Shown piece by piece: positions 1-64,000 of a DNA stretch of 64,000 nucleotides. The stretch covers positions 1,426,001 to 1,490,000 of the forward strand of contig NC_022357.1 in the NCBI RefSeq assembly GCF_000297055.2, in the 5' to 3' direction. The notes beneath the pieces are model-generated. The model saw only the letters and a program-made list of their open reading frames with translations. It was not told where the DNA came from and did no database searches. Position 1 is the stretch's first letter; every line of letters begins with the position of its first letter. Made by a program: the position numbers and the translations under genes. The stretch comes from Sulfuricella denitrificans skB26 (lineage in GTDB: Bacteria; Pseudomonadota; Gammaproteobacteria; Burkholderiales; Sulfuricellaceae).

Positions 1-784
1 TTTTATCCTCGGCCTCCTTGCGCTTGGTGATATCTTGGTAGGTGCCCATCACACCTATCAGATTACCTTTCCCATCCTTCAAGGGGATCTTGCTGGCTTC
101 CAGGTACATTGATTCACCATCCGGGGTTGCCTGGTGCTCCTCATAATTGACCTTGGGCAGCCCGGACTGCATTACTGCGCGATCATCTGAAAGGTAAAGC
201 TGGGCCTGCTTGGCCCAGCACAAGTCATGATCAGTCTTGCCAACGATCTGGCTTGGGTCTTTCAGGCCAGCATCCAGTGCAAATAGACGATTGCAGCCGA
301 GGTAGCGGCTCTCCTTGTTTTTCCAGAACACGCGTGAGGGAATGGTGTTAAGTACCAATTGGAGCATGGTTTGGGCGCGAGCACGAGATTCCTCGGCTTT
401 CCGCTGAAGCATCAAGTTGCTAGCCCGCTGTTCGGCAATCGCAAGCCGAATGTTCAAGTGTCGCTGGTCGACCGGCTTTGCGAGATAATCATCGGCGCCA
501 GCAGCCAGTATCTGTTTGAGATCACCGGGGTTCGTGCGCAAGGTGATCATCAGGATCAGGCTGTCTGCTCCTTTCGGGCTACCCCGAATCTTCCGGCACA
601 CTTCCAGTCCGTCCATTTCCGGTAATTGCCAATCCAGGATCACTATGGGAAAGTGCCGGCATTGATAGCGTTCCAACCCGCTTTCTCCATCGGTGACCGC
701 TGTGACTGTATGGCCACGGCTTTCAAGCACGGATTGCAGCACCGCACTCATTGCTGGTTCGGGTTCAACCAATAGAACATCCAT
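1..784 (-). CDS. Response regulator with PAS domain, 5' part of a longer signalling gene
   Basis: The gene runs off the left edge, so only about 261 N-terminal residues are visible. Residues 1-120 form a receiver domain: the phosphorylated Asp is in LDWQLPEMDG (about D51) and the conserved Lys in LAKPVD. The acidic pocket reads VEPE rather than the usual DD pair. After a short helical linker (about 125-150) comes a PAS domain starting near MLQLVLNTIP and ending with the usual PAC sequence GVMGTYQDITKRKEAED. The output domain (kinase, GGDEF or other) lies outside the window. The ATG at 784 is preceded on the minus strand by GAGAGG at an 8-base spacing. Receiver and PAS assignments are firm; the final function cannot be told. 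Confidence 0.85.
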   Translation of the reverse strand, partial: MDVLLVEPEPAMSAVLQSVLESRGHTVTAVTDGESGLERYQCRHFPIVILDWQLPEMDGLEVCRKIRGSPKGADSLILMITLRTNPGDLKQILAAGADDYLAKPVDQRHLNIRLAIAEQRASNLMLQRKAEESRARAQTMLQLVLNTIPSRVFWKNKESRYLGCNRLFALDAGLKDPSQIVGKTDHDLCWAKQAQLYLSDDRAVMQSGLPKVNYEEHQATPDGESMYLEASKIPLKDGKGNLIGVMGTYQDITKRKEAEDK

Positions 785-823
785 GCCCAGAACCTCTCAC
801 TCCCGTGTTGATGGCAATTAATT

Positions 824-851
824 TCAATACCATCCGTTATGTTTTTGTCAA
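824..851 (-). promoter_or_regulatory. Likely sigma-70 promoter of the response regulator gene
   Basis: On the minus strand TTGACA (851-846) is followed after 16 bases by TATTGA (829-824), about 40 bases before the ATG at 784. The -35 is perfect, the -10 matches four of six positions. Confidence 0.45.
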
Positions 852-1206
852 AAATACTCTTGCCTATAATATTAGCAGGGTAATGCTGGCAGTTCCCATA
901 TTTGCCTGGGAAATGCGGGCAAGCAGCCGCTTCGTGGCTGCGGGGCGGAAGGTAAAATTGGTTATAAGCAGGATAAGGCAAGACCAGGGAGGCTGCTACC
1001 TGGACGGCACGGTATGCGTTCGCGTGAGGGCTGGAGGGAGCGAAGGTGAGTGATTTTGTGCGTGCGCCGAGAGGATGCCGACAGAATAACAATCAAATCA
1101 AGCGTAGTTCTTGTCCACCCGTGAGGGGGTTTTTTCTTTACTACGATGGCTTCGCATTGAGTAAATACAATTACGAACTTGATATATTTTGAGGATATCC
1201 AGACGT
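852..1206. other. Gene-free stretch between regulator gene and tRNA cluster
   Basis: No open frame here looks like a protein. The stretch has a small hairpin (GCAGCC/GGCTGC, 923-941) and a short GC-rich inverted repeat followed by T6 near 1118-1136. I could not match it to a known small RNA; an unrecognised RNA cannot be excluded. Confidence 0.4.
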
Positions 1207-1236
1207 AAAAAAAGCCTGCATCACTGCAAGCCTTTG
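1207..1236 (-). terminator. Rho-independent terminator of the tRNA cluster
   Basis: Read on the minus strand, a stem of GCTTGCA with TGCAGGC around a GTGA loop is followed by seven T. It lies just after tRNA-His, at the 3' end of the Pro-Arg-His transcript. Confidence 0.75.
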
Positions 1237-1242
1237 AATATT

Positions 1243-1319
1243 TGGGGTGGCTGATGGGGCTCGAACCCACGACAACCGGAATCACAATCCGGGACTCTAC
1301 CAACTGAGCTACAGCCACC
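1243..1319 (-). tRNA. tRNA-His (anticodon GTG)
   Basis: A 77-base cloverleaf with the extra 5' G typical of tRNA-His, anticodon loop TTGTGAT, a TTCGAGC T-loop and an encoded CCA end. It is the last of three tRNAs read leftward. Confidence 0.97.
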
Positions 1320-1339
1320 ACTGATAAAACAGACCAAAC

Positions 1340-1416
1340 TGGCCTGCCCGACAGGAATCGAACCTGTAACCCCCAGCTTAGAAGGCTGGTGCTCTATCCG
1401 GTTGAGCTACGGGCAG
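1340..1416 (-). tRNA. tRNA-Arg (anticodon TCT)
   Basis: A 77-base cloverleaf with acceptor CTGCCCG/CGGGCAG, anticodon loop CTTCTAA, T-loop GGTTCGATTCC and encoded CCA. It sits 20 bases from tRNA-His and 16 from tRNA-Pro, suggesting one transcript. Confidence 0.97.
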
Positions 1417-1432
1417 ATTGTCGGACAAATCC

Positions 1433-1509
1433 TGGTCGGGGTGGAGAGATTCGAACTCCCGACATCCTGGTCCCAAACCAGGCGCGCTACCAGGCTACGC
1501 TACACCCCG
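1433..1509 (-). tRNA. tRNA-Pro (anticodon TGG)
   Basis: A 77-base cloverleaf with acceptor CGGGGTG/CACCCCG, anticodon loop TTTGGGA and encoded CCA. It is the first gene of the leftward tRNA cluster. Confidence 0.97.
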
Positions 1510-1572
1510 AAGAGGCCGCATTCTACTTTGATGCTGCTGAAAGGTCAATTGCCATTCGTTTTAAAGTTTATC

Positions 1573-1592
1573 TGTCATGTCTTGACATGACA
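1573..1592. promoter_or_regulatory. Inverted repeat overlapping the -35 box of the TetR gene
   Basis: TGTCATGTC and GACATGACA are a perfect 9-base inverted repeat separated by TT. The right arm contains most of the -35 box at 1582-1587, so a protein bound here would block RNA polymerase. A second, longer repeat follows at 1595-1640. Confidence 0.55.
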
Positions 1593-1610
1593 TGTTCCGC
1601 ACACTAGGAT
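1582..1610 (+). promoter_or_regulatory. Promoter of the TetR/RND efflux operon
   Basis: TTGACA (1582-1587) and TAGGAT (1605-1610) are spaced by exactly 17 bases. The expected transcription start near 1617 places the ATG at 1642 downstream of it, which supports 1642 rather than the GTG at 1612 as the start. Confidence 0.65.
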
Positions 1611-1640
1611 AGTGACCGATTACTATCTTAGTGTGCGGAA
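1595..1640. promoter_or_regulatory. Long inverted repeat, likely operator of the TetR-family repressor
   Basis: Two 19-base arms (1595-1613 and 1622-1640) are inverted copies with one mismatch, around an 8-base centre. The element covers the -10 box and the transcription start and ends right before the repressor gene, the usual place for autoregulation by TetR proteins. Confidence 0.6.
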
Positions 1641-1641
1641 G

Positions 1642-2295
1642 ATGCCGAAAAATACCCCGATAGACAGTACTGAAAAACCCCGCAAGCGCCGCATGGGCGC
1701 GGAAGAGCGTCAGGAAGAGATCGTCCAGGTGGCAATTGACCTGGCAGCAAAATCCGGAGCGGAATCGGTGACCACGCAAGACATGGCGGATGCGTTGGGC
1801 TTGACCCAAGGTGCAATATTTCGCCATTTTCCGACCAAGGATGATATCTGGCTGGCGGCAATTAACTGGGTGCGTCGTCGCCTGATTAGCGTCGTGGAGG
1901 CTGCTGCCGCGCGCAGCGAGAATCCACTGGAGGCGCTGGAAGGAATTTTTCTTGCCCATATCTCGTTTGTCGCCAAGCATCCAGCCATTCCACGTTTAGT
2001 ATTCTCTGATTATTTGCTGCGCCGGGATAGCAGACTGAAGCAGTTGATCCAGGAAACCATCACCGGCTACGAATCCAGGATTGCGGGTTTTCTTGATCAA
2101 GCAAAGGCCGCCGGTCTTGCCCGTCCCGACCTCGATGAAGGTAGCGCGGCAACCCTGTTTATTGGCATGATTCAAGGCTTGGTGCTGCAGTCCAATATAT
2201 TTAGTGGTCGGCGTTCCCTGTTGGACGAAGCCAAGAAAGTTTTTCCGATTTACCTGAATGGAATCCGGTCAAGGCATAATGAGGATCAAGTTTAA
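1642..2295 (+). CDS. TetR/AcrR-family transcriptional repressor of the RND efflux operon
   Basis: A 217-residue protein. The N-terminal helix-turn-helix is plain (ERQEEIVQVAIDLA, then VTTQDMADALGLTQGAIFRHF), and the remainder is the helical ligand and dimer domain. It probably represses its own operon through the inverted repeats just upstream and is released by a pump substrate. An in-frame GTG at 1612 lies inside the operator and 5' of the predicted transcription start, so ATG 1642 is preferred. The outer-membrane gene starts 14 bases after the stop. The C-terminal half resembles those of the proteins at 31223, 34365 and 34991, pointing to a paralogous group in this region. Confidence 0.88.
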   Translation: MPKNTPIDSTEKPRKRRMGAEERQEEIVQVAIDLAAKSGAESVTTQDMADALGLTQGAIFRHFPTKDDIWLAAINWVRRRLISVVEAAAARSENPLEALEGIFLAHISFVAKHPAIPRLVFSDYLLRRDSRLKQLIQETITGYESRIAGFLDQAKAAGLARPDLDEGSAATLFIGMIQGLVLQSNIFSGRRSLLDEAKKVFPIYLNGIRSRHNEDQV

Positions 2296-2309
2296 ATGGT
2301 GAGGCAGGC

Positions 2310-3593
2310 ATGAAAATTTGGATAAGACCCCATCTCGTCTCCGTCGGTCTGGCAGTTCTGATGCTGGGGCCAGCAGTACAGGCGGGTGAGTTGGGCGAGC
2401 TGTTGCAGGCAACCTTGCAGCATCCCCAGGCGCGAGCGGCAGCCAGCCAGGCCGAGGCGGCGCGGGCGCAGAAGGATGCCGCAACCGGCAGGTATTTTGG
2501 AAGTGCCGCGCTGTCGGCCGGGTGGCACAATTATGACGACCAGCGGGTGGTGGGAGTTTATACCCCCGGTACACCCGGATCTCCCCTCGTCTCAGACCGG
2601 ATCGGCCAGGCCGGACTGGCCTACAGTCTGCCGGTAGACCTGTTCGGCGTAATCGCCGCAAACCGGGAACGGGCGCAGCACGATCTGGATGCAGCCGAAC
2701 TGCTGGCGCGCCAGCAAACTCTGCTCAAGCTGCACCAGACCGCCAGCGCCTATCTCACTCTGCAGGCGCTGCTCAAACAGCGCGAGGCGTTGGCCATTTA
2801 CCGCCAGCGGGTCGAAGCCACGCATAGTCGTATCAAGAAGGAAGTGGAGCTGGGCAAGGCGGCGGGTGTCGATGCCCGCTATGCCGAGAGCGAACTGGCG
2901 CGGCTGGTCGCCGACGAGGCAGTGCTCAATGGCGCGCTGATCCAGGCGCAGGCCGATCTCGAAGAAGCCGGCAGCCGCGAAAAATTCTTGCCGACTCGTG
3001 CCGATATCCATGTTCCCGCCTGGGAAGATGCCGCCTCCGATGCCACTCTTCCGGCCCGGATTGCGCAGGCCCGCCGTGAGGCGGCACGTGCCCAGGCCGA
3101 TGAAAGCCGTCAGGCGCTGCTGCCTTCCCTGAGTCTGGACGCCAATTACTATCGCAATATCGGCGGTGGCGACCATCGCGACACTTGGGCGCTGGGCGGC
3201 GTGGTGAGCCTGCCGCTGGGCGTGTCCCAATACCGGCAGGCGGATGCACAGAGGCTTAATGCACGGGCTGCCGCGGAGCAGAGCGAGGCTGCCGTTCGCG
3301 ATAGCGCCCGCCAGTTGGCGAACCTGCACGCCGCTTACGATGCGGCTGCCGCTGATGCCCTGGCGATGGAAAAGGAAGCCGCCTACCGCGAGCAGGTGGC
3401 AAAGGTGCAGAGGGAAATGCAGCGACTCGGCAGCCAGACCCTGGAAAACCTGTTTCGTCATGAACGGGACCTGTTCGACGCCCGATTTCGCCTGGAGCAA
3501 GCCAGGGCACGCGCCGCAGCTGCCTGGTCCGCAGCCCAGGTGCTGACCGGACTACCGACTGAAAACTATATTGCCCGAATGGATGCAAAATGA
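2310..3593 (+). CDS. TolC-like outer membrane efflux protein
   Basis: A 427-residue protein with a signal peptide (cleavage near VQAGE, residue 25) and the two-fold repeated helical hairpins of the outer membrane factor family, rich in Ala, Arg and Gln. It would form the outer-membrane channel of the pump encoded by the next two genes. Its stop overlaps the start of the adaptor gene (ATGA), so translation is likely coupled. Family assignment is firm; the substrate is unknown. Confidence 0.88.
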   Translation: MKIWIRPHLVSVGLAVLMLGPAVQAGELGELLQATLQHPQARAAASQAEAARAQKDAATGRYFGSAALSAGWHNYDDQRVVGVYTPGTPGSPLVSDRIGQAGLAYSLPVDLFGVIAANRERAQHDLDAAELLARQQTLLKLHQTASAYLTLQALLKQREALAIYRQRVEATHSRIKKEVELGKAAGVDARYAESELARLVADEAVLNGALIQAQADLEEAGSREKFLPTRADIHVPAWEDAASDATLPARIAQARREAARAQADESRQALLPSLSLDANYYRNIGGGDHRDTWALGGVVSLPLGVSQYRQADAQRLNARAAAEQSEAAVRDSARQLANLHAAYDAAAADALAMEKEAAYREQVAKVQREMQRLGSQTLENLFRHERDLFDARFRLEQARARAAAAWSAAQVLTGLPTENYIARMDAK

Positions 3594-4645
3594 AAAAGAA
3601 AGCCATCGTAGTACTGATCCTTGTTGTCGTGATTGGTGCCGGAGTTGCGCTGATCATGAAGAAGCGTCACCAGCTCGCCCAGGAAACAACCCCGCAGACC
3701 TTGCCGGTGGTGGTGACGACACTAACTCTGCAAACCGGTCCGGTGGCGCTGACCCTGCGCACCACCGCCGATGTTCAGGCGGTGCGCGACAGCATGGTGG
3801 CGAGCCGGCTGACCGCCTACGTAACTGCCTTGCCGCTATTCGAGGGTGACAGTTTCAAGCGCGGCGACTTGCTGGCGCGGCTCGACATGAGTCCGCCAGG
3901 TCAAGGACAAGCGCAGGGCAACTCGCTCGATGCCGATCTGGCTGCCGCCGAAAGCAACTTCAAGGCCGAGCAGGAACGCCTGCGCCGTGCTCAAGCTCTG
4001 TACCCGATCCAGGGGGTCTCTCAGGAGCAGCTCCAGTCGGCCGAGGCCGCCTTTGCCGCTGCGCGAGCTCGTCATGCGGTGGCAAGGGAAAACCTGCGCA
4101 ATGCCACGGTGACCGCTCCCTTTGCCGGTGTGGTTAGCCAGCGCCTGGTACAGCCGGGCGATTTGGCCACGCCTGGCAAACCTTTGCTGAAGATCGTCGA
4201 TACCAGTTCCGGCAACCGTTTGCTGGTCAGCGTGCCGGAAAGCGTGCAGCCGACGGCGCTGCGCGTTGGCGGCCAGACCTTGTCGCTGCGTCCGTGGCCC
4301 GAAGCCGGCCCGCAAGGCTTGCGCCGCTATGAGGCGCGAACCCAGGATGGATCTTTCATTCCCGGCGCGCGCATCGAAGTTCGCACGGTGGTGTTCGAAT
4401 CCAGCCAGGCTCTGCTCCTGCCTCGTGCCTGTCTGTTGAATGATGACGGGAAGTCTGCCACCGTGCTGCGGCTGCCGGACGACAAGAAGGTGGAGCCGCT
4501 GCGCATTGAGCTGGCGGCAACGGGGGAGGAGGGCGCCGCCACGCTGGATAACCGGCTGCACGGCCAGCGCGTTGCCTGCGCCAGCTCCGATATCCTGACC
4601 CGGCTGGCCGCCGGGGTGTCGTTCCGCGTCCAGGACGGGAAGTAA
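3590..4645 (+). CDS. RND efflux periplasmic adaptor (HlyD/AcrA family)
   Basis: A 351-residue membrane fusion protein. An N-terminal anchor (about residues 5-22, VVLILVVVIGAGVALIM) has no lipobox. The two lipoyl halves flank a helical hairpin at about residues 115-170; the second half is recognised by NATVTAPFAGVVSQRLVQPGD. It would bridge the permease and the TolC-like channel. The start overlaps the preceding stop by four bases, and the permease begins three bases after its stop. Confidence 0.88.
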   Translation: MKKKAIVVLILVVVIGAGVALIMKKRHQLAQETTPQTLPVVVTTLTLQTGPVALTLRTTADVQAVRDSMVASRLTAYVTALPLFEGDSFKRGDLLARLDMSPPGQGQAQGNSLDADLAAAESNFKAEQERLRRAQALYPIQGVSQEQLQSAEAAFAAARARHAVARENLRNATVTAPFAGVVSQRLVQPGDLATPGKPLLKIVDTSSGNRLLVSVPESVQPTALRVGGQTLSLRPWPEAGPQGLRRYEARTQDGSFIPGARIEVRTVVFESSQALLLPRACLLNDDGKSATVLRLPDDKKVEPLRIELAATGEEGAATLDNRLHGQRVACASSDILTRLAAGVSFRVQDGK

Positions 4646-4648
4646 GCC

Positions 4649-7600
4649 ATGCTGTTCAAATTCTTTTATGGCCGTTCATTGCTGCTGAAGATGATACTGG
4701 CGATCACCTCGCTGTTGGGCGTGGTCGGCTACATGAACATGCCGCGCAACATGTATCCCGACGTGGAGCGGCCGCAGGTCATGGTGATTACCCAGTTACC
4801 CGGCGCTTCTGCGCTGACTGTGGCTCAGAAACTGTCGCGCCCGATCGAGCAGGAAATGTACGCACTATCCCACATACGCGATGTGCAAACCACCAACAAG
4901 AACGAAGTCTCTATCGTACGTGCCGAGTTCAATTACGAAAAGGGGCTGGATGCTGCGCTGCTGGATGTGAATAACGCGCTCTCCAGGGTGCGCGGCAAGC
5001 TGCCGCCAGAAGTTCCGCCATCCAGTGTTTACGCGGTGGGCGGCTTTACCTCGCCGGTAATGGTGCTGGCGCTGTCACCCAAGGCAGGTGCCGGACTTAC
5101 ACTGGCCCAGGTGCGACTGTTGGCGGAAAACGACATTCGTACCGCTCTTGTTACCCAGCCGGCGATTGCCAACGTGGAGATTTTCGGCGGCTACGAGCCG
5201 GCGGTGCGGGTCGAGTTCGATCCTCTCAAGCTTGCACGCTACCGCATTTCCCAGGCGCAATTGCAGGACCTGATCGGCAAGCTTAATCGCGACTGGCCGC
5301 TGGGCACCGCCCAGGGCAAGGATAGTAGTCTGACCCTCACGATCTACGGCGAGCGCGCCAACGTCGAGGGGTTGCGCCTGCTGCCGCTGATCCATGGCCT
5401 GACGCTAGGCGATGTGGCGGAGCTTAGCCTCGACCATGCCGAGCGGTTTTCCGCCTACCACGGCAATGGCAAACAGGCCATTGCCGTGGCGGTGATGCGT
5501 GCGCCGGGCGGCGCAGTGCAGGCGACGATCAACGATATCGAGGCGCAACTGCCCGGCCTCAAGGCGCGCTACCCCAATATCGAATTTTCCGTCGCCGACA
5601 CCCAGGGCGAGCTGATTCAGACCTCCAACGCCAACATGGTTGAGGCGCTGCGTGATGCCATCATCTTTACCAGCGTGGTGATCCTGTTCTTCCTCGGCAA
5701 CTGGCGCGCGGTGATGACGGCACTGGTGTCGATCCCGCTGGTGTTTCTTTTTACTCTGGCGATCCTGTGGCTGGCCGGCAAGGAGCTGAATATTCTGGTG
5801 ATGACCGGGATCATCCTGGCGCTGGGGATGCTGGTGGACGACGCCGTGGTGGTGCTGGAAAACATCGAGCGCCATCTGGGTGAACTGCATGAGGATGTGC
5901 AGACCGCAATCCGTCGGGGCACCGAGGAGGTGCTGTTTCCGGTATTCGTCGGCACCTTGGCGACGGCGGTAGTGATCGCGCCGCTGATGTTCGTCGGCGA
6001 CTTTTCCCAGCAGATCTTCAAACACCTGATCCTGGCGGTGGTGATCGCGGTATTTACCTCCTATTTCGTAGCGGTGACCTTCATTCCGCGTCTTTCCGCC
6101 TTCTGGTACCGCAACGGCCTGCCGCCCAAAAATCGCCTCGAACTTTTCATGGGGAGACTTTACCAGCGCACCGTGGCGCCTGGAGCGGGGCTCTATGCCG
6201 GCGCGCTGCGCTTTGCCTTCAACGGCGGCTTCTTCCGTCGCCTGATCCTGGTTATTCCCGCCTTCATGCTGCTGGTGTTCAGTTTCAAGACCATCATTCC
6301 CCTGATCGGCAGGGACGCGCTACCGCCGATGGATACCGGCATCGTGCGGGTACACGTGAAATTTGGCGCCAACGAGCCGGTGAACGTGGCAGAGGAACGG
6401 CTCAAGGCGTTCGAGGCCCGCCTGATGCAAGACAAGCGGGTGCAGCGGGTGAGCACCATCTTCGGCTCGGAGGCAGGGGTGATATCCCTCGGTTCGGGCC
6501 AGTTGCCGGCGGAGGCGACATTTTCCATTACCTATGTCAATCGCCTGGAGCGCGCGGAAAGCAGCTGGCAGATCGAGGCGGATTTGCGCAGCCAGCTAGC
6601 GGCCCTGCCGGGGGTGACTATCGCCGATGCCTTTGATTCCGGAGCAACCGCTCTTTCCACCATCAAGGCACCGGTCGACATCCGACTCACCGCAGAAGAC
6701 TGGCGGCTGTTGCCGGCTGCGGCCGAGCGCGTCAAAGCGGCATTGCAAACCGTTCCCGGATTGTCCTCGGTGTCAGTGAGCTGGGATGCCAACACGACGG
6801 AAGCCAATCTGGTGCTGAATGAGGACAAGCTGCGTACGCTCGGCCTGACCCCTGACGCCGTGCTGGCCCAACTGCCCCTGAAGGGCGCAGCCGTGGCCAG
6901 CATGAGCAAGCTGCCCACGGTAAACACTATCCCTGTTCGCAGCTATTTTAGCGAACCCTACCGATCGAACCCGGCCACCCTGAGCCTGCTGCCCATTCCA
7001 TTGCCGGACGGCGGCACGGTGAGCCTGGGAGAAATCAGTTATATCGTCAACCAGCCAGGGCTTTCCCTGCTCACCACCAACGGCAACCGCTACAGTCTGG
7101 ACGTGCTGGGCTATCGCAATACCGCACCGATCAGCAAGCTCAGCGAGAACTCTCTTGCCGCAGCGCAGAAGGTGCTGCCGCCGGGCGTGGAAGCTAGCGA
7201 CAAAGGCGATAACGCTGCAGCGGCAGATTCCAGCAAGCGCATGTTGACGGGTTTGGGGATGGGTGTGCTGCTGCTGTTTGGCGTGCTCGCCCCGGCTTAC
7301 GGCAGCGTTGCCCTGGCGCTGCTGTCGATCCTCATCCTGCCGCTTTCCGCCATCGGTGCGGTATGGGGGTTGCTGGCCTTCAACAAGGCGCTGGCTCTGC
7401 CCGCTATTCTCGGTATCGTCCTGTTGTTTTCCATCATTATCAAGAACTCCATCCTGATGGTGGATTTCATTCAGGAGCGTCGCCGCGAGGGCAGCGGTGC
7501 ATTCGAGGCGGCGATGGAATCGATCAGGCTGCGTTACCGCCCCATCCTGATGACCGCCTTCGGCACCATCGCCGGCATGATTCCGATCGCCATGCAGCGT

Positions 7601-7726
7601 GCGGTCGGACTGGAGCGCCTTTCCCCGCTGGCCGATGCCGCCATCGGCGGTCTGCTGCTGGGGACGGTGCTCTCCCTGTTCTACCTGCCGATGTTTTACG
7701 TGTGGGTAACTGAAAAAAAACGCTGA
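4649..7726 (+). CDS. RND-family inner membrane efflux permease
   Basis: A 1025-residue proton-driven exporter with the expected 12 membrane segments and two large periplasmic loops. The proton-relay pair of the drug-export type is present as D397-D398 in GMLVDDAVVVLENIER, and the partner Lys is K932 in IIIKNSILMVDF. The sequence fits the HAE (organic substrate) type better than the metal-export type. It is the third structural gene of a TetR-OMF-MFP-RND operon. The substrate cannot be deduced. Confidence 0.9.
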   Translation: MLFKFFYGRSLLLKMILAITSLLGVVGYMNMPRNMYPDVERPQVMVITQLPGASALTVAQKLSRPIEQEMYALSHIRDVQTTNKNEVSIVRAEFNYEKGLDAALLDVNNALSRVRGKLPPEVPPSSVYAVGGFTSPVMVLALSPKAGAGLTLAQVRLLAENDIRTALVTQPAIANVEIFGGYEPAVRVEFDPLKLARYRISQAQLQDLIGKLNRDWPLGTAQGKDSSLTLTIYGERANVEGLRLLPLIHGLTLGDVAELSLDHAERFSAYHGNGKQAIAVAVMRAPGGAVQATINDIEAQLPGLKARYPNIEFSVADTQGELIQTSNANMVEALRDAIIFTSVVILFFLGNWRAVMTALVSIPLVFLFTLAILWLAGKELNILVMTGIILALGMLVDDAVVVLENIERHLGELHEDVQTAIRRGTEEVLFPVFVGTLATAVVIAPLMFVGDFSQQIFKHLILAVVIAVFTSYFVAVTFIPRLSAFWYRNGLPPKNRLELFMGRLYQRTVAPGAGLYAGALRFAFNGGFFRRLILVIPAFMLLVFSFKTIIPLIGRDALPPMDTGIVRVHVKFGANEPVNVAEERLKAFEARLMQDKRVQRVSTIFGSEAGVISLGSGQLPAEATFSITYVNRLERAESSWQIEADLRSQLAALPGVTIADAFDSGATALSTIKAPVDIRLTAEDWRLLPAAAERVKAALQTVPGLSSVSVSWDANTTEANLVLNEDKLRTLGLTPDAVLAQLPLKGAAVASMSKLPTVNTIPVRSYFSEPYRSNPATLSLLPIPLPDGGTVSLGEISYIVNQPGLSLLTTNGNRYSLDVLGYRNTAPISKLSENSLAAAQKVLPPGVEASDKGDNAAAADSSKRMLTGLGMGVLLLFGVLAPAYGSVALALLSILILPLSAIGAVWGLLAFNKALALPAILGIVLLFSIIIKNSILMVDFIQERRREGSGAFEAAMESIRLRYRPILMTAFGTIAGMIPIAMQRAVGLERLSPLADAAIGGLLLGTVLSLFYLPMFYVWVTEKKR

Positions 7727-7742
7727 TTTCATCGCTGAAATT

Positions 7743-7776
7743 GCGTGAGCTGTCACAGTCTGTTCCAGACTCACGC
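7743..7776 (+). promoter_or_regulatory. Hairpin between the RND and ABC export genes
   Basis: GCGTGAG (7743-7749) pairs with CTCACGC (7770-7776), with an inner AGTCTG/CAGACT pairing around a 3-base loop. There is no T run, so it is more likely an mRNA processing or stability element than a terminator. Confidence 0.35.
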
Positions 7777-7811
7777 CATGCTCGAAAAACTGAAGTGAAG
7801 AGAGAAAAATT

Positions 7812-8978
7812 ATGAAGGCCGGGTTTAAGCGTTATCTCGTTCCCGCCGGCGTGGTGGCCGGTTTGTTTGCCGTCGCCTGGATCGCTGTCACGCAGGGGCC
7901 GATGGCGGTGCCGGTAGTGAAGACATCCGAAGCCAGTATGGGAGATTTGCATCCATCGGTATTCGGCATCGGCACGGTGGAAGCGCGTTTGTCTTACGCT
8001 ATCGGACCGACTCAGGCCGGGCGTGTACTGAGCGTGCGGGTGGATCATGGTGACAGCGTCAAGGCTGGCCAAATGTTGGCAGAGATCGATCCGGTCGACC
8101 TCGACGAACGCATGAAAAGCGCCGGTCTGGCGGCGCAGCGGGCACGGCTCAATGCGGAATCGGCCGAGGCGCAAGTCAGGGAAGCGGCGAGCCGCTACAA
8201 ACAGGCGCAGTCTAATGCGCAGCGCTACCAGGAACTGGTGGCGAAGCATTTCGTTAGCCAGGAGGCGGCGGAGTCGCGGCGCAATGACGCGGATATTGCC
8301 CTGGCTGCGCTGGATGCGTCGAAATCCAATCTGGAAGCCAGCCGGCGCGATATGGCCAAGGCCGGATCGGAGCACGAAGGCGTGGCGTTGCAGCGAGCCA
8401 ATCTCAAGCTGGTCAGCCCGGTTGACGGCATCGTCATCTCCCGCGATGCCGAGCCCGGCAATACCGTGGTGGCGGGGCAATCCGTGCTGCGGGTAATCGA
8501 TCCCGCCAGTCTGTGGGTGAGGGCACGCATGGATCAGTCCAGTTCGCGCGACCTTCAGCCTGGTTTGCCGGCAGAAATCGTGCTGCGTTCACGCCAGGGC
8601 GTTGTTCTTAAGGGGCAGGTGGCGCGGGTCGATATTCAGAGCGATAGCCTGACCGAGGAGCGTCTGGTTAATGTCGTCTTCGACCAGAAGCCCAGCGAGA
8701 TTTTCGTCGGCGAACTGGCCGAGGTCACGGTGAAGATGGCCTCTTTGAACAATGTGCTGTTCGTGCCCAGCGCTGCGGTCAGGCGGATCCAGAATAAAAG
8801 CGGCGTGTGGCGGGTGGAGTCCGGCAAGGCACGCTTCTCTCCGGTGACTATCGGGGTGCAGACCCTGGACGGTCGCACCCAGATTCTGAATGGACTGAAG
8901 GCGGGCGATGCGGTGATCGTATACAGCCCGGTGGATCTGGAAGATGGCAAAAAAGTGAAGGCTGGCAAAGCCGCATGA
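7812..8978 (+). CDS. HlyD/DevB-type periplasmic adaptor of an ABC exporter
   Basis: A 388-residue membrane fusion protein with an N-terminal membrane anchor (about residues 11-27) and lipoyl halves (AGRVLSVRVDHGDSVKAGQMLAEID and LVSPVDGIVISRDAEPGNTV) around a long coiled-coil hairpin. It precedes a FtsX-like permease and an ATPase, the DevBCA arrangement, in which the adaptor couples the ABC pump to a TolC-like channel. The only nearby candidate channel is the protein at 2310. The stop overlaps the permease start (ATGA). Confidence 0.87.
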   Translation: MKAGFKRYLVPAGVVAGLFAVAWIAVTQGPMAVPVVKTSEASMGDLHPSVFGIGTVEARLSYAIGPTQAGRVLSVRVDHGDSVKAGQMLAEIDPVDLDERMKSAGLAAQRARLNAESAEAQVREAASRYKQAQSNAQRYQELVAKHFVSQEAAESRRNDADIALAALDASKSNLEASRRDMAKAGSEHEGVALQRANLKLVSPVDGIVISRDAEPGNTVVAGQSVLRVIDPASLWVRARMDQSSSRDLQPGLPAEIVLRSRQGVVLKGQVARVDIQSDSLTEERLVNVVFDQKPSEIFVGELAEVTVKMASLNNVLFVPSAAVRRIQNKSGVWRVESGKARFSPVTIGVQTLDGRTQILNGLKAGDAVIVYSPVDLEDGKKVKAGKAA

Positions 8979-10171
8979 TTAACCTTGCCTACCGCGATAT
9001 CGCCAATGGTTTTGGCCGCTATATGCTCACCAGCCTGGGGCTGGGGCTGCTGATCGGCGTGACCCTGACCATGGCTGGGGTGTATCGCGGTATGGTGGAT
9101 GATGCCAGGGCCTTGATCAACGGCAGTGCTACCGATATCTGGGTGGTACAGCGCCACACTCTTGGGCCCTACGCAGAATCCTCCACCCTGCACGATGATG
9201 CCTGGCGCGGCATCGTTGGTTTGCCCGGGGTGGCTGAAACGGGCAATGTGGCCTACCTCACCATGCAGGTGAAGCACAGGGACAAGGATGTGCGGGTGAT
9301 GATTGCCGGCTTCGAATCGGGCAAGCCGGGCGAGCCGATGAGGCTGGTGGCTGGCAGGCCGGTGACGCGCTCTCATTACGAAGCGGTGGCGGACATCAAG
9401 ACCGGCTTTCAGATTGGCGACAGGGTGCGCATCCGTCGCCACGAATACACCGTTGTCGGTCTGACCAGCCGCATGGTGTCGTCGGGCGGCGACCCGATGT
9501 TGTTTATCACCCTCAAGGATGCCCAGGAAGTGCAGTTTCTCAAGGATAACGACGCCATTGTCGGCGACCGCGAACGGCTGGCGGCCAACCCGCAGTTTAA
9601 TCGCCCTGGCGTACCCGGCTTGCTCAGCGCGGTGGAGGCCGACCGCTTTTCCAACCATAACGTCAATGCCGTGCTGGTGCGCGTTGCTCCTGGCACGGAC
9701 ACGCGCCTGGTGGCGGATAACATCCTGCGCTGGAAGCATCTGCAGGCTTACACTCGCGCCGATATGGATCAAATTCTGGTGGCCAAGCTGATCGCCACCT
9801 CGGCCAAGCAGATCGGCCTGTTCCTGGTGATTCTGACGGTGGTGAGCACTGCTATCGTCGCACTCACCGTGTATACCATGACCATGGGCAAGATCAAGGA
9901 AATCGCCGTGCTCAAGCTGATCGGCGCAAAAAACCGGGTGATCGTCGCGATGATCCTGCAACAAGCGCTGGGACTGGGCGTGATCGGCTTTGTCATCGGC
10001 AAGACGGTGGCAACCTTCTGGGCGCCGATTTTTCCGAAATATGTGCTGCTGGAGATGAGCGACGCCGGTCGTGCCTTTGCCATCACCATCGTGATCTGCA
10101 CACTGGCGAGCATTCTCGCTATTCGCGCCGCGCTCAAGGTCAGTCCGGCGACGGCGATCGGGGGCGGTTGA
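8975..10171 (+). CDS. FtsX/MacB-type ABC transporter permease (DevC-like)
   Basis: A 398-residue permease with one N-terminal membrane helix (about residues 15-36), a long periplasmic region, and three membrane helices in the last 130 residues, the typical MacB/FtsX topology. The ATG at 8975 overlaps the adaptor stop; an open frame extends upstream but inside the adaptor gene. Proteins of this type act as mechanotransmitters with an adaptor and a TolC channel. Confidence 0.86.
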   Translation: MINLAYRDIANGFGRYMLTSLGLGLLIGVTLTMAGVYRGMVDDARALINGSATDIWVVQRHTLGPYAESSTLHDDAWRGIVGLPGVAETGNVAYLTMQVKHRDKDVRVMIAGFESGKPGEPMRLVAGRPVTRSHYEAVADIKTGFQIGDRVRIRRHEYTVVGLTSRMVSSGGDPMLFITLKDAQEVQFLKDNDAIVGDRERLAANPQFNRPGVPGLLSAVEADRFSNHNVNAVLVRVAPGTDTRLVADNILRWKHLQAYTRADMDQILVAKLIATSAKQIGLFLVILTVVSTAIVALTVYTMTMGKIKEIAVLKLIGAKNRVIVAMILQQALGLGVIGFVIGKTVATFWAPIFPKYVLLEMSDAGRAFAITIVICTLASILAIRAALKVSPATAIGGG

Positions 10172-10896
10172 TGGCTAATCATGCAGAGAAGCCGGCGATC
10201 AAGCTGGAGGGGCTGGTCAAGCGCTACGGCAGCGGCAGCAGCGCGGTGGAGGCACTGAAAGGGGTGGACATGGAAGTCTATCCCGGCGAGGTGGTCGGCC
10301 TGCTCGGCCCCAGCGGCTCCGGCAAGACCACCCTGCTGCAATGCCTGGGTGCGGTGATCGACCCGACGGCCGGGCGCATCACGCTGGGCGGTGACGTCAC
10401 CTTCGACGATGACTGGAAAATTTCCGATCTGCGCGAATTGCGCCGCGACCGCATCGGTTTCATCTTCCAGGCGCCCTATCTGATTCCCTTTCTCGATGCC
10501 ACGGAAAACGTTTCGCTGTTGCCGATGCTGGCCGGCAAATCGAACAAAGAGTCAACCGCCCGTGCCATGGACCTGTTCAAGGTGCTGGATATCGCCCATC
10601 GAGCCGGAGCAAGGATATCCGAACTCTCCGGCGGAGAAGCGCAACGCGTGGCGATTGCCCGCGCCCTCGCCAACAATCCGCCGATCATACTCGCTGACGA
10701 GCCGACTGCGCCGCTGGACGGCAAGCGTTCCCTTACCGTAATGAGCATGCTCAACGAACTGGCGGTGCAGTATCGAACCGCAATCATCGTCGTCACTCAC
10801 GACGACAACATCATTCCCACCTTCAAACGTCTCTACCGCATTCGCGATGGGCGGGCGCATGAAGAGGCGGGGGAGGGAAGGTCATTCGAAGTGTAG
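10171..10896 (+). CDS. ABC transporter ATP-binding protein (LolD/MacB/DevA type)
   Basis: A 241-residue ATPase with Walker A GPSGSGKTT, signature LSGGEAQRVAIARAL and Walker B IILADEPTAPLDG; the last is usually DEPTANLD. The ATG at 10171 shares its A with the permease stop; a TTG three bases earlier is less likely. It powers the permease encoded just upstream. Confidence 0.9.
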   Translation: MANHAEKPAIKLEGLVKRYGSGSSAVEALKGVDMEVYPGEVVGLLGPSGSGKTTLLQCLGAVIDPTAGRITLGGDVTFDDDWKISDLRELRRDRIGFIFQAPYLIPFLDATENVSLLPMLAGKSNKESTARAMDLFKVLDIAHRAGARISELSGGEAQRVAIARALANNPPIILADEPTAPLDGKRSLTVMSMLNELAVQYRTAIIVVTHDDNIIPTFKRLYRIRDGRAHEEAGEGRSFEV

Positions 10897-10993
10897 TAAT
10901 CTGAATGGAGATAACCGTGTGAGAAGAGAGCGCTGAGCAAGAACAGAAGGAACGTCGATTGACGATGGGCTGAAATCATTCAGGAGAAAATTT

Positions 10994-11515
10994 ATGCATT
11001 CGTTTTTTATCAAGGCAATTCGCCTCGTGGCAACAACCGGAATCGTACTGAGTTTGACCGTGGCGGGCAGGGTGGTATCGGCACAGGACCATGACCACGG
11101 GCATGAGCATGGTGCATCTTCCGGCGCGCCCTCGGCCCTGGCACTCAATCAGGGCAGGAAATGGCCGACCGATGCCAGCCTGCGTCAGGGCATGAGCCAA
11201 ATTCGTAATGCGATGGAAGAGCCGATGCCGGCCATTTATGCCGGCAAGGGCGATACCGCCCATTTTGAAATCCGGGCCAAAAGGGTGAATGAACAGATCG
11301 CCTTTATGGTGCAGAATTGCAAACTGGACAAGGACGCCGATACCATGCTCCATCTCGTGCTGGCGGAGATTATTGCCGGCGCGGAGGCGATGGAGGGAAA
11401 AAACAAAAAACTGGATAGACGCGGCGGCGCTGTAAAGGTGATCCACGCACTGGAAAACTACAACCGCTATTTCGATCATCCTGGCTGGCGGCCATTGAAT
11501 CCGGGAAAATTCTGA
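10994..11515 (+). CDS. Small exported protein with a His/Asp-rich N-terminus, function unknown
   Basis: A 173-residue protein with a signal peptide (cleavage near VVSAQ, residue 30) followed by a short His-rich stretch (DHDHGHEHG) that could bind metal. The rest is predicted mainly helical and has no CXXCH motif. AGGAG lies 8 bases before the ATG. It is 97 bases after the ABC ATPase gene and 3 bases before the metallo-beta-lactamase-fold gene, with which it is probably co-transcribed. I do not recognise a characterised family. Confidence 0.7.
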   Translation: MHSFFIKAIRLVATTGIVLSLTVAGRVVSAQDHDHGHEHGASSGAPSALALNQGRKWPTDASLRQGMSQIRNAMEEPMPAIYAGKGDTAHFEIRAKRVNEQIAFMVQNCKLDKDADTMLHLVLAEIIAGAEAMEGKNKKLDRRGGAVKVIHALENYNRYFDHPGWRPLNPGKF

Positions 11516-11518
11516 CCT

Positions 11519-12502
11519 ATGAGAAATTTAATCAAGTCTGCTGATCCCAAGGTAATGAAACTGCACCCCCTTACCAACATGCGCGGCCGCTTGATCGGCC
11601 TGTTCCTGTTTGTTTCCTGTATGGCGATGGGCAGTGCTTTTGCGTTGACCCTTACGCCGGTCAAGGTGGCGCCAGACGTTTATGCCTTTATCGGCGACAC
11701 CGGCGGGCGCACCTATGAAAATTACGGTATGAACGCTAATACCGGATTCATCGTCACTACTGGTGGGGTGGTGGTAATCGACAGCGGTGCGGGTTATCTG
11801 GCTGCCCAGGCCATGCACCGTGCCATCAAGCAAGTGACCCGGCAGCCGGTTAAGTATGTGGTGAATACCGGTGGCCAGGATCACCGCTGGCTCGGTAATG
11901 GTTATTTCAGGGAACAGGGTGCAGAAATCATCGCCGCCCGCCCGGCGCGCGCCGACATGGAACAGCGGGCCGGCATGCAACTCGACGCGCTACGGGTTGA
12001 CCTGAAAGAGCGGCTGGACGGTACCCAGCCGGTTTATCCTGATCGGCTATTCGAACAGCGCGAAACCTTGCGCCTTGGCGGCACCGAAATTCAACTGCAG
12101 TTTTTCTCCGGCGGCCACACGCCGGGCGACAGCGTGGTGTGGCTGCCAAAACAGAAAGTGCTGTTCTCGGGCGACCTGGTTTATGTCGATCGCCTGCTGG
12201 GCGTGCTGCCCTTCAGCAATAGCAGAAACTGGCTAGCCTCCTTCGAGCAGATGGAAAAGCTCAAGCCTAACAAGATCGTGCCCGGCCACGGCAAGGTGTG
12301 CGATCTCGATCTGGCGCAGCGCGATACCCGCGATTACCTGCGCCTGCTGCGCGGGCATATGCAGAAGGCGTACGATAGCGGGGCGGATCTGCAGACTGCG
12401 ATCGACAGCCTCGACCAGAAAGCTTTCTCACGATTGCAGAATTATGAAACCTTGAAAGGCGGCAATGCAAGCCGTGTTTACCTGGAGATTGAGGCGGAAT
12501 AA
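11519..12502 (+). CDS. Exported metallo-beta-lactamase-fold protein with altered metal site
   Basis: A 327-residue protein with an N-terminal export signal (hydrophobic segment LIGLFLFVSCMAMGSAFA, about residues 25-42; a later start at 11555 or 11579 is possible). The fold is clear: GFIVTTGGVVVIDSGAG, then GGHTPGDSVVWLP, LFSGDLVYVD and VPGHGKV. However, the HxHxDH zinc motif is replaced by GGQDHR at residues 118-123 (NTGGQDHRWLGN). The first metal site is therefore incomplete, and hydrolysis may be lost or changed. Partial copies of its 3' region recur at 13297-13360. Confidence 0.8.
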   Translation: MRNLIKSADPKVMKLHPLTNMRGRLIGLFLFVSCMAMGSAFALTLTPVKVAPDVYAFIGDTGGRTYENYGMNANTGFIVTTGGVVVIDSGAGYLAAQAMHRAIKQVTRQPVKYVVNTGGQDHRWLGNGYFREQGAEIIAARPARADMEQRAGMQLDALRVDLKERLDGTQPVYPDRLFEQRETLRLGGTEIQLQFFSGGHTPGDSVVWLPKQKVLFSGDLVYVDRLLGVLPFSNSRNWLASFEQMEKLKPNKIVPGHGKVCDLDLAQRDTRDYLRLLRGHMQKAYDSGADLQTAIDSLDQKAFSRLQNYETLKGGNASRVYLEIEAE

Positions 12503-12568
12503 GCGTTTTCCAGTAATGGGCACAACGTGCCCAACATGTTGGAAAATCGTGGTCCCCTGTTGTTCGGC

Positions 12569-12605
12569 GTTGGTGTTGGCCATCGACAAACGCGAAGGCA
12601 TGGCA
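12569..12605 (+). repeat. 37-base direct repeat, left copy: fragment of the relE-like 3' end
   Basis: This 37-base segment is identical to 13160-13196 inside the toxin gene. It lies upstream of the antitoxin, so it looks like what is left of a second toxin gene or of an unequal recombination event. Confidence 0.85.
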
Positions 12606-12670
12606 CAAATCTGTTGAAAATTGGTGTAATTAGCTCTATATTTGTAGCCAATAATTTAAGGATGAAAACC

Positions 12671-12922
12671 ATGGACACGATCTTCGCCGACTATTCAATC
12701 AGCATGTCCGAGTTCAAAAAAAACCCGGCGCAGGTACTGCGAACGGCAGGCGAGAAGCCGGTTGCCGTTCTCAATCATAATCGCCCCGCTTTCTACATGG
12801 TCACCCCGAAACTCTTCGAAGCCTTGGTCGAGGAACTGGCCGACCGGGATCTGGTGGATCTGGCGCGCCAGCGCTTGGCACGCAAGGATACGGCCATCGA
12901 GGTGGATGTTGACAATATCTGA
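12671..12922 (+). CDS. YefM/Phd-family antitoxin
   Basis: An 83-residue protein beginning MDTIFADYSISMSEFKKNP and carrying the Phd/YefM pattern, with a DNA-binding N-terminal half and an acidic C-terminal tail that would bind the toxin. AAGGA at 12657-12661 lies nine bases before the ATG at 12671; the ATG at 12662 has no room for a ribosome site. It overlaps the toxin start by 17 bases, the usual coupling in such pairs. It would neutralise the toxin and repress the operon. Confidence 0.85.
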   Translation: MDTIFADYSISMSEFKKNPAQVLRTAGEKPVAVLNHNRPAFYMVTPKLFEALVEELADRDLVDLARQRLARKDTAIEVDVDNI

Positions 12923-13241
12923 AGCCGTTCAAGACACGCCGAAATACCGGCTCAAATTCCTGCCGGAAGCACTGGAGGAATGGAATGCCCTCGATGGCAG
13001 CATCAAAGAGGTGCTGCGCAAGGCCCTCAAAAAACGTCTCGAACAGCCCCGCACTCCCGGTGCCCAACTGCACGCCGATCTTCGTGATTGCTACAAAATC
13101 AAACTGCGCAAGCAGGGATACCGTTTGGTCTATAGCGTCGAGGACGATGTCCTGGTCGTGTTGGTGTTGGCCATCGACAAACGCGAAGGCATGGCAGCCT
13201 ACCGATCAGCAGTCGAGCGCCTGCTCGCCGGCAAAAGTTAA
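12906..13241 (+). CDS. RelE/ParE-superfamily toxin
   Basis: A 111-residue protein, MLTISEAVQDTPKYRLKFLP onward. The pattern LPEALEEWNALDGSIKEVLRKALKKRL, then LHADLRDCYKIKLRKQGYRLVYSVEDD, is that of RelE-type mRNA interferases. The N-terminal dozen residues come from the overlap with the antitoxin gene. The 3' end contains the 37-base segment repeated at 12569-12605. Confidence 0.87.
   Translation: MLTISEAVQDTPKYRLKFLPEALEEWNALDGSIKEVLRKALKKRLEQPRTPGAQLHADLRDCYKIKLRKQGYRLVYSVEDDVLVVLVLAIDKREGMAAYRSAVERLLAGKS
13160..13196 (+). repeat. 37-base direct repeat, right copy, inside the toxin gene
   Basis: Identical to 12569-12605, 591 bases away in the same orientation. The two copies bracket the antitoxin gene and most of the toxin gene; recombination between them would delete the module. 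Confidence 0.85.
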
Positions 13242-13296
13242 CCGGGTTGTAAAGGGTAGCATTCGGCATAAATAAATCCGTTCCCTTTGTTCCGTC

Positions 13297-13360
13297 CGAT
13301 CGTCTGCTGGGAGTGTTGCCCTTCAGCAGCCGGGTTTACCTGGAGATCGAGGCGGAATAA
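13297..13360 (+). pseudogene. Remnant of the metallo-beta-lactamase-fold gene with internal deletion
   Basis: Bases 13297-13328 match 12187-12218 (29 of 32) and 13328-13360 match 12470-12502 (31 of 33), including the stop codon. The intervening 250 bases of the parent gene are missing. The differences show that it is not a recent copy. It lies just after the toxin gene, so copies of this gene's 3' end stand on both sides of the toxin-antitoxin pair. Confidence 0.8.
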
Positions 13361-13452
13361 TGACTTCACCGCTAAAACTTCAGAGCTGGGTAGGCTCCTC
13401 TCTCTCCATTCATCTGCCACGCAATTCAATTGTGGACTCCGCAATAACGCCA

Positions 13453-13480
13453 TTGCCATACCCATCAACATAGCTATACT
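13453..13480 (+). promoter_or_regulatory. Promoter of the Phd/PIN module
   Basis: TTGCCA (13453-13458) and TATACT (13475-13480) have a 16-base spacing, 34 bases before the antitoxin ATG. A TAGCT/AGCTA inverted repeat around the -10 may be the site for autoregulation. Confidence 0.5.
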
Positions 13481-13513
13481 GTACAAACCAGCTAGTTGAA
13501 GGGAGGTTGTGTC

Positions 13514-13789
13514 ATGAAAACTGTCACCTCGGTGGAAGCCCAGAATCGTTTTGGAGAGTTGCTGGACAACGCCCAGCGCGAACCGGTAACGATTACACGG
13601 CGTGGGCGCACGGTGGCGTTTCTGTTGTCGCCGGAGGATATGAAGGATTTGCTGGTTATTCGCCGCCAACGCGAGACGGCATTGGCGGATTTCGAAGATT
13701 TTTTTGCGCGAGCTGATGCTAAGTTGAGCGCGGATGCGGCCAAGCTGACCGATGCCGACATCACCCGGCTGGTCAATGAGCTTCGCTAA
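13514..13789 (+). CDS. Phd/YefM-type antitoxin of a PIN-domain pair
   Basis: A 91-residue protein with the type II antitoxin pattern MKTVTSVEAQNRFGELLDNA, then EPVTITRRGRTVAFLLSPED, followed by an acidic helical tail. GGGAGG lies seven bases before the ATG at 13514, which rules out the in-frame TTG at 13496. It overlaps the PIN gene start by 14 bases. Confidence 0.87.
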   Translation: MKTVTSVEAQNRFGELLDNAQREPVTITRRGRTVAFLLSPEDMKDLLVIRRQRETALADFEDFFARADAKLSADAAKLTDADITRLVNELR

Positions 13790-14201
13790 ACGGGTGGTGC
13801 TGGATACCAGCACGCTGATAGGCGCTGTATTGCGTCCACAATCCGTGCCCAGACAGGCTTTTCTGACGGCGCTAGCCAGCGCTACGCTGTGCGCCTCTCC
13901 TGCCGCGCTGGCCGAGCTGGAGCAGGTGCTGATGCGCGAGAAGCTTGATCGCTATATGGATCATGAAACCAGGGGGGATTTCCTGGCTCTGTATCGCAGC
14001 CATGCACGCTTGTTTCCGGTTTCCGAGGCCGATGAAACGGCCTTGCCGCAACCTTGCCGCGACCCACGCGACAACAAGTTCCTGGCGCTGGTCTTGTATT
14101 GTTCGGCTGATGTGCTGGTGTCCAGCGATGATGACCTGCTCACCTTGAACCCCTATCAGGGCATTCCGATTTTGACGCCCAAACAATATTGCGATGATTG
14201 A
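13776..14201 (+). CDS. PIN-domain toxin (putative RNase)
   Basis: A 141-residue PIN-domain protein. The acidic residues that would bind Mg2+ are visible in VVLDTSTLIGAV (D10), in DPRDNKFLALVL and in SSDDDLL. It belongs to the group of PIN proteins annotated as toxin components paired with Phd-like antitoxins. Translation is probably coupled to the antitoxin through the 14-base overlap. Confidence 0.85.
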   Translation: MSFAKRVVLDTSTLIGAVLRPQSVPRQAFLTALASATLCASPAALAELEQVLMREKLDRYMDHETRGDFLALYRSHARLFPVSEADETALPQPCRDPRDNKFLALVLYCSADVLVSSDDDLLTLNPYQGIPILTPKQYCDD

Positions 14202-14325
14202 GTACGCCAAAATTAACGGCGGCAACTCTGCCTGCACGCTGCGCTGACCGGGTAGAGGGTGTGAACGCCTCATGGTCTTACTGAAACTGTCCGCACATAG
14301 GGCAATCATATAAAAACCGGAAAAT

Positions 14326-17300
14326 ATGAGCCAACTCCTTATCAACGACTACCTCAAGCAGCTCGACCTGATCAAAAAGGTCAGCGGCAGTCATCGCGAA
14401 ACCATCGTCCGCGAAGCTTTCAAGGATTTGCTCAAAGCCTGGGGGCGTCAGCATAGCCTGGTGTTCCTGGCCGAATACCCGCTCAAAACCGCCACCAAAA
14501 GCAACATCGCCGTCGATGGCGCGCTGCTGCACGAACTGCGCATGCCGCTCGGCTACTGGGAAGCCAAAGACGAAAAAGACGACCTCGATAGCGAGATCGA
14601 AAAGAAATTCAAAAAGGGCTACCCGCAAGACAACATCATCTTTTCTGACGATGTCACTGCCGTTCTGGTGCAGAACAAGAACGAAGCCTTGCGCTGCGAC
14701 ATGACCGATACCGGGGCGCTGGCCAAGTTGCTCAAGCTGTTTTTCGGCTTCGAGCGCCCTGAAATCGCCGGCTTCCGCTCAGCGGTCGAACAGTTCAAAC
14801 AAGACCTGCCCGCCGTGCTGGACGCCCTGCGCCTGATGATCGAGCGCGAACACACCGCCAATGCGGGTTTCCGCAAGGCCGAGCAAAAATTCCTGGTGCA
14901 TGCGCAAGAGGCCATCAACCCCATCCTCACCGACGCCGATGTGCGCGAAATGCTGATCCAGCACATCCTCACCGAAGAAATCTTCGCCAAGGTGTTTGAC
15001 GACTCGGACTTCCACCAGCACAACAACGTGGCGCGCGAACTGTACGCGCTGGAGGCCGAGTTTTTCACCGGTAATCTGAAAAAACAGACCCTCAAAGGCC
15101 TCGAAACCTACTACGCCGCCATCCGCGCCGCTGCCGCACAAATCAGCAGCCACGGTGAAAAGCAAACCTTCCTCAAAGTTATCTACGAAAATTTCTACAA
15201 GGTTTATAACGCCAAGGCCGCCGACCGGCTGGGCGTGGTCTACACGCCCAACGAAATCGTGCGCTTCATGATCGATGGCGCCGACTGGCTCACCGAAAAA
15301 CACTTCGGCAAAAACCTGATCGACAAGGACGTGGAAATTCTCGATCCCGCCACTGGCACCGGCACCTTCATCAGCGAACTGCTGGAACATTTTCGCGGCC
15401 AGCCCGCCAAACTCAAGCACAAATATCTCAACGAGCTGCACGCCAACGAAGTCGCCATCCTGCCCTACTACGTCGCCAATCTGAATATCGAGTCCACCTA
15501 CGCCGCCATCACCGGCAACTACGAAGAATTCCCCAACCTGTGCTTTGTGGACACGCTGGATAACGTTGGCCTGCACACCTCGGCGCACGGCACCACAGCG
15601 GATTTGTTCGGCAGCGTAAGCGAAGAAAACGTCGCCCGCATCAAGCGGCAAAATAGCAAGCGCATCAGCGTCATCATCGGCAACCCGCCGTATAACGCCA
15701 ACCAGGCCAACGAAAACGACAACAACAAAAACCGCGAATACCCCGAGATAGACAAGCGCATCAAGGACACCTACATCCACGCCAGCACCGCGCAAAAGAC
15801 CAAGCTCTACGACATGTACGCGCGCTTTTTTCGCTGGGCCAGCGACAGATTAAGCGAGAACGGCGTACTGGCCTTCATCACCAACCGCAGCTTCATCGAG
15901 AGCCGAACCTTTGACGGCTTCCGCAAAACTGTAGCGCAGGAATTCAGCGACATTTACGTGGTGGACCTGGGTGGCGACGTGCGCGCCAACCCCAAACTCA
16001 GCGGCACCAAACACAACGTGTTCGGCATCCAGACCGGCGTGGCGATCAGCTTCTTCATCAAAAAAAGCCGCCCCCACTCCCGCACACGGGAGAAGCTTGG
16101 GGAGAGGGTGGCTCGGGTCTATTACGTGCGCCGCCCCGAGATGGAAACGGCAGAAGAAAAACTCGGTTTTCTCGCCAACCACGCCATGAGCAGCTTGAGC
16201 TTTGACGAAGTGCAGCCTGACAAGGCAAGCAACTGGGTGAATCTGACCAACAACGATTTTGATTCCTTGCTGCCGCTGGCGAGCAAGGAAACCAAGGCGG
16301 CGAAGACGGTAGGAAAAGAGCGGGCGATTTTCAAATTATTCAGCAATGGTATTAATACCGCACGCGATAGCTGGGTGACCGATGAATCTGCTGACATGCT
16401 CGCCGAAAAAGCCACGTTTTTCATCGAGCATTACGAAAAATATGGCCAGACTGCCAAATCCCACGACACAATCATTAAGTGGTCTCGTAACCTTAAGGTG
16501 AAGCTTGCGCGTAACGAACGCGAGCCCTTTAATAAATCGCAGATTGTGCCTTATGCTTATCGCCCGTATTTCGGCAATTTCCTGTACCAATCTGACTTGA
16601 TGATTGACGAACTCGGACAGTTGCCGGCGATGGTCCGTGGTGATAACTGGTTGATCGCCATGCCAGCCGCAGGGGACTTTCGTTGCCTCGCGACGGATCG
16701 CGCCTGCGACTTTCATTTCATCGGAGACTCGCGGGTTCTTTCGCTGCATCGCTACGACGAAGCTGGCAACCGCACCGACAACATCACCGACTGGGCGCTC
16801 AAGCAATTCCGGCAGCACTATGAAAGCCCCTCTCCCGCCAGCGGGAGAGGGAGGAACGTAGCGGGGGGAGAGGGTAAGGTGCAGAAGATCACCAAGCAAG
16901 CCATCTTCCACTATTGCTACGCCGTGCTGCATGATCCGCTGTACCGCGAAAAATATGCGCTGAATTTAAAACGAGAATTCCCTCGCATCCCGTTCTACGC
17001 CGACTTCTGGCAATGGACGGCGTGGGGCGAGGCTTTGATGTCGGTGCATATCGGCTACGAAGCGGTGGCGCCTTACCCGCTCCAGCGCAGCGATATCCCC
17101 GACGAAAAAGTCCGTGCCGCAGGCTTGCAACCCAAAGCCCTGCTGCGCGCCGACAAGGACGCAGGTAGCATCGCGTTGGATTCTGAGACCACGTTGCGCG
17201 GCATTCCACCCGATGCATGGGACTACAAGCTGGGCAACCGCTGTGCGCTGGAATGGGTGCTCGATCAGTACAAGGAAAAGAAACCGAAAGACCCCACCAT

Positions 17301-17430
17301 CCGCGAGAAATTCGACACTTACCGCTTCGCCGATTACAAGGAAAAAGTGATCGATCTGCTCACCCGCGTCACCACGGTGAGTGTGGAGACGATGCGGATT
17401 ACGCAGGCGATGAAAGGTGCGGAGCGCTGA
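14326..17430 (+). CDS. Single-polypeptide restriction-modification enzyme (N6-adenine methyltransferase with N-terminal nuclease)
   Basis: A 1034-residue protein. Residues D64 and E79-A-K81 (VDGALL then GYWEAKDEKDD) form a PD-(D/E)xK nuclease motif. The methyltransferase core has motif I DPATGTGTF (from D340) and the adenine N6 motif NPPY (N453-Y456). The last 500 residues are probably target recognition. There is no helicase domain, so it is closer to type IIG than to the helicase-bearing type ISP enzymes it otherwise resembles. Two short palindromic repeats are read in frame at about residues 582-595 and 835-850. It stands alone, without separate R, M or S genes, next to two toxin-antitoxin pairs. 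Confidence 0.82.
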   Translation: MSQLLINDYLKQLDLIKKVSGSHRETIVREAFKDLLKAWGRQHSLVFLAEYPLKTATKSNIAVDGALLHELRMPLGYWEAKDEKDDLDSEIEKKFKKGYPQDNIIFSDDVTAVLVQNKNEALRCDMTDTGALAKLLKLFFGFERPEIAGFRSAVEQFKQDLPAVLDALRLMIEREHTANAGFRKAEQKFLVHAQEAINPILTDADVREMLIQHILTEEIFAKVFDDSDFHQHNNVARELYALEAEFFTGNLKKQTLKGLETYYAAIRAAAAQISSHGEKQTFLKVIYENFYKVYNAKAADRLGVVYTPNEIVRFMIDGADWLTEKHFGKNLIDKDVEILDPATGTGTFISELLEHFRGQPAKLKHKYLNELHANEVAILPYYVANLNIESTYAAITGNYEEFPNLCFVDTLDNVGLHTSAHGTTADLFGSVSEENVARIKRQNSKRISVIIGNPPYNANQANENDNNKNREYPEIDKRIKDTYIHASTAQKTKLYDMYARFFRWASDRLSENGVLAFITNRSFIESRTFDGFRKTVAQEFSDIYVVDLGGDVRANPKLSGTKHNVFGIQTGVAISFFIKKSRPHSRTREKLGERVARVYYVRRPEMETAEEKLGFLANHAMSSLSFDEVQPDKASNWVNLTNNDFDSLLPLASKETKAAKTVGKERAIFKLFSNGINTARDSWVTDESADMLAEKATFFIEHYEKYGQTAKSHDTIIKWSRNLKVKLARNEREPFNKSQIVPYAYRPYFGNFLYQSDLMIDELGQLPAMVRGDNWLIAMPAAGDFRCLATDRACDFHFIGDSRVLSLHRYDEAGNRTDNITDWALKQFRQHYESPSPASGRGRNVAGGEGKVQKITKQAIFHYCYAVLHDPLYREKYALNLKREFPRIPFYADFWQWTAWGEALMSVHIGYEAVAPYPLQRSDIPDEKVRAAGLQPKALLRADKDAGSIALDSETTLRGIPPDAWDYKLGNRCALEWVLDQYKEKKPKDPTIREKFDTYRFADYKEKVIDLLTRVTTVSVETMRITQAMKGAER
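16070..16109 (+). repeat. Palindromic repeat read in frame inside the restriction-modification gene (copy 1)
   Basis: A CTCCCG/CGGGAG hairpin followed by GGGGAGAGGGT, the same scheme as the repeat at 16827. It encodes an extra low-complexity stretch (SRPHSRTREKLGERV) between two conserved-looking segments. Confidence 0.65.
16827..16874 (+). repeat. Palindromic repeat read in frame inside the restriction-modification gene (copy 2)
   Basis: CCCTCTCCCG and CGGGAGAGGG form a perfect 10-base stem with a 4-base loop, followed by GGGGGGAGAGGG. It encodes SPSPASGRGRNVAGGEG, a stretch that reads as repeat and not as protein. Confidence 0.75.
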
Positions 17431-17431
17431 A

Positions 17432-18613
17432 ATGCTGAAGGCTTTATTCGCGTTACCTTCCACCGTCTGGTTGCTGGGGCTGGTGAGTTTTTTCAACGAT
17501 GCCGCCAGCGATCTGGTCTATCCGCTGCTGCCCCTGTATCTGGCCTCGGTGCTGATGGCGGGCCCCAAGGCGCTGGGCATCATCGAGGGTATCGCCGAGG
17601 CGACGGGCAGCCTGCTCAAGCTGTTTGCCGGCGTGCTGGCGGACAAGACTCGTTCCACCAAATATTGGGTGGTGGGCGGTTATAGTTTGGCCGCGCTGGG
17701 CCGTCCGTTCCTCGCCCTGGCTGGTTCCTGGCCGACGGTACTGGTGCTGCGCTTTGCCGACAGGGTGGGCAAGGGGCTGCGTTCATCCCCGCGCGACGCC
17801 ATGCTGGCGCTGAGCGTGGCGCCGCATCAGCGCGGCCTGGCTTTCGGCTTTCACCGCGCCCTGGATAATGCCGGTGCGGTGGTCGGGCCGCTGCTCGCCG
17901 CATGGCTGCTTTACCGCGGCATGCCGATCCGCGACATCCTGCTATGGACCCTGGTGCCGGGCGTGATAACGGTCGGCCTGACGCTATACATCCGCGAGCC
18001 TCACCGCGAGATGCCACTACACAAGCCGGCTTTCAGCTGGACGATGCAAGGCTTTCCGCCGGTTTTCAAGCGCTACCTGCTGGTGTTGGCGCTGTTCACC
18101 CTGGGTAATTCGTCCAACATGTTCCTGCTGCTTCGCGCTCGGGAAATGGGGCTGACCGAATCCCAGGTGCCACTGTTGTGGGCGCTGGCGTCGGGGATGG
18201 CGATGCTGTTTTCCACGCCGCTGTCGGCGCTGTCGGACCGTCTCGGCAGAACCCGGTTGATCGTCGGCGGCTGGGCGGTGTATGGCGCGTTCTACCTGCT
18301 GCTCGGTCTGAACGGTCAAAATCTGTGGCTGCTGTGGCCGTTGTTTGCTTTCTACGGCCTGTTCATGGCCGCCACCGAGGGCGCAGAAAAGGCGCTGGTC
18401 GCCGATCTCGCGCCCAAGGAACTGCTCGGCACTGCCTACGGCTGGTTCAATCTCACTGCCGGCGTAATGCTGCTTCCCGCTTCCGTGTTGTTCGGCTGGC
18501 TGTGGCAGACCTTCAGCCCGGAATGGGCCTTCGGCTTTTCTGCCAGTTGCGCCATCCTGGCGGCGTTTTTGCTGAAGTTCTGGGTACCGACACAATCCGG
18601 GCATACGCCATGA
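17432..18613 (+). CDS. MFS transporter
   Basis: A 393-residue carrier with about 12 membrane helices. It begins MLKALFALPSTVWLLGLVSFFNDAASD, and an MFS loop motif appears as DRVGKGLRSSPRDAM. GGAG lies 8 bases before the ATG at 17432, one base after the stop of the restriction gene. An in-frame GTG at 17417 lies inside that gene. It overlaps the TauE gene by four bases, so both carriers are probably made together. Substrate unknown. Confidence 0.85.
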   Translation: MLKALFALPSTVWLLGLVSFFNDAASDLVYPLLPLYLASVLMAGPKALGIIEGIAEATGSLLKLFAGVLADKTRSTKYWVVGGYSLAALGRPFLALAGSWPTVLVLRFADRVGKGLRSSPRDAMLALSVAPHQRGLAFGFHRALDNAGAVVGPLLAAWLLYRGMPIRDILLWTLVPGVITVGLTLYIREPHREMPLHKPAFSWTMQGFPPVFKRYLLVLALFTLGNSSNMFLLLRAREMGLTESQVPLLWALASGMAMLFSTPLSALSDRLGRTRLIVGGWAVYGAFYLLLGLNGQNLWLLWPLFAFYGLFMAATEGAEKALVADLAPKELLGTAYGWFNLTAGVMLLPASVLFGWLWQTFSPEWAFGFSASCAILAAFLLKFWVPTQSGHTP

Positions 18614-19515
18614 ATTCCTTCATGGCGACCTTTCCCATTTCCGGCGTGCATACCTGGCTGTGGCTACCGCCGCTGGTGGCGTTCTGCATTTCATTTTTTA
18701 CTTCGATGGTGGGCATCTCCGGGGCGTTCCTGCTGCTGCCGTTCCAGATGAGCGTCCTGAACTACACGGCGCCCTCGGTCAGCGCTACCAATCTGGTCTA
18801 CAATCTGGCCGCCACGCCCGGCGGCGTTTACCGCTACCTGCGCGAAGGCCGCATGGTGTGGCCGCTGGTGTGGGTGATCGTAGCCGGTACTCTGCCGGGC
18901 ATCGTCATCGGCTTTTATCTGCGTGTCATGTATCTGCCCGATCCGCGCGATTTCAAGCTGTTTGCCGGGTTGGTGCTGCTGTATATCGGCTATCGGGTAC
19001 TGGCGGAATTCCTGCCCTGGCATGAAAAATCCGAGACGGAGGCGACCCGACCGCAACCCGTAACGGCGATCCGCATGCTCCAGTTCTCGCTGGCCAGGGC
19101 TAGTTTTTCTTTCGGTGAGCAGGTCTTTTCATTCAGCGTGCCGGCCATGTTCCTGCTGGCGCTGATTGTCGGCGTGATCGGCGGCACCTACGGCATCGGC
19201 GGCGGCGCCATCATCGCACCGTTCTGCGTGGCCTTGTTTGGCCTGCCGGTGCATGCCATCGCCGGGGCGGCGATAGCCGGCACGCTGTTTACCTCGGTAG
19301 CCGGGGTGGCGTTGTATAGCCTGCTTCCCGCGCCGGCTGGGATGGTGACGCAGCCTGATTGGGCGCTGGGCCTGCTGTTCGGCCTGGGTGGTTTCGCCGG
19401 GATGTACTTCGGTGCACGCTGCCAGAAACGTGTTCCGCAAAGAATACTCAAACTGCTGCTGGGCTTGCTGCTGATGCTTCTGGCGGGATATTACATCTTC
19501 GCTTTCTTCGCCTGA
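18610..19515 (+). CDS. TauE/SafE-family membrane transporter
   Basis: A 301-residue protein with about eight membrane helices and the family's two-fold pattern (FTSMVGISGAFLLLPFQM and GGTYGIGGGAIIAPF). Members export sulfite, sulfoacetate or related organic anions. The ATG overlaps the MFS stop (ATGA). The 3' end overlaps the convergent kinase gene by 25 bases, with no terminator visible between them. Confidence 0.85.
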   Translation: MNSFMATFPISGVHTWLWLPPLVAFCISFFTSMVGISGAFLLLPFQMSVLNYTAPSVSATNLVYNLAATPGGVYRYLREGRMVWPLVWVIVAGTLPGIVIGFYLRVMYLPDPRDFKLFAGLVLLYIGYRVLAEFLPWHEKSETEATRPQPVTAIRMLQFSLARASFSFGEQVFSFSVPAMFLLALIVGVIGGTYGIGGGAIIAPFCVALFGLPVHAIAGAAIAGTLFTSVAGVALYSLLPAPAGMVTQPDWALGLLFGLGGFAGMYFGARCQKRVPQRILKLLLGLLLMLLAGYYIFAFFA

Positions 19516-20936
19516 ATGTTAGACGCTGCTCCAATCTTCGTCGCCATACTGCCGCGGGGAAAGGATTTTGGCAGGGCGAGGATGACTTCAAGGCCGCCGC
19601 CGGCCTGGTTTTTCAGTACCAGTTCGCCGCCGTGCATCTGTGCGATGTTGCGTGCAATCCCCAAGCCCAGGCCGGTGCCGCCGGTATCTCGGCTGCGTGA
19701 ATTTTCCAGGCGATAAAAAGGTTCGAATACCCGTTCTAGTTCAGCCTCTGGAATGCCCTGACCGTGATCCAGGATGTGGATTTGTAGTTGTTTGTCGCCG
19801 TCGTTCACGATGACGGTGGCACTTTTTCCGTATTTGATGGCATTGTCGATTAGATTGCTCAGACACCGTTTCAGGGCTGTCGGCTTGCACGGATAAGGCT
19901 GTGCAACGATACCTTGCAATCTGACTTCATGGCCAATTTCCGCCGCATCTGCCTGGAGGCTTTCCAGCAAGGCCATGATGTCCACAGGTTGCACAGTCTC
20001 CGGGTTGTCCACACCGCGCATGAAATCCAGGGTAGCGGCTACCAAAGACTCCATTTCTTCCAGATCCTTGGTGAATTTTGCTCTGAGGTCATCATCCTCC
20101 AGCAGTTCTGCCCGGAGCCGCAACCGGGTGATGGGGGTTTTCAGGTCGTGCGACATGGCGGCGAGAATCCGCGTGCGTTCCTGAATATAGTTGGCCAGGC
20201 GTGACTGCATGGTGTTGAAGGCATGTGCCGCGCGACGCACTTCGGTCGGGCCTGTTTCCAACAGGGGCGGGCTATTGATGTCGTTGCCCAGTTTTTCTGC
20301 GGCGCTGGCGAGGGTGTTAAGGGGGCGCGTAGCAAGGCGCACTGCGAGCAGCGAAAGAACAATCACTGCGGCGAGCAGGATCAGCAGATTGAACAACGGT
20401 CGGGGCGGCATGGGGAACGCTGGGCCGGTTGGGAGCGCATCGAATGACACGGTTGACCCATCCAGCAAGCGTGTTTCCACTGCGAAGGCGGTTATTTTCT
20501 GTGGATGGATACTGCTGGCGAGATGAGGAGAATTGACCTCGTGTTGCCTTTCGGGCCATTCCATTTCGGAAACAGTGACTGTGATAGGGGGGTATTCACC
20601 AAGCAGGTCACGTAGCAACATGCCGAAACTGGCCGCCTGGTTTGCACTGTCCAGGTTCTGACGGGGTAGGCTTGAGCGGGGGGCGTCAAGTGAAATTCGC
20701 AGGGTTGGGGAATTGAGGGTCGCCACGAACTTATGCCGATCGGCGGGGGCAAGAGAATTTAGTAGCCGGAGGGTATCGGAGATCCGTTGCGCCGATTCCA
20801 TGCTGATCGATCGAAACAGCAAACGGTCGCGTTCGCGAAAATGGAAGACGACACTAATTGATTGCACCAGAATCAGACCGCCGAGCAGGATCAGAACCAT
20901 GCGGCTGAACAGGGATTGAGGCAAGAGTTGCATCAT
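19491..20936 (-). CDS. Sensor histidine kinase (EnvZ/RstB type)
   Basis: A 481-residue kinase. Membrane helices lie at about residues 11-30 and 184-202 and enclose a periplasmic sensor of about 150 residues, followed by HAMP. The phospho-accepting His is in MSHDLKTPITRLRLR, and the ATPase boxes are LIDNAIKYG, DHGQGIPEAEL and GGTGLGLGIARNI. Its start overlaps the stop of the response regulator gene (ATGA). The tail after ILALPKSF is not conserved in appearance. Confidence 0.92.
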   Translation of the reverse strand: MMQLLPQSLFSRMVLILLGGLILVQSISVVFHFRERDRLLFRSISMESAQRISDTLRLLNSLAPADRHKFVATLNSPTLRISLDAPRSSLPRQNLDSANQAASFGMLLRDLLGEYPPITVTVSEMEWPERQHEVNSPHLASSIHPQKITAFAVETRLLDGSTVSFDALPTGPAFPMPPRPLFNLLILLAAVIVLSLLAVRLATRPLNTLASAAEKLGNDINSPPLLETGPTEVRRAAHAFNTMQSRLANYIQERTRILAAMSHDLKTPITRLRLRAELLEDDDLRAKFTKDLEEMESLVAATLDFMRGVDNPETVQPVDIMALLESLQADAAEIGHEVRLQGIVAQPYPCKPTALKRCLSNLIDNAIKYGKSATVIVNDGDKQLQIHILDHGQGIPEAELERVFEPFYRLENSRSRDTGGTGLGLGIARNIAQMHGGELVLKNQAGGGLEVILALPKSFPRGSMATKIGAASNIQAKKAKM

Positions 20937-21658
20937 TTTCCTCCTGCTTCTACCTGCGCGGCCAGGACATAACCCTCGCCCCGCACGGTTTTGATGATGG
21001 TGGGTTCCTTGGCATCGTCCGCTAGGCGGTGGCGAAGTCGACTTATCTGAACATCAATGCTTCTTTCGAAAGGGTCTGTTTCCCGCCCCTGCATCAGATC
21101 CATGAGTTGATCCCGGCTGAGAACCCGGTTGGGGTGATTGAGAAATATCCGGAGCAGGCGATATTCAGAACCGCTCAATGGAACCACCACCCCTTCCGGC
21201 GAGACCAGTTGGCGCGAGATTGTGTCCAACTGCCATCCGGCAAAACGGAGGTGAAGCGCGTTGTCGGTACGCAGATTTTCCGGCAAGGCCTTGGCCCGGC
21301 GCAGGATGCTCTTGATGCGCGCCAGTAGCTCGCGCGGATTGAATGGCTTGGGCAGGTAATCGTCGGCGCCCATTTCCAGGCCGAGAATGCGGTCCATGTC
21401 CTCGCCGCGGGCGGTGAGCATGATCACCGGGATGTCTGAGCGCGCGCGCAGGTTGCGGCATAGTACCAGGCCATCATCCCCCGGCAGCATCAGGTCGAGC
21501 ACGATTAAATCTACCCGTCCGCTCTCCAGCGCCGCCAACATGCCCTTGCCTTCCGCAACGGAAGTAGTTCGATAGCCGCTTTTCTGCAGGTAATCACCCA
21601 GCAGGCTGCGAATCTCGGCATCGTCGTCCACGATAAGAATGTGTTCTGGTGTTGTCAT
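20933..21658 (-). CDS. OmpR-family response regulator
   Basis: A 241-residue regulator. The receiver has the acidic pair in IVDDDAEIR, the phosphorylated Asp in VLDLMLPGDDG and Lys in LPKPFNP. The C-terminal winged helix is recognised by LSGSEYRLLRIFLNHPNRVLSR and RLRHRLADD. It pairs with the kinase encoded directly downstream and is divergent from the EF-hand gene. The 83-base element shared by that gene and the Spy-like gene at 37.7 kb is its most likely target. Confidence 0.93.
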   Translation of the reverse strand: MTTPEHILIVDDDAEIRSLLGDYLQKSGYRTTSVAEGKGMLAALESGRVDLIVLDLMLPGDDGLVLCRNLRARSDIPVIMLTARGEDMDRILGLEMGADDYLPKPFNPRELLARIKSILRRAKALPENLRTDNALHLRFAGWQLDTISRQLVSPEGVVVPLSGSEYRLLRIFLNHPNRVLSRDQLMDLMQGRETDPFERSIDVQISRLRHRLADDAKEPTIIKTVRGEGYVLAAQVEAGGK

Positions 21659-21728
21659 GATGTTTTTATACCCTGTTTACCTGATTTTCATGCAAGAAAA
21701 TTGTAAAGCAGTGTAACGGCTCGGATCT

Positions 21729-21811
21729 TTGTCACAATATGTTACAAAAAAGACCCGCTCTGACATATGCCGGTTACACCATGGCGGTTAAATATGCTTC
21801 GCTGCAAAGCA
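21729..21811 (+). promoter_or_regulatory. 83-base upstream element shared with the Spy-like gene (copy 1)
   Basis: Blocks TTGTCACAAT, GTTACAAAAAA, TGACATA, TTACACCA, GCGGTTAAATA and CTTCGCTGCAAAGCA occur here in the same order and at the same total length as at 37646-37728. The DNA between the blocks differs, so this looks like conserved binding sites and a promoter. It ends 29 bases before the EF-hand ATG. Confidence 0.75.
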
Positions 21812-21840
21812 AATTGTTCATTTTATAAGGGGGTATTGTT

Positions 21841-22518
21841 ATGAGCGCAATTGGAGGTGTTGGTGGGAGTTCTTCGGCGATGATGGGTGGAATGAATGGA
21901 ATGCAACGTCCTGATCCGTCAAAAATGGCCGACAAGTTATTTTCGAAGCTGGATACCAAAGGCCAGGGGTTTATCGAGAAGAGCGATCTTCAAAGCGCGT
22001 TTGATCAGGTCTTATCGAATAAATCATCTGGCAAGACCCCCAGCGTGGACGATGTCTTCAAGGCACTGGACGGCAATGGTGACGGCAAGGTGACCAAGCA
22101 GGAGATGTCCGATAGTGTCACAAAACTCGCCGACCAGCTCGACAGCCAATTCCAGAGCATGCGGATGAGCGGCAAGGGTGGTATGGGTGGTATGGGTGGT
22201 ATGGGTGGTATGGGTGGTATGGGCGGCATGTCGAAGAGCGACATTGGCAGCATGGCAGACAGTGCCACTGGCAGCGCATCACAGGCGCTGAACAGCCTGG
22301 CCCAGAATTTCGACGCGGCGGACACTAATCAGGATGGAAAAGTCAGTGCGCAGGAAGCGATGGCTTACCAATTATCAAACGGAACCGCCTCGTCCTCAAG
22401 TGAAGCGCAGAGTGACGATGCCAGGGTAATGGCTAGAATAATGGAGCTGGCAGCATCTTACGGCGCCTTCGGTCAAGACGAGAAAACCAGTGGCCGCACC
22501 ATTTCAACAGCGGCCTGA
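21841..22518 (+). CDS. EF-hand calcium-binding protein
   Basis: A 225-residue protein. Two canonical EF-hand loops start at D77 (DGNGDGKVTKQE) and D161 (DTNQDGKVSAQE); a third loop (DTKGQGFIEKSD, about residue 38) lacks some ligands. Between the first and last lies a glycine-methionine repeat of six GGM units (residues 113-130). There is no classical signal peptide; the N-terminus is rich in Gly, Ser and Met. It is divergent from an OmpR-type regulator and shares its upstream element with a Spy-like periplasmic gene, suggesting an envelope or metal stress role (inference). Confidence 0.82.
   Translation: MSAIGGVGGSSSAMMGGMNGMQRPDPSKMADKLFSKLDTKGQGFIEKSDLQSAFDQVLSNKSSGKTPSVDDVFKALDGNGDGKVTKQEMSDSVTKLADQLDSQFQSMRMSGKGGMGGMGGMGGMGGMGGMSKSDIGSMADSATGSASQALNSLAQNFDAADTNQDGKVSAQEAMAYQLSNGTASSSSEAQSDDARVMARIMELAASYGAFGQDEKTSGRTISTAA
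22177..22230 (+). repeat. 9-base tandem repeat, six units, coding for Gly-Gly-Met
   Basis: Six consecutive copies of a GGTGGTATG-type unit, five of them nearly identical and the last with GGCGGC. Slippage here would change the protein length by three residues at a time without breaking the frame. Confidence 0.9.
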
Positions 22519-22519
22519 A

Positions 22520-22550
22520 CCTATGGGGCGCAGGTTTTGCGCCCCATAGG
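22520..22550 (+). terminator. Strong hairpin after the EF-hand gene
   Basis: A perfect 13-base inverted repeat (CCTATGGGGCGCA with TGCGCCCCATAGG) with a 5-base loop, starting right after the EF-hand stop codon. No T run follows, so it may end transcription inefficiently or protect the mRNA. Confidence 0.6.
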
Positions 22551-22593
22551 CTGGATGAACCAGGAAAAACTGTTTGCAAAAAATCGTCCTGAC

Positions 22594-22824
22594 ATGAAAA
22601 ACACTCGCAACCTTGCCCTCAGCCCTTTTGTCCCGCCTGGCCACCATCCAAAAATGCACATCATGGACTTCATGGATGCGTGCATGAGTAATTTCAAGGC
22701 TCATGATGGCGAGATCCACTACCAGAAGAAGGCCTTCTGCTTCAATTGCCACAATGAATTTCTCAAATTGTTCGTGGCGCATTTATACGGCAAGAAGTTT
22801 ACTGCTGATAATTTCGTTACTTAG
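22594..22824 (+). pseudogene. Decayed copy of the CXXCH protein gene found intact at 30707
   Basis: The open frame gives 76 residues from MKNTRNLALSPF. Its start matches the first residues of the protein at 30707. HHPKMHIMDFMDACMSNFKA matches its middle and FCFNCHNEFLKLFVAHLYGKK its end, heme-type motif included. The hydrophobic signal peptide core, about 40 further residues and another 20 before the CXXCH are missing. It is therefore a remnant with at least two deletions and cannot be exported as its relative is. It lies upstream of the ABC exporter operon whose last gene is the intact copy. Confidence 0.75.
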
Positions 22825-23179
22825 TATGTCTATCGAGGTTTCTGTTCTATATCAGGCAGAAATTGGCTCGCCATCGAAATGAAATAAATCGTAAGCGCCT
22901 GGGTCACCGTGTCGGACTTCAAGCTCCATTCTAGCCACGATGGCCATGAACTACTGGCTAAGAGGATGTGCTTTCAAAAAACATAAAAATGTTTAATAAG
23001 CATTTGATTACTTGTTTATTGTGAATGTATTTAATTATGTATACATACAATAAAAACAGTATGTTGTTGTTATTAAATAATCATTATTCAATTCTTGACA
23101 AAGACTGATTTGATATATAAAGTAGTAATTGATTACTTACTTAAATCAGGAAATAAATAAATTCAGGATGGATTTGATT
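22825..23179. other. AT-rich regulatory stretch upstream of the exporter operon
   Basis: About 350 bases, clearly richer in A+T than the neighbours, without a gene. TTGATTACTT occurs at 23004 and again at 23129. The second copy is part of an inverted repeat, AGTAAT-TG-ATTACT (23124-23137), placed just after a promoter, so it is a plausible operator for one of the TetR-family regulators encoded downstream. Confidence 0.5.
23095..23121 (+). promoter_or_regulatory. Likely promoter of the ABC exporter operon
   Basis: TTGACA (23095-23100) is perfect. TATAAA (23116-23121) follows after 15 bases, a little short of the optimum. An inverted repeat sits directly downstream. Confidence 0.5.
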
Positions 23180-24694
23180 ATGAAACCTTTGTCACGGTTG
23201 TTGCTGTTCGCTTTTATTTTTTCCTTCGGGAAAGCGGCATTTTCAGCGGATTCGTTGCCCCTGTGGGAGGCGATGGAACGGGCCGCACAATCCAACCCGG
23301 CAATCAAAAGCCAGCAGGTCGAAGTCAGCAGGCAAACGCTGGAGCAGGACATTGCCCACGGCCAGCATTTGCCCAAGGTCGACTTGAACGCTGCTTACAC
23401 CAGCTATGCCTACCCGACCTTCGTTACACCCATACGCGAAACGGGCGTATTCCCCCCGATGGACAGGAATATTGCCAATATTGGCTTGGCGCTAAATCTG
23501 CCACTTTATAGTGGCGGCAAGTTGGTGGCCGGTGAGGCGCTGGCCAAGCATAACCGGGAGGCATCTGTCCAGGCGCTGCGCGCCGGCGGGCAGGACCTGC
23601 TGTTCAATGTTGCCGCCACCTACACCAAGGCGCTGCATTTTCGCCAACTCGTAAAGGTGCTGGATACCCGCATCAAGGCGCTGCAGCAGGAGGAAAAGGA
23701 CATCGAATTGCGTATTCAGCAGGGGCGCGCCGCCCGACTGGAATTGATCCGGCTCCAGACCCAGCTTTCCCAGGCGCGTTACGACAAAGTGTCCGTTACG
23801 CAGGGCGAGAAAGATGCGCTGTCTCTTCTGGCCTCTTTGCTGGGTGGGGGTGGACCTGCACCGATTCTGTCGGAGTTGGGCGAAACTGCTCCGGCTCTGC
23901 CGGTTTCTGCTGAAGAAGCGATGCGTCGCGCCTTGCAGCAGCGCCCGGATATTCTCAGGCTCGATGCCATAGGCAAGGCTGCACAGCAGAAAACCGTCAT
24001 CGCCCGCGGCGACCGGCTGCCGCAAATAAATCTGGTGACCAAGGTGCAAGAGACCTCCGGCGGCGACTGGAAGGGATATGACGATTGGCAGATGGGCGTG
24101 CAACTGACCCTGCCAATATTTGACAGTGATATTCGCAAGCATCGGGTGGAGCAGGCAAGTCTCGAACAGAGGCAAAATACCTTGCAACAAGAAGACGCTC
24201 GCAACCGCCTCGCCAGCGATGTGGAACAGGCTTTCGGAGCCCTGTCCGAATCACGCGCCAGGCTGGAAGCGGCCACCCAGGGAGAAAGGGAGGCTAGTGA
24301 AGCGCTACGCATCGAAACCCTGCGCTACCATAGCGGCGAGAATACTATCACTGACTTGCTCGGCGCCGAATCCGCACTCTGGTCAGCTACCGCGAGCCGC
24401 CTCCAGGCGGGGTACGACATTGCCGTGAGTCAGGCACGGCTGCTGCGCGTAATCGGTGAACTCGTCCCAGACAGTTTCAGGCCCTCAGCCGCGAGCAAAA
24501 AATCCGGTGCGGAACATTCCTTATCCGGCATTGACCCATTCACTTTCGCGCAATACCTCTCATGGCATCGCTGCGGAATGACTTGTGGCGGCGAGCCGAC
24601 CGAACAGAATGCGAATGTCGGAATTTCACCCCGTCAAAGTCTCGCCGCAACGGATCTTCCGGGACACTCTATCCAGCAAGGAGCAAGGCTATGA
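23180..24694 (+). CDS. TolC-family outer membrane efflux protein
   Basis: A 504-residue outer membrane factor. Starting at ATG 23180 gives a regular signal peptide (MKPLSRLLLFAFIFSFGKAAFSA); in-frame starts at 23129 and 23168 would put a polar stretch before it. Two repeated helical hairpin units are visible (LPLWEAMERAAQSNPAIKSQ and SAEEAMRRALQQRPDILRLD). The family normally ends near VIGELVPDS, but here about 70 more residues of unrelated composition follow, up to the adaptor gene. The stop overlaps the adaptor start (ATGA). It is the channel for the ABC exporter encoded downstream. Confidence 0.85.
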   Translation: MKPLSRLLLFAFIFSFGKAAFSADSLPLWEAMERAAQSNPAIKSQQVEVSRQTLEQDIAHGQHLPKVDLNAAYTSYAYPTFVTPIRETGVFPPMDRNIANIGLALNLPLYSGGKLVAGEALAKHNREASVQALRAGGQDLLFNVAATYTKALHFRQLVKVLDTRIKALQQEEKDIELRIQQGRAARLELIRLQTQLSQARYDKVSVTQGEKDALSLLASLLGGGGPAPILSELGETAPALPVSAEEAMRRALQQRPDILRLDAIGKAAQQKTVIARGDRLPQINLVTKVQETSGGDWKGYDDWQMGVQLTLPIFDSDIRKHRVEQASLEQRQNTLQQEDARNRLASDVEQAFGALSESRARLEAATQGEREASEALRIETLRYHSGENTITDLLGAESALWSATASRLQAGYDIAVSQARLLRVIGELVPDSFRPSAASKKSGAEHSLSGIDPFTFAQYLSWHRCGMTCGGEPTEQNANVGISPRQSLAATDLPGHSIQQGARL

Positions 24695-25695
24695 ACAAAA
24701 AGATCGTAATTATCGGCATTCTCGCCGCAGGTATCGGCGCCGCCGTGCTGTGGAAATTCGCACCCTGGACTGCGCGGCCGGACGAAGGCTCGGTGTTCGC
24801 CTCGGGCACGGTGGATGCGACTGAAATAGCGGCCTCGTTCCGTGTGCCGGGCATTCTGGTCAAGCGGCCGGTAGATGAAGGCAGCCACGTCAAGCCGGGC
24901 GAATTGCTGGCCGCGCTCGACGAGCGCGAGACTGTTGCCCGGTTGCACCAGGCGGAAGCCGCGCAGCAGGTCGCCCAGGCGCGCCTGAAAGACCTGGAAC
25001 AGGGCTACCGCCCGCAGGAAATCGCCGAAGCGCGTGCCCAGGCCGAACAGTCACGCGCCAACCTGAGCAATCTGCAAGAAGAAGCCCGGCGTTCCGAGGC
25101 GCTCTTCCATGGCGGCGCCACCAGCCAGCAGCGGCGCGACAAGGACCGCACCGCCGCCGACATGGCCGCCCAGCAGTTAAGCGCCACTCAGGAACGGCTC
25201 AAGTTGCTGCAAAGCGGTTACCGTCCCGAGACCATCAACGCCGCGCGCGCGCAATTCGAGGAAGCGCAGGCCTCAGTCGCCGCCGCCCATGTTGCCTTGG
25301 ATGATTTGCAGGTAACCAGCCCGGTGGAAGGCGTGGTCACCCGCAAGCATGCTGAAGTGGGCGAAACCCTGGGTGCCGGGCGCCCAGTGGTGACGGTCAC
25401 CGATATTTCCAGGCCTTGGGTACGGGTCTACATCCCGGAAACCCAGATCGGCAAGGTGCACCTGGGCGCCGCAGCCAAAGTCAAGGTCGACACCTTTCCC
25501 AACCGGGACTTTGATGGGCGCGTGAGCTATGTTTCGTCTCAGGCGGAGTTCACACCCAAGAACGTGCAGACTCAGGAAGAACGGGTGAAGCTGGTTTTTG
25601 CGGTGAACGTGACACTGGAGAATCTTGACGGTACGCTCAAACCCGGTATGCCGGCTGATGTATATATCACTGCCCAAGGCGGATCCGCCAAATGA
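24691..25695 (+). CDS. HlyD-family adaptor of an ABC exporter (YbhG-like)
   Basis: A 334-residue membrane fusion protein with an N-terminal anchor (residues 4-24), lipoyl halves (FRVPGILVKRPVDEGSHVKPGELLAALD and LQVTSPVEGVVTRKHAEVGE) and a coiled-coil hairpin made of repeated heptads (GYRPQEIAEARAQAEQ and GYRPETINAARAQFEE). It resembles the E. coli YbhG adaptor, and the downstream ATPase/permease gene order fits the YbhGFSR exporter. The start overlaps the TolC-family stop, and the stop overlaps the HD-GYP start. Confidence 0.87.
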   Translation: MNKKIVIIGILAAGIGAAVLWKFAPWTARPDEGSVFASGTVDATEIAASFRVPGILVKRPVDEGSHVKPGELLAALDERETVARLHQAEAAQQVAQARLKDLEQGYRPQEIAEARAQAEQSRANLSNLQEEARRSEALFHGGATSQQRRDKDRTAADMAAQQLSATQERLKLLQSGYRPETINAARAQFEEAQASVAAAHVALDDLQVTSPVEGVVTRKHAEVGETLGAGRPVVTVTDISRPWVRVYIPETQIGKVHLGAAAKVKVDTFPNRDFDGRVSYVSSQAEFTPKNVQTQEERVKLVFAVNVTLENLDGTLKPGMPADVYITAQGGSAK

Positions 25696-26555
25696 ATCCG
25701 GCGTTTACCATGACCGAAGATGAACAACTGACCGCCCGGAAGCTGGAACGGCGCGACCGGAATGTCCTTATTTTTTATGGACTGTTCAGCCTGGTAGTCG
25801 TCGTGGTCGAGGAGGCGGTAGTCTTTTACTTCCATATGGCGGATCGTTTTGGTATTGCTCCACTTCTTGCCAGGGGAGTGATCTACCTGGTGCTGAGTAC
25901 GGCATTGTGGGCAATGCTGTTGCGCGCCAACCGGCGCCTGGTGTGCAAATTAATGCACGAGAAACAGGAAAATCACGAGTCGGTGCTGCTCGCCTACGAC
26001 AATGCCTTGGGCTTGAAAGACAGCTATACCGGCGGACATGGGCGGCGGGTGGCGTTTTACGCACGCCAGATCGCAACCGCCTTCGGTCTGCCGCAGGAGG
26101 AATCCAACTCCATCGGAGAAGCCGCATCGCTTCACGATATTGGCAAGATCGGCATCCCCGACGCCATACTCACCAAGCCTGGCAAACTGACTCCTGAAGA
26201 ATTCAGTGTCATCCAGAAACACCCTGTCATGGGCGCCGAGATCGTTCAATCGATCCCGCTGCTCAGCCACCATGTTCCCGCCGTGCGCCATCACCACGAA
26301 CATTTCGACGGCAGCGGTTATCCGGACGGACTGAGCGGATCGGACATCCCACTCGCTGCGCGCATTATCGCGGTGGCCGATGCTTTCGATGCCATGAGCA
26401 GCAACCGCAGCTACCGCAGTGGCGTCAGCGCGGACCGGACGTTGAACGAAATTGCCCAGGCTGCAGGCAGTCATTTCGACCCCGAGGTTGTCGCCGCGAT
26501 TGCCCGCAACTCTGTCCGCGACACCCTGTTTGCGGCACACAGAGAAATTTCATGA
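25692..26555 (+). CDS. Membrane-attached HD-GYP domain phosphodiesterase
   Basis: A 287-residue protein. Two hydrophobic segments lie at about residues 25-47 and 55-75 (YGLFSLVVVVVEEAVVFYF, then a second helix). The HD-GYP domain starts near residue 100: HD at H148-D149 (LHDIGKIGIPD) and GYP at G209-P211 (HHEHFDGSGYPDGL). Intact motifs predict hydrolysis of cyclic-di-GMP. It sits between adaptor and ATPase genes with four-base overlaps on both sides, so it is a true member of the export operon. This is unusual and suggests that the second messenger and export are linked (inference). Confidence 0.88.
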   Translation: MNPAFTMTEDEQLTARKLERRDRNVLIFYGLFSLVVVVVEEAVVFYFHMADRFGIAPLLARGVIYLVLSTALWAMLLRANRRLVCKLMHEKQENHESVLLAYDNALGLKDSYTGGHGRRVAFYARQIATAFGLPQEESNSIGEAASLHDIGKIGIPDAILTKPGKLTPEEFSVIQKHPVMGAEIVQSIPLLSHHVPAVRHHHEHFDGSGYPDGLSGSDIPLAARIIAVADAFDAMSSNRSYRSGVSADRTLNEIAQAAGSHFDPEVVAAIARNSVRDTLFAAHREIS

Positions 26556-27490
26556 ATGACATTGCCATTCAGGTTAGCGGCCTGGGCCGCACCTTCGGCG
26601 AAATGTGGGCGGTGCGAGGACTCGACCTCGAAGTGCGGCGCGGCGAGATATTTGGTCTGGTGGGGCCGGACGGCGCCGGCAAGACCACCACCATGCGCCT
26701 CCTGACCGGCATCCTTGCCGCCAGCGAGGGCACAGCTACAGTGGCCGGTTATCCGATTAAGGGCGGCGAAGAACAGATCAAGTCCCGCATCAGCTACATG
26801 TCGCAACGCTTCGGTCTGTACGGCGACCTCACGGTGGAGGAAAACTTGCGTTTCTATGCCGACCTGTACGAAGTACCGAGGCGCGAGCGCGAGCCGCAGG
26901 AAGAGCGTCTGCTCGGCTTCTCCAACCTCACCCCGTTCAGTAAGCGCCTGGCGCGTGACCTCTCGGGTGGCATGAAACAGAAACTCGGCCTGGCCTGCGC
27001 CCTGATCCACAAGCCGGAAATCCTGTTTCTCGACGAGCCCACCAACGGCGTCGATCCGGTGTCGCGGCGTGATTTCTGGCGCATTCTCTACGCCATGCTC
27101 AAGGAGGGAGTGACGATCTTCGTCTCCACCGCCTACCTCGACGAAGCGGAGCGCTGCACCCGTGTCGGCTTGATGCACCAGGGTCGCCTGATCCAGTGCG
27201 ACACACCGCAGAAGCTCAAGGAAGGTATTCCCGGCCTGCTGCTGGAACTGGAAACCGCGCAACCACGCGTCGCACGGGAGGCGCTCACCTCCCGGCTGGG
27301 TTCCAATCGCGTGAGTCTGTTCGGCGGCAAGCTGCACCTCTACGCCGCAGACGAGGGGGAGGCGGAGCAGGCCCGCACCGTGTTGCACGAGGCCAACATC
27401 TCAATATTGGGCGAAAACACTATCACCCCGTCGCTGGAGGACGTATTCATTTATCAGCTTACGCGAAACAATGAGGAGGCGACGGCATGA
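26552..27490 (+). CDS. ABC exporter ATP-binding protein 1 (YbhF N-half-like)
   Basis: A 312-residue ATPase of the ABC-2 type, with Walker A GPDGAGKTTTMRLL, signature LSGGMKQKLGLACAL and Walker B ILFLDEPTNGVDP. The C-terminal 80 residues form the usual extension of drug and polysaccharide export ATPases (TPSLEDVFIYQL). In E. coli YbhF two such domains are fused; here they are separate genes overlapping by four bases. Confidence 0.9.
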   Translation: MNDIAIQVSGLGRTFGEMWAVRGLDLEVRRGEIFGLVGPDGAGKTTTMRLLTGILAASEGTATVAGYPIKGGEEQIKSRISYMSQRFGLYGDLTVEENLRFYADLYEVPRREREPQEERLLGFSNLTPFSKRLARDLSGGMKQKLGLACALIHKPEILFLDEPTNGVDPVSRRDFWRILYAMLKEGVTIFVSTAYLDEAERCTRVGLMHQGRLIQCDTPQKLKEGIPGLLLELETAQPRVAREALTSRLGSNRVSLFGGKLHLYAADEGEAEQARTVLHEANISILGENTITPSLEDVFIYQLTRNNEEATA

Positions 27491-28443
27491 GCGTGGACTC
27501 CGCTGTAGAAGTGCATGACCTGACCCGGGTGTTCGGCGATTTTGTCGCCGTCGACCGTATCTCGCTCACTGTGGAAAAGGGTCAGGTGTTCGGCTTTCTC
27601 GGCCCCAACGGCGCGGGCAAATCCACCACCATCCGCATGCTGTGCGGCCTGCTTTTGCCCAGTTCCGGCGAAGGCCGGGTGGCGGGCTTCGATGTTATGA
27701 CCGAGTCAGAAACCATCAAGCGCCACATCGGCTACATGTCGCAGAAATTCTCCCTCTACGACGACCTCAGCGTGGAAGAGAACATCGACTTCTATACCGG
27801 CATCTACAATGTGCCCAGCGCCAAACGCAAGGCGCGCAAGGACTGGGTGCTGGAGATGGCGGGACTGACCGACAAGCGAGGCAACCTGACCGGCTCTCTG
27901 GCCGGCGGATGGAAACAGCGCCTGGCCCTGGGCTGCGCGGTGCTGCACGAACCGCAGCTCCTGTTTCTCGACGAGCCGACCTCGGGCGTGGACCCACTCT
28001 CGCGACGCCAGTTCTGGGATCTGATTGCACAGATGTCGCACGGCGGCACCACCGTTTTCGTCACCACCCACTACATGGAGGAGGCTGAATACTGCGACGA
28101 GCTGGCGCTGATTTACCACGGCAAGATGATCGCCAAGGGCAAACCTGCCGAACTCAAGACCCTCATACCCGAGGACATTCTTGAAATTCACGTTGAACGT
28201 CCATTCGATGCGCTGGAACGGCTGGAATCCTCGAAACTGACACAGGAAGTCGCCCTGTTCGGTGACGCCCTGCACGCAGTGGTCAGCGATGCGGCCACGG
28301 CAAGCGTAGCGCTGAACGACTTCCTGGTGCAGCAAGGCTTCGCCGTGCAGTCCATCAAACAGGTAACTCCCTCGATGGAGGACGTGTTCGTTTCCCTGAT
28401 CGAGCTCGACGACCGGCAGCGCACGCAGGGAGAAAAAGCATGA
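27487..28443 (+). CDS. ABC exporter ATP-binding protein 2 (YbhF C-half-like)
   Basis: A 318-residue ATPase with Walker A GPNGAGKSTTIRML and Walker B LLFLDEPTSGVDP. The signature is LAGGWKQRLALGCAV instead of LSGGQ, a moderate departure that could make this half less active. With the preceding ATPase it would form a heterodimer driving the two permeases. Starts and stops overlap both neighbours by four bases. Confidence 0.9.
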   Translation: MSVDSAVEVHDLTRVFGDFVAVDRISLTVEKGQVFGFLGPNGAGKSTTIRMLCGLLLPSSGEGRVAGFDVMTESETIKRHIGYMSQKFSLYDDLSVEENIDFYTGIYNVPSAKRKARKDWVLEMAGLTDKRGNLTGSLAGGWKQRLALGCAVLHEPQLLFLDEPTSGVDPLSRRQFWDLIAQMSHGGTTVFVTTHYMEEAEYCDELALIYHGKMIAKGKPAELKTLIPEDILEIHVERPFDALERLESSKLTQEVALFGDALHAVVSDAATASVALNDFLVQQGFAVQSIKQVTPSMEDVFVSLIELDDRQRTQGEKA

Positions 28444-29564
28444 AGCAGCCTAACTTTTCGTGGATACGCCTGTGGGCGCTGGTGAAAAAGGAGTTCATCC
28501 ACATCATCCGCGATCCGCGTTCCCTGGCGATGGCGTTCCTGATGCCGCTGATCCTGCTGATCCTGTTCGGCTATGCCATCACCATGGACATCAAGACGCT
28601 TAACCTCGTCGTATACGACCAGGACAAGAGCGCCGCCAGCCGCAATTACCTGGAAGGTTTCCCGGCCTCCAGCTACTTCAGCGTGGTGTCGGCGGTAGAA
28701 AGCTACGATGGCGCGCGCGCGCTGATCGACCAGGGGAAGGCACATCTGGCGCTGGTGATCCCGCCGCATTTCGCGCGCGATATGGAGCAGGGACGAACGA
28801 CGCAGGTGCAACTGCTCGCCGATGGCTCGGACGCCAATACAGCAACCATTGCCATGGGCTACGCCGAGGCCATCACCAACCGCTACAGCACGACGCACCT
28901 GGGCAACAAGATCGAGCTCGCCGTGGATAACCGTCTGCGCGTCTGGTACAACCCCGAGTTGAAAAGCCGCTGGTTCATCATCCCCGGCCTGATCGCCGTG
29001 ATCATGACGGTGATCACCGCGTTGCTCACCTCGCTCACCGTTTCGCGCGAGTGGGAGAGCGGCACCATGGAACAGTTGATCGCTACGCCGGTGCAGCCGA
29101 TCGAACTATTCCTCGGCAAGATGGCGCCCTATTTCGTGATCGGCATGCTCGACGTGCTGTTCTCGGTGGCGATGGGGGTATGGGTATTCGATGTGCCGCT
29201 GCGCGGCAGCTTCCTCTTTCTGCTCGGCGTCACCGCGATGTTCCTGGTGGGCGGCCTGAGTCTCGGCATCATGGTTTCCACCATCGCCAAATCGCAGCTG
29301 GTAGCAAGCCAGCTGGCGATGGTGGTGACCTTCCTGCCCGCTTTTTTGCTCTCCGGTTTTCTTTACTCCATCGACAATATGCCGCGCTTTTTGCAGGTGG
29401 TCACCCATGTGGTGCAAGCGCGCTATTTCGTCGAGGTGCTGAAGAACATTTTTCTCAAGGCCAGCCCGCCTTCTTTCGTGGCGGGCGACTTGATTTTCCT
29501 CGGACTGTTCGCGGGGGTGGTGTTCGCCGTCGCCCTTGGCAAGTTCCGCAAAAAACTGGCCTGA
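28440..29564 (+). CDS. ABC-2 type permease (YbhS-like)
   Basis: A 374-residue permease with a helix near residues 25-45 (AMAFLMPLILLILFGYAITMD), a periplasmic domain of about 130 residues, and five or so helices in the second half. RDPRSLAMAFLMP and SREWESGTMEQLIATPVQP are typical of the YbhS/YbhR group. It pairs with the similar protein encoded 10 bases downstream. Confidence 0.88.
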   Translation: MKQPNFSWIRLWALVKKEFIHIIRDPRSLAMAFLMPLILLILFGYAITMDIKTLNLVVYDQDKSAASRNYLEGFPASSYFSVVSAVESYDGARALIDQGKAHLALVIPPHFARDMEQGRTTQVQLLADGSDANTATIAMGYAEAITNRYSTTHLGNKIELAVDNRLRVWYNPELKSRWFIIPGLIAVIMTVITALLTSLTVSREWESGTMEQLIATPVQPIELFLGKMAPYFVIGMLDVLFSVAMGVWVFDVPLRGSFLFLLGVTAMFLVGGLSLGIMVSTIAKSQLVASQLAMVVTFLPAFLLSGFLYSIDNMPRFLQVVTHVVQARYFVEVLKNIFLKASPPSFVAGDLIFLGLFAGVVFAVALGKFRKKLA

Positions 29565-29574
29565 CGGAGGCGTT

Positions 29575-30705
29575 ATGTGGGAAAGAATCTATCGCATGCT
29601 GGTGAAGGAGTTTATCCAGGTGCTGCGCGATCCGCGCATGAAGGCGCTGATCTTTGTGATGCCGGTGGTCCAGCTGATCATGTTCGGCTATGCCGTGACC
29701 ACCGACGTGGACCACATCAAGACCGCGGTGTGCGACCTCGACAAGAGCCCTCAGAGCCGTGCGCTGATCGAGCGCTTCACGGCTTCTGGCTATTTCACTG
29801 TGGTGGACAATACCGACCGGCCCGAACGGCTGGGCGAACTGCTCGACCGCGGCAAGGCGATCGTGGGCATCCAGATTAACCGCGGCTTCGCCGACGATCT
29901 GCGCTCGGGCAGGCAGGCAGCGATCCAGACGATCGTTGACGGCACCGATTCGAACACCGGCACGGTGGCGATGGACTACGCTCAGCGCATCACCCAGGAA
30001 TTCTCCCGGGCACGATCTACCCCGATAGAACTGGCCCAGCTGGCTCAGTCGCCGCAGACCAATCCCATCGAGCTGCGCTCGCGCGCCTGGTTCAACCCTG
30101 ACCTGAAGAGTCGCTATTACAACGTCCCCGGCGTGATCGCCGTGGTGGTGCTGCTGATCTCCCTGTTGCTGACCGCCATGGCGATCGTGCGCGAGCGCGA
30201 GATCGGCACCATGGAGCAGCTGATGGTGACGCCGATCCGGCCGTTCGAACTGATCCTCGGCAAGACCCTGCCCTTCGTGCTGATCAGCTTCATCGACGTG
30301 CTGGTGGTCACTTTTATCGGGATCAACTGGTTCAACGTGCCGATCCACGGCAGCCTGGGGCTGCTGCTATTTGGGGCAGGGCTGTACCTGATGTCCACCA
30401 TCGGCATCGGGCTTTTCATTTCCACCATTTCCCAGACCCAGCAGCAGGCGCTGATGTCGTCGTTTTTCTTCTATCTGCCCGCTGTGCTGCTGTCCGGCTT
30501 CATGTTCCCGATTTCGAACATGCCGGAACCGGCACAGTGGCTCACCTATCTCAACCCGCTGCGCTATTTCCTGGTCATTATCCGGGATATCTTTCTCAAG
30601 GGTAGCGGCTGGGAAATCCTGTGGCCACAGTTTGCCGCCTTGGCGGTGCTGGGTTCCACACTGTTGATTATTAGTTCACTTCGTTTCCAGAAAAGGATGA
30701 CCTGA
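29575..30705 (+). CDS. ABC-2 type permease (YbhR-like)
   Basis: A 376-residue permease with the same layout as its neighbour: RDPRMKALIFVMPVVQLIMFGYA at the first helix and EREIGTMEQLMVTPIRPFELILGK at the coupling region. The ATG at 29575 has GGAGG seven bases upstream; the open frame before it lies inside the previous gene. It completes the TolC-HlyD-ATPase-ATPase-permease-permease set. Confidence 0.88.
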   Translation: MWERIYRMLVKEFIQVLRDPRMKALIFVMPVVQLIMFGYAVTTDVDHIKTAVCDLDKSPQSRALIERFTASGYFTVVDNTDRPERLGELLDRGKAIVGIQINRGFADDLRSGRQAAIQTIVDGTDSNTGTVAMDYAQRITQEFSRARSTPIELAQLAQSPQTNPIELRSRAWFNPDLKSRYYNVPGVIAVVVLLISLLLTAMAIVREREIGTMEQLMVTPIRPFELILGKTLPFVLISFIDVLVVTFIGINWFNVPIHGSLGLLLFGAGLYLMSTIGIGLFISTISQTQQQALMSSFFFYLPAVLLSGFMFPISNMPEPAQWLTYLNPLRYFLVIIRDIFLKGSGWEILWPQFAALAVLGSTLLIISSLRFQKRMT

Positions 30706-30706
30706 C

Positions 30707-31159
30707 ATGAAAAACACCCATAACCTTATCCTTAATTTCCTTGCTTCTTCATCCTTGCTATTCGCCGCATCTGGAGTGCAAGCGGCTGAGCCGCTCGCCC
30801 TGCAGAATGTCATGAAAGACCTGGGCAAGAACATGCAGGTCATCACCGACGGAATTTCCCGTGGAGACTGGGAGCTGGTGGAAAAAACCGCACCCCTGAT
30901 CGCAGACCATCCCCAGCCGCCGATGTCGGAAAAAATGCGCATCATGGGTTTCATGGGCACCAACATGGGCAAGTTCAAGACCTATGACGGCGAAACTCAC
31001 GAGCAGGCGCAGGCGGTAGGCAAGGCCGCCAAGGCCAAGGATGGCCAAGGCGTCATTCTCGCCTTCCAGAAACTCCAGACCAGTTGCTACAACTGCCACA
31101 GCGAATTCCGCAAGCCTTTCGTGGAGCATTTCTACGGCAAGAAAGACGCCGCACAGTGA
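30707..31159 (+). CDS. Exported protein with one CXXCH motif, cytochrome c-like
   Basis: A 150-residue protein with a signal peptide (cleavage near VQAAE, residue 26). A helical middle is followed by CYNCHSEFRKPFVEHFYGKK near the C-terminus, which carries a heme-attachment type CXXCH. A single C-terminal motif after helices recalls cytochrome c', but heme binding is inferred. The ATG lies two bases after the permease stop, so it is the last gene of the exporter operon. A decayed relative lies before the operon at 22594. Confidence 0.78.
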   Translation: MKNTHNLILNFLASSSLLFAASGVQAAEPLALQNVMKDLGKNMQVITDGISRGDWELVEKTAPLIADHPQPPMSEKMRIMGFMGTNMGKFKTYDGETHEQAQAVGKAAKAKDGQGVILAFQKLQTSCYNCHSEFRKPFVEHFYGKKDAAQ

Positions 31160-31222
31160 TCCAGTTCTTTGCGGTTCCTCTGTGATCGCACCCTACAGCC
31201 CAAACGGAACAGGAGGTAGATC

Positions 31223-31810
31223 ATGAATACGGGTAACACGGATATGTTTGAGCAGGCGTATTTGGAGCAATGGCTAAAAACTACGCGTCATTATTTGTTT
31301 GCCGATCGGGAAAACCTTGTCGATGCGACAGAGACAGCGCTGCTTGAATCAAAACTGGAAAGCCATGGTGCTCAGGACCGCTGCATTTCACGAGCGCGGG
31401 GGAGCTTGCTGCGTCTCTTGAAGCGCACAGCGATGCAAGATCAAAATCCGCTCCATGAACTGGAGCGCGCCTTCTATTTTCAGATTTCGTTCATCGCACG
31501 GCATCCCGACATTCCCAAGCGCCTTCTAGGGTGGTTATCGCAAGGCGGCGATGGCCGTATTCGTCGGCGTATTCAGGTGGTCATCGACAATTACGAATCA
31601 CGCCTTTGCCGAATAATTGATCAGGCAAAGCACCAGGGGCTCATCAGGGCCGAAATTGAACCGCACACTGCGGCGAGTTTCTTCGTCGGTATTATCCAGA
31701 GCCTGGCACTCAGAATGAATGCCGATTTGCGCCAGCGAGAGCGACTGTTGCGTGAGGCAGTCGAGGTTTTTGCTTTATACCGGGCAGGGGTAGTTTCTCC
31801 GTCGAAATGA
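31223..31810 (+). CDS. TetR-like protein lacking a recognisable DNA-binding domain
   Basis: A 195-residue protein. From about residue 75 it follows the ligand domain of the TetR protein at 1642 (NPLHELERAFYFQISFIARHPDIPKRLL, then VIDNYESRLCRIIDQAKHQGLIRAEIEP). The first 65 residues do not show the TetR helix-turn-helix, although their length is about right for one. It has a very strong ribosome site (AGGAGG, 7 bases before ATG). It could sense ligand without binding DNA, or bind as a heterodimer with a complete TetR paralogue (inference). Confidence 0.7.
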   Translation: MNTGNTDMFEQAYLEQWLKTTRHYLFADRENLVDATETALLESKLESHGAQDRCISRARGSLLRLLKRTAMQDQNPLHELERAFYFQISFIARHPDIPKRLLGWLSQGGDGRIRRRIQVVIDNYESRLCRIIDQAKHQGLIRAEIEPHTAASFFVGIIQSLALRMNADLRQRERLLREAVEVFALYRAGVVSPSK

Positions 31811-31865
31811 CATCAGGCTAAGAGAATTATTTAGTCAAAAAACCAATAGAAAAGGAAAGTTCATC

Positions 31866-32267
31866 ATGGCTACACCCAAACAACAGCGGGACATCCGTGT
31901 CTGGGCGATTTCCCTGGTCGCTGTCGGATTCGGACTGCTGACTATCAAGGAAGGCGGCACGATCCTGTTCGGTGGCGAAGCGGCGCGCACTGCGGCCGGC
32001 AACTATGTGCCGTTCGTGCTCTGGTTTAATTTTTTGGCAGGCTTCGCCTATGTCATTGCCGGTACCGGCCTGTGGCTGCAGCAGCGCTGGGCGGTGTGGC
32101 TGGCCATCGCCATCGCCACGGCGACAGCGCTAACGTTCGCGGCTTTCGGCATACACGTGGCTTTCGGAGGCGCCTACGAGCCGCGCACGGTGATCGCCAT
32201 GAGCCTGAGAACGCTGGTGTGGGTGACGATCGCGGCGGTGGCTGGCCGGGGGGTGCTGCGCAGATAA
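31866..32267 (+). CDS. Small integral membrane protein, function unknown
   Basis: A 133-residue protein with about four hydrophobic helices (near residues 11-30, 46-70, 74-98 and 108-128). It has no signal peptide or recognised motif. AAGGAAAG lies about 8 bases before the ATG. It lies between TetR-like and other small membrane genes; I do not recognise the family. Confidence 0.65.
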   Translation: MATPKQQRDIRVWAISLVAVGFGLLTIKEGGTILFGGEAARTAAGNYVPFVLWFNFLAGFAYVIAGTGLWLQQRWAVWLAIAIATATALTFAAFGIHVAFGGAYEPRTVIAMSLRTLVWVTIAAVAGRGVLRR

Positions 32268-32350
32268 AAGCGTCGTATCGCTCGCGCCTGGATAGCAGTC
32301 ATTTTGTGAATTGCATGGCATGATTTTTTGACCAAATAAAGGAGTACGTT

Positions 32351-32764
32351 ATGGAAGGAAAAAAGAATATCGCGGCAGGTTTTCTGTTCCTGGCCGGTTT
32401 CATGGCTTATGGGTTCGTGCTGATCTATCTGCGTGATTTCGCACCTGGAAAGGAAGCATGGATCGCTGATTACGCTGTGGGTAAGCATTTCGAATCGCGC
32501 CTGGCGCATGTGCACGGTAACCTTTTCGCCTTCATCAACATCGTCGTGGGTTATCTGTTGCTGAGGCTTCCCATCGGAGCCATCTCCACCAAATGGATAT
32601 CCTGGCTTACTCTGACAGGGATGTTGATGCCGCTTGGAATCCTTTCCGAGGTGGTATTCGGCCTGCCACCTGCACTGGTGCTAGTCGGCGGTATTTCTAT
32701 GGTGGCGGCGATGGTTTGGTTCGGTTGGGCGGTCCTGCGGTTGAACTTGCAGAGGCCGAAGTAG
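32351..32764 (+). CDS. Small integral membrane protein, function unknown
   Basis: A 137-residue protein with about four helices (near residues 6-27, 55-76, 83-103 and 107-130). The loop and helix start HFESRLAHVHGNLFAFIN contains three His residues that could bind a metal or heme; this is speculative. AAAGGAG precedes the ATG at normal spacing. Confidence 0.62.
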   Translation: MEGKKNIAAGFLFLAGFMAYGFVLIYLRDFAPGKEAWIADYAVGKHFESRLAHVHGNLFAFINIVVGYLLLRLPIGAISTKWISWLTLTGMLMPLGILSEVVFGLPPALVLVGGISMVAAMVWFGWAVLRLNLQRPK

Positions 32765-32779
32765 TTCCCCTCTAAAATT

Positions 32780-34069
32780 ATGGGCACTTCTATAAATTCA
32801 GTGTATTGCGGGTTTTCAATTGAAATGACGGAAGCTGTATCCGGGAAAGGCGTATTTGCCACATTCCCACAGTGGATCAAGTTTCCTTCCCTGACGCTGC
32901 GTCTGACGACCAGGCATGGGCTGGGGAAAGCTGCGTGGCTACTCTTGCTGTTATTACACATCGTGCCGACCAGTGCACAAGCCGCCAATGAAAATTCCTC
33001 GAGCATCAATGGTTGCAAGGCAGATGAAATTGTCAGATTCCGCGGGGGGACCGCAAGACTGGAGAATGACCTTTTTACCGGTACTGACCAAAACTATACG
33101 AACGGAGTGGCATTCACCGCTGTTTCGCACGACATCGCCGGCAAGCTTCGAACCGAGTGTCTGCCCACACCGGTACGATTACAGGCGGAACTCATCAAGT
33201 TTCTGAACCCTGATTTTTGGTCCGATGAGGAAAACTCCGCACATACGCAAAACGTGGTGGTGAAGTTTGGCCAATCCATGTTCACACCGAAAGATCCTGC
33301 CAGGACCGATCCGATCCTGGACGATCGGCCTTATGCTGGCTTGCTGTACGTGGGCATGTCGTGGAACCGTCGGAAACACGAACCACAAAGCCACTCGGAA
33401 ATGCTCGATACACGCGAGATCACATTGGGCGTCATCGGCCCGTTGTCTCTCGCGGAACAGACACAAAATCTTGTTCACGATGCGATCGGCGCCGACAGGT
33501 TTCTCGGTTGGCAACATCAGTTGAAGAATGAGCCAGCGCTGCAATTGGCCATCGACCGAAAATTCAAGGACTATCGCGGAACGGGACCGATCACGCCGGG
33601 TTTCTCTACCGACTCGATCCGCTCACTGGGACTGCGACTAGGCAACATCGAAACCTCCGCTACACTGGGGATCGAAGGGCGTATCGGTTGGAATCTGCCG
33701 AACGACTTCGGGACCTATCCGATCAGACCCGGCGCAGAAAATCGTCCGCCATCCGCCTCCATCCATAGCGGCTCAGCTGATGCCCCATTGTCTGTCGCCA
33801 GGCTGCGACCCGGTGTTCACCTCTTTGGAACGATGGAAACAAAACTCGTTGCGCATGATTTTTCACTCGACGGCAACCTTTTTCGATCAAGCTACAGTGT
33901 TACTCGCCGACCATGGGTTGCCCAGGCGGCTATCGGGGTCAGCGCTCATGGTCTGGTGGATGGTCACGGCGTCAAGCTGGCCGTGATGCGTGTTTACCGT
34001 TCACGGGAATTCGAGGAGCAGGTGACAAACCAGGCTTATGGTTCTGTCGCGCTGAGCATTGAGTTCTAA
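32780..34069 (+). CDS. LpxR-like outer membrane lipid A 3'-O-deacylase family protein
   Basis: A 429-residue protein. Family marks are LENDLFTGTDQNYTNGVAF near the mature N-terminus, DDRPYAGLLYVGM, and GVIGPLSLAEQTQNLVHDAIG before GWQHQLKNEPAL. LpxR enzymes remove acyl chains from lipid A in the outer leaflet. The hydrophobic export signal (WLLLLLLHIVPTSAQAAN) begins only about 50 residues in, so the true start may be 32825 or later; no good ribosome site helps to decide. The protein is longer than typical LpxR (about 320). Confidence 0.75.
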   Translation: MGTSINSVYCGFSIEMTEAVSGKGVFATFPQWIKFPSLTLRLTTRHGLGKAAWLLLLLLHIVPTSAQAANENSSSINGCKADEIVRFRGGTARLENDLFTGTDQNYTNGVAFTAVSHDIAGKLRTECLPTPVRLQAELIKFLNPDFWSDEENSAHTQNVVVKFGQSMFTPKDPARTDPILDDRPYAGLLYVGMSWNRRKHEPQSHSEMLDTREITLGVIGPLSLAEQTQNLVHDAIGADRFLGWQHQLKNEPALQLAIDRKFKDYRGTGPITPGFSTDSIRSLGLRLGNIETSATLGIEGRIGWNLPNDFGTYPIRPGAENRPPSASIHSGSADAPLSVARLRPGVHLFGTMETKLVAHDFSLDGNLFRSSYSVTRRPWVAQAAIGVSAHGLVDGHGVKLAVMRVYRSREFEEQVTNQAYGSVALSIEF

Positions 34070-34191
34070 AAACGCATTGCGCATCTTGGCCCACGCTCAT
34101 TCGCCGTTTAGACAAACAAAGGAAGCAGAAATGAATGGTCGAAATCATGGCCTCAAGTTGCCGCCATTGGCACAAAACCGATAAAGCGTAT

Positions 34192-34302
34192 ACCGGGTTT
34201 GATTTCTATCTGGCCGAAGTGATATTCGTCACGATCAATGGCCCCGCCGAATCCGAGGGTCAATTGCGCGCGCTGGGGGCCAGATTGATCGATCATTTGA
34301 CC
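34192..34302 (+). pseudogene. Possible remnant of an ExbB-type gene end
   Basis: In one frame this stretch reads GFDFYLAEV and later LRALGARLIDHL, similar to the end of the ExbB-like protein encoded at 35661 (GFNYFSRVQ and MERLGTRLIDHI). No complete gene surrounds it. The match is short, so the call is tentative. Confidence 0.25.
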
Positions 34303-34364
34303 GATTATCTAATGCTGCTACATGACTTTCAGCGCAACGCTACAATGAAGAGAGGCACGCAACC

Positions 34365-34949
34365 ATGGGAGAGTCCGAAAACAAGGAAAAAATCATTATT
34401 GCCGCCATTGAACTGGCAAACGGAAAACGTCTCAACCATCTCGGCGCGGAGGCACTTACCCTCCACAGCGGGATCAGCGAGGATGAGGTGAGGCGGGTAT
34501 TCCCGAACTGCGGAATGCTTTCGGCCGGCATTTTCCAGTGGGCTACGCATAATTTGATGGTGCAGATCGAATATGCAGCACTGCGCAACAAGCCGCCACT
34601 GGAAGTACTTGAAGACATTTTTCATGTTCATGTCGCTTTTCTTGTTTCACATTCAACACTTCCAACGTTGCTTCTGGAAGCGCTTGCGATGCCAGAAGGA
34701 GGTACGGAGCTGCGCCACCGTATTGGTACACTACTGGAAGATTACGAAGCCAACCTGGCGCTGTTGCTTCATCTGGCACGAAAGGATGAGATAGTCAGGC
34801 CCGATTTTGATCCTGCGATTGCGGCAAAATTGTTCGTTTATCTGATACAGGGACTGGCGATGCGGTCAATTACCTGGGGTGCGACTGAAACATTGCTGCA
34901 CGAGGGGCGAAAAGTGTGGCAGCAATACCTGCATGGCATTCGTGCCTGA
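34365..34949 (+). CDS. TetR-family transcriptional regulator, divergent DNA-binding domain
   Basis: A 194-residue protein with a TetR-length N-terminal domain (KEKIIIAAIELANG, then LTLHSGISEDEVRRVFPNCG) that is less canonical than its neighbour's at 34991. The ligand domain follows the regional pattern (PPLEVLEDIFHVHVAFLVSHSTLPTLL, EDYEANLALLLHLARKDEIVRPDFDP). It is read in the same direction as the next TetR gene, 41 bases away. The target is unknown; the exporter operon upstream is a candidate. Confidence 0.75.
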   Translation: MGESENKEKIIIAAIELANGKRLNHLGAEALTLHSGISEDEVRRVFPNCGMLSAGIFQWATHNLMVQIEYAALRNKPPLEVLEDIFHVHVAFLVSHSTLPTLLLEALAMPEGGTELRHRIGTLLEDYEANLALLLHLARKDEIVRPDFDPAIAAKLFVYLIQGLAMRSITWGATETLLHEGRKVWQQYLHGIRA

Positions 34950-34990
34950 ACATTGAAATTACATGAAACACTGAGCAAGGAAAGCAAGAG

Positions 34991-35620
34991 ATGAGTGAAC
35001 ACAGGCAACGGTTATCGGCTGAAGAGCGGCAGGAGGAAATTATCAGAGCTGCCGTGGAACTTGCCGGCGAACAGGGGGTTGAAGGCGTGACGACACAGGA
35101 TATGGCAAATGCCGTAGGCATCTCACAAGGTGCGATTTTCCGCCATTTCCCCAGCAAGGACATGATCTGGCTGGCAGTTATTCACTGGGTGCGTGGGCGG
35201 CTGATGAGCGTGGTAGATATGGCGGCAGATCAGGGTAGCGACCCGCTCGATTCCCTGGAAAAGATGTTTTTCGCTCACCTGGGCTTCGTCGACAAGGTGC
35301 CTGCGATCCCGAAGCTGGTATTTACCGATCAACTGCTGAAAAAAAATCCCAAGATCAAGGAACTGATTCGCAGCATCCTGGCGGATTACGAGGCCAAAGT
35401 GGTCGGTCTCCTTGCTCAGGCCAAGGCGCAGAACCTGGTTCGCCAGGACTTGGACGAGCACGGTGCCGCCGTCATGTTTACCGGCATCATTCAGGGCCTG
35501 GTGATGCGGGTTTCCATTATAGAAGCACGAAAATCACTGATTGCCGAAGGGAAACTGGTGTTTCCACTTTTTCTCCACGGCATTGGCAGCGTGCGTGCAA
35601 CCGGTGCAAAACAGACCTGA
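34991..35620 (+). CDS. TetR/AcrR-family transcriptional regulator
   Basis: A 209-residue protein, a close paralogue of the repressor at 1642: ERQEEIIRAAVELAGEQG and VTTQDMANAVGISQGAIFRHFPSKD are nearly identical in the recognition helix. The two may therefore bind related operators. It precedes the ExbB-like gene by 40 bases and may belong to the same transcript. Confidence 0.88.
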   Translation: MSEHRQRLSAEERQEEIIRAAVELAGEQGVEGVTTQDMANAVGISQGAIFRHFPSKDMIWLAVIHWVRGRLMSVVDMAADQGSDPLDSLEKMFFAHLGFVDKVPAIPKLVFTDQLLKKNPKIKELIRSILADYEAKVVGLLAQAKAQNLVRQDLDEHGAAVMFTGIIQGLVMRVSIIEARKSLIAEGKLVFPLFLHGIGSVRATGAKQT

Positions 35621-35660
35621 ACTAAGTCAAGGGGAATAGCCCCCCAATTCGGAGATAACC

Positions 35661-36308
35661 ATGCAAGACCTACATGAAACCTGGATCGCAATAAAACTTG
35701 GCGGGATGATCATTCTGCCGTTGTCGTTGCTGGCGATCATCGCCTTGGCCATTATGCTTGAGAAGGCATTTATCTATTGGCGTTATGCCCGTCTTCCACT
35801 TGAGTTGCTCAACCTCGCCGAGACTTATGGCTTTGCCTGGGAAGATCTGGAAAAGAAGCTTTACGGCTTGAATGAACGTCATTACTTCAGGCGGTTTTTC
35901 GAGGTGGTGATCGCCAACCGGAGTCGTCCCGCATGGTGGACCGAATCCCGTGCGGCGGATGAAGCCCAGCTGATTGAAACATCCCTTGCCCGCAGGTTGT
36001 GGGTGCTGGAAACCATCGTTACTGCGGCGCCCTTGCTCGGGCTGATGGGAACTATCGGCGGAATGATGGATGCCTTCAAGATCATCGGCGGCAGCGGCAT
36101 TGTGAATCCCACCGGGGTGACGGGAGGCGTGGCGCAGGCACTCATTGCAACGGCAATCGGCCTGTTGATCGCGCTGATCGCCTTGTTTGGATTCAATTAC
36201 TTCTCTCGTGTGCAATCGCAAACCATGGACGAAATGGAACGCCTCGGCACACGCCTGATCGATCACATCCGTCTGGACCAACAGGGTGACGCCCATGAAG
36301 CTGCGTAA
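35661..36308 (+). CDS. ExbB/TolQ/MotA-family proton channel protein
   Basis: A 215-residue protein with three membrane helices (about residues 15-36, 113-135 and 155-178) and the family motif TAAPLLGLMGTIGGMMDAFKIIGG. It would form, with the ExbD-like protein, a proton-driven motor energising a TonB-like protein. It overlaps the ExbD-like gene by 14 bases. Confidence 0.88.
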   Translation: MQDLHETWIAIKLGGMIILPLSLLAIIALAIMLEKAFIYWRYARLPLELLNLAETYGFAWEDLEKKLYGLNERHYFRRFFEVVIANRSRPAWWTESRAADEAQLIETSLARRLWVLETIVTAAPLLGLMGTIGGMMDAFKIIGGSGIVNPTGVTGGVAQALIATAIGLLIALIALFGFNYFSRVQSQTMDEMERLGTRLIDHIRLDQQGDAHEAA

Positions 36309-36696
36309 ACCCAGGACGTATCGCAAGGGGCGCATCGAAATCATCCCGATGATCGATGTGATGTTCTTTTTGCTGGCGACATTCATGCTGTCTTCGCTTG
36401 CGATGCAGAACCTCGATTCGCTGCAAGTTAATCTGCCCCAGGGGAAAGCCGAAAAGCTCAACGCCGACAAGCCGGTCACCATGACGCTGACAAGCGATAG
36501 CAAAATATTTGTCAACCGGACTCCTGTGACCTTGCAAACCCTGGCCGCCACGCTCGGGCCGTTGCTGAACAATTCGCAACAAAGCGTCGTCGTATCGGCA
36601 GATAACATCACGCCCCAGGGCCTCGTGGTGCAGGCGATGCTGCAGGCACGGGTCGCCGGCGTCAGGCACTTTTTGATAGCAGTAAAACATGAGTGA
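36295..36696 (+). CDS. ExbD/TolR-family protein
   Basis: A 133-residue protein with a single N-terminal membrane helix that carries the essential Asp (RIEIIPMIDVMFFLLATFML) and a periplasmic domain. The ATG at 36295 is preferred to the GTG at 36286. It overlaps the upstream ExbB-like and downstream TonB-like genes. Confidence 0.88.
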   Translation: MKLRKPRTYRKGRIEIIPMIDVMFFLLATFMLSSLAMQNLDSLQVNLPQGKAEKLNADKPVTMTLTSDSKIFVNRTPVTLQTLAATLGPLLNNSQQSVVVSADNITPQGLVVQAMLQARVAGVRHFLIAVKHE

Positions 36697-37561
36697 TGTC
36701 GTAAGCGTGCCAGATTACCGGCCACGGGAAATTCGGCAGGCCGTATGCGGCAATTGCGGCAAGGTCGTGAGCGTAAGGGTGTCCGATTCCAGATCAAGGG
36801 AGATCAGGCTCTGGTGGCCGGTGCCACTGGCGGTCATCCTGTGGCTGGCGATCATCTGGAAATTTGGCGATTTCCTGAGCGCTCCCAATATAGAAAAAGG
36901 AGCTTCTGCACCTATAGAAGCCAGCTTTGTGGAATTGCCTGAAGTGGCACCCAGTAAAAGGTCGGCAGTTCAACCCAAACCCATGCCCAAGCAAGCCCGC
37001 AAGCCCAAGATAAAACCTCGTACTGAAACAGCAGCAGCCAAGTCTGTGAACCAGTCAGATCCGGCGCCCGCACCAAATTCAGCGCCACCGACGGACTTGA
37101 CGGCCTACATTAATGCGGCCAGAGAGCGTCGCCGTGCCGCAGAGACGTCTGCCGAGCGCGAATATGCAGCAGCAAAAGCGAATGAACACGTGCCCTCGGA
37201 AGACGAAATCAGGATGGCAACCGTCATGCGCAATCTCCAGCCACAAGGCACGAACGGGGTGTTTCAAATTATCAGTGTGGGACTTCGGACAGGTAAGTTT
37301 TCGTTTCGTGGCTGGACTAAAGACTATAGCAATTCCCGGCGCGAATTGATCGAAGTCGATGCAGGCCAAAATGGGGATATAGAGCGCGCAATCGTGCGCA
37401 GAATGATTGAACTGATTCGCAAATATTACAAAGGTGATTTTAATTGGGATTCGCAACGCCTGAATCGCGTTGTCATCATGTCTGCACGCGTCGAAGATAA
37501 CTCGGGACTGGAAGATTTTTTGATGCGAGAGTTTTTTGGGGCGGCCTCCGGACCACGCTAA
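36689..37561 (+). CDS. TonB-like protein with cytoplasmic CxxC and atypical C-terminal domain
   Basis: A 290-residue protein. A 44-residue cytoplasmic leader holds C20-x-x-C23 (VCGNCGKVV), then come a membrane helix (about residues 46-66), a Pro/Lys-rich spacer (PKPMPKQARKPKIKPR), a charged helical part, and a C-terminal domain of about 100 residues. That last domain does not show the usual TonB end motif. Position after ExbB and ExbD genes and overall layout argue for an energy transducer; the partner receptor is not in this window. Confidence 0.68.
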   Translation: MSDVVSVPDYRPREIRQAVCGNCGKVVSVRVSDSRSREIRLWWPVPLAVILWLAIIWKFGDFLSAPNIEKGASAPIEASFVELPEVAPSKRSAVQPKPMPKQARKPKIKPRTETAAAKSVNQSDPAPAPNSAPPTDLTAYINAARERRRAAETSAEREYAAAKANEHVPSEDEIRMATVMRNLQPQGTNGVFQIISVGLRTGKFSFRGWTKDYSNSRRELIEVDAGQNGDIERAIVRRMIELIRKYYKGDFNWDSQRLNRVVIMSARVEDNSGLEDFLMREFFGAASGPR

Positions 37562-37645
37562 AGACTGCATCACTCAACGGAATTCATAACAACATATCTC
37601 GAGCTCAACAGGCTCGTATCTGCAAGTACAGAAACGCCCCTCTCC

Positions 37646-37728
37646 TTGTCACAATTGGTTACAAAAAATGGCGGTTTTGACATACCCCATTTACACCACT
37701 GCGGTTAAATACACTTCGCTGCAAAGCA
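37646..37728 (+). promoter_or_regulatory. 83-base upstream element shared with the EF-hand gene (copy 2)
   Basis: The same ordered blocks as at 21729-21811: TTGTCACAAT, GTTACAAAAAA, TGACATA, TTACACCA, GCGGTTAAATA and CTTCGCTGCAAAGCA, in a span of identical length. It ends 25 bases before the Spy-like ATG. Confidence 0.75.
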
Positions 37729-37753
37729 TTATTCATTTCACATGGAGACTCAC

Positions 37754-38218
37754 ATGAAACTTAGCCAGAAAATCGCATTGGCCCTTATCGCCACCATCGG
37801 CATCGGCGCAATGGCCGCATCCTACGCAACCAGCATGGGCATGGGGCCAGGTGGAGGGTGCGCGATGGCGAATAAAAAAATGGCCTTTCCAGCTCAGATA
37901 GACGGACATTTGGACACGATAAAAAAGGATCTGAACATTGGTTCAGATCAAGAGATGGCATGGTCGGAGTTCGCCAAGACGATCAAGCAGCAAAAAACGG
38001 AAATGATGTCTGCGATGCAGGAGCGGATGCAGCCTGTGCCCAGAGTGCAACCGGTTCAATCTGCACCAGACCGAATCGGCGAGCGTATCCAGTTCATGAA
38101 GCAGCGCGTGGCTGGCATGGAAACCGTGGCTGCTGCCATGAAACAGTTGAATGACGTTTTGACGCCGGAGCAGAAGAAAGTATTCAACGGGCATTTCGAC
38201 CAGGTAATGCCGATGTAA
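37754..38218 (+). CDS. Spy/CpxP-like periplasmic protein (LTxxQ motif)
   Basis: A 154-residue protein with a signal peptide (cleavage near SYATS, residue 27), a Met-rich mature start (MGMGPGGGCAMANKKM), a helical body and the LTPEQ motif near the C-terminus. Spy proteins are stress-induced periplasmic chaperones controlled by envelope two-component systems. GGAG lies 8 bases before ATG 37754. The upstream element shared with the EF-hand gene implies control by the OmpR-type system at 21 kb. Confidence 0.78.
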   Translation: MKLSQKIALALIATIGIGAMAASYATSMGMGPGGGCAMANKKMAFPAQIDGHLDTIKKDLNIGSDQEMAWSEFAKTIKQQKTEMMSAMQERMQPVPRVQPVQSAPDRIGERIQFMKQRVAGMETVAAAMKQLNDVLTPEQKKVFNGHFDQVMPM

Positions 38219-38276
38219 TGGTTATGAGCTTGCTCGACCGGCGTTGTTTATCTCATCTTTAACAGGAGTGCTGGAT

Positions 38277-38579
38277 ATGTACAGAAAAAAATTTATGCAG
38301 GCCGCTGCGGTAGCTTTTGGTCTGATCAGCCTGAGCGCAATGGCGGCGCAGGATTTTTCGGGGCTGGGTACGACGGAATTGACGCAACTGAAGCCCAGCG
38401 AGATGGGCGAGGAAGATCGCAATGCTTTTCGAGCCGAAATGCAGAAACGCTCAGCGAATATGAGCGCGGCAGAAAAGGATGAAACGCGCAATCAAATGCG
38501 TGAACAAAAGAAAGGACAGGGAGGCGGACAGGGACGGGGTGGCATGCAAGGCGGTGGAGGAATGAGGATGGGTCACTGA
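38277..38579 (+). CDS. Small exported protein with Gly/Met/Arg-rich tail
   Basis: A 100-residue protein with a signal peptide (MYRKKFMQAAAVAFGLISLSAMAA), a charged helical middle (GEEDRNAFRAEMQKRSANMS) and a Gln/Gly/Met-rich tail. AGGAG lies about 10 bases before the ATG at 38277. It follows the Spy-like gene by 58 bases and is probably co-regulated. No family is firmly recognised. Confidence 0.65.
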   Translation: MYRKKFMQAAAVAFGLISLSAMAAQDFSGLGTTELTQLKPSEMGEEDRNAFRAEMQKRSANMSAAEKDETRNQMREQKKGQGGGQGRGGMQGGGGMRMGH

Positions 38580-38718
38580 GCTCCAGGACTATATCTAACT
38601 CACCGGCATTTCTCGACAAGGTGATGGAAGGTTATCGCCAGGAATTGCCGGTGATCCTTGACCTGAAATAACTGCGGGCAACTACCGATTCAACGCAAAT
38701 TCAAAACACGAGATAACC

Positions 38719-39657
38719 ATGATGAACAAAACTGCCGGCAACAGCCAGGCCACATATTATGCGGACCTTTTCCCAGGCCGGAAAACAATGTTTCCAGCAG
38801 CAAATAATTCCTTGTCAGAAACATCTGGAAGTTCGAAATCAGCCGATCCCGTTGTGTTCATACACATCCCGAAAACGGGTGGAATGACACTCTATTCCAT
38901 GATCAGGGATATTTACAGGCCTTCCGAGTTGCACAAGATCAACCCGGCGATGGAATCTATCGAGAAATACAGGCATCTGCCTCAGGAACGCAAAGAGAAA
39001 TTAAAGGTGATCTACGGTCACATGGATTACCGTGTTAGGGAGTTGCTGCCACCAAACTCCAGATACGTCACGCTAATGCGCAACCCCGTAGAGCGCGTGA
39101 TATCGCATTACCATTACTACAGACGTAACGCCAAAGATCCGCTGCGGGAGCTTGCCATGCGATCGAGTCTGGATGACTGGGTCACGCAATGTAATCTCAA
39201 CGAAATGGACAATGGCCAGACCAGAAGGCTGTCCGGGTCTATGGAGTCCGTGAGGTTTGGAGAATGTTCGGCGGAGATGCTGGAACGGGCCAGACATAAT
39301 GTTCAGCGAAACTTTGCCTTGGTGGGAATCACGGAGCGATTTGACGAAACCTATGGGCTGATGAGCAAATTGTTCGACTGGCCAATAAAGCTCTATCTGC
39401 CGAGGAACGTGGCGCAGCAGAGGTCGAGCATAAAAGAAATTCCCGTTCGGACTATCCGGCTGATCGAGAAATTCAATGCCTTGGACATGGAGCTGTACGA
39501 GCATGCCACGCGGTTGTTTGCAGACAGGCTCGGCCAGACCGATATTGAAAATGAGGTGCGTCTGCTCAAGGAAAAAAGAGATAATCCCTTCATGCTCTGG
39601 GGTGACGTCACCTCGCAATATGCGAAAGAAAAATTGAGAAGATGGCTGAAGGTGTAA
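38719..39657 (+). CDS. Sulfotransferase-family protein
   Basis: A 312-residue protein. The PAPS-binding 5' loop is VVFIHIPKTGGMTLYSMI (about residues 49-66), and the 3'-phosphate site is RYVTLMRNPVERVISHYHYY. Such enzymes transfer sulfate from PAPS to sugars or other acceptors. No sulfate activation or glycan genes are near, so the acceptor is unknown. The 50-residue N-terminal leader is not conserved-looking. Confidence 0.82.
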   Translation: MMNKTAGNSQATYYADLFPGRKTMFPAANNSLSETSGSSKSADPVVFIHIPKTGGMTLYSMIRDIYRPSELHKINPAMESIEKYRHLPQERKEKLKVIYGHMDYRVRELLPPNSRYVTLMRNPVERVISHYHYYRRNAKDPLRELAMRSSLDDWVTQCNLNEMDNGQTRRLSGSMESVRFGECSAEMLERARHNVQRNFALVGITERFDETYGLMSKLFDWPIKLYLPRNVAQQRSSIKEIPVRTIRLIEKFNALDMELYEHATRLFADRLGQTDIENEVRLLKEKRDNPFMLWGDVTSQYAKEKLRRWLKV

Positions 39658-39853
39658 TGGCGACAATCAATATATGAGGAGCCGGATTTGCCCATTCCGA
39701 TATTGGACATTCGCTTTCATGCGGGCTGACTGTGCTGGCTAGGTGGAATGTTGTGAATGAACGATACCTTGCTGCCGACGTTGATAGAGGTGTGCAAGAC
39801 GTAGCTTGAGTTTGTGGATGGTAGAATTGGGCTATTTGCGTCCAAGACTGGAA

Positions 39854-41167
39854 ATGTTCACCGCCATCCTGATTTTTGCTGCCACCCTAGCCTTGGTGGT
39901 CTGGAAGCCGAGAGACCTCGGCATTGGCTGGAGCGCCCTGCTCGGAGCGGTGGTTGCGCTGGCAGCCGGCGTAATTTCGCTCGCCGATGTGCCGGTAGTG
40001 TGGGGCATCGTGTGGGATGCCACTTTTACTTTCATTGCTCTGATCGTCATTTCCCTGATCCTCGATGCCGCCGGGTTTTTCGAGTGGGCGGCGCTGCATG
40101 TGGCGCGCTGGGGCAGGGGTTACGGCCATTGGCTGTTTCTGCTGATCGTGCTGCTGACGGCGGTGGTGGCGGCGATTTTCGCCAACGATGGCGCAGTGCT
40201 GATCCTGACGCCGCTGGTGCTGGAGATGCTGCACGCACTGCGCTTTCGGCCTGCCGCCGCGCTCGCTTTCGTTTTCGCGGTCGGCTTCATGGCAGATGCG
40301 GCGAGCCTGCCGCTGATGATCTCCAACCTCACCAACATCATTGTCGCCAACTATTTTGGCATTTCCTTCGCCGATTACGCGGCGGTGATGGCGCCGGTGA
40401 ACGTGCTGGCGGTTCTGGCCTCGCTGGCCGTGCTGTGGCTGTTCTTCCGCAAGGATCTGCCGCCGCGCTTCGAAGTCTCGGCTTTACCGGACCCGGCCTC
40501 GGGTATCCACGACATTTTTGTTTTCAAGGCAGGCTGGGTGGTGCTGGCATTGCTGATGGCGGGCTATTTCGCCGCCCGTCCTCTTGGTCTGCCGGTCTCG
40601 GTCGTGGCCGGGGCTGCAGCCCTGCTGCTGGTGCTGGCGGCGCTGCGCGAACATTTTATCCGCAAGCAGCCCAACTCAGTCATCCCGGTGTTGACCCTGC
40701 TGCGTGAGGCGCCCTGGCAGATCGTGCTGTTTTCGCTGGGCATGTATCTGGTGGTGTTCGGCTTGCGCAATCAGGGGTTCACCGCCGAACTGGGGGGTAT
40801 TCTGGAATGGCTGGATGGCCAGGGATTCTGGGCAGCCACTCTGGGTGCGGGATTCCTGTTTGCCTTGCTGTCGGCCGTGATGAACAACCTGCCGACGGTG
40901 ATGGTGGCCAGCCTGGCTATCCACGACACCCATCTTTCCGCACTGACGCGGGAGGCAATGATCTACGCTAACGTGATCGGCTGCAATCTGGGGCCGAAGA
41001 TGACGCCGTTGGGCAGCCTGGCCACCCTGTTGTGGCTGCACGTGCTGGAAACTCGCGGTATCCGGATAGGCTGGGGCCAGTATTGCCGCGTTGGGGTCGT
41101 GTTGACGCTGCCTGTATTGCTCGTCACTTTGCTCGGACTAACAGCTTGGCTTATGATGCTGCGATGA
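39854..41167 (+). CDS. arsB: Arsenite/antimonite efflux permease ArsB
   Basis: A 437-residue protein closely following the E. coli ArsB sequence throughout: KPRDLGIGWSALLGAVVAL, GFFEWAALHVARWGRG, FANDGAVLILTPLV, SLPLMISNLTNIIVANYFG and NVIGCNLGPKMTPLGSLATL. About 12 membrane helices. The ATG at 39854 aligns with the known ArsB start; in-frame TTG 39806 and ATG 39818 would add an atypical leader. No arsR, arsC or arsA is next to it. Fluoride resistance genes follow. Confidence 0.9.
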   Translation: MFTAILIFAATLALVVWKPRDLGIGWSALLGAVVALAAGVISLADVPVVWGIVWDATFTFIALIVISLILDAAGFFEWAALHVARWGRGYGHWLFLLIVLLTAVVAAIFANDGAVLILTPLVLEMLHALRFRPAAALAFVFAVGFMADAASLPLMISNLTNIIVANYFGISFADYAAVMAPVNVLAVLASLAVLWLFFRKDLPPRFEVSALPDPASGIHDIFVFKAGWVVLALLMAGYFAARPLGLPVSVVAGAAALLLVLAALREHFIRKQPNSVIPVLTLLREAPWQIVLFSLGMYLVVFGLRNQGFTAELGGILEWLDGQGFWAATLGAGFLFALLSAVMNNLPTVMVASLAIHDTHLSALTREAMIYANVIGCNLGPKMTPLGSLATLLWLHVLETRGIRIGWGQYCRVGVVLTLPVLLVTLLGLTAWLMMLR

Positions 41168-41189
41168 AAGCAATCATGAAAGACGTGCA

Positions 41190-41573
41190 ATGAGTTTCTA
41201 CGGCTTGCTCGCCGTTGGTGCCGGCGCGATGGTGGGCGCCTGGCTGCGTTGGTGGTTCGGCCTCCTGTGGAATCCGGTGTTTCCCACGCTGCCGCTGGGC
41301 ACGCTGGCTGCGAATCTGGTGGGTGGCTACCTGATGGGACTGGCAATGGCGATGTTCGCCGACCATCCCGGCCTGCCGCCGGAAGCGCGGCTGCTGATCG
41401 CCACCGGCTTTCTCGGCGGACTGACCACTTTTTCCACCTTCTCGGGCGAGACCGTGACGCTGTTGCTGCGCGCCCAGTATGCCTGGGGTGCGGCCATTGT
41501 CGGGGCACACGTAGCCGGCTCGCTGGTCGCGACTATACTGGGCATATGGACTGTAAAACTTTTGAAAGGGTAA
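41190..41573 (+). CDS. crcB: Fluoride ion channel CrcB/Fluc
   Basis: A 127-residue protein with four membrane helices and the family signatures PLGTLAANLVGGYLMG and ATGFLGGLTTFSTFSGE. It exports fluoride as a dual-topology dimer. It lies between arsB (22 bases) and a DUF190 gene (4 bases), in a probable anion-resistance operon. No fluoride riboswitch could be seen upstream. Confidence 0.93.
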   Translation: MSFYGLLAVGAGAMVGAWLRWWFGLLWNPVFPTLPLGTLAANLVGGYLMGLAMAMFADHPGLPPEARLLIATGFLGGLTTFSTFSGETVTLLLRAQYAWGAAIVGAHVAGSLVATILGIWTVKLLKG

Positions 41574-41577
41574 GACC

Positions 41578-41892
41578 ATGCAAGGAATCTGCCTGAAATT
41601 GTTTGTCAGCGAATCGCGGTTGCACAACAGTATGCTGCTTTATGAATGGTTGCTCGAACAGGCCAAAATAATGGGTATTCTGGGCGGCACGGCATTCCGG
41701 GCAATTGCCGGTTTCGGGCGCTCCGGTCGCCTGCATGAGGACGCTTTCTTCGAACTTGCCGGCGAATTGCCGGTTGAAATCGAATTCATGGTCAGCGAGG
41801 AGCAGTCAGAGCGCTTGCTGGAACTGCTCAAGTCAGAAAATTTGCGGCTGTTTTACGCTAAATTGCCGGCCGAATATGGAGTAAGCGCTTGA
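41578..41892 (+). CDS. DUF190 family protein
   Basis: A 104-residue soluble protein with the DUF190 pattern (GICLKLFVSESRLHNSMLLYEWLLEQAK, GGTAFRAIAGFGRSGRLHED). The family, which has a PII-like fold, is often encoded beside crcB, as here. Its biochemical role is not established. Confidence 0.85.
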   Translation: MQGICLKLFVSESRLHNSMLLYEWLLEQAKIMGILGGTAFRAIAGFGRSGRLHEDAFFELAGELPVEIEFMVSEEQSERLLELLKSENLRLFYAKLPAEYGVSA

Positions 41893-41896
41893 CCCG

Positions 41897-42652
41897 ATGA
41901 GCGTTGCCGAGCAGTTCGTCCTTTTTCTCGCTTCCTTTATCGCCAACTGGTTTTCCGCCCTTTCCGGCGGCGGAGCCGGCTTGATCCAGTTCCCCATGCT
42001 GATTTTTCTCGGCCTGCCGTTCGGCGTGGCGCTGGCTACGCACAAGGTGGCGAGCGTCGCATTGGGGCTCGGTGCGACCATTCGTCACTGGCGTGAAAGC
42101 CATCTGGAAAGACGCTTCTCCCTGATTATTCTGAGTGCGGGCTTGCCTGGCGTGGTGCTGGGGGCGAACACTATTCTCAAGATCCCGGCGCACTATGCGC
42201 AGTTGGCGCTGGGGTTTCTAACCCTGGGGCTGGGGCTGTATTCCGTATTCAAGCCTGAACTGGGCATGGAACACATGCCTAGAAACCGCGAGGGACGCGC
42301 CCTTGCGACTGGCGTTGTGGGCCTGTTCGTGGTCGGCTTCCTCAACGGCTCGATCACTTCCGGCACCGGGCTGTTTCTCACCATGTGGCTGATCCGTCAT
42401 TTCGGCCTCGACTACAAGCGCGCCGTGGCCTATACCCTAGTGCTGTGCGGTCTGGTGTGGAACGGAACAGGGGCGATTGTTCTGGGGTTGATCGGCACTA
42501 TCGCCTGGGGCTGGATGCCGGCGCTGCTGGCGGGCTCTTTAATAGGCGGCTATGTCGGTAGCCATTACGCGATCAAGAAGGGCAACCGCTGGATCAAGCG
42601 GGCCTTCGAAATCGTGACTATCCTGATCGGCTTGAAGCTCATCGTGAGTTGA
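41897..42652 (+). CDS. TauE/SafE-family membrane transporter
   Basis: A 251-residue protein with about eight helices and the family pattern NWFSALSGGGAGLIQFPMLIFLGLP in the first half and VGFLNGSITSGTGLFLTMWL in the second. It starts four bases after the DUF190 stop, so it probably belongs to the arsB-crcB operon. The transported anion is unknown. Confidence 0.83.
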   Translation: MSVAEQFVLFLASFIANWFSALSGGGAGLIQFPMLIFLGLPFGVALATHKVASVALGLGATIRHWRESHLERRFSLIILSAGLPGVVLGANTILKIPAHYAQLALGFLTLGLGLYSVFKPELGMEHMPRNREGRALATGVVGLFVVGFLNGSITSGTGLFLTMWLIRHFGLDYKRAVAYTLVLCGLVWNGTGAIVLGLIGTIAWGWMPALLAGSLIGGYVGSHYAIKKGNRWIKRAFEIVTILIGLKLIVS

Positions 42653-42670
42653 CAAAAGTCAAAGTTGCTT

Positions 42671-42704
42671 TATTCTTCCGCTCACTTATAAGTAAGGAAG
42701 AATA
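42671..42704 (+). promoter_or_regulatory. Hairpin covering the ribosome site of the Aer-like gene
   Basis: TATTCTTCC (42671-42679) pairs perfectly over nine bases with GGAAGAATA (42696-42704). The right arm contains the ribosome site GGAAG and the A of the ATG. In RNA this would hide the start; it could be a temperature-sensitive or other translation switch. Confidence 0.5.
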
Positions 42705-44296
42705 TGAAAACCAATTTACCCGTTACCGGCATCGAAAAATCATTCAAACACGGTTCGATTGTTACCAAGACGGACCCCAAGGGCGTCATTACCTACGCGA
42801 ATGACGGGTTTTTGGAGATGAGCGGCTTCTCGCGCGAGGAATTGATCGGAAAGAGTCACAATGTGGTGCGCCATCCTGATATGCCGCCTGCAGCTTTCGC
42901 CGATTTGTGGGCGACCGTCAAGCGGGGCGAGCCATGGCGCGGTATAGTCAAGAATCGCTGCAAGAACGGCGACCATTACTGGGTCGACGCCTTTGTCGTG
43001 CCGATTCGCAATAAGGGACAAGTGACTGGCTTCATGTCGGTGCGCACCCCCCCCAGCAGCGAGCAAATCGCGGCTGCAGAACAGCTTTACAGCAAAGTGA
43101 ATAAAGGCAGTGCGTTGCCCGGGAGAGGATGGGGCCAGCGCTTGACGATCCGGGGCGCAGTTTTGTCTCTGTCCGGCATTCTGGGTGGCGCCCTGGTGGG
43201 AAGCGTGGCGCTCGGACAGGCAGGACTGCATACCGCCAACCTAGTGTTTGCTGGCGTGGCGCTGGTTCTGGCGCTCGCAATATTGGTCAAAATGCTGGGG
43301 GCTATGGGGAGCGGATTCGGCCAGGCGTATCAGGTATTCGAGAAGATCGCCGAGGGTGACCTGACTACCCGGCTGGAAATAGGAGGGGCAAGCGAGTTTG
43401 GCCGCGTTCAGACCTTGCTGGCCTACATGCAGGTGCACCTCAAGGTCATTTTGGATGAGGTTGCCGTGGCCTCGACGTCGGTGACATCGCGTACTGGCTA
43501 CTTGCGTGAAGAAGTCGAGCAGATGTCGACCCGCTTTAATACTCAGTCTGACCGGGTCATGCAAGTTTCTGCGGCAATGGAGGAAATGAGCGTATCGATC
43601 CGCGAGGTGGCGGAAGGCGCTAAAGGCTCGGCGCAGGCTGCTGCCCAGACCCATGAGATTGTGGAGGATGGCAATGGCAAGATGGCTCAGAGTATGGATT
43701 CCTCCACGCGGGTGGTGGCGGCGGTGAAATCCTCAGGGGCAACCATCGGAGAACTCAATCAGTCGATCCAGAAGATTGGTGACATCACCAAGGTGATCAA
43801 GGAAATTGCCGATCAGACCAATTTGCTGGCGCTCAACGCGGCGATCGAAGCTGCGCGGGCGGGAGAGCAGGGGCGGGGCTTTGCCGTGGTGGCGGACGAG
43901 GTGCGCAAATTGGCCGAGCGTACTACCTCCAGCACTGCCGATATCGCACAGATGATCAATGAAATCCGCACGACCACTGGCGCTGCAGTGCAATCCATGG
44001 ACAGGGCGGCTCAGGAAGTGGAGCAGGGACGCGACATGATCGTGGCAAGCAGCACCAGTCTGCGTGAAATCATGCATTCTTCCGACAAGGTGATGGAAAT
44101 GGCGCAACATATTGCCAGCGCGGCTGACGAACAGTCTGTCGCTAGCGAGGAGGTGGCCAACAACATGGAAAAAATATCATTGCTGGCGGATGAAGGTAAT
44201 TCCAGCATCCGGATGATTGAGCACAGCACCGAGGATCTAGCTCGGGTGGCGCAGGATTTGCAGGAACTGGTGCATCACTTTGACGGTGGGCGTTAA
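42704..44296 (+). CDS. PAS-containing methyl-accepting chemotaxis protein (Aer-like)
   Basis: A 530-residue receptor. The PAS domain covers residues 15-115 ([40 protein letters not shown] is a hallmark of Aer-type redox PAS). Two membrane helices lie close together (about 157-178 and 182-202), followed by a HAMP-like part and the signalling hairpin with the conserved tip [41 protein letters not shown]. It would report redox or oxygen status, probably via FAD, to CheA/CheW encoded elsewhere. Confidence 0.9.
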
Positions 44297-45780
44297 GCCA
44301 CAGGACTGTATATCCAGCGGTTGAGCAGCATTCGGGCTGCGTCGGCGACTTCCGTCGCGGTCAGCCCAATCGGACCGACACCTTGTTCCACCCAATCGTC
44401 GGCTGCCGCACCATGCAGGTAAACCGCCAGCAGCAGGGCGGATTGCGGCGTCAGCCGCTGGGCGATCAGAGCAGCGATCATGCCTGACAGCACGTCGCCC
44501 ATGCCGGCACTGCTCATGCCAGGGTTGCCGGTGGGGTTGACGAACCATTCCCCTTTGGGCGTCGCGCAGATACTGCCGGCGCCTTTCAGTACTACCAGAC
44601 AGTTAAGGCGTTGTGCGATCAGCGTCGCGGAATGGACCCGTTCCTGCTGGATGTCGTGGGTGGTGCTGGACAGCAGCCGCGCTGCCTCAGCTGAATGGGG
44701 GGTGAGGATAGTGCTGCCCTTGCGGCTTTTCGTCAGTTCCTGCATGTCATCATGGATAGCGAGCAGATTAAGCGCATCGGCATCCAGCACCAGCGGTAAT
44801 TCTGTTTCCAGTGCCTGCCGAAGCAATTGAACCGCTTGCGGGGATTGCCCCAGGCCGGGGCCGACTGCGAGGCAGTTAAGGTGATCGAGCTGGAAGAGCT
44901 TTTCCGGCGCGCACAGCATCAGCTCGGGCTGACCTATGTCCACTGCTGGGGCGGCATCCGCCAGCAGTGCGGCATAGACCCGACCCGCACCCAGCTTGAG
45001 CGCGGCGCGTCCGGCCAGCAGCGCCGCACCGCACATTGCGGACGCGCCGCCGAGGATGCCGACGCTGCCGAGCATGCCCTTGTGGCTGTTGCGCGGGCGC
45101 GGTTTGAGCGCGGCGGCCACTTCGGTTTTCTCCAGCAGCCAGCCATTGGGCTTGAGCAGGGCGGGTGCATCCAGCTCCAGCGTATCGACATGAATCTGGC
45201 CGCAGTAGTCCGGCCCGTAGGCGGTAAGCAGGCCAGGTTTCAGCGCGATGAAGGAAAGGGTGTGGCTGGCGTGGATTGCCGCGCGGAAGGTCTGTCCGGC
45301 ATCGGCATCCAGCCCGCTGGGAATATCCAGCGCCAGCACCGGCAGGTTCATGCGGTTGATTTCCCTTACCAGTTCCAGATAGCGTCCGCTCAATTCTCGC
45401 GCCAGACCGATGCCGAACAGTCCGTCGATCACCATATCCCATTTGCCGTCGGCCGGTATGGCATCGAGCAGTTCGCCACCAATCGCCAGCCAGGCTTGCA
45501 GCGCATTTGCCGCATCGGGCGGCAGCTTGGCGGTTTCCCCGATAAAGACGATGTTTACCTTGAACCACCAGGCTTTGAGGTGGCGTGCCGCAACCAGTGC
45601 GTCGCCACCGTTATTGCCCGGCCCGGCGATCACCAGCACCGAGGTTTTGCCAGCGAGCAGTTCGCGTGCCAGTTCCGCTGCGGCCATCCCGGCGCGCTCC
45701 ATCAGGTCGCTGATTCCACTCTCTCGCGCGAGCTGCTCAAGCTGGCGGATTTCGTGGCTGAAGTAAATTGGGGTTTTCAT
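44293..45780 (-). CDS. nnr: Bifunctional NAD(P)HX epimerase/dehydratase
   Basis: A 495-residue repair enzyme. The N-terminal epimerase domain (residues 1-215) has [19 protein letters not shown] and [10 protein letters not shown]. The C-terminal ADP-dependent dehydratase has [38 protein letters not shown] and [21 protein letters not shown]. It repairs hydrated NADH and NADPH. Its stop overlaps the convergent receptor gene by four bases. Confidence 0.93.
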
Positions 45781-46081
45781 GGGTTATCCTGTTGCCTCAA
45801 GACTAGGCTAATAATGGGGCAATTATCCAGCTCAATCAACTGGCCCATCCATTGATCGAAAGAATCTTATTCAGGTGCGCTTCATGGTTTAGCGTTGTGG
45901 ATGGGCACATTTTTTATTCGATGGTGGTCGCCTAGCCTGAATCAGGCAGGCATAATTCAGTATGATTGTGCCTGCAGGCGCGTGAGAGTGGGCTGGCCAG
46001 GCCGAAATACTGCTAGGTTAGATATGCGGATAGGACGTTATACTTCACTTCATATTAAGCGTTGATCAGGAGATTATTTGC
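45781..46081. other. Intergenic stretch between divergent nnr and HDOD genes
   Basis: About 300 bases with no gene. It has an inverted repeat GCAGGCA/TGCCTGC (45946-45952 and 45969-45975) and a TATACT box near 46037 that may serve the HDOD gene. Nothing else is recognised. Confidence 0.4.
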
Positions 46082-46708
46082 ATGAAAAAAAATATCAAAC
46101 CCGCCCATGCTGTCCTGTTGGAGCTGCTTGAAAAGGTGCGCAATAAAGAAGAAATCAAGGAAATTGAACTGTCTTTCAAGCGCGATGTGGCGGCTTCTTT
46201 CAAGTTGCTGCGCTACATCAATTCCGCAGGCTTCAGCCTGTCCTGTGAAATTCAATCTATTCGCCATGCCGTGGAAATTCTCGGCTACCAGCAACTGTAT
46301 CGTTGGGTGACGCTGCTGCTGGTTACCGCCAGTGAAGGCAACACATCTCCTGCATTGATAAAAAAGGCCGTTATTCGGGGTCGTCTGGCAGAATTGCTGG
46401 GCAAGGAAATGCTTGGCCCCGCTGACTGCGATAATCTGTTTATCGTCGGTGTGTTCTCGCTGCTCGATGAAATTCTGGAAGTGCCGATGGATCAGGTGCT
46501 GGACACCATTCGCCTGCCCGAACCGATTGTCGATGCCCTGCTGCACAGGCAGGGCCTTTACGGACCTTTCCTGGCGCTGGCAGAGGCATGCGAACAAGGG
46601 GACGAAGACGAAATCGAAAATCTGGCTTGTTCGCTGCAGTTGGAGGTGGATAAGGTCAGCCAGGATTATCTTTCCGCACAGGCATGGGCTGGGATGCTGG
46701 GGTTATAG
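46082..46708 (+). CDS. Stand-alone HDOD domain protein
   Basis: A 208-residue protein with the HDOD pattern LSFKRDVAASFKLLRYINSAGFSLSCEIQSIRHAVEILG and GVFSLLDEILEVPMDQVLDTI. It corresponds to the C-terminal half of EAL-HDOD proteins; the EAL part is absent. HDOD domains are signalling modules without conserved catalytic residues. GGAG precedes the ATG by 9 bases. It lies directly before the large hybrid kinase locus. Confidence 0.83.
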   Translation: MKKNIKPAHAVLLELLEKVRNKEEIKEIELSFKRDVAASFKLLRYINSAGFSLSCEIQSIRHAVEILGYQQLYRWVTLLLVTASEGNTSPALIKKAVIRGRLAELLGKEMLGPADCDNLFIVGVFSLLDEILEVPMDQVLDTIRLPEPIVDALLHRQGLYGPFLALAEACEQGDEDEIENLACSLQLEVDKVSQDYLSAQAWAGMLGL

Positions 46709-46941
46709 TCTTCGTGCTGGTCAGGCTTTTTTCGGAAAGGACGATACATTTGTGCGCTTGGCGGCGAAGCCCCTTTCGCTCATGCACTACTCCAGTTGGC
46801 AAAATTAGCGGGTGAAAATAAATCGGAATGCTATTCATGCTGTAATTTCGTGTGCATGATAAAGTCTTCAACATGAAATAAATATGTGTCTGGCACAAAT
46901 GGACATAATTTTGGCAGGACTGGGATAAAGGTTTTCCTGAT

Positions 46942-47652
46942 ATGACACCCCCCAAGCAGATCAATATCCTGGCCTTAGTCATACTGGCATGCGGGCTGAT
47001 GCTGAGTGTGATGATGTGGCGTTATACCTCCCGTATTGTCGTGGAGGATTACCGAAAAGATTTTGATTTTCAGGCGATTCAGGCCGAGGATGCGCTGAAG
47101 CGCCGCATTCAGTCCTTTTCCGAGGTGCTCACAGGCTTGCAGTCAGTGTTTGTCTTGGATCAGCATCTGTCGCGCGCGGAATTCCGCCGTGTCGTATTTC
47201 ATAACGGTTTCCTTGACCGTTATCCCGGCATTACAGTAGCTGGTTACATCCAGGCAGTCCCTGCGGCTGACAAGACTGCCTTCGAACAGCAGGTGAGACA
47301 GGACAGGCGCCTCGATCCCGTCGGCTATCCCCATTTCGCCATAAAGCCAGAGGGCGAGCGTGCGGAATATTTCGTGATTACCTATCTGGAGCCGATGGCA
47401 GGCAATGAAAAGGCCTTCGGACTGGATGTCGGCAGCGAGTCGGTCAGGCGGGAGGGTGCAGAAAGGGCACGGGATACCGGTGAACCGGCGGCAACCGGCG
47501 GCATTACCCTGGTTCAGGAAAACGGCAGCCAGAAGGCATTCTTTTTTATGCCCCCTTGTACCGGATCGGTGTGCCGATCCAGACCGTCGAGCAAAGGCGC
47601 GCGGCATTCCTGGGCCTGGCCTATCTCGGTCTGCGCGTGGGCGATCTGGTGA
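46942..47652 (+). pseudogene. N-terminal part (membrane and CHASE sensor) of a hybrid kinase, cut off by a frameshift
   Basis: The frame gives 236 residues. A membrane helix lies at residues 8-26, then a CHASE domain (FDFQAIQAEDALKRRIQSFSEVLTGLQSVF, DRYPGITVAGYIQAVPAADK, GYPHFAIKPEGERAEYFVITYLEP). After FFFMP the frame turns into nonsense. The proper continuation LYRIGVPIQTVEQRR starts in another frame at 47556. The shift lies in a run of five C at 47551-47555; one more C would restore one long gene (46942-51404). It may be a sequencing error, a real mutation, or an on/off switch. Confidence 0.85.
47551..47555 (+). other. C5 run at the frameshift site of the hybrid kinase gene
   Basis: Directly after ATG of FFFMP. 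Six C here would join both frames as MPPLYRIGVP; three C would give MPLYRIGVP. A T6 run lies just before (47542-47547). Confidence 0.7.
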
Positions 47653-50600
47653 GTAAGTCGATCGGCGAGCGTTTTCTCCACTTGATGGAGGTGGAGATCG
47701 AGGATGCACAGTCAGTTCCAGGCTCCGCCGGGGCAGCGTTGTTCGACAGCCGCTTGCAACAAAATAACAACCAGAATGGACTCGGGCCTGGTGACCTGCC
47801 GAAGCGGCAGAGCCTGATCAATGTCGGCGGCCGCCAGTGGCGCATTACATTGACCAAAAAGGGAGAAAACTTGGCTGGTCAGGAAGCGACGCTGCCCTGG
47901 ATCGTGCTGATTGGCGGTGGCATGGTTTCTTTCCTGCTGTTCTGGATCGTATCGGTATTGGGTAACTCGAATCGTCGTGCCACAGCGCTTGCCGAGGAAA
48001 TGGTGCAAGAGCTACACGAAAGCGAGTCGCGCAGCCGTATCGTGCTCGACAATGTGCTCGACGGCATCATCACCATCAGCGAACAGGGAATCGTCGAATC
48101 ATTCAACCGGGCGGCAGAGCAGATTTTCGGTTACACGCCTGAAGAAGTGATTGGCGAAAACGTCAAGATGCTGATGCCGGAACCCTACCATAGCCAGCAT
48201 GACGGTTACCTCAGTAATTTTATCGGTACGGGCGAGAAGAAGATTATCGGCCTCGGTCGTGAGGTGGTCGGGCGGCGGAAGGATGGTTCGACATTTCCGA
48301 TGGACCTGGCGGTGACCGAAACCTGGCTGAACGGGCGCCGCATTTTTACCGGCATCGTGCGTGACATCAGCCGGCGCAAGCAGGCGGAAGAAGCGTTGTC
48401 ACGTGCCAGCAGGCTGAACCAGGCGATTCTGGATGGCGCCGATCATTCCATTATTTCCACCGATACCGATGGCATCATCCTGACCTTTAACCAGGCGGCA
48501 GAGAAACTGCTCGGCTATCGTGCCGTAGAGCTGGTTGGTAAAACCACACCAGCAATGCTCCATGATCTGGGGGAAGTGCTGGCTCGTGCTCAGGAAATGA
48601 CTGCGGCGGGAATGGTAGTCGAGCCCGGCTTTGAAGTGTTTGTGGCTCTGGCGCGCCGCGGGCAGGTGGATACTCACGAGTGGAGCTATATTTGCAAGGA
48701 CGGCAGTCGTATTCCGGTGCTTTTGACGGTGACGGCTCTGCGCGACGAGCAGGGCTTGATCACCGGCTTTATCGGTATTGCCCGGGATATTACCGAGCAA
48801 AGAAAGGCCGAACAGGCGCTGCGGGAAAGCAGCGATAGCCTGGCGCGGGCGCAGCAGATCGCCCATCTGGGTAACTGGGACTGGAATATCGAAACCAATG
48901 CGCTGCACTGGTCGGACGAGATTTACCGCATTTTCGGCCTGCGGCCGCAGCAGTTCGACGCGACCTACGACACATTCATGCAGTTCGTGCATCCCGAAGA
49001 CCGCGGGCCGGTTCAGCAGGCGGTAAATAATGCGCTGCGGAGCCCAAACCCTTACAGCATCGATCACCGCATCATTCTGCCCGATGGCACGGAACGGGTG
49101 GTGCATGAGCAGGGTGAGGTGATTCTGGACGAATCCGGCAAGCCGGTGCGCATGATAGGCACGGTGCAGGATGTCACCGAACGCAAGAACAATGAGAAGA
49201 CGTTGCGGAAGTTGTCCCGCGCGGTCGAGCAGAGCCCGGTGTCGGTGGTGATCACCGACGACAGAGGGGATATCGAATACGTTAATGCCAAATTTGCCGA
49301 GGTGACTGGCTATTCCGCTGACGAGGCGATTGGCCAGAATCCGCATATTCTGAAATCCGGGCTGACCCCAGACGAAGTTTATCGCACGATGTGGCAAACC
49401 CTTCTTGCCGGCGAGGAATGGCGTGGCAGGCTGCATAACCGCAGAAAAAATGGCGAACTGTTCTGGGAATTTGCCTATATTTCCTCGATTCGAGACCGCC
49501 TTGGTCGGATCACCAATTTCGTCGGCATCAAGGAGGACATCACCGAGCGTATGCGTATCGAGGAAGAACTTGCGGCTGTCAGTCGGCGTAACGAATTGAT
49601 TCTGAACACGGTCGATGAGGGTATTTATGGCGTGGATATGGAGGGAAGAACCACGTTTATCAATCCGGCTGGCTTGCGCATGCTTGGGTTCCCACTAGAG
49701 GAGCTTCTCGGTCGGGCGCAGCATCCTCTGACTCACCATACCCATAGCGATGGAACGCCTTATCCGTCGAATGAATGTAATATTTACGGCTCGTTTCGCT
49801 ACGGCATGACCTTTCACGTGTCGGATGAGGTTTTCTGGCGCAAGGATGGCAGCAGTTTCCCGGTGGAGTATGTCAGTTCGCCTATCCACGAGGGGGATAA
49901 AATTGTCGGGGCGGTGGTGTCTTTCCGCGACATTACCGAGCGCAAGAAGATCGAGGGTATGAAAAATGAATTCATTTCTACCGTCAGTCACGAGTTGCGT
50001 ACACCCCTGACTTCGATTCGCGGCTCTCTTGGGCTGATCGCCGGGGGGGTGGCGGGAGAACTGCCTCCTCAGCTCAAGGCGTTGGTGGACATCGCGCACA
50101 AGAACAGCGAGCGCCTGATCCTGCTGGTCAACGACATCCTCGATATGGAAAAAATTGAATCTGGCAAGATCGAGTTTCAACTCAAGCCGGTGGAGTTGAT
50201 GCCACTGTTGCGTCAGGCACTGGAATCAAACCGGGCCTACGGTGAACAGTTTGAGGTGAGCTACGAACTTGAAAGTGATCTGCCGGGCATCATGTTGAAC
50301 GTGGATGCCAACCGCTTGATGCAAGTTCTGGCCAACCTGTTATCCAATGCCGCCAAGTTTTCTCCTGCGGGAGACAAAGTGATGGTTGAGGTTACTCATA
50401 CGGGCAACCGTATTCGTGTGGCGGTGAAGGATCATGGCAGTGGTATCCCGGAGCAGTTCCGTGACCGGATTTTCCAGAAATTTGCCCAGGCGGATTCGTC
50501 TGACACTCGCAAGAAGGGGGGGACAGGACTGGGCCTTTCCATTACGAAGGTGCTCGTCGAACAGATGGGTGGCAGCATAGGCTTCGATTCAGAACCCGAT

Positions 50601-51404
50601 GTGCTGACCAATTTCTATGTTGATTTTCCGGTTTGGCAAGAGACTGCTGTTTTCGCATCCGGCTTGAACGGGAAGGAAAAGCGGGTGCTGATTTGCGAGG
50701 ATGATCGCGACATAGCTGCATTGCTTCGGCTGATGCTGGAGCAGAACGGGTTGGCAGCCGATATTGCCTATGATGCAGAGCAGGCAAAGAAAATGTTGGC
50801 ACAGGGTAAGTACGTCGCGATGACGCTTGACCTGGCCCTGCCGGATCAGGATGGGATCTCGCTGATTCGCGAGCTTCGTGAGTCAAAGGAGGCCTCTGTT
50901 TTGCCGATCGTGGTGGTTTCGGCCAAGGCAGTCGAGGGCCGTCAGGAATTGGACGGAGAAGCCATCAGTGTGATTGACTGGATCAGCAAGCCGATTAATC
51001 AGGATCAGCTGGTACTGGCGTTGAAACAGGTGATGGGGCAACAGGCCGACAGCCAGCCCCGAGTGCTGCAAGTCGAGGATGACCCGGATATTTTTCGGGT
51101 GGTACAAAGTATCGTGGGCGAAGTAGCTCACCTGGACCATGCCTCTACCTTGGCCGAGGCGAGGCAACTGCTTGGGCGGTGCCGTTATGACCTGGTGATC
51201 CTTGACCTCGGTTTGCCAGATGGCTCAGGTAAGGACCTGCTACCCTTGTTGAATGGCGCTTCGCCACCGATCCCGGTGATGGTGTTCTCGGCCAGTGAAA
51301 TGGGATTGGAAAGCGAGAAGGAAGTGGACAATGCGCTGGTAAAAGCGCGCACCAGCAACGAGATGTTGCTGGCAACGATTAAACAACTGATTGGAGTGCA
51401 GTAG
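47556..51404 (+). CDS. Multi-PAS hybrid histidine kinase (C-terminal 1282 residues of the frameshifted gene)
   Basis: The rest of the CHASE domain, a second membrane helix (about residues 112-135), then five PAS domains. The first closely resembles the heme PAS of FixL (MPEPYHSQHDGYLSNFIGTGEKKIIG, with both His present), so oxygen sensing is plausible. The kinase has phospho-His about residue 812 (TVSHELRTPLTSIRGSLGL) and ATPase boxes LSNAAKFSPAG, DHGSGIPEQ and KKGGTGLGLSITKVL. Two receiver domains follow (LDLALPDQDG, VILDLGLPDGSG). The TTG at 47556 lies at the break and is probably not a natural start. The following receiver genes are in the same transcript. Confidence 0.88.
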   Translation: MYRIGVPIQTVEQRRAAFLGLAYLGLRVGDLVSKSIGERFLHLMEVEIEDAQSVPGSAGAALFDSRLQQNNNQNGLGPGDLPKRQSLINVGGRQWRITLTKKGENLAGQEATLPWIVLIGGGMVSFLLFWIVSVLGNSNRRATALAEEMVQELHESESRSRIVLDNVLDGIITISEQGIVESFNRAAEQIFGYTPEEVIGENVKMLMPEPYHSQHDGYLSNFIGTGEKKIIGLGREVVGRRKDGSTFPMDLAVTETWLNGRRIFTGIVRDISRRKQAEEALSRASRLNQAILDGADHSIISTDTDGIILTFNQAAEKLLGYRAVELVGKTTPAMLHDLGEVLARAQEMTAAGMVVEPGFEVFVALARRGQVDTHEWSYICKDGSRIPVLLTVTALRDEQGLITGFIGIARDITEQRKAEQALRESSDSLARAQQIAHLGNWDWNIETNALHWSDEIYRIFGLRPQQFDATYDTFMQFVHPEDRGPVQQAVNNALRSPNPYSIDHRIILPDGTERVVHEQGEVILDESGKPVRMIGTVQDVTERKNNEKTLRKLSRAVEQSPVSVVITDDRGDIEYVNAKFAEVTGYSADEAIGQNPHILKSGLTPDEVYRTMWQTLLAGEEWRGRLHNRRKNGELFWEFAYISSIRDRLGRITNFVGIKEDITERMRIEEELAAVSRRNELILNTVDEGIYGVDMEGRTTFINPAGLRMLGFPLEELLGRAQHPLTHHTHSDGTPYPSNECNIYGSFRYGMTFHVSDEVFWRKDGSSFPVEYVSSPIHEGDKIVGAVVSFRDITERKKIEGMKNEFISTVSHELRTPLTSIRGSLGLIAGGVAGELPPQLKALVDIAHKNSERLILLVNDILDMEKIESGKIEFQLKPVELMPLLRQALESNRAYGEQFEVSYELESDLPGIMLNVDANRLMQVLANLLSNAAKFSPAGDKVMVEVTHTGNRIRVAVKDHGSGIPEQFRDRIFQKFAQADSSDTRKKGGTGLGLSITKVLVEQMGGSIGFDSEPDVLTNFYVDFPVWQETAVFASGLNGKEKRVLICEDDRDIAALLRLMLEQNGLAADIAYDAEQAKKMLAQGKYVAMTLDLALPDQDGISLIRELRESKEASVLPIVVVSAKAVEGRQELDGEAISVIDWISKPINQDQLVLALKQVMGQQADSQPRVLQVEDDPDIFRVVQSIVGEVAHLDHASTLAEARQLLGRCRYDLVILDLGLPDGSGKDLLPLLNGASPPIPVMVFSASEMGLESEKEVDNALVKARTSNEMLLATIKQLIGVQ

Positions 51405-51405
51405 G

Positions 51406-51801
51406 ATGGTGACTCCCAGCAATTATTCGGTGTTAGTAGTGGATGACGACAGTCTTATGCGGGAGATGTTGAAGGCTATTTTGCGCAGTGAGGAATATCA
51501 TGTGGTGGGCGAGGCATCCAACGGTGAGGATGCGCTTGCGCAGTGCGCCAGGCTTAAGCCTAAATTGGTTCTGCTTGATATCCAGATGCCAAAAATGGAT
51601 GGCTTGCAGGTGCTGGAGGCGATCCGGCAGGCGCAACCGGAAATAAAAATCATCATGGTCAGTGCGGAGGCGACCATGGACAAGGTTACCGAAGCAATCA
51701 AGAAGGGCGCGGTAGGTTTTGTGGTCAAGCCATTCAACGCAGCCCGCGTGCTGGACAAGGTTTTGGAATGCGTCAATGGAAAGGCAGAGCATGGCAGATA
51801 A
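51406..51801 (+). CDS. Single-domain response regulator
   Basis: A 131-residue receiver protein of the CheY kind: acidic pair in VVDDDSLMR, phosphorylated Asp in LLDIQMPKMDG, Thr/Ser position in MVSAEAT, Lys in VVKPFN. GGAG lies nine bases before the ATG at 51406. It starts two bases after the hybrid kinase and overlaps the next receiver gene, so it is likely a relay component. Confidence 0.9.
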   Translation: MVTPSNYSVLVVDDDSLMREMLKAILRSEEYHVVGEASNGEDALAQCARLKPKLVLLDIQMPKMDGLQVLEAIRQAQPEIKIIMVSAEATMDKVTEAIKKGAVGFVVKPFNAARVLDKVLECVNGKAEHGR

Positions 51802-52180
51802 ATTAACCCGGATATTGTATGTGGAAGACGAACCGGATATCCAGATGGTGGCGCGACTTGCCTTGGAAACACTGGGCGGTTTTACTGTGGAGGTATGCAG
51901 TTCGGGCAACGAGGCGATAGCACGTGCCCCCGCGTTTCAGCCGCAATTTATCTTGCTAGACGTGATGATGCCGGGGATGGACGGGCCGACGACGCTCAAG
52001 CTGCTGCGTGGCTTGCCTCAAACCGCATCGACCCCGGTCGTTTTCATGACCGCCAAGGTGCAGCCGAGCGAGGTGGCGCATTACAAGGAACTTGGAGCGG
52101 TGGACGTGATTCCCAAGCCGTTCGATCCGATGACTTTGGCCAGCAAGGTGGAAGAGATTTGGGCGAGCTGCCATGGCTAA
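51791..52180 (+). CDS. Single-domain response regulator
   Basis: A 129-residue receiver protein: YVEDEPDIQ, LLDVMMPGMDG, FMTAKV and PKPFDP mark the active site. It overlaps both neighbours by 8 to 11 bases. It differs clearly from the preceding receiver, so the two are not a recent duplication. Confidence 0.9.
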   Translation: MADKLTRILYVEDEPDIQMVARLALETLGGFTVEVCSSGNEAIARAPAFQPQFILLDVMMPGMDGPTTLKLLRGLPQTASTPVVFMTAKVQPSEVAHYKELGAVDVIPKPFDPMTLASKVEEIWASCHG

Positions 52181-53825
52181 TCGCGCTGCGGAGTTGCAGG
52201 AAAAGATGCGGGTGCTGCGTGAGGTCTATGCGGCGCAATTGCCGGAGAAGATCCGCCAGATTGAGGAAGCCTGCTCAGGCTATCAGTCCCGGCTGGATGA
52301 GGAAACCTTGCATGCGCTTCACCTCATGGTGCATAGCCTGACCGGCTCCGGCGCAACATTCGGTTTTGCTGAGCTCAGTCAGGTTGCACGTGTTCTGGAG
52401 GAGTATCTTAAAAATATCGTAAACCAGAAATCGTCGGCGAATGCGGAGAATTTCGCTGAAATCCATCAGCAAATTGTGGCGTTGAAGCAGGCCGCTTCAA
52501 GCTCCGATTCTCCACCTTATGTCTCGCCTGATTTAATGGCAACCTCGTCAGCAGCTGTCGGACCCGCTAACGAGAAGCTTGTTTATCTGGTCGAAGATGA
52601 GACTGACCAGGCAAGAGAGATTGCGCTGCAATTGGGTTACTTTGGCTATGAGGTGCGGGTATTCAAGCGATTGGATGATTTTTTGCAGGCAATGAAAAGC
52701 ACCAGGAACGTACTCGTTCTCATGGATATCGCTTTTCCGGAGGATTCCATGGGTGGGGTCAATGCCATGAGAGAAATCCAGCAGGGCCGGGATGAACCGG
52801 TTCCCGTCATGTTCATCTCCGCTCTGGATGATGTGACGGCCCGTCTTGAAGCGGTGCGCACCGGTGGACTGGCTTATTTTTCCAAGCCGGTCAGCATCGG
52901 TGATCTGGTCGATAAGCTCGATGAATTGACCTCTCCTGTTCCGCCAGAGCCTTTTCGCGTATTGATCGTTGATGATTCGACTTCGCTGGCTAACTACCAT
53001 TCTGCCGTGCTGGAGCAGGCCGGCATGGATGTCAAGGTGGTGAACAACCCCATGGAGGTGCTGGGGCCATTGCGGGAGTTTTCTCCTGACCTGATCCTGA
53101 TGGATATTTATATGCCGGAATGCAGCGGGTTGGAGATAGCAAGCGTAATTCGGCAATTGGATTCATTCGTCAGCATTCCCATTGTCTATTTGTCTGCTGA
53201 AAAAGACCTGGATAAGCAGTTGTCCGCAATGAGTCTGGGGGGTGACGATTTCCTTACCAAACCGATCAAAGCGGAGCATCTGGTTTCATCCGTAGCGAGC
53301 CGCATCCAGCGTTCCCGTCTGCTGCATTCCTTCATGGTCCGCGACAGCCTGACCGGATTACTTAATCATACTGCCATCAAGGATCAGCTGGAGCGGGAGA
53401 TGGCGCGTGCAAAAAGGCTGAAGGTGCCGCTAACCTATGCCATGATCGATATTGACCATTTCAAGCAAGTGAACGACTCTTATGGTCACCCCGCCGGAGA
53501 TCGCGTGATCAAAAGTCTGTCACGCTTGTTGAAGCAGCGCCTGCGTGAGACTGACGTGGTTGGCCGCTATGGAGGCGAGGAATTTGCGGTGATCATGAGC
53601 GAAACGGATGGCCCTGCGGGAATAAAGGTGATGGACGAGCTACGGGATGCCTTTTCCAGGCTGAAACATCTGGCGGATGGAAAAGAGTTTTCCGTTACAT
53701 TCAGCTGCGGCATTGCCGAGGTTGTTCATTTCGGGGATGCGATCAATTTGGGTGACTCCGCCGACAAGGCGCTGTATGAGGCCAAGCATGCCGGTCGCAA
53801 CCGCGTGGTATTGGCACGCGGATAA
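52173..53825 (+). CDS. Hpt-REC-REC-GGDEF protein (diguanylate cyclase with phosphorelay domains)
   Basis: A 550-residue protein. An Hpt domain with the phospho-His H54 (LMVHSLTGSGATFGF) comes first, then two receivers (VEDETDQ with LMDIAFPEDS; VDDSTSL with LMDIYMPECSG and LTKPIK), then a GGDEF domain with intact GGEEF at residues 467-471 and an inhibitory RxxD site (RETD) five residues before it. It should make cyclic-di-GMP under control of a phosphorelay, most simply from the hybrid kinase through its own Hpt domain. Its start overlaps the preceding receiver gene by 8 bases. Confidence 0.92.
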   Translation: MANRAAELQEKMRVLREVYAAQLPEKIRQIEEACSGYQSRLDEETLHALHLMVHSLTGSGATFGFAELSQVARVLEEYLKNIVNQKSSANAENFAEIHQQIVALKQAASSSDSPPYVSPDLMATSSAAVGPANEKLVYLVEDETDQAREIALQLGYFGYEVRVFKRLDDFLQAMKSTRNVLVLMDIAFPEDSMGGVNAMREIQQGRDEPVPVMFISALDDVTARLEAVRTGGLAYFSKPVSIGDLVDKLDELTSPVPPEPFRVLIVDDSTSLANYHSAVLEQAGMDVKVVNNPMEVLGPLREFSPDLILMDIYMPECSGLEIASVIRQLDSFVSIPIVYLSAEKDLDKQLSAMSLGGDDFLTKPIKAEHLVSSVASRIQRSRLLHSFMVRDSLTGLLNHTAIKDQLEREMARAKRLKVPLTYAMIDIDHFKQVNDSYGHPAGDRVIKSLSRLLKQRLRETDVVGRYGGEEFAVIMSETDGPAGIKVMDELRDAFSRLKHLADGKEFSVTFSCGIAEVVHFGDAINLGDSADKALYEAKHAGRNRVVLARG

Positions 53826-53885
53826 TCCTTAGAAGGCTGTTTTCGGGTATGATTTACCCTTTGATCTTAGTCACTCAGGGTAGTC

Positions 53886-56800
53886 ATGCTCAAACTGCGC
53901 GGCAGCAACGCACTTTCCTCTTTCCGTCTCGAAAAACTGATGCAGGGCCTGCACGAAGCAGCGTCTGCCATCTCACATGTTCACGCCGAATACTGGCATT
54001 TCGCCGCCACCCGCCGTGTGCTGGAAGCGCAGGAATTGTCGGTGCTGGAGAAAATCCTCACCTACGGTCCCGCATCCCCGGTGGAAGAACCGCAGGGCGA
54101 ACTGTTCCTGGTGGTGCCGCGGCTGGGTACGATTTCGCCGTGGTCGTCCAAGGCCTCCGACATCGCCAGTCATTGCGCTTTGGAGGCTGTCGAACGCCTT
54201 GAGAGGGGGGTGGCGTTCTACGCACAGAAAGCCGACGGCACCTCTCTGACGCAGCAGGAAAAGCAAATTCTGCTGCCGCTGATACACGACCGCATGACGG
54301 AAGTGGTGCTGACCGATTTCGACGATGCAGAAAAACTGTTCCGCCACTTCGATCCGGCGCCATTCAGTACCGTGGACATCCTGGAGCAGGGCAAGGACGC
54401 GCTGGAACTGGCCAACCGCTCGATGGGGCTGGCGTTGTCGCCGGATGAGATCGAATACCTGGTGGAGAACTTCACTCGTATCGGTCGCAACCCGACCGAT
54501 GTCGAGTTGATGATGTTCGCCCAGGCTAACTCCGAGCATTGCCGTCACAAGATTTTCAATGCCGACTGGGTAATCGATGGCGAGAAGCAGGACAAATCTC
54601 TCTTCGCCATGATCCGCAATACCCACGAAAAAAATCCGCGCGGCACGGTGGTGGCGTATTCCGACAACTCCTCGATTATCGAGGGATTCAAGGTCAAGCG
54701 CTTCTATCCGGGCGCAGGCGCAAAATATGGCTACGTCGAGGACGACGCGCAGATCCTGATGAAGGTGGAGACCCACAACCACCCTACCGCGATTTCGCCG
54801 TTTCCTGGCGCAGCCACGGGCTCGGGCGGTGAAATCCGCGACGAAGGCGCAACTGGTCGCGGCTCCAGGCCGAAAGCGGGACTCTCCGGTTTTTCGGTGT
54901 CCAATCTGAATATTCCCGGATTCAAGCAGCCGTGGGAATATTACAATAACACTGAAACTCAGGACTCAGGACTCAGCACTCAGCACTCCTATGGCAAGCC
55001 GGGCCGCATCGCTTCGGCGCTTCAGATCATGCTCGAAGGGCCGATTGGAGGAGCCGCTTTCAACAACGAATTCGGCCGCCCCAACCTGGCCGGCTATTTC
55101 CGCACCTTCGAAGAACAGGTGGCCGGGGAAATGCGCGGCTATCACAAGCCGATCATGCTCGCCGGCGGTGTCGGTAACATCTCCGCACGGCATGCCGAGA
55201 AACACCAGATCACGCCGGGCGCGCTGATCATCCAGCTTGGCGGCCCGGCCATGCTGATTGGCCTTGGCGGCGGTGCAGCATCGAGTATGGATACCGGTGC
55301 GAATGCCGAAAACCTCGACTTCGACTCGGTACAGCGCGGCAACCCGGAAATGCAGCGTCGTGCCCAAGAGGTGATTGACCGCTGCTGGCAGTTGGGCGAT
55401 GAAAATCCCATTATCTCGATTCACGACATTGGCGCGGGCGGGCTATCCAACGCCCTGCCGGAACTGGTCAACGATTCAAAACGCGGCGGAATCTTCAAGC
55501 TGCGCGCCATCCACAACGAAGAGCCGGGCATGTCGCCGATGCAGATCTGGAGCAACGAGGCGCAGGAGCGCTATGTGCTCGCCGTCAAGCCGGAGGATTT
55601 TCCGCAGTTCGAGGCGATTTGCCAACGCGAGCGCTGCCTCTATGCCGTGGTCGGCGAGGCTACGGCCGAACAGCGATTGATACTCGAAGACAGCTATTTC
55701 AATAACAAGCCGATCGACATGGATCTGTCGGTGCTGCTCGGCAAGCCGCCGAAGATGACGCGTAATGTCGCGCACCTGACCCGGGAATTGCCGGCTTTCG
55801 AGACAACCGGGATTGACCTCAACGAGGCGGCGCTACGCGTGATGCGCCTGCCGGCGGTGGCGGATAAGACCTTCCTGATCGCCATCGGCGACCGCACCGT
55901 CGGCGGCATGACAGCCCGCGACCAGTTTGTCGGTCCGTGGCAAATCCCGGTGGCGGATGTGGCGGTGACGCTGGCGGGATTCGAGGAATACCGTGGTGAG
56001 GCCTTCGCCATGGGCGAGCGCACCCCACTGGCTCTGATCGATCCGGCCGCTTCCGGCCGCATGGCTATTGGCGAGGCGATCACCAATATCGCTGCGGCAC
56101 GCATCGCCGACATCGGCGACATCAAGCTGTCCGCCAACTGGATGGCGCCGGCCGGCCACCCCGGCGAGGATGCGGCACTCTATGACACGGTACGCGCTGT
56201 CGGCATGGAACTGTGTCCGGAACTGGGTATCAGCATCCCGGTGGGCAAGGATTCGATGTCGATGAAGACGGTGTGGGAGGAGGGCGGTTTAAGGAAGGAA
56301 GTCACGGCGCCGTTGTCGCTGATCATTTCCGCCTTCGCACCCTGTGTCGATGCGCGCCAGACACTGACGCCTGAATTGCGTAGCGATGGGGGCGACACCG
56401 ATCTGATCCTGATTGATCTCGGCCAGGGAAAAAACCGGCTGGGAGGTTCGGCACTGGCGCAGGTTTACAAACAAACCGGCAATGATGCACCGGATGCAGT
56501 GAGTGCAGCGCAGCTCAAGGGATTTTTCGATACGGTGCAGCGTCTGAATGCGGATGGACGCATCCTTGCCTATCATGACCGTTCCGATGGCGGACTGCTT
56601 GCCACCCTGTGCGAGATGATGTTCGCCGGTCATTGCGGCGTGACGGTCGATCTGGACGAATTGTGCCTCGACCGCATCCGCTACGACGCCGAGCTGAGTG
56701 GGAAAGAACCGGTGGTGCCGCCTGGTGGCTACACCGATCGCATCTTCGGCGTGCTGTTCAGCGAGGAACTGGGTGCTGTGCTGCAGGTAAAGCGAAGCGA

Positions 56801-57935
56801 CACGGCTGCGGTGATGGAAGCGTTTTTTGCCACTGGCCTGCGCGGCGAGTTGCACGTCATTGGCACGCTGAATCGGGATGACCGTCTGCTCGTCCAGCGC
56901 AACAACAAGGAAATCCTGGGCATGCCGCGCATCGAGCTGCAGCGCACCTGGTCGGAAACCACCAGCCGGATGCAATCCTTACGCGATAACCCGGAGTGCG
57001 CACAGCAGGAATACGCAAGCATTCTGGATGCCGGTGACCCTGGCCTGCATGCGGCCTTGAGCTTCGACCTTAACGACAATGTCGCCGCGCCATTCATTGC
57101 CCTCTCTCCTAACTCTCTCCCGGGGGGAGAGAGGGACGAAGTCTCGCTTCGCGAGGTTCACATAATTGGCAGCCGTCCGCGCATGGCGATCTTGCGTGAG
57201 CAGGGCGTCAATGGCCAGGTAGAAATGGGCGCCGCCTTCGACCGCGCCGGTTTCGAGGCGGTGGACGTGCACATGAGCGACATCATTGAAGGACGCGTTG
57301 CCCTAAAGGATTTTCATGGCCTTGCCGCCTGCGGCGGTTTTTCCTTCGGCGACGTGCTCGGCGCCGGGGAGGGTTGGGCCAAGTCGATCCTGTTTAATGC
57401 CCGTGCCAGAGACGAGTTCGAGTCGTTCTTCCAGCGCAGCGACACTTTCGCCCTGGGCGTGTGCAACGGCTGCCAGATGATGAGCAATCTTCACGCCATC
57501 ATTCCCGGCGCGGAAAGCTGGCCGCATTTCGTGCGCAACAAGTCGGAGCAGTTCGAGGCGCGCTTCGTCATGGTGGAGGTGACCCCAAGCCCATCCTTGT
57601 TCCTCGATGGCATGGTCGGCAGTCGCATGCCGATCGTAGTGGCGCACGGCGAGGGTTACGCCGAATTCGGCAGCGAGCAGCAGATGAACTCGGCCCAGGT
57701 GGCGCTACGCTACGTCGACAATCGCGGTCAGCCAACCGGGGGTTATCCGGCCAACCCGAATAGTTCTCCCCGGGGCATAACCGGCCTGACCACGCCAGAC
57801 GGGCGCTTCACCATCATGATGCCGCACCCCGAGCGAGTCTTCCGCTCCGTGCAGCATTCCTGGCATCCCGCGGCATGGCTCGAGGACGGACCGTGGATGC
57901 GGATGTTCCGCAATGCGAGGAAATGGGTGGGGTAA
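53886..57935 (+). CDS. purL: Phosphoribosylformylglycinamidine synthase PurL (large single-chain type)
   Basis: A 1349-residue enzyme of purine synthesis converting FGAR and glutamine to FGAM. N-terminal PurS-like part, two synthase halves ([60 protein letters not shown]) and a glutaminase domain with catalytic C1193 (GVCNGCQMM) and H/E in [11 protein letters not shown]. It is about 50 residues longer than E. coli PurL (1295). The excess is largely explained by two repeat insertions read in frame: [11 protein letters not shown] (about residues 358-368) and [20 protein letters not shown] (about 1072-1091). Both lie in loops or linkers. Confidence 0.95.
54957..54988 (+). repeat. Heptad DNA repeat (ACTCAGG/ACTCAGC) inside purL
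   Basis: Four and a half seven-base units read in frame within the first synthase domain, where relatives go directly from KQPWE-like sequence to GKP.RIA. Similar units, partly inverted, end the PHP gene at 61011-61061. Confidence 0.8.
57100..57155 (+). repeat. 56-base repeat inside purL (copy 1)
   Basis: Begins CCCTCTCTCCTAACTCTCTC and ends TCGCTTCGCGAG. The same 56-base unit with a few differences lies before trpS at 62405-62460. In purL it encodes a linker between synthase and glutaminase domains. Confidence 0.85.
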
Positions 57936-57954
57936 TCTCTGCGGGTTCTGAAAT

Positions 57955-57983
57955 GAACAAGGGCGCCAGTGGCGCCCTTGTTC
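57955..57983. terminator. Bidirectional terminator-like hairpin between purL and the PpiC-like gene
   Basis: A perfect 13-base inverted repeat (GAACAAGGGCGCC with GGCGCCCTTGTTC) with a 3-base loop lies between the ends of two convergent genes and can serve both strands. Confidence 0.75.
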
Positions 57984-58004
57984 ATTGTTGCGGTGCTTGT
58001 TACG

Positions 58005-58871
58005 TTACTTTTTAGCAGCTGCCGTATCTGCCGTTTCTTCAATCTTGGCCTTGGCGCGCAAGTCGGAGATCATTTTGTCGATTTGCTGCTGTTGCGCGCG
58101 CTGGCGCAGGTTCTGTTTCACCTCGTCGAAGGGTGGCGCCTGCATCGTGCGTGAGTCCTCGAGCTTGATGATATGGTAGCCGAACTGGCTCTTCACGGGT
58201 TCGGTGGTGTACTGGCCTTTTTGCAGCTTGGTCATGGCATCGCTGAATTCTGGCACGAAATTGGCCGGTGCGGCCCATCCCAGATCCCCACCCTTAGCCT
58301 TGGAGCCCGGGTCTTTCGATTTTTCAGCCAGTTTCTCGAATTTCTCGCCTTTTTTCAGCTTGGCAATGATGTCTTTCGCATCGGCTTCTTTTTCCACCAG
58401 GATGTGGCGCGCATGGTATTCCTTGTCGCCCATCTGGGACTTGATTTTGTCGTAATCGGCTTTCAATACATCATCGCCGATTGGATTATTCTTGATGTAG
58501 TCCTGCAGGTAGGCGCGGATCAGAATGGTCTGCCGTGCGAGGTCGATCTGGGTGTTTACCTCGGCCGATTTGTCCATACCCTTTTTGAGCGCTTCCTGGG
58601 CAACGACTTCCTCGATGATCAGTTTTTCACGAATATTTTTCCGTACTTCAGGGGTGTCCGGTTGGCCTTGCTGCTGGCTTTGCTGGAGCAGAAAGTTAAA
58701 GCGCGCCTGGCTGATCTGGGCGCCGTTTACAGTGGCAATGGCTGCTGTAGCACTGACAGCGGGTACCGCGGCGGATTTGTCGCCATCCTGGGCGTTGCAC
58801 GAAGCGAGGGTGAGCATGCTGCCGATAGAGACTGCAAGAATTCGAGATTTGTATGAAAACATCAATGACAT
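58005..58871 (-). CDS. Parvulin-type peptidyl-prolyl isomerase, probable lipoprotein
   Basis: A 288-residue protein. The signal peptide ends in a lipobox (LTLASC), so lipid attachment is likely. A SurA_N-like helical part (VNGAQISQARFNFLLQQ, LIIEEVVAQEALKKG) precedes the parvulin domain (YHARHILVEKEADAKDIIAKLKKG, GGDLGWAAPANFVPEF, VKSQFGYHIIKLED). It assists folding of exported proteins. It is the last gene of a leftward operon with bolA, yciI and yciB. Confidence 0.9.
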   Translation of the reverse strand: MSLMFSYKSRILAVSIGSMLTLASCNAQDGDKSAAVPAVSATAAIATVNGAQISQARFNFLLQQSQQQGQPDTPEVRKNIREKLIIEEVVAQEALKKGMDKSAEVNTQIDLARQTILIRAYLQDYIKNNPIGDDVLKADYDKIKSQMGDKEYHARHILVEKEADAKDIIAKLKKGEKFEKLAEKSKDPGSKAKGGDLGWAAPANFVPEFSDAMTKLQKGQYTTEPVKSQFGYHIIKLEDSRTMQAPPFDEVKQNLRQRAQQQQIDKMISDLRAKAKIEETADTAAAKK

Positions 58872-58912
58872 CCTTTGGTTAAAAAAACTGGGTAAGGTTG
58901 ATTATAGTCTAT

Positions 58913-59176
58913 TTAATTCTCGCCGGGAGTGTACGCTTTTATGCTTATGGCGTGAATCTCATTTTGCAACATTTCTCCCAGCAACTCGTTGATCATGCGG
59001 TGTCTGGCTATCAGAGATTTGTCGGCGAACTGGGTTGAAACGATAGTCAGACGGTAGTGTCCACCGCCACCCTTGGCGCCTTCATGGCCGGCATGCCGGG
59101 CGCTTTCATCTTCGATTTCCAGACGTTCCGGGGAAAGCGGGGCGAGTCGTTCACGAATTTTTTCAGGTGTGCTCAT
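58913..59176 (-). CDS. BolA family protein
   Basis: An 87-residue protein with the BolA pattern: [50 protein letters not shown] and [13 protein letters not shown]. Members work with monothiol glutaredoxins in iron-sulfur handling. It overlaps yciI by four bases. Confidence 0.9.
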
Positions 59177-59475
59177 GCAGGCAGTACTTTCTTGAATGGT
59201 TTAACAGTAACTCGTGAGAAAACCCCGGCCGAGACGTAAGGGTCGGCCTCGGCCCAGGCGCGCGCAGCTTCCAGAGATTCGAATTCGGCCACGATCAGGC
59301 TACCCGAGAAGCCGGCTGGGCCTGGGTTGGGGCTGTCGATCGCGGGAAATGGGCCTGCCAGCAATAGTCGCCCATTTTGTTGCAAGGCATCCAGTCGGGC
59401 GAGGTGCGCAGGGCGGGCGGTCAGTCGTTTTTCCAGGCTGTCCAGTGCGTCATCGCCGATAATGGCATACAGCAT
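59173..59475 (-). CDS. yciI: YciI family protein
   Basis: A 100-residue protein with the YciI pattern: [24 protein letters not shown], then [37 protein letters not shown]. The His and Asp of the family are in place. It is encoded between yciB and bolA; start and stop overlap the neighbours. The biochemical role is not settled. Confidence 0.9.
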
Positions 59476-60086
59476 TACTGGACATCCTTGTCTTCTTCAA
59501 TGTATTTTGCCAGCAACAAGCCCTGTCCGAGGACAAATACCAGCATCAGACCAAGGATGCCGAACAATTTGAAGTTGACCCAGGTGTCGGTAGAAAAGTT
59601 GAAAGCCACGTACAGGTTGACGAATCCGACTACCGTAAAAAAGGTGGCCCAGCCCAGATTCAATCTATTCCAGATATTTTCCGGCAGAACCATCTGTTTT
59701 CCCATCATGGCTTTAATCAGGTTTTTTCTGAAGGCGATCTGGCTGATCAGCAGCACGCTGGCGAACAGCCAGTAGAGTACGGTCGGTTTCCACTTGATGA
59801 AGGTTTCATCGTGCAGGAGCAGGGTCGCGCCGCCGAATACCGTAATGATCGCCAGGCTGATCCACAGCATCTTGTCTGCCTTGCCGTGACGGAAATGTAC
59901 CCAGCCGATTTGGCCGAACGTGGCTACTATCGCGACAGCGGTGGCAATCAGGATAGGCAGCTGCTTCGTGTCCGCCAGATAACCGATCGAGGCGGTCAGC
60001 GCTGCAACCTGGTCAGGATATGCCCCCGCAAGTTTGAACGCACCAAAAAACAGGATGATGGGAAACAGGTCGAAAAGGAATTTCAT
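59475..60086 (-). CDS. yciB: Inner membrane septation protein YciB (IspZ)
   Basis: A 203-residue protein with about five membrane helices and the family start [19 protein letters not shown], followed by [10 protein letters not shown] and [25 protein letters not shown]. Related to cell envelope and septum integrity. It is the first gene of the leftward yciB-yciI-bolA-ppi operon, divergent from the PHP gene. Confidence 0.93.
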
Positions 60087-60110
60087 CAGGGCTGGTCGTA
60101 TTACGCATCA

Positions 60111-60139
60111 TTTCATCGAGACCCGTATTTTGCTATGAT
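60111..60139 (+). promoter_or_regulatory. Promoter of the PHP phosphatase gene
   Basis: TTTCAT (60111-60116) and TATGAT (60134-60139) are exactly 17 bases apart, 28 bases before the ATG. Confidence 0.45.
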
Positions 60140-60167
60140 TCGGGTTGTTTTAACAAGCCTGCCATAA

Positions 60168-61061
60168 ATGTCTTCCGTTATTGACCTGCATAGTCACTCA
60201 ACCATTTCCGATGGTTTGTTCACCCCTTCCGAGCTGGTTCGGCGCGCAGACGCCCAAGGCGTCAGGGTGCTGGCGCTGACCGACCATGACGATGTCGCCG
60301 GACTGGACGAGGCGCGCGCGGCAGCGATTGAGGCTGGCATTGCGCTGGTCAATGGCGTTGAAATTTCGGTAACCTGGAATAAACGCAGCGTTCACATCGT
60401 AGGTTTGCGCATCGATCCCGCATACGAGCCACTGCAAAATGGTTTGGCAGTGATTCGTGCCGGTCGCGGCGAACGGGCAATCCGCATCGCAGCCGGGTTG
60501 GAAAAGGCCGGTATCCCGGGCAGCCTGGAAGGCGCTTACGCCTATGCTGCCAATCCAGGCATCATCAGCCGTACCCACTTTGCCCGCTTTCTGGTGGCAA
60601 AGGGCATTGTCAAGGATACTCGTACTGTGTTCAAAAAATACCTGGTCAAAGGTAAGCCGGGTTATGTGGAGCACTGCTGGGCCGATTTTGCCGATGCCAT
60701 CGGCTGGATTTGCGCAAGCGGCGGGATTGCGGTGCTCGCTCATCCCGGCCGCTACGATTTGGGCAGGACCAATCTGGACAGCCTGATCGCCGATTTCAAG
60801 GAGGTCGGTGGTGAGGCGATCGAAGTGGTGACGGGCAACCATACCGCCAATCAGTTCATTCAATTTGCCAACTACGCCAAGGAATTCGATTTGATGTCTT
60901 CCTGCGGCTCCGATTTTCACGGTGTCGGCGAAAGCTACATGGATCTGGGTCGTTTGCCTGCATTGCCTCCTGGCTGCAAGCCGGTGTGGCACAATTGGCC
61001 GGAGATGGCGAGTGCTGAGTCGGCACTTGCTCAACACTCAACACTCAGTACTCAGGACTGA
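60168..61061 (+). CDS. rnm: PHP-domain 3',5'-nucleotide phosphatase / 5'-3' exoribonuclease (RNase AM, YciV)
   Basis: A 297-residue PHP enzyme with metal-binding motifs DLHSHSTISDG, LALTDHDDVAGL, NGVEIS, VLAHPGRYD and SSCGSDFHG. Such enzymes cleave pAp-type nucleotides and mature the 5' ends of rRNAs. The last 18 or so residues (ASAESALAQHSTLSTQD) are encoded by a repeat related to that in purL, and the stop codon lies in it. Confidence 0.88.
   Translation: MSSVIDLHSHSTISDGLFTPSELVRRADAQGVRVLALTDHDDVAGLDEARAAAIEAGIALVNGVEISVTWNKRSVHIVGLRIDPAYEPLQNGLAVIRAGRGERAIRIAAGLEKAGIPGSLEGAYAYAANPGIISRTHFARFLVAKGIVKDTRTVFKKYLVKGKPGYVEHCWADFADAIGWICASGGIAVLAHPGRYDLGRTNLDSLIADFKEVGGEAIEVVTGNHTANQFIQFANYAKEFDLMSSCGSDFHGVGESYMDLGRLPALPPGCKPVWHNWPEMASAESALAQHSTLSTQD
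61011..61061 (+). repeat. Heptad DNA repeat at the 3' end of the PHP gene
   Basis: GAGTGCTGAGT is followed by ACTCAACACTCAGTACTCAGG-like units in the opposite sense, so the array is partly inverted. The units match those inside purL (54957-54988). Confidence 0.7.
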
Positions 61062-61067
61062 ACGATC

Positions 61068-61700
61068 ATGTCCCAGTTTTTTGTTATTCATCCCGAAAAT
61101 CCGCAGTTGCGCCTGATTCACCAGACGGTGGAAATCATCCGCAACGGTGGTGTAATTGCCTATCCGACCGACGCCAGCTACGCTCTGGGCTGCGGACTGG
61201 GCGACAGAGAGGCGCAGCAGCGCATCCGCGCGATCCGTGGCGTGGATGAAGATCATCCGCTGACCCTGGTCTGCCGCGATCTGGCCGAGATCTCCGTGTA
61301 TGCCAAAGTGGACAACCGCCAGTTCCGGCTGCTAAAGGCGAATACGCCGGGCTGCTACACTTTCATCCTGGAAGCGACGCGGGAGGTGCCGAAGAGATTA
61401 CAGCACCCGAAGCGCAAGACTATTGGCCTGCGCGTACCAGATCATCCGATTCTCCAGGCGCTGCTGGCCGAGTTGGGCGGGCCGTTGCTGAGTACGACCC
61501 TGCAATTGCCCGGGGATGAGCAGCCGCTCAATGACCCTTATGATATTCGCGACTTGCTCGAACGTCAGGTTGATCTGGTTGTGGATGGTGGCTATGGTGA
61601 TGTGGACACCACCACCGTGATCGATCTGAGCGGTGAGACGCCGGTGCTACTTCGGGCGGGCAAGGGCGATATCCATCCCTTTGGACTGGAAGAAGAATAA
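61068..61700 (+). CDS. yciO: YciO-type Sua5/YrdC family protein (threonylcarbamoyl-AMP synthase-like)
   Basis: A 210-residue protein of the Sua5/YciO/YrdC family: GGVIAYPTDASYALGCGLGDREAQQRIRAIRG, HPLTLVCRDL, PGCYTFILEAT, KTIGLRVPDHPI and GPLLSTTLQLPGD. YrdC members start t6A synthesis on tRNA; the YciO branch has a related but less certain role. It starts six bases after the PHP gene and abuts the protease gene. Confidence 0.9.
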   Translation: MSQFFVIHPENPQLRLIHQTVEIIRNGGVIAYPTDASYALGCGLGDREAQQRIRAIRGVDEDHPLTLVCRDLAEISVYAKVDNRQFRLLKANTPGCYTFILEATREVPKRLQHPKRKTIGLRVPDHPILQALLAELGGPLLSTTLQLPGDEQPLNDPYDIRDLLERQVDLVVDGGYGDVDTTTVIDLSGETPVLLRAGKGDIHPFGLEEE

Positions 61701-62345
61701 ATGGAATTGAATATCGTACAACAGGTTGCCGTTTATGCCTTGCCGGTAGTATTTGCCATCACCCTGCACGAGGCGGCACATGGCTACGTCGCAAAGCACT
61801 TCGGTGATACCACCGCCTACATGCTGGGACGGGTGAGCATGAACCCGCTACGCCATATCGACCCGATCGGCACCGTTCTTATTCCCCTCCTGACCATGTT
61901 TCTGGGCGGTATCCTGTTTGGCTGGGCCAAGCCGGTGCCGGTGAATTTCAACCATTTGCGCAATCCGAAGAAGGATATGCTGTGGGTGGCTCTGGCCGGT
62001 CCAGGCGCAAACTTGGCCATGGCGCTCGGCTGGGCAGTGGTGATGAAGCTTGCCAATATGATGCCGGACAGTCCATTTTCCTTGCCAATGGCGCTGATGG
62101 GCATGGCCGGGATAAATATCAATATCGTGCTGATGGTGCTTAATTTGCTGCCGTTACTGCCGCTGGATGGTGGTCGCATCGCCGTCAGCCTGTTGCCTGG
62201 GCGGCTGGCCTACCGCTATTCCATGCTGGAACCTTACGGCATGATTTTGCTGGTGATTCTGCTGTTCAGCGGCGTGCTGGGCGCGATTATCGGGCCGCTG
62301 ATTCACGTGACAAAATCGTTGATATTGCTGCTATTCGGTATTTGA
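61701..62345 (+). CDS. Site-2 protease family membrane metalloprotease (M50)
   Basis: A 214-residue, short M50 peptidase with zinc ligands in LHEAAHGYVAKHFGD (residues about 22-27) and the second motif LNLLPLLPLDGGRI. About five membrane helices. There is no PDZ or CBS domain, so it is a minimal member. Its start follows the yciO stop directly. Substrate unknown. Confidence 0.88.
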   Translation: MELNIVQQVAVYALPVVFAITLHEAAHGYVAKHFGDTTAYMLGRVSMNPLRHIDPIGTVLIPLLTMFLGGILFGWAKPVPVNFNHLRNPKKDMLWVALAGPGANLAMALGWAVVMKLANMMPDSPFSLPMALMGMAGININIVLMVLNLLPLLPLDGGRIAVSLLPGRLAYRYSMLEPYGMILLVILLFSGVLGAIIGPLIHVTKSLILLLFGI

Positions 62346-62404
62346 CTAACGGTCATGGCGAACCGCTGCCACAATTGATGTAATAGCATTCGCCCTGACC
62401 GTTT

Positions 62405-62460
62405 CCCTCTCTCCTAACTCTCTCCCGGAGGGTGAGAGGGACGAGGTATCGCTTCGCGAG
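62405..62460 (+). repeat. 56-base repeat upstream of trpS (copy 2)
   Basis: Same length and layout as 57100-57155 in purL, with CCCTCTCTCC at the start and TCGCTTCGCGAG at the end. It ends 27 bases before the trpS ATG, so it lies in the leader. Confidence 0.85.
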
Positions 62461-62487
62461 TTTTACTTTAAGAAAGAACTTAAGAAC

Positions 62488-63690
62488 ATGTTTACTGAAC
62501 GCGTTTTGTCCGGCATGCGCCCAACCGGTAGCCTGCATCTGGGTCATTACCACGGCGTGCTGAAAAACTGGATCAAGCTGCAGCATGAATACGAGTGCTT
62601 GTTTTTTGTTGCTGACTGGCATGCGCTGACTACCCATTACGACACGCCAGGCATTATCGAACAGAGCGTCTGGGATATGGTGATCGACTGGCTCGCCGCG
62701 GGCGTGGACCCGTCCCGTGCGACCCTGTTTATCCAGTCGCGCGTGCCAGAACACGCTGAACTTCATCTGCTGCTGTCGATGATGACGCCGCTGGGGTGGC
62801 TGGAGCGGATGCCAACCTACAAGGACCAGCAGGAAAAGCTCAGTGGTAAGGATTTGAGTACCTATGGCTTTCTTGGCTACCCGCTGTTGCAGGCGGCGGA
62901 TATCCTTATCTACCGCGCCAACCAGGTGCCGGTGGGCGAGGATCAGGTGCCACACATCGAGTTTACGCGCGAGTTGGCGCGGCGCTTCAACCATCTCTAC
63001 GGACGTGAGCCGGGTTTCGAGGAAAAGGCCGAAGCCGCAGTCAAGAAGCTTGGCGGCAAGCGCGCCAAGCTCTATGAGGAACTGCGCACGCGCTATCAGC
63101 AGGAAGGTGACGAGAAGGCGCTTGAGTCAGCACGGGCCTTGCTTAATGACCAGCAGAACCTGTCTTTGGGCGACCGCGAGCGGCTGTTCGGCTATCTCGA
63201 AGGTGGCGGCAAGATGATCCTGGCAGAGCCTCAGGCGCTACTCACTGCGGCTTCAAAAATGCCGGGGCTGGATGGGCAGAAGATGTCGAAGTCCTACAAC
63301 AACACCATTTCCCTGCGCGAGGATGAAGACAGCGTGGCAAAGAAAATCCGCACCATGCCGACCGATCCAGCACGTATTCGGCGCACCGACCCCGGCACGC
63401 CAGAGAAATGTCCGGTTTGGCAGTTTCATTTGGTCTATTCTGAAGAAAGTCGAAAAGAATGGGTGCAGCAGGGCTGCACGACCGCCGGCATCGGCTGTCT
63501 GGAATGCAAACAACCGGTAATCGACGCGGTGCTGGAAGAGCAAAGGCCGATGCGCGAACGGGCGCAGATGTACATGGACGATCCCACCCAGGTGCGCAAC
63601 ATCATTTCTGATGGTTGTGAAAAGGCGCGCGAACTGGCATTCGAAACCATGCGCGATGTTCGCGAAGCGATGGGGTTGAATTACGGCTAG
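62488..63690 (+). CDS. trpS: Tryptophanyl-tRNA synthetase
   Basis: A 400-residue class I synthetase with the HIGH motif as GSLHLGHYHG and KMSKS in GQKMSKSYNN. An insertion of about 60 residues (VKKLGGKRAKLYEELRTRYQQ onward) before the KMSKS region is common in betaproteobacterial TrpS. The C-terminal part has CTTAGIGCLECK. An ATG at 62488 follows a weak AAGAAC-type leader. Confidence 0.94.
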   Translation: MFTERVLSGMRPTGSLHLGHYHGVLKNWIKLQHEYECLFFVADWHALTTHYDTPGIIEQSVWDMVIDWLAAGVDPSRATLFIQSRVPEHAELHLLLSMMTPLGWLERMPTYKDQQEKLSGKDLSTYGFLGYPLLQAADILIYRANQVPVGEDQVPHIEFTRELARRFNHLYGREPGFEEKAEAAVKKLGGKRAKLYEELRTRYQQEGDEKALESARALLNDQQNLSLGDRERLFGYLEGGGKMILAEPQALLTAASKMPGLDGQKMSKSYNNTISLREDEDSVAKKIRTMPTDPARIRRTDPGTPEKCPVWQFHLVYSEESRKEWVQQGCTTAGIGCLECKQPVIDAVLEEQRPMRERAQMYMDDPTQVRNIISDGCEKARELAFETMRDVREAMGLNYG

Positions 63691-63713
63691 ATTAGCGCCA
63701 TGTTAGAGGCATC

Positions 63714-64000
63714 ATGCCGAGAAAAAAGAAAACCACGCTAGACCAGGAACTCCTCGAAGGTGAGGTTCTACGTTCCACGGATGCCGGAGAGGACGCCACA
63801 CCGCTGGTTCCTGCCGGCATTTATCCCACTACGCTTTACTTGTTGCCCCTGTCGGAGCGCCCATTTTTTCCGGCACAGAGCCTGCCGTTGCTAATGAACG
63901 AGGGGCCGTGGCTGGAAACGGTGAAGAAGATCGGTGAAACGCCGCAGCAGATGGCAGGTATTATCCTGGTCAATCTTCCTCATACTGAAGGCGCCACACC
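63714..64000 (+). CDS. lon: Lon protease, N-terminal part (runs off the window)
   Basis: The first 95 residues are visible. A charged leader (MPRKKKTTLDQELLEGE) is followed by the Lon substrate-recognition domain start (YPTTLYLLPLSERPFFPAQSLPLL, then MAGIILVNLPHTEG). The ATPase and Ser-Lys protease parts lie beyond the edge. ATG 63714 has AGAGG close before it; an ATG at 63700 soon meets a stop. The leader before PTTLYLLP suggests a divergent Lon copy. Confidence 0.8.
   Translation, partial: MPRKKKTTLDQELLEGEVLRSTDAGEDATPLVPAGIYPTTLYLLPLSERPFFPAQSLPLLMNEGPWLETVKKIGETPQQMAGIILVNLPHTEGAT

Follow-up and report, generated by a model that had tools for sequence, protein, structure and literature searches.

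The purL gene of Sulfuricella denitrificans skB26 carries two unrelated DNA repeats in frame, a heptanucleotide array in the loop that follows QPWE and a hairpin repeat before the glutaminase part, and in sister species the same loop holds different repeats. Similar inserts stand in other core genes of this genome. We consider it probable that short repeats of this kind spread, land in genes, and persist in frame at the few loops that tolerate them, the inserts themselves being neutral to mildly costly.

The window analyzed here is a stretch of 64,000 nucleotides (C1:1426001-1490000) from a genome of 3.217 Mb in two contigs, given as 99.99% complete and called G000 below. An initial annotation of the window had named the two purL repeats; the turnover of repeats at one loop and the inserts in other core genes go beyond it.

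Two repeats in frame within purL

The window's PurL matched the NCBIfam PurL model NF003672 from end to end with 2115 bits, against a cut-off of 783. It was the sole full-length match in its own genome, the other match being a short fragment of this hairpin. Both repeats lie in a single open frame, as the initial annotation had claimed, and their positions in the protein were also named correctly (Table 1). The loop after QPWE has 17 residues in the window's protein and 2 in short-loop relatives in an alignment of 110 PurL rows; the solved PurL 4r7g likewise has 2 residues there, and the extra residues align opposite a gap. The linker insert ends just before residues 1098-1099, at which the PurQ (glutaminase) models begin to match.

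Table 1. Repeats and host features in the window
Feature	Position	Strand	Details or basis
purL, phosphoribosylformylglycinamidine synthase	53886..57935	+	one open frame, 1349 aa/codons
Enlarged PurL loop after QPWE, codons 352-368	54939..54989	+	alignment, DNA and frame, 4r7g gap
Heptad array, forward (stop-free), units ACTCAGG and ACTCAGC	54957..54988	+	Tandem Repeats Finder, pattern vs shuffles, all-frame reading
Hairpin repeat A, long stem CCCTCTCTCC..GGGAGAGAGGG, then second small hairpin	57097..57161	+	BLAST, copies side by side, RNA fold
Linker insert, codons 1073-1094	57102..57167	+	22 aa replacing one residue (net +21 aa)
Second window copy of repeat A, upstream of trpS (L034)	62402..62466	+	89% identical over 65 bp
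Degenerate inverted heptad pair, 3' end of PHP-domain ORF 60168-61061, C-terminus ALAQHSTLSTQD	61010..61061	+	
Palindromic repeat PSPASGRGRNVAGGEG, in frame in Type ISP restriction-modification ORF 14326-17430	16828..16876	+	

The heptad array in purL and across the genome

Tandem Repeats Finder read the purL array with period 7 and 4.6 copies at 96%. A three-unit heptad pattern with up to 2 mismatches gave five overlapping matches in the window, three of them in the purL array, where shuffles led us to expect 0.05; both results confirm the array as first annotated. The further claim that both repeats recur elsewhere in the window held fully for the hairpin, which has a good second copy, but for the heptad we found a degenerate occurrence only (61036-61060).

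Searching the whole genome, as the initial annotation had proposed for both repeats, gave 88 overlapping heptad matches. The reversed-pattern control gave 31, a count that we explain by ACTCAGG arrays also matching that pattern. We grouped the 88 matches into 20 places, purL included, that are 18 to 179 bases long. Heptads form tandem arrays of differing copy number at many places in the genome, at several of them with an inverted partner close by.

Among these 20 places, the recognized genes with heptads inside are purL and flgJ. In FlgJ (L168, G000:C1:1719802-1719847), two heptad arrays in inverted orientation make up most of the linker that joins the rod-binding part to the glucosaminidase part, and the predicted fold of the pair reaches -64.5 kcal/mol (z -6.4). 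The place at 579340 was rejected as a gene, since its long stop-free stretch lacks a start codon ahead of the array and seems spurious.

Two arrays of 179 and 172 bases (G000:C1:1679205-1679383 and 2732928-2733099), far longer than the rest, lie outside any long ORF. Separately, an ORF has, at window positions 22165-22230, tandem repeats with periods of 9 and 27 bp, one unit being GGGTGGTAT and the other longer.

Hairpin repeat A and the linker insert

The hairpin repeat, here called repeat A, was present as annotated, but the 56 bases first assigned to it (57100-57155) were too few: most copies align to about 57097-57161, or 65 bp, around a core of about 62-66 bp. As RNA, the purL copy has a predicted fold of -31.9 kcal/mol (z -3.1), with 1 of 200 shuffles equally good. 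A 21-base core with up to 3 mismatches matched the window twice, once in purL, with 0.00 matches expected. BLAST against the window's own genome returned 12 matches, the purL copy and 11 more, two of which lie about 100 bases apart; two of the other copies share 91% identity with the one in the purL linker. The copy upstream of trpS is extended by a further 5' hairpin starting near 62348, and the resulting 125-nt fold has a z of -5.5. An Rfam search of window positions 53800-63000 and nine repeat loci gave no match at the repeats. Repeat A was matched in 11 of 12 genus genomes. Of 150 genomes sampled from the order, 13 had a match, 4 of these 13 belonging to the genus.

The linker insert was found in 1 of 21 family PurLs, namely, that of the window, and is missing from all 20 others read. 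Two PurL rows outside the family (L062 and L072) have different, smaller additions at the linker position in the 110-row alignment. We saw no clean target duplication at the insert, which stands for one codon. In a model of the C-terminal PurL fragment (mean pLDDT, 81.9), used for the linker only, residues 1075-1093 (146-164 of the fragment) have a pLDDT below 50 and form the longest of four low-confidence stretches. A model of the FGAM-domain fragment, with a mean pLDDT of 58, was too poor for judging the PurL loop and was set aside.

The PurL loop across the family

We compared PurL across a family set of 22 genomes, 21 of which had a readable PurL loop (G002 gave none). The loop is enlarged in 11 of the 21 and has 2 residues in the other 10; within the genus, 8 of the 11 genomes read have an insert. 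Neither of the outcomes that the initial annotation had named as refuting its claim, relatives with these residues but no repeat in the DNA or repeats missing from the rest of the genome, was observed. The closest relative, G011 (PurL, 95.5% identical), has a similar heptad insert in the loop and none in the linker, and G010 (94.3% identical) has neither, its loop being 2 residues long. The linker insert is therefore probably a recent gain, as it is missing from both of these and from the other family PurLs.

The repeats in the loop are of several kinds. ACTCAG heptads occur in G000, G011, and G005, ACTCCTC/ACCCCTC heptads in G004 and G017, ACCCATC heptads in G006, and palindromes in G007, G008, G013, and G021; G001 has a short heptad-like remnant, which is a candidate repeat only. 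These repeats recur in their own genomes. The loop palindrome motif had 13, 11, 5, and 7 matches in G007, G008, G013, and G021, with 0 in the reversed control, and the loop heptad pattern had 32, 25, and 69 matches in G006, G004, and G017, with 1, 8, and 7 in the control. Loop inserts are present in many separate assemblies, among them metagenome-assembled contigs L043 and L054.

On a PurL tree built without the loop columns, in which 3 of 23 inner branches were open and the G006 row was 28% filled, parsimony required at least 10 changes of state by repeat type, as assigned by us, and 6 when an insert was scored as present or absent. Sister rows are often unlike each other.

In 89 other PurL rows, the loop has 2 to 3 residues in 68 and more than 3 in 21, mostly without an obvious repeat, and so the loop tolerates length anyway. 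One longer-loop row outside the family (L053) shows a heptad-like insert by eye. Tyrosines beside the loop repeat accompany several different repeats and may therefore predate them.

Repeats inside other genes

A looser palindrome pattern had 34 matches in the window's own genome and 1 in the reversed control. By ORF layout, seven lie in ORFs of recognized families: AddA, HypF, the Type ISP enzyme, PurL, IleS, HrpA, and TrpC. Two more share one 649-aa ORF (L218), which matched no family, and one is in RnfC, within its C-terminal tail. The remaining 24 are intergenic, close to the end of an ORF, or in ORFs that were not counted as genes, a class that included interior ORFs at repeats without a recognized family. 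AddA (L162) probably has its palindrome in frame, its best NCBIfam stretch stopping before the repeat. In the Type ISP ORF, the Pfam domain Type_ISP_C (C-terminal specificity domain; residues 667-1011) spans the palindrome. Residues 401-441 of HypF compare with 6 residues at that place in 3vth.

As in PurL, inserts recur at one site in IleS and in TrpC. One IleS loop has inserts in 7 of 20 genomes, of two kinds: repeat A in G007, G008, and G018 and other palindromes in G000, G002, G009, and G020; the region is shorter in 8c9e. One TrpC loop has inserts in 4 of 19 genomes, and 53 residues lie there between two matches that adjoin each other in the solved enzyme 6y88. In relatives, repeat A is in frame in IleS, PheT, UvrD, and a putative ABC ATPase.

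Another IleS loop, at about residue 438 (L285, L286, L289, and L290), has about 36 residues in G007, 27 in G001, and 3 to 4 in the window's genome, and the G007 version looks like yet another repeat. In G009, repeat A lies in frame just past the Walker A region of an ORF (L205) whose motifs suggest the ATPase part of an ABC transporter.

Reading frame of the repeats

Whichever of its three frames is read, a forward heptad array gives one set of seven residues and no stop, and reverse arrays have a stop in each frame. All of the PurL loop arrays are in the forward orientation. For repeat A, four frames are usually open (34, 32, 30, and 33 of 35 copies), and the remaining two are open in 4 of 35.

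At 11 of 39 repeat A loci listed from frame-blind searches, the repeat is interior to an ORF. Among the matches listed, all four interior copies in recognized proteins use one hydrophilic frame (PurL, IleS of G007 and G008, which may share ancestry, and the ABC ATPase of G009), as do four of the seven in ORFs without a recognized product, the other three not doing so. The PheT (G002) and UvrD (G021) copies also fit the hydrophilic frame, but these came from a frame-biased search.

Insertions were counted in frame only, with frame-breaking ones left out. The keeping of frame is thus no independent evidence, because the cases were found through open frames, and the net loop lengths are multiples of 3 by construction, having been read from such frames.

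Proposed origin of the inserts and alternative explanations

We propose that several families of short repeats, among them the 65-bp hairpin, REP-like palindromes, and heptanucleotide arrays, have been spreading in this betaproteobacterial lineage and would land inside genes as well as in intergenic DNA. An insertion would survive purifying selection if it preserves the frame and lies in a loop or linker that tolerates it, and others would be lost, so that selection acts as a filter on segments that are presumably translated and tolerated. The same loop may have been struck repeatedly by different repeats across species because tolerant places are few. Heptads probably grow by slippage. PurL would then combine one recurrent loop with a second insert, in G000 only, in the linker leading to the glutaminase part. 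Most likely, the inserts are flexible segments, neutral to mildly costly, and not new functional domains.

A more specific reading strikes us as possible rather than probable: that in core enzymes of this family the landing loops are fixed (for PurL after QPWE, for IleS near residue 225, and for TrpC between residues 176 and 230), and that at these loops unrelated repeats may replace one another by species, the repeats themselves being suited to genes (stop-free heptads and a hairpin with a preferred hydrophilic frame).

One alternative is that the inserts are functional and kept by selection, for example through effects on the folding of PurL, on ammonia channelling, or on the structure of the mRNA. 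Sister species lack them or have unrelated ones, with frequent changes of state; the linker insert occurs in a single family PurL; and the purL heptad RNA folds no better than shuffles (z 0.26). These points make a function quite improbable, despite the frequency of loop inserts in the genus (8 of 11 genomes), the one repeat A coding frame favored in recognized genes, and the repeat A RNA fold, which beats its shuffles. The frequent changes could also reflect loop states swapped between species by homologous recombination and not gained or lost in place. The loop heptads of G005 and G000 are near identical while their neighbors G009 and G010 are short looped, and the 150-base bin holding the loop stands at 0.85 for G000 versus G010 (overall, 0.905), among the lower bins, and at 0.87 for G005 versus G009 (overall, 0.944), the lowest. 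This dip is seen in the indel-bearing bin alone, where it may be alignment noise, and adjacent bins are near average. We therefore rejected the idea that local recombination fully accounts for loop turnover; swapping, which would in any case leave the source of the repeats unexplained, we judge rather unlikely.

Two further explanations would deny that the repeats are inserts in the enzyme at all. The loop could be ordinary fast-evolving sequence whose likeness to repeats arose by chance, as the medium loops of 7 to 16 residues in other PurL rows, mostly without obvious repeats, and the possibly older tyrosines might suggest. This is extremely improbable given near-perfect heptads at 20 genomic places (with 0.05 window matches expected) and loop palindromes and heptads that recur in the relatives' own genomes. 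At the linker, chance likeness is refuted by the 91% identity to two genomic copies. Alternatively, the inserts may be absent from the mature enzyme, the peptide being removed after translation, which is possible in principle for such segments, or the frame being an assembly artifact. We regard this as very improbable, since the frame is open across both repeats in a two-contig, nearly complete genome and loop inserts appear in many separate assemblies. Spread of repeats followed by survival at tolerant places thus remains our preferred explanation.

These loops offer a natural experiment on the peptide tolerance of core enzymes, with inserts of known origin at the same loops across about twenty related genomes. 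In annotation, stretches resembling PLPNPLPQGEG or TQDSGLS may belong to real enzymes with repeat inserts and need not be misannotations.

Comparison with known systems

Cyanobacterial genomes have dispersed tandem arrays of degenerate heptamers (STRR), which would be similar in kind to the heptad arrays described here. The heptanucleotide elements of Geobacter metallireducens, proposed to be regulatory RNA elements, have a different heptad, GGACCGG against the ACTCAG types here, in the portion of the account available (PMC2700814).

Rickettsia palindromic elements, described by Ogata, Claverie, and others, are palindromes of about 150 bp (PMC10969869) that lie in frame in unrelated genes and are possibly compatible with protein structure, according to the available portions of two papers (PMC10969869 and PMC3733652). 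The in-frame palindromes in the G000 PurL, IleS, TrpC, HypF, HrpA, and Type ISP enzyme are alike in this. The repeats here differ, on that partial account, in being about 65 bp or less, in belonging to several unrelated families that include heptad arrays, and in being betaproteobacterial; they were likened by description and not by sequence.

Intragenic GTAG and CGTC REPs (Di Nocera and others, 2013; PMC3733652) are, in the parts of that paper available, units or dimers within ORFs, including repair and tRNA-related genes. Double insertions are reported there in Thioalkalivibrio uvrA, both O. terrae uvrA genes, and R. conorii uvrB, so that the initial annotation's remark that such repeats are rarely documented twice in one gene is not supported. 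In recB of two Xanthomonas species, different REPs occupy about one site. The repeats described here share with REPs their place within ORFs, their occasional occurrence twice per gene, and the presence of different repeats at one site. They differ from GTAG REPs in that GTAG or CTAC lies within 10 to 14 bases of the stem in just 1 of the 39 repeat A copies listed (38 readable) and in that the Y1 (RAYT) transposase partner is absent from G000, where PF01797 had 0 matches in a search whose control was positive in 5 of 14 genomes. A CGTC-type motif adjoins the stem in 29 of the 39 copies listed but overlaps the stem base. CGTC REPs have an 8- to 9-bp stem starting almost invariably with AT, a loop of 4 to 5 bases, and a CCA-like tail, whereas the repeat A stem is longer, starts with C or T, and is followed by a second small hairpin. 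Heptad arrays do not figure in the available parts of that paper.

In the literature searched, which included few subscription papers and some sources in part only, we found no description of unrelated repeat families, heptad arrays included, refilling the same loops across a family. The present observations would extend those on Rickettsia elements and REPs to several repeat families together, including frame-proof heptad arrays. By analogy, we regard the Rickettsia palindromic elements and the intragenic REPs as the same kind of event as the inserts described here.
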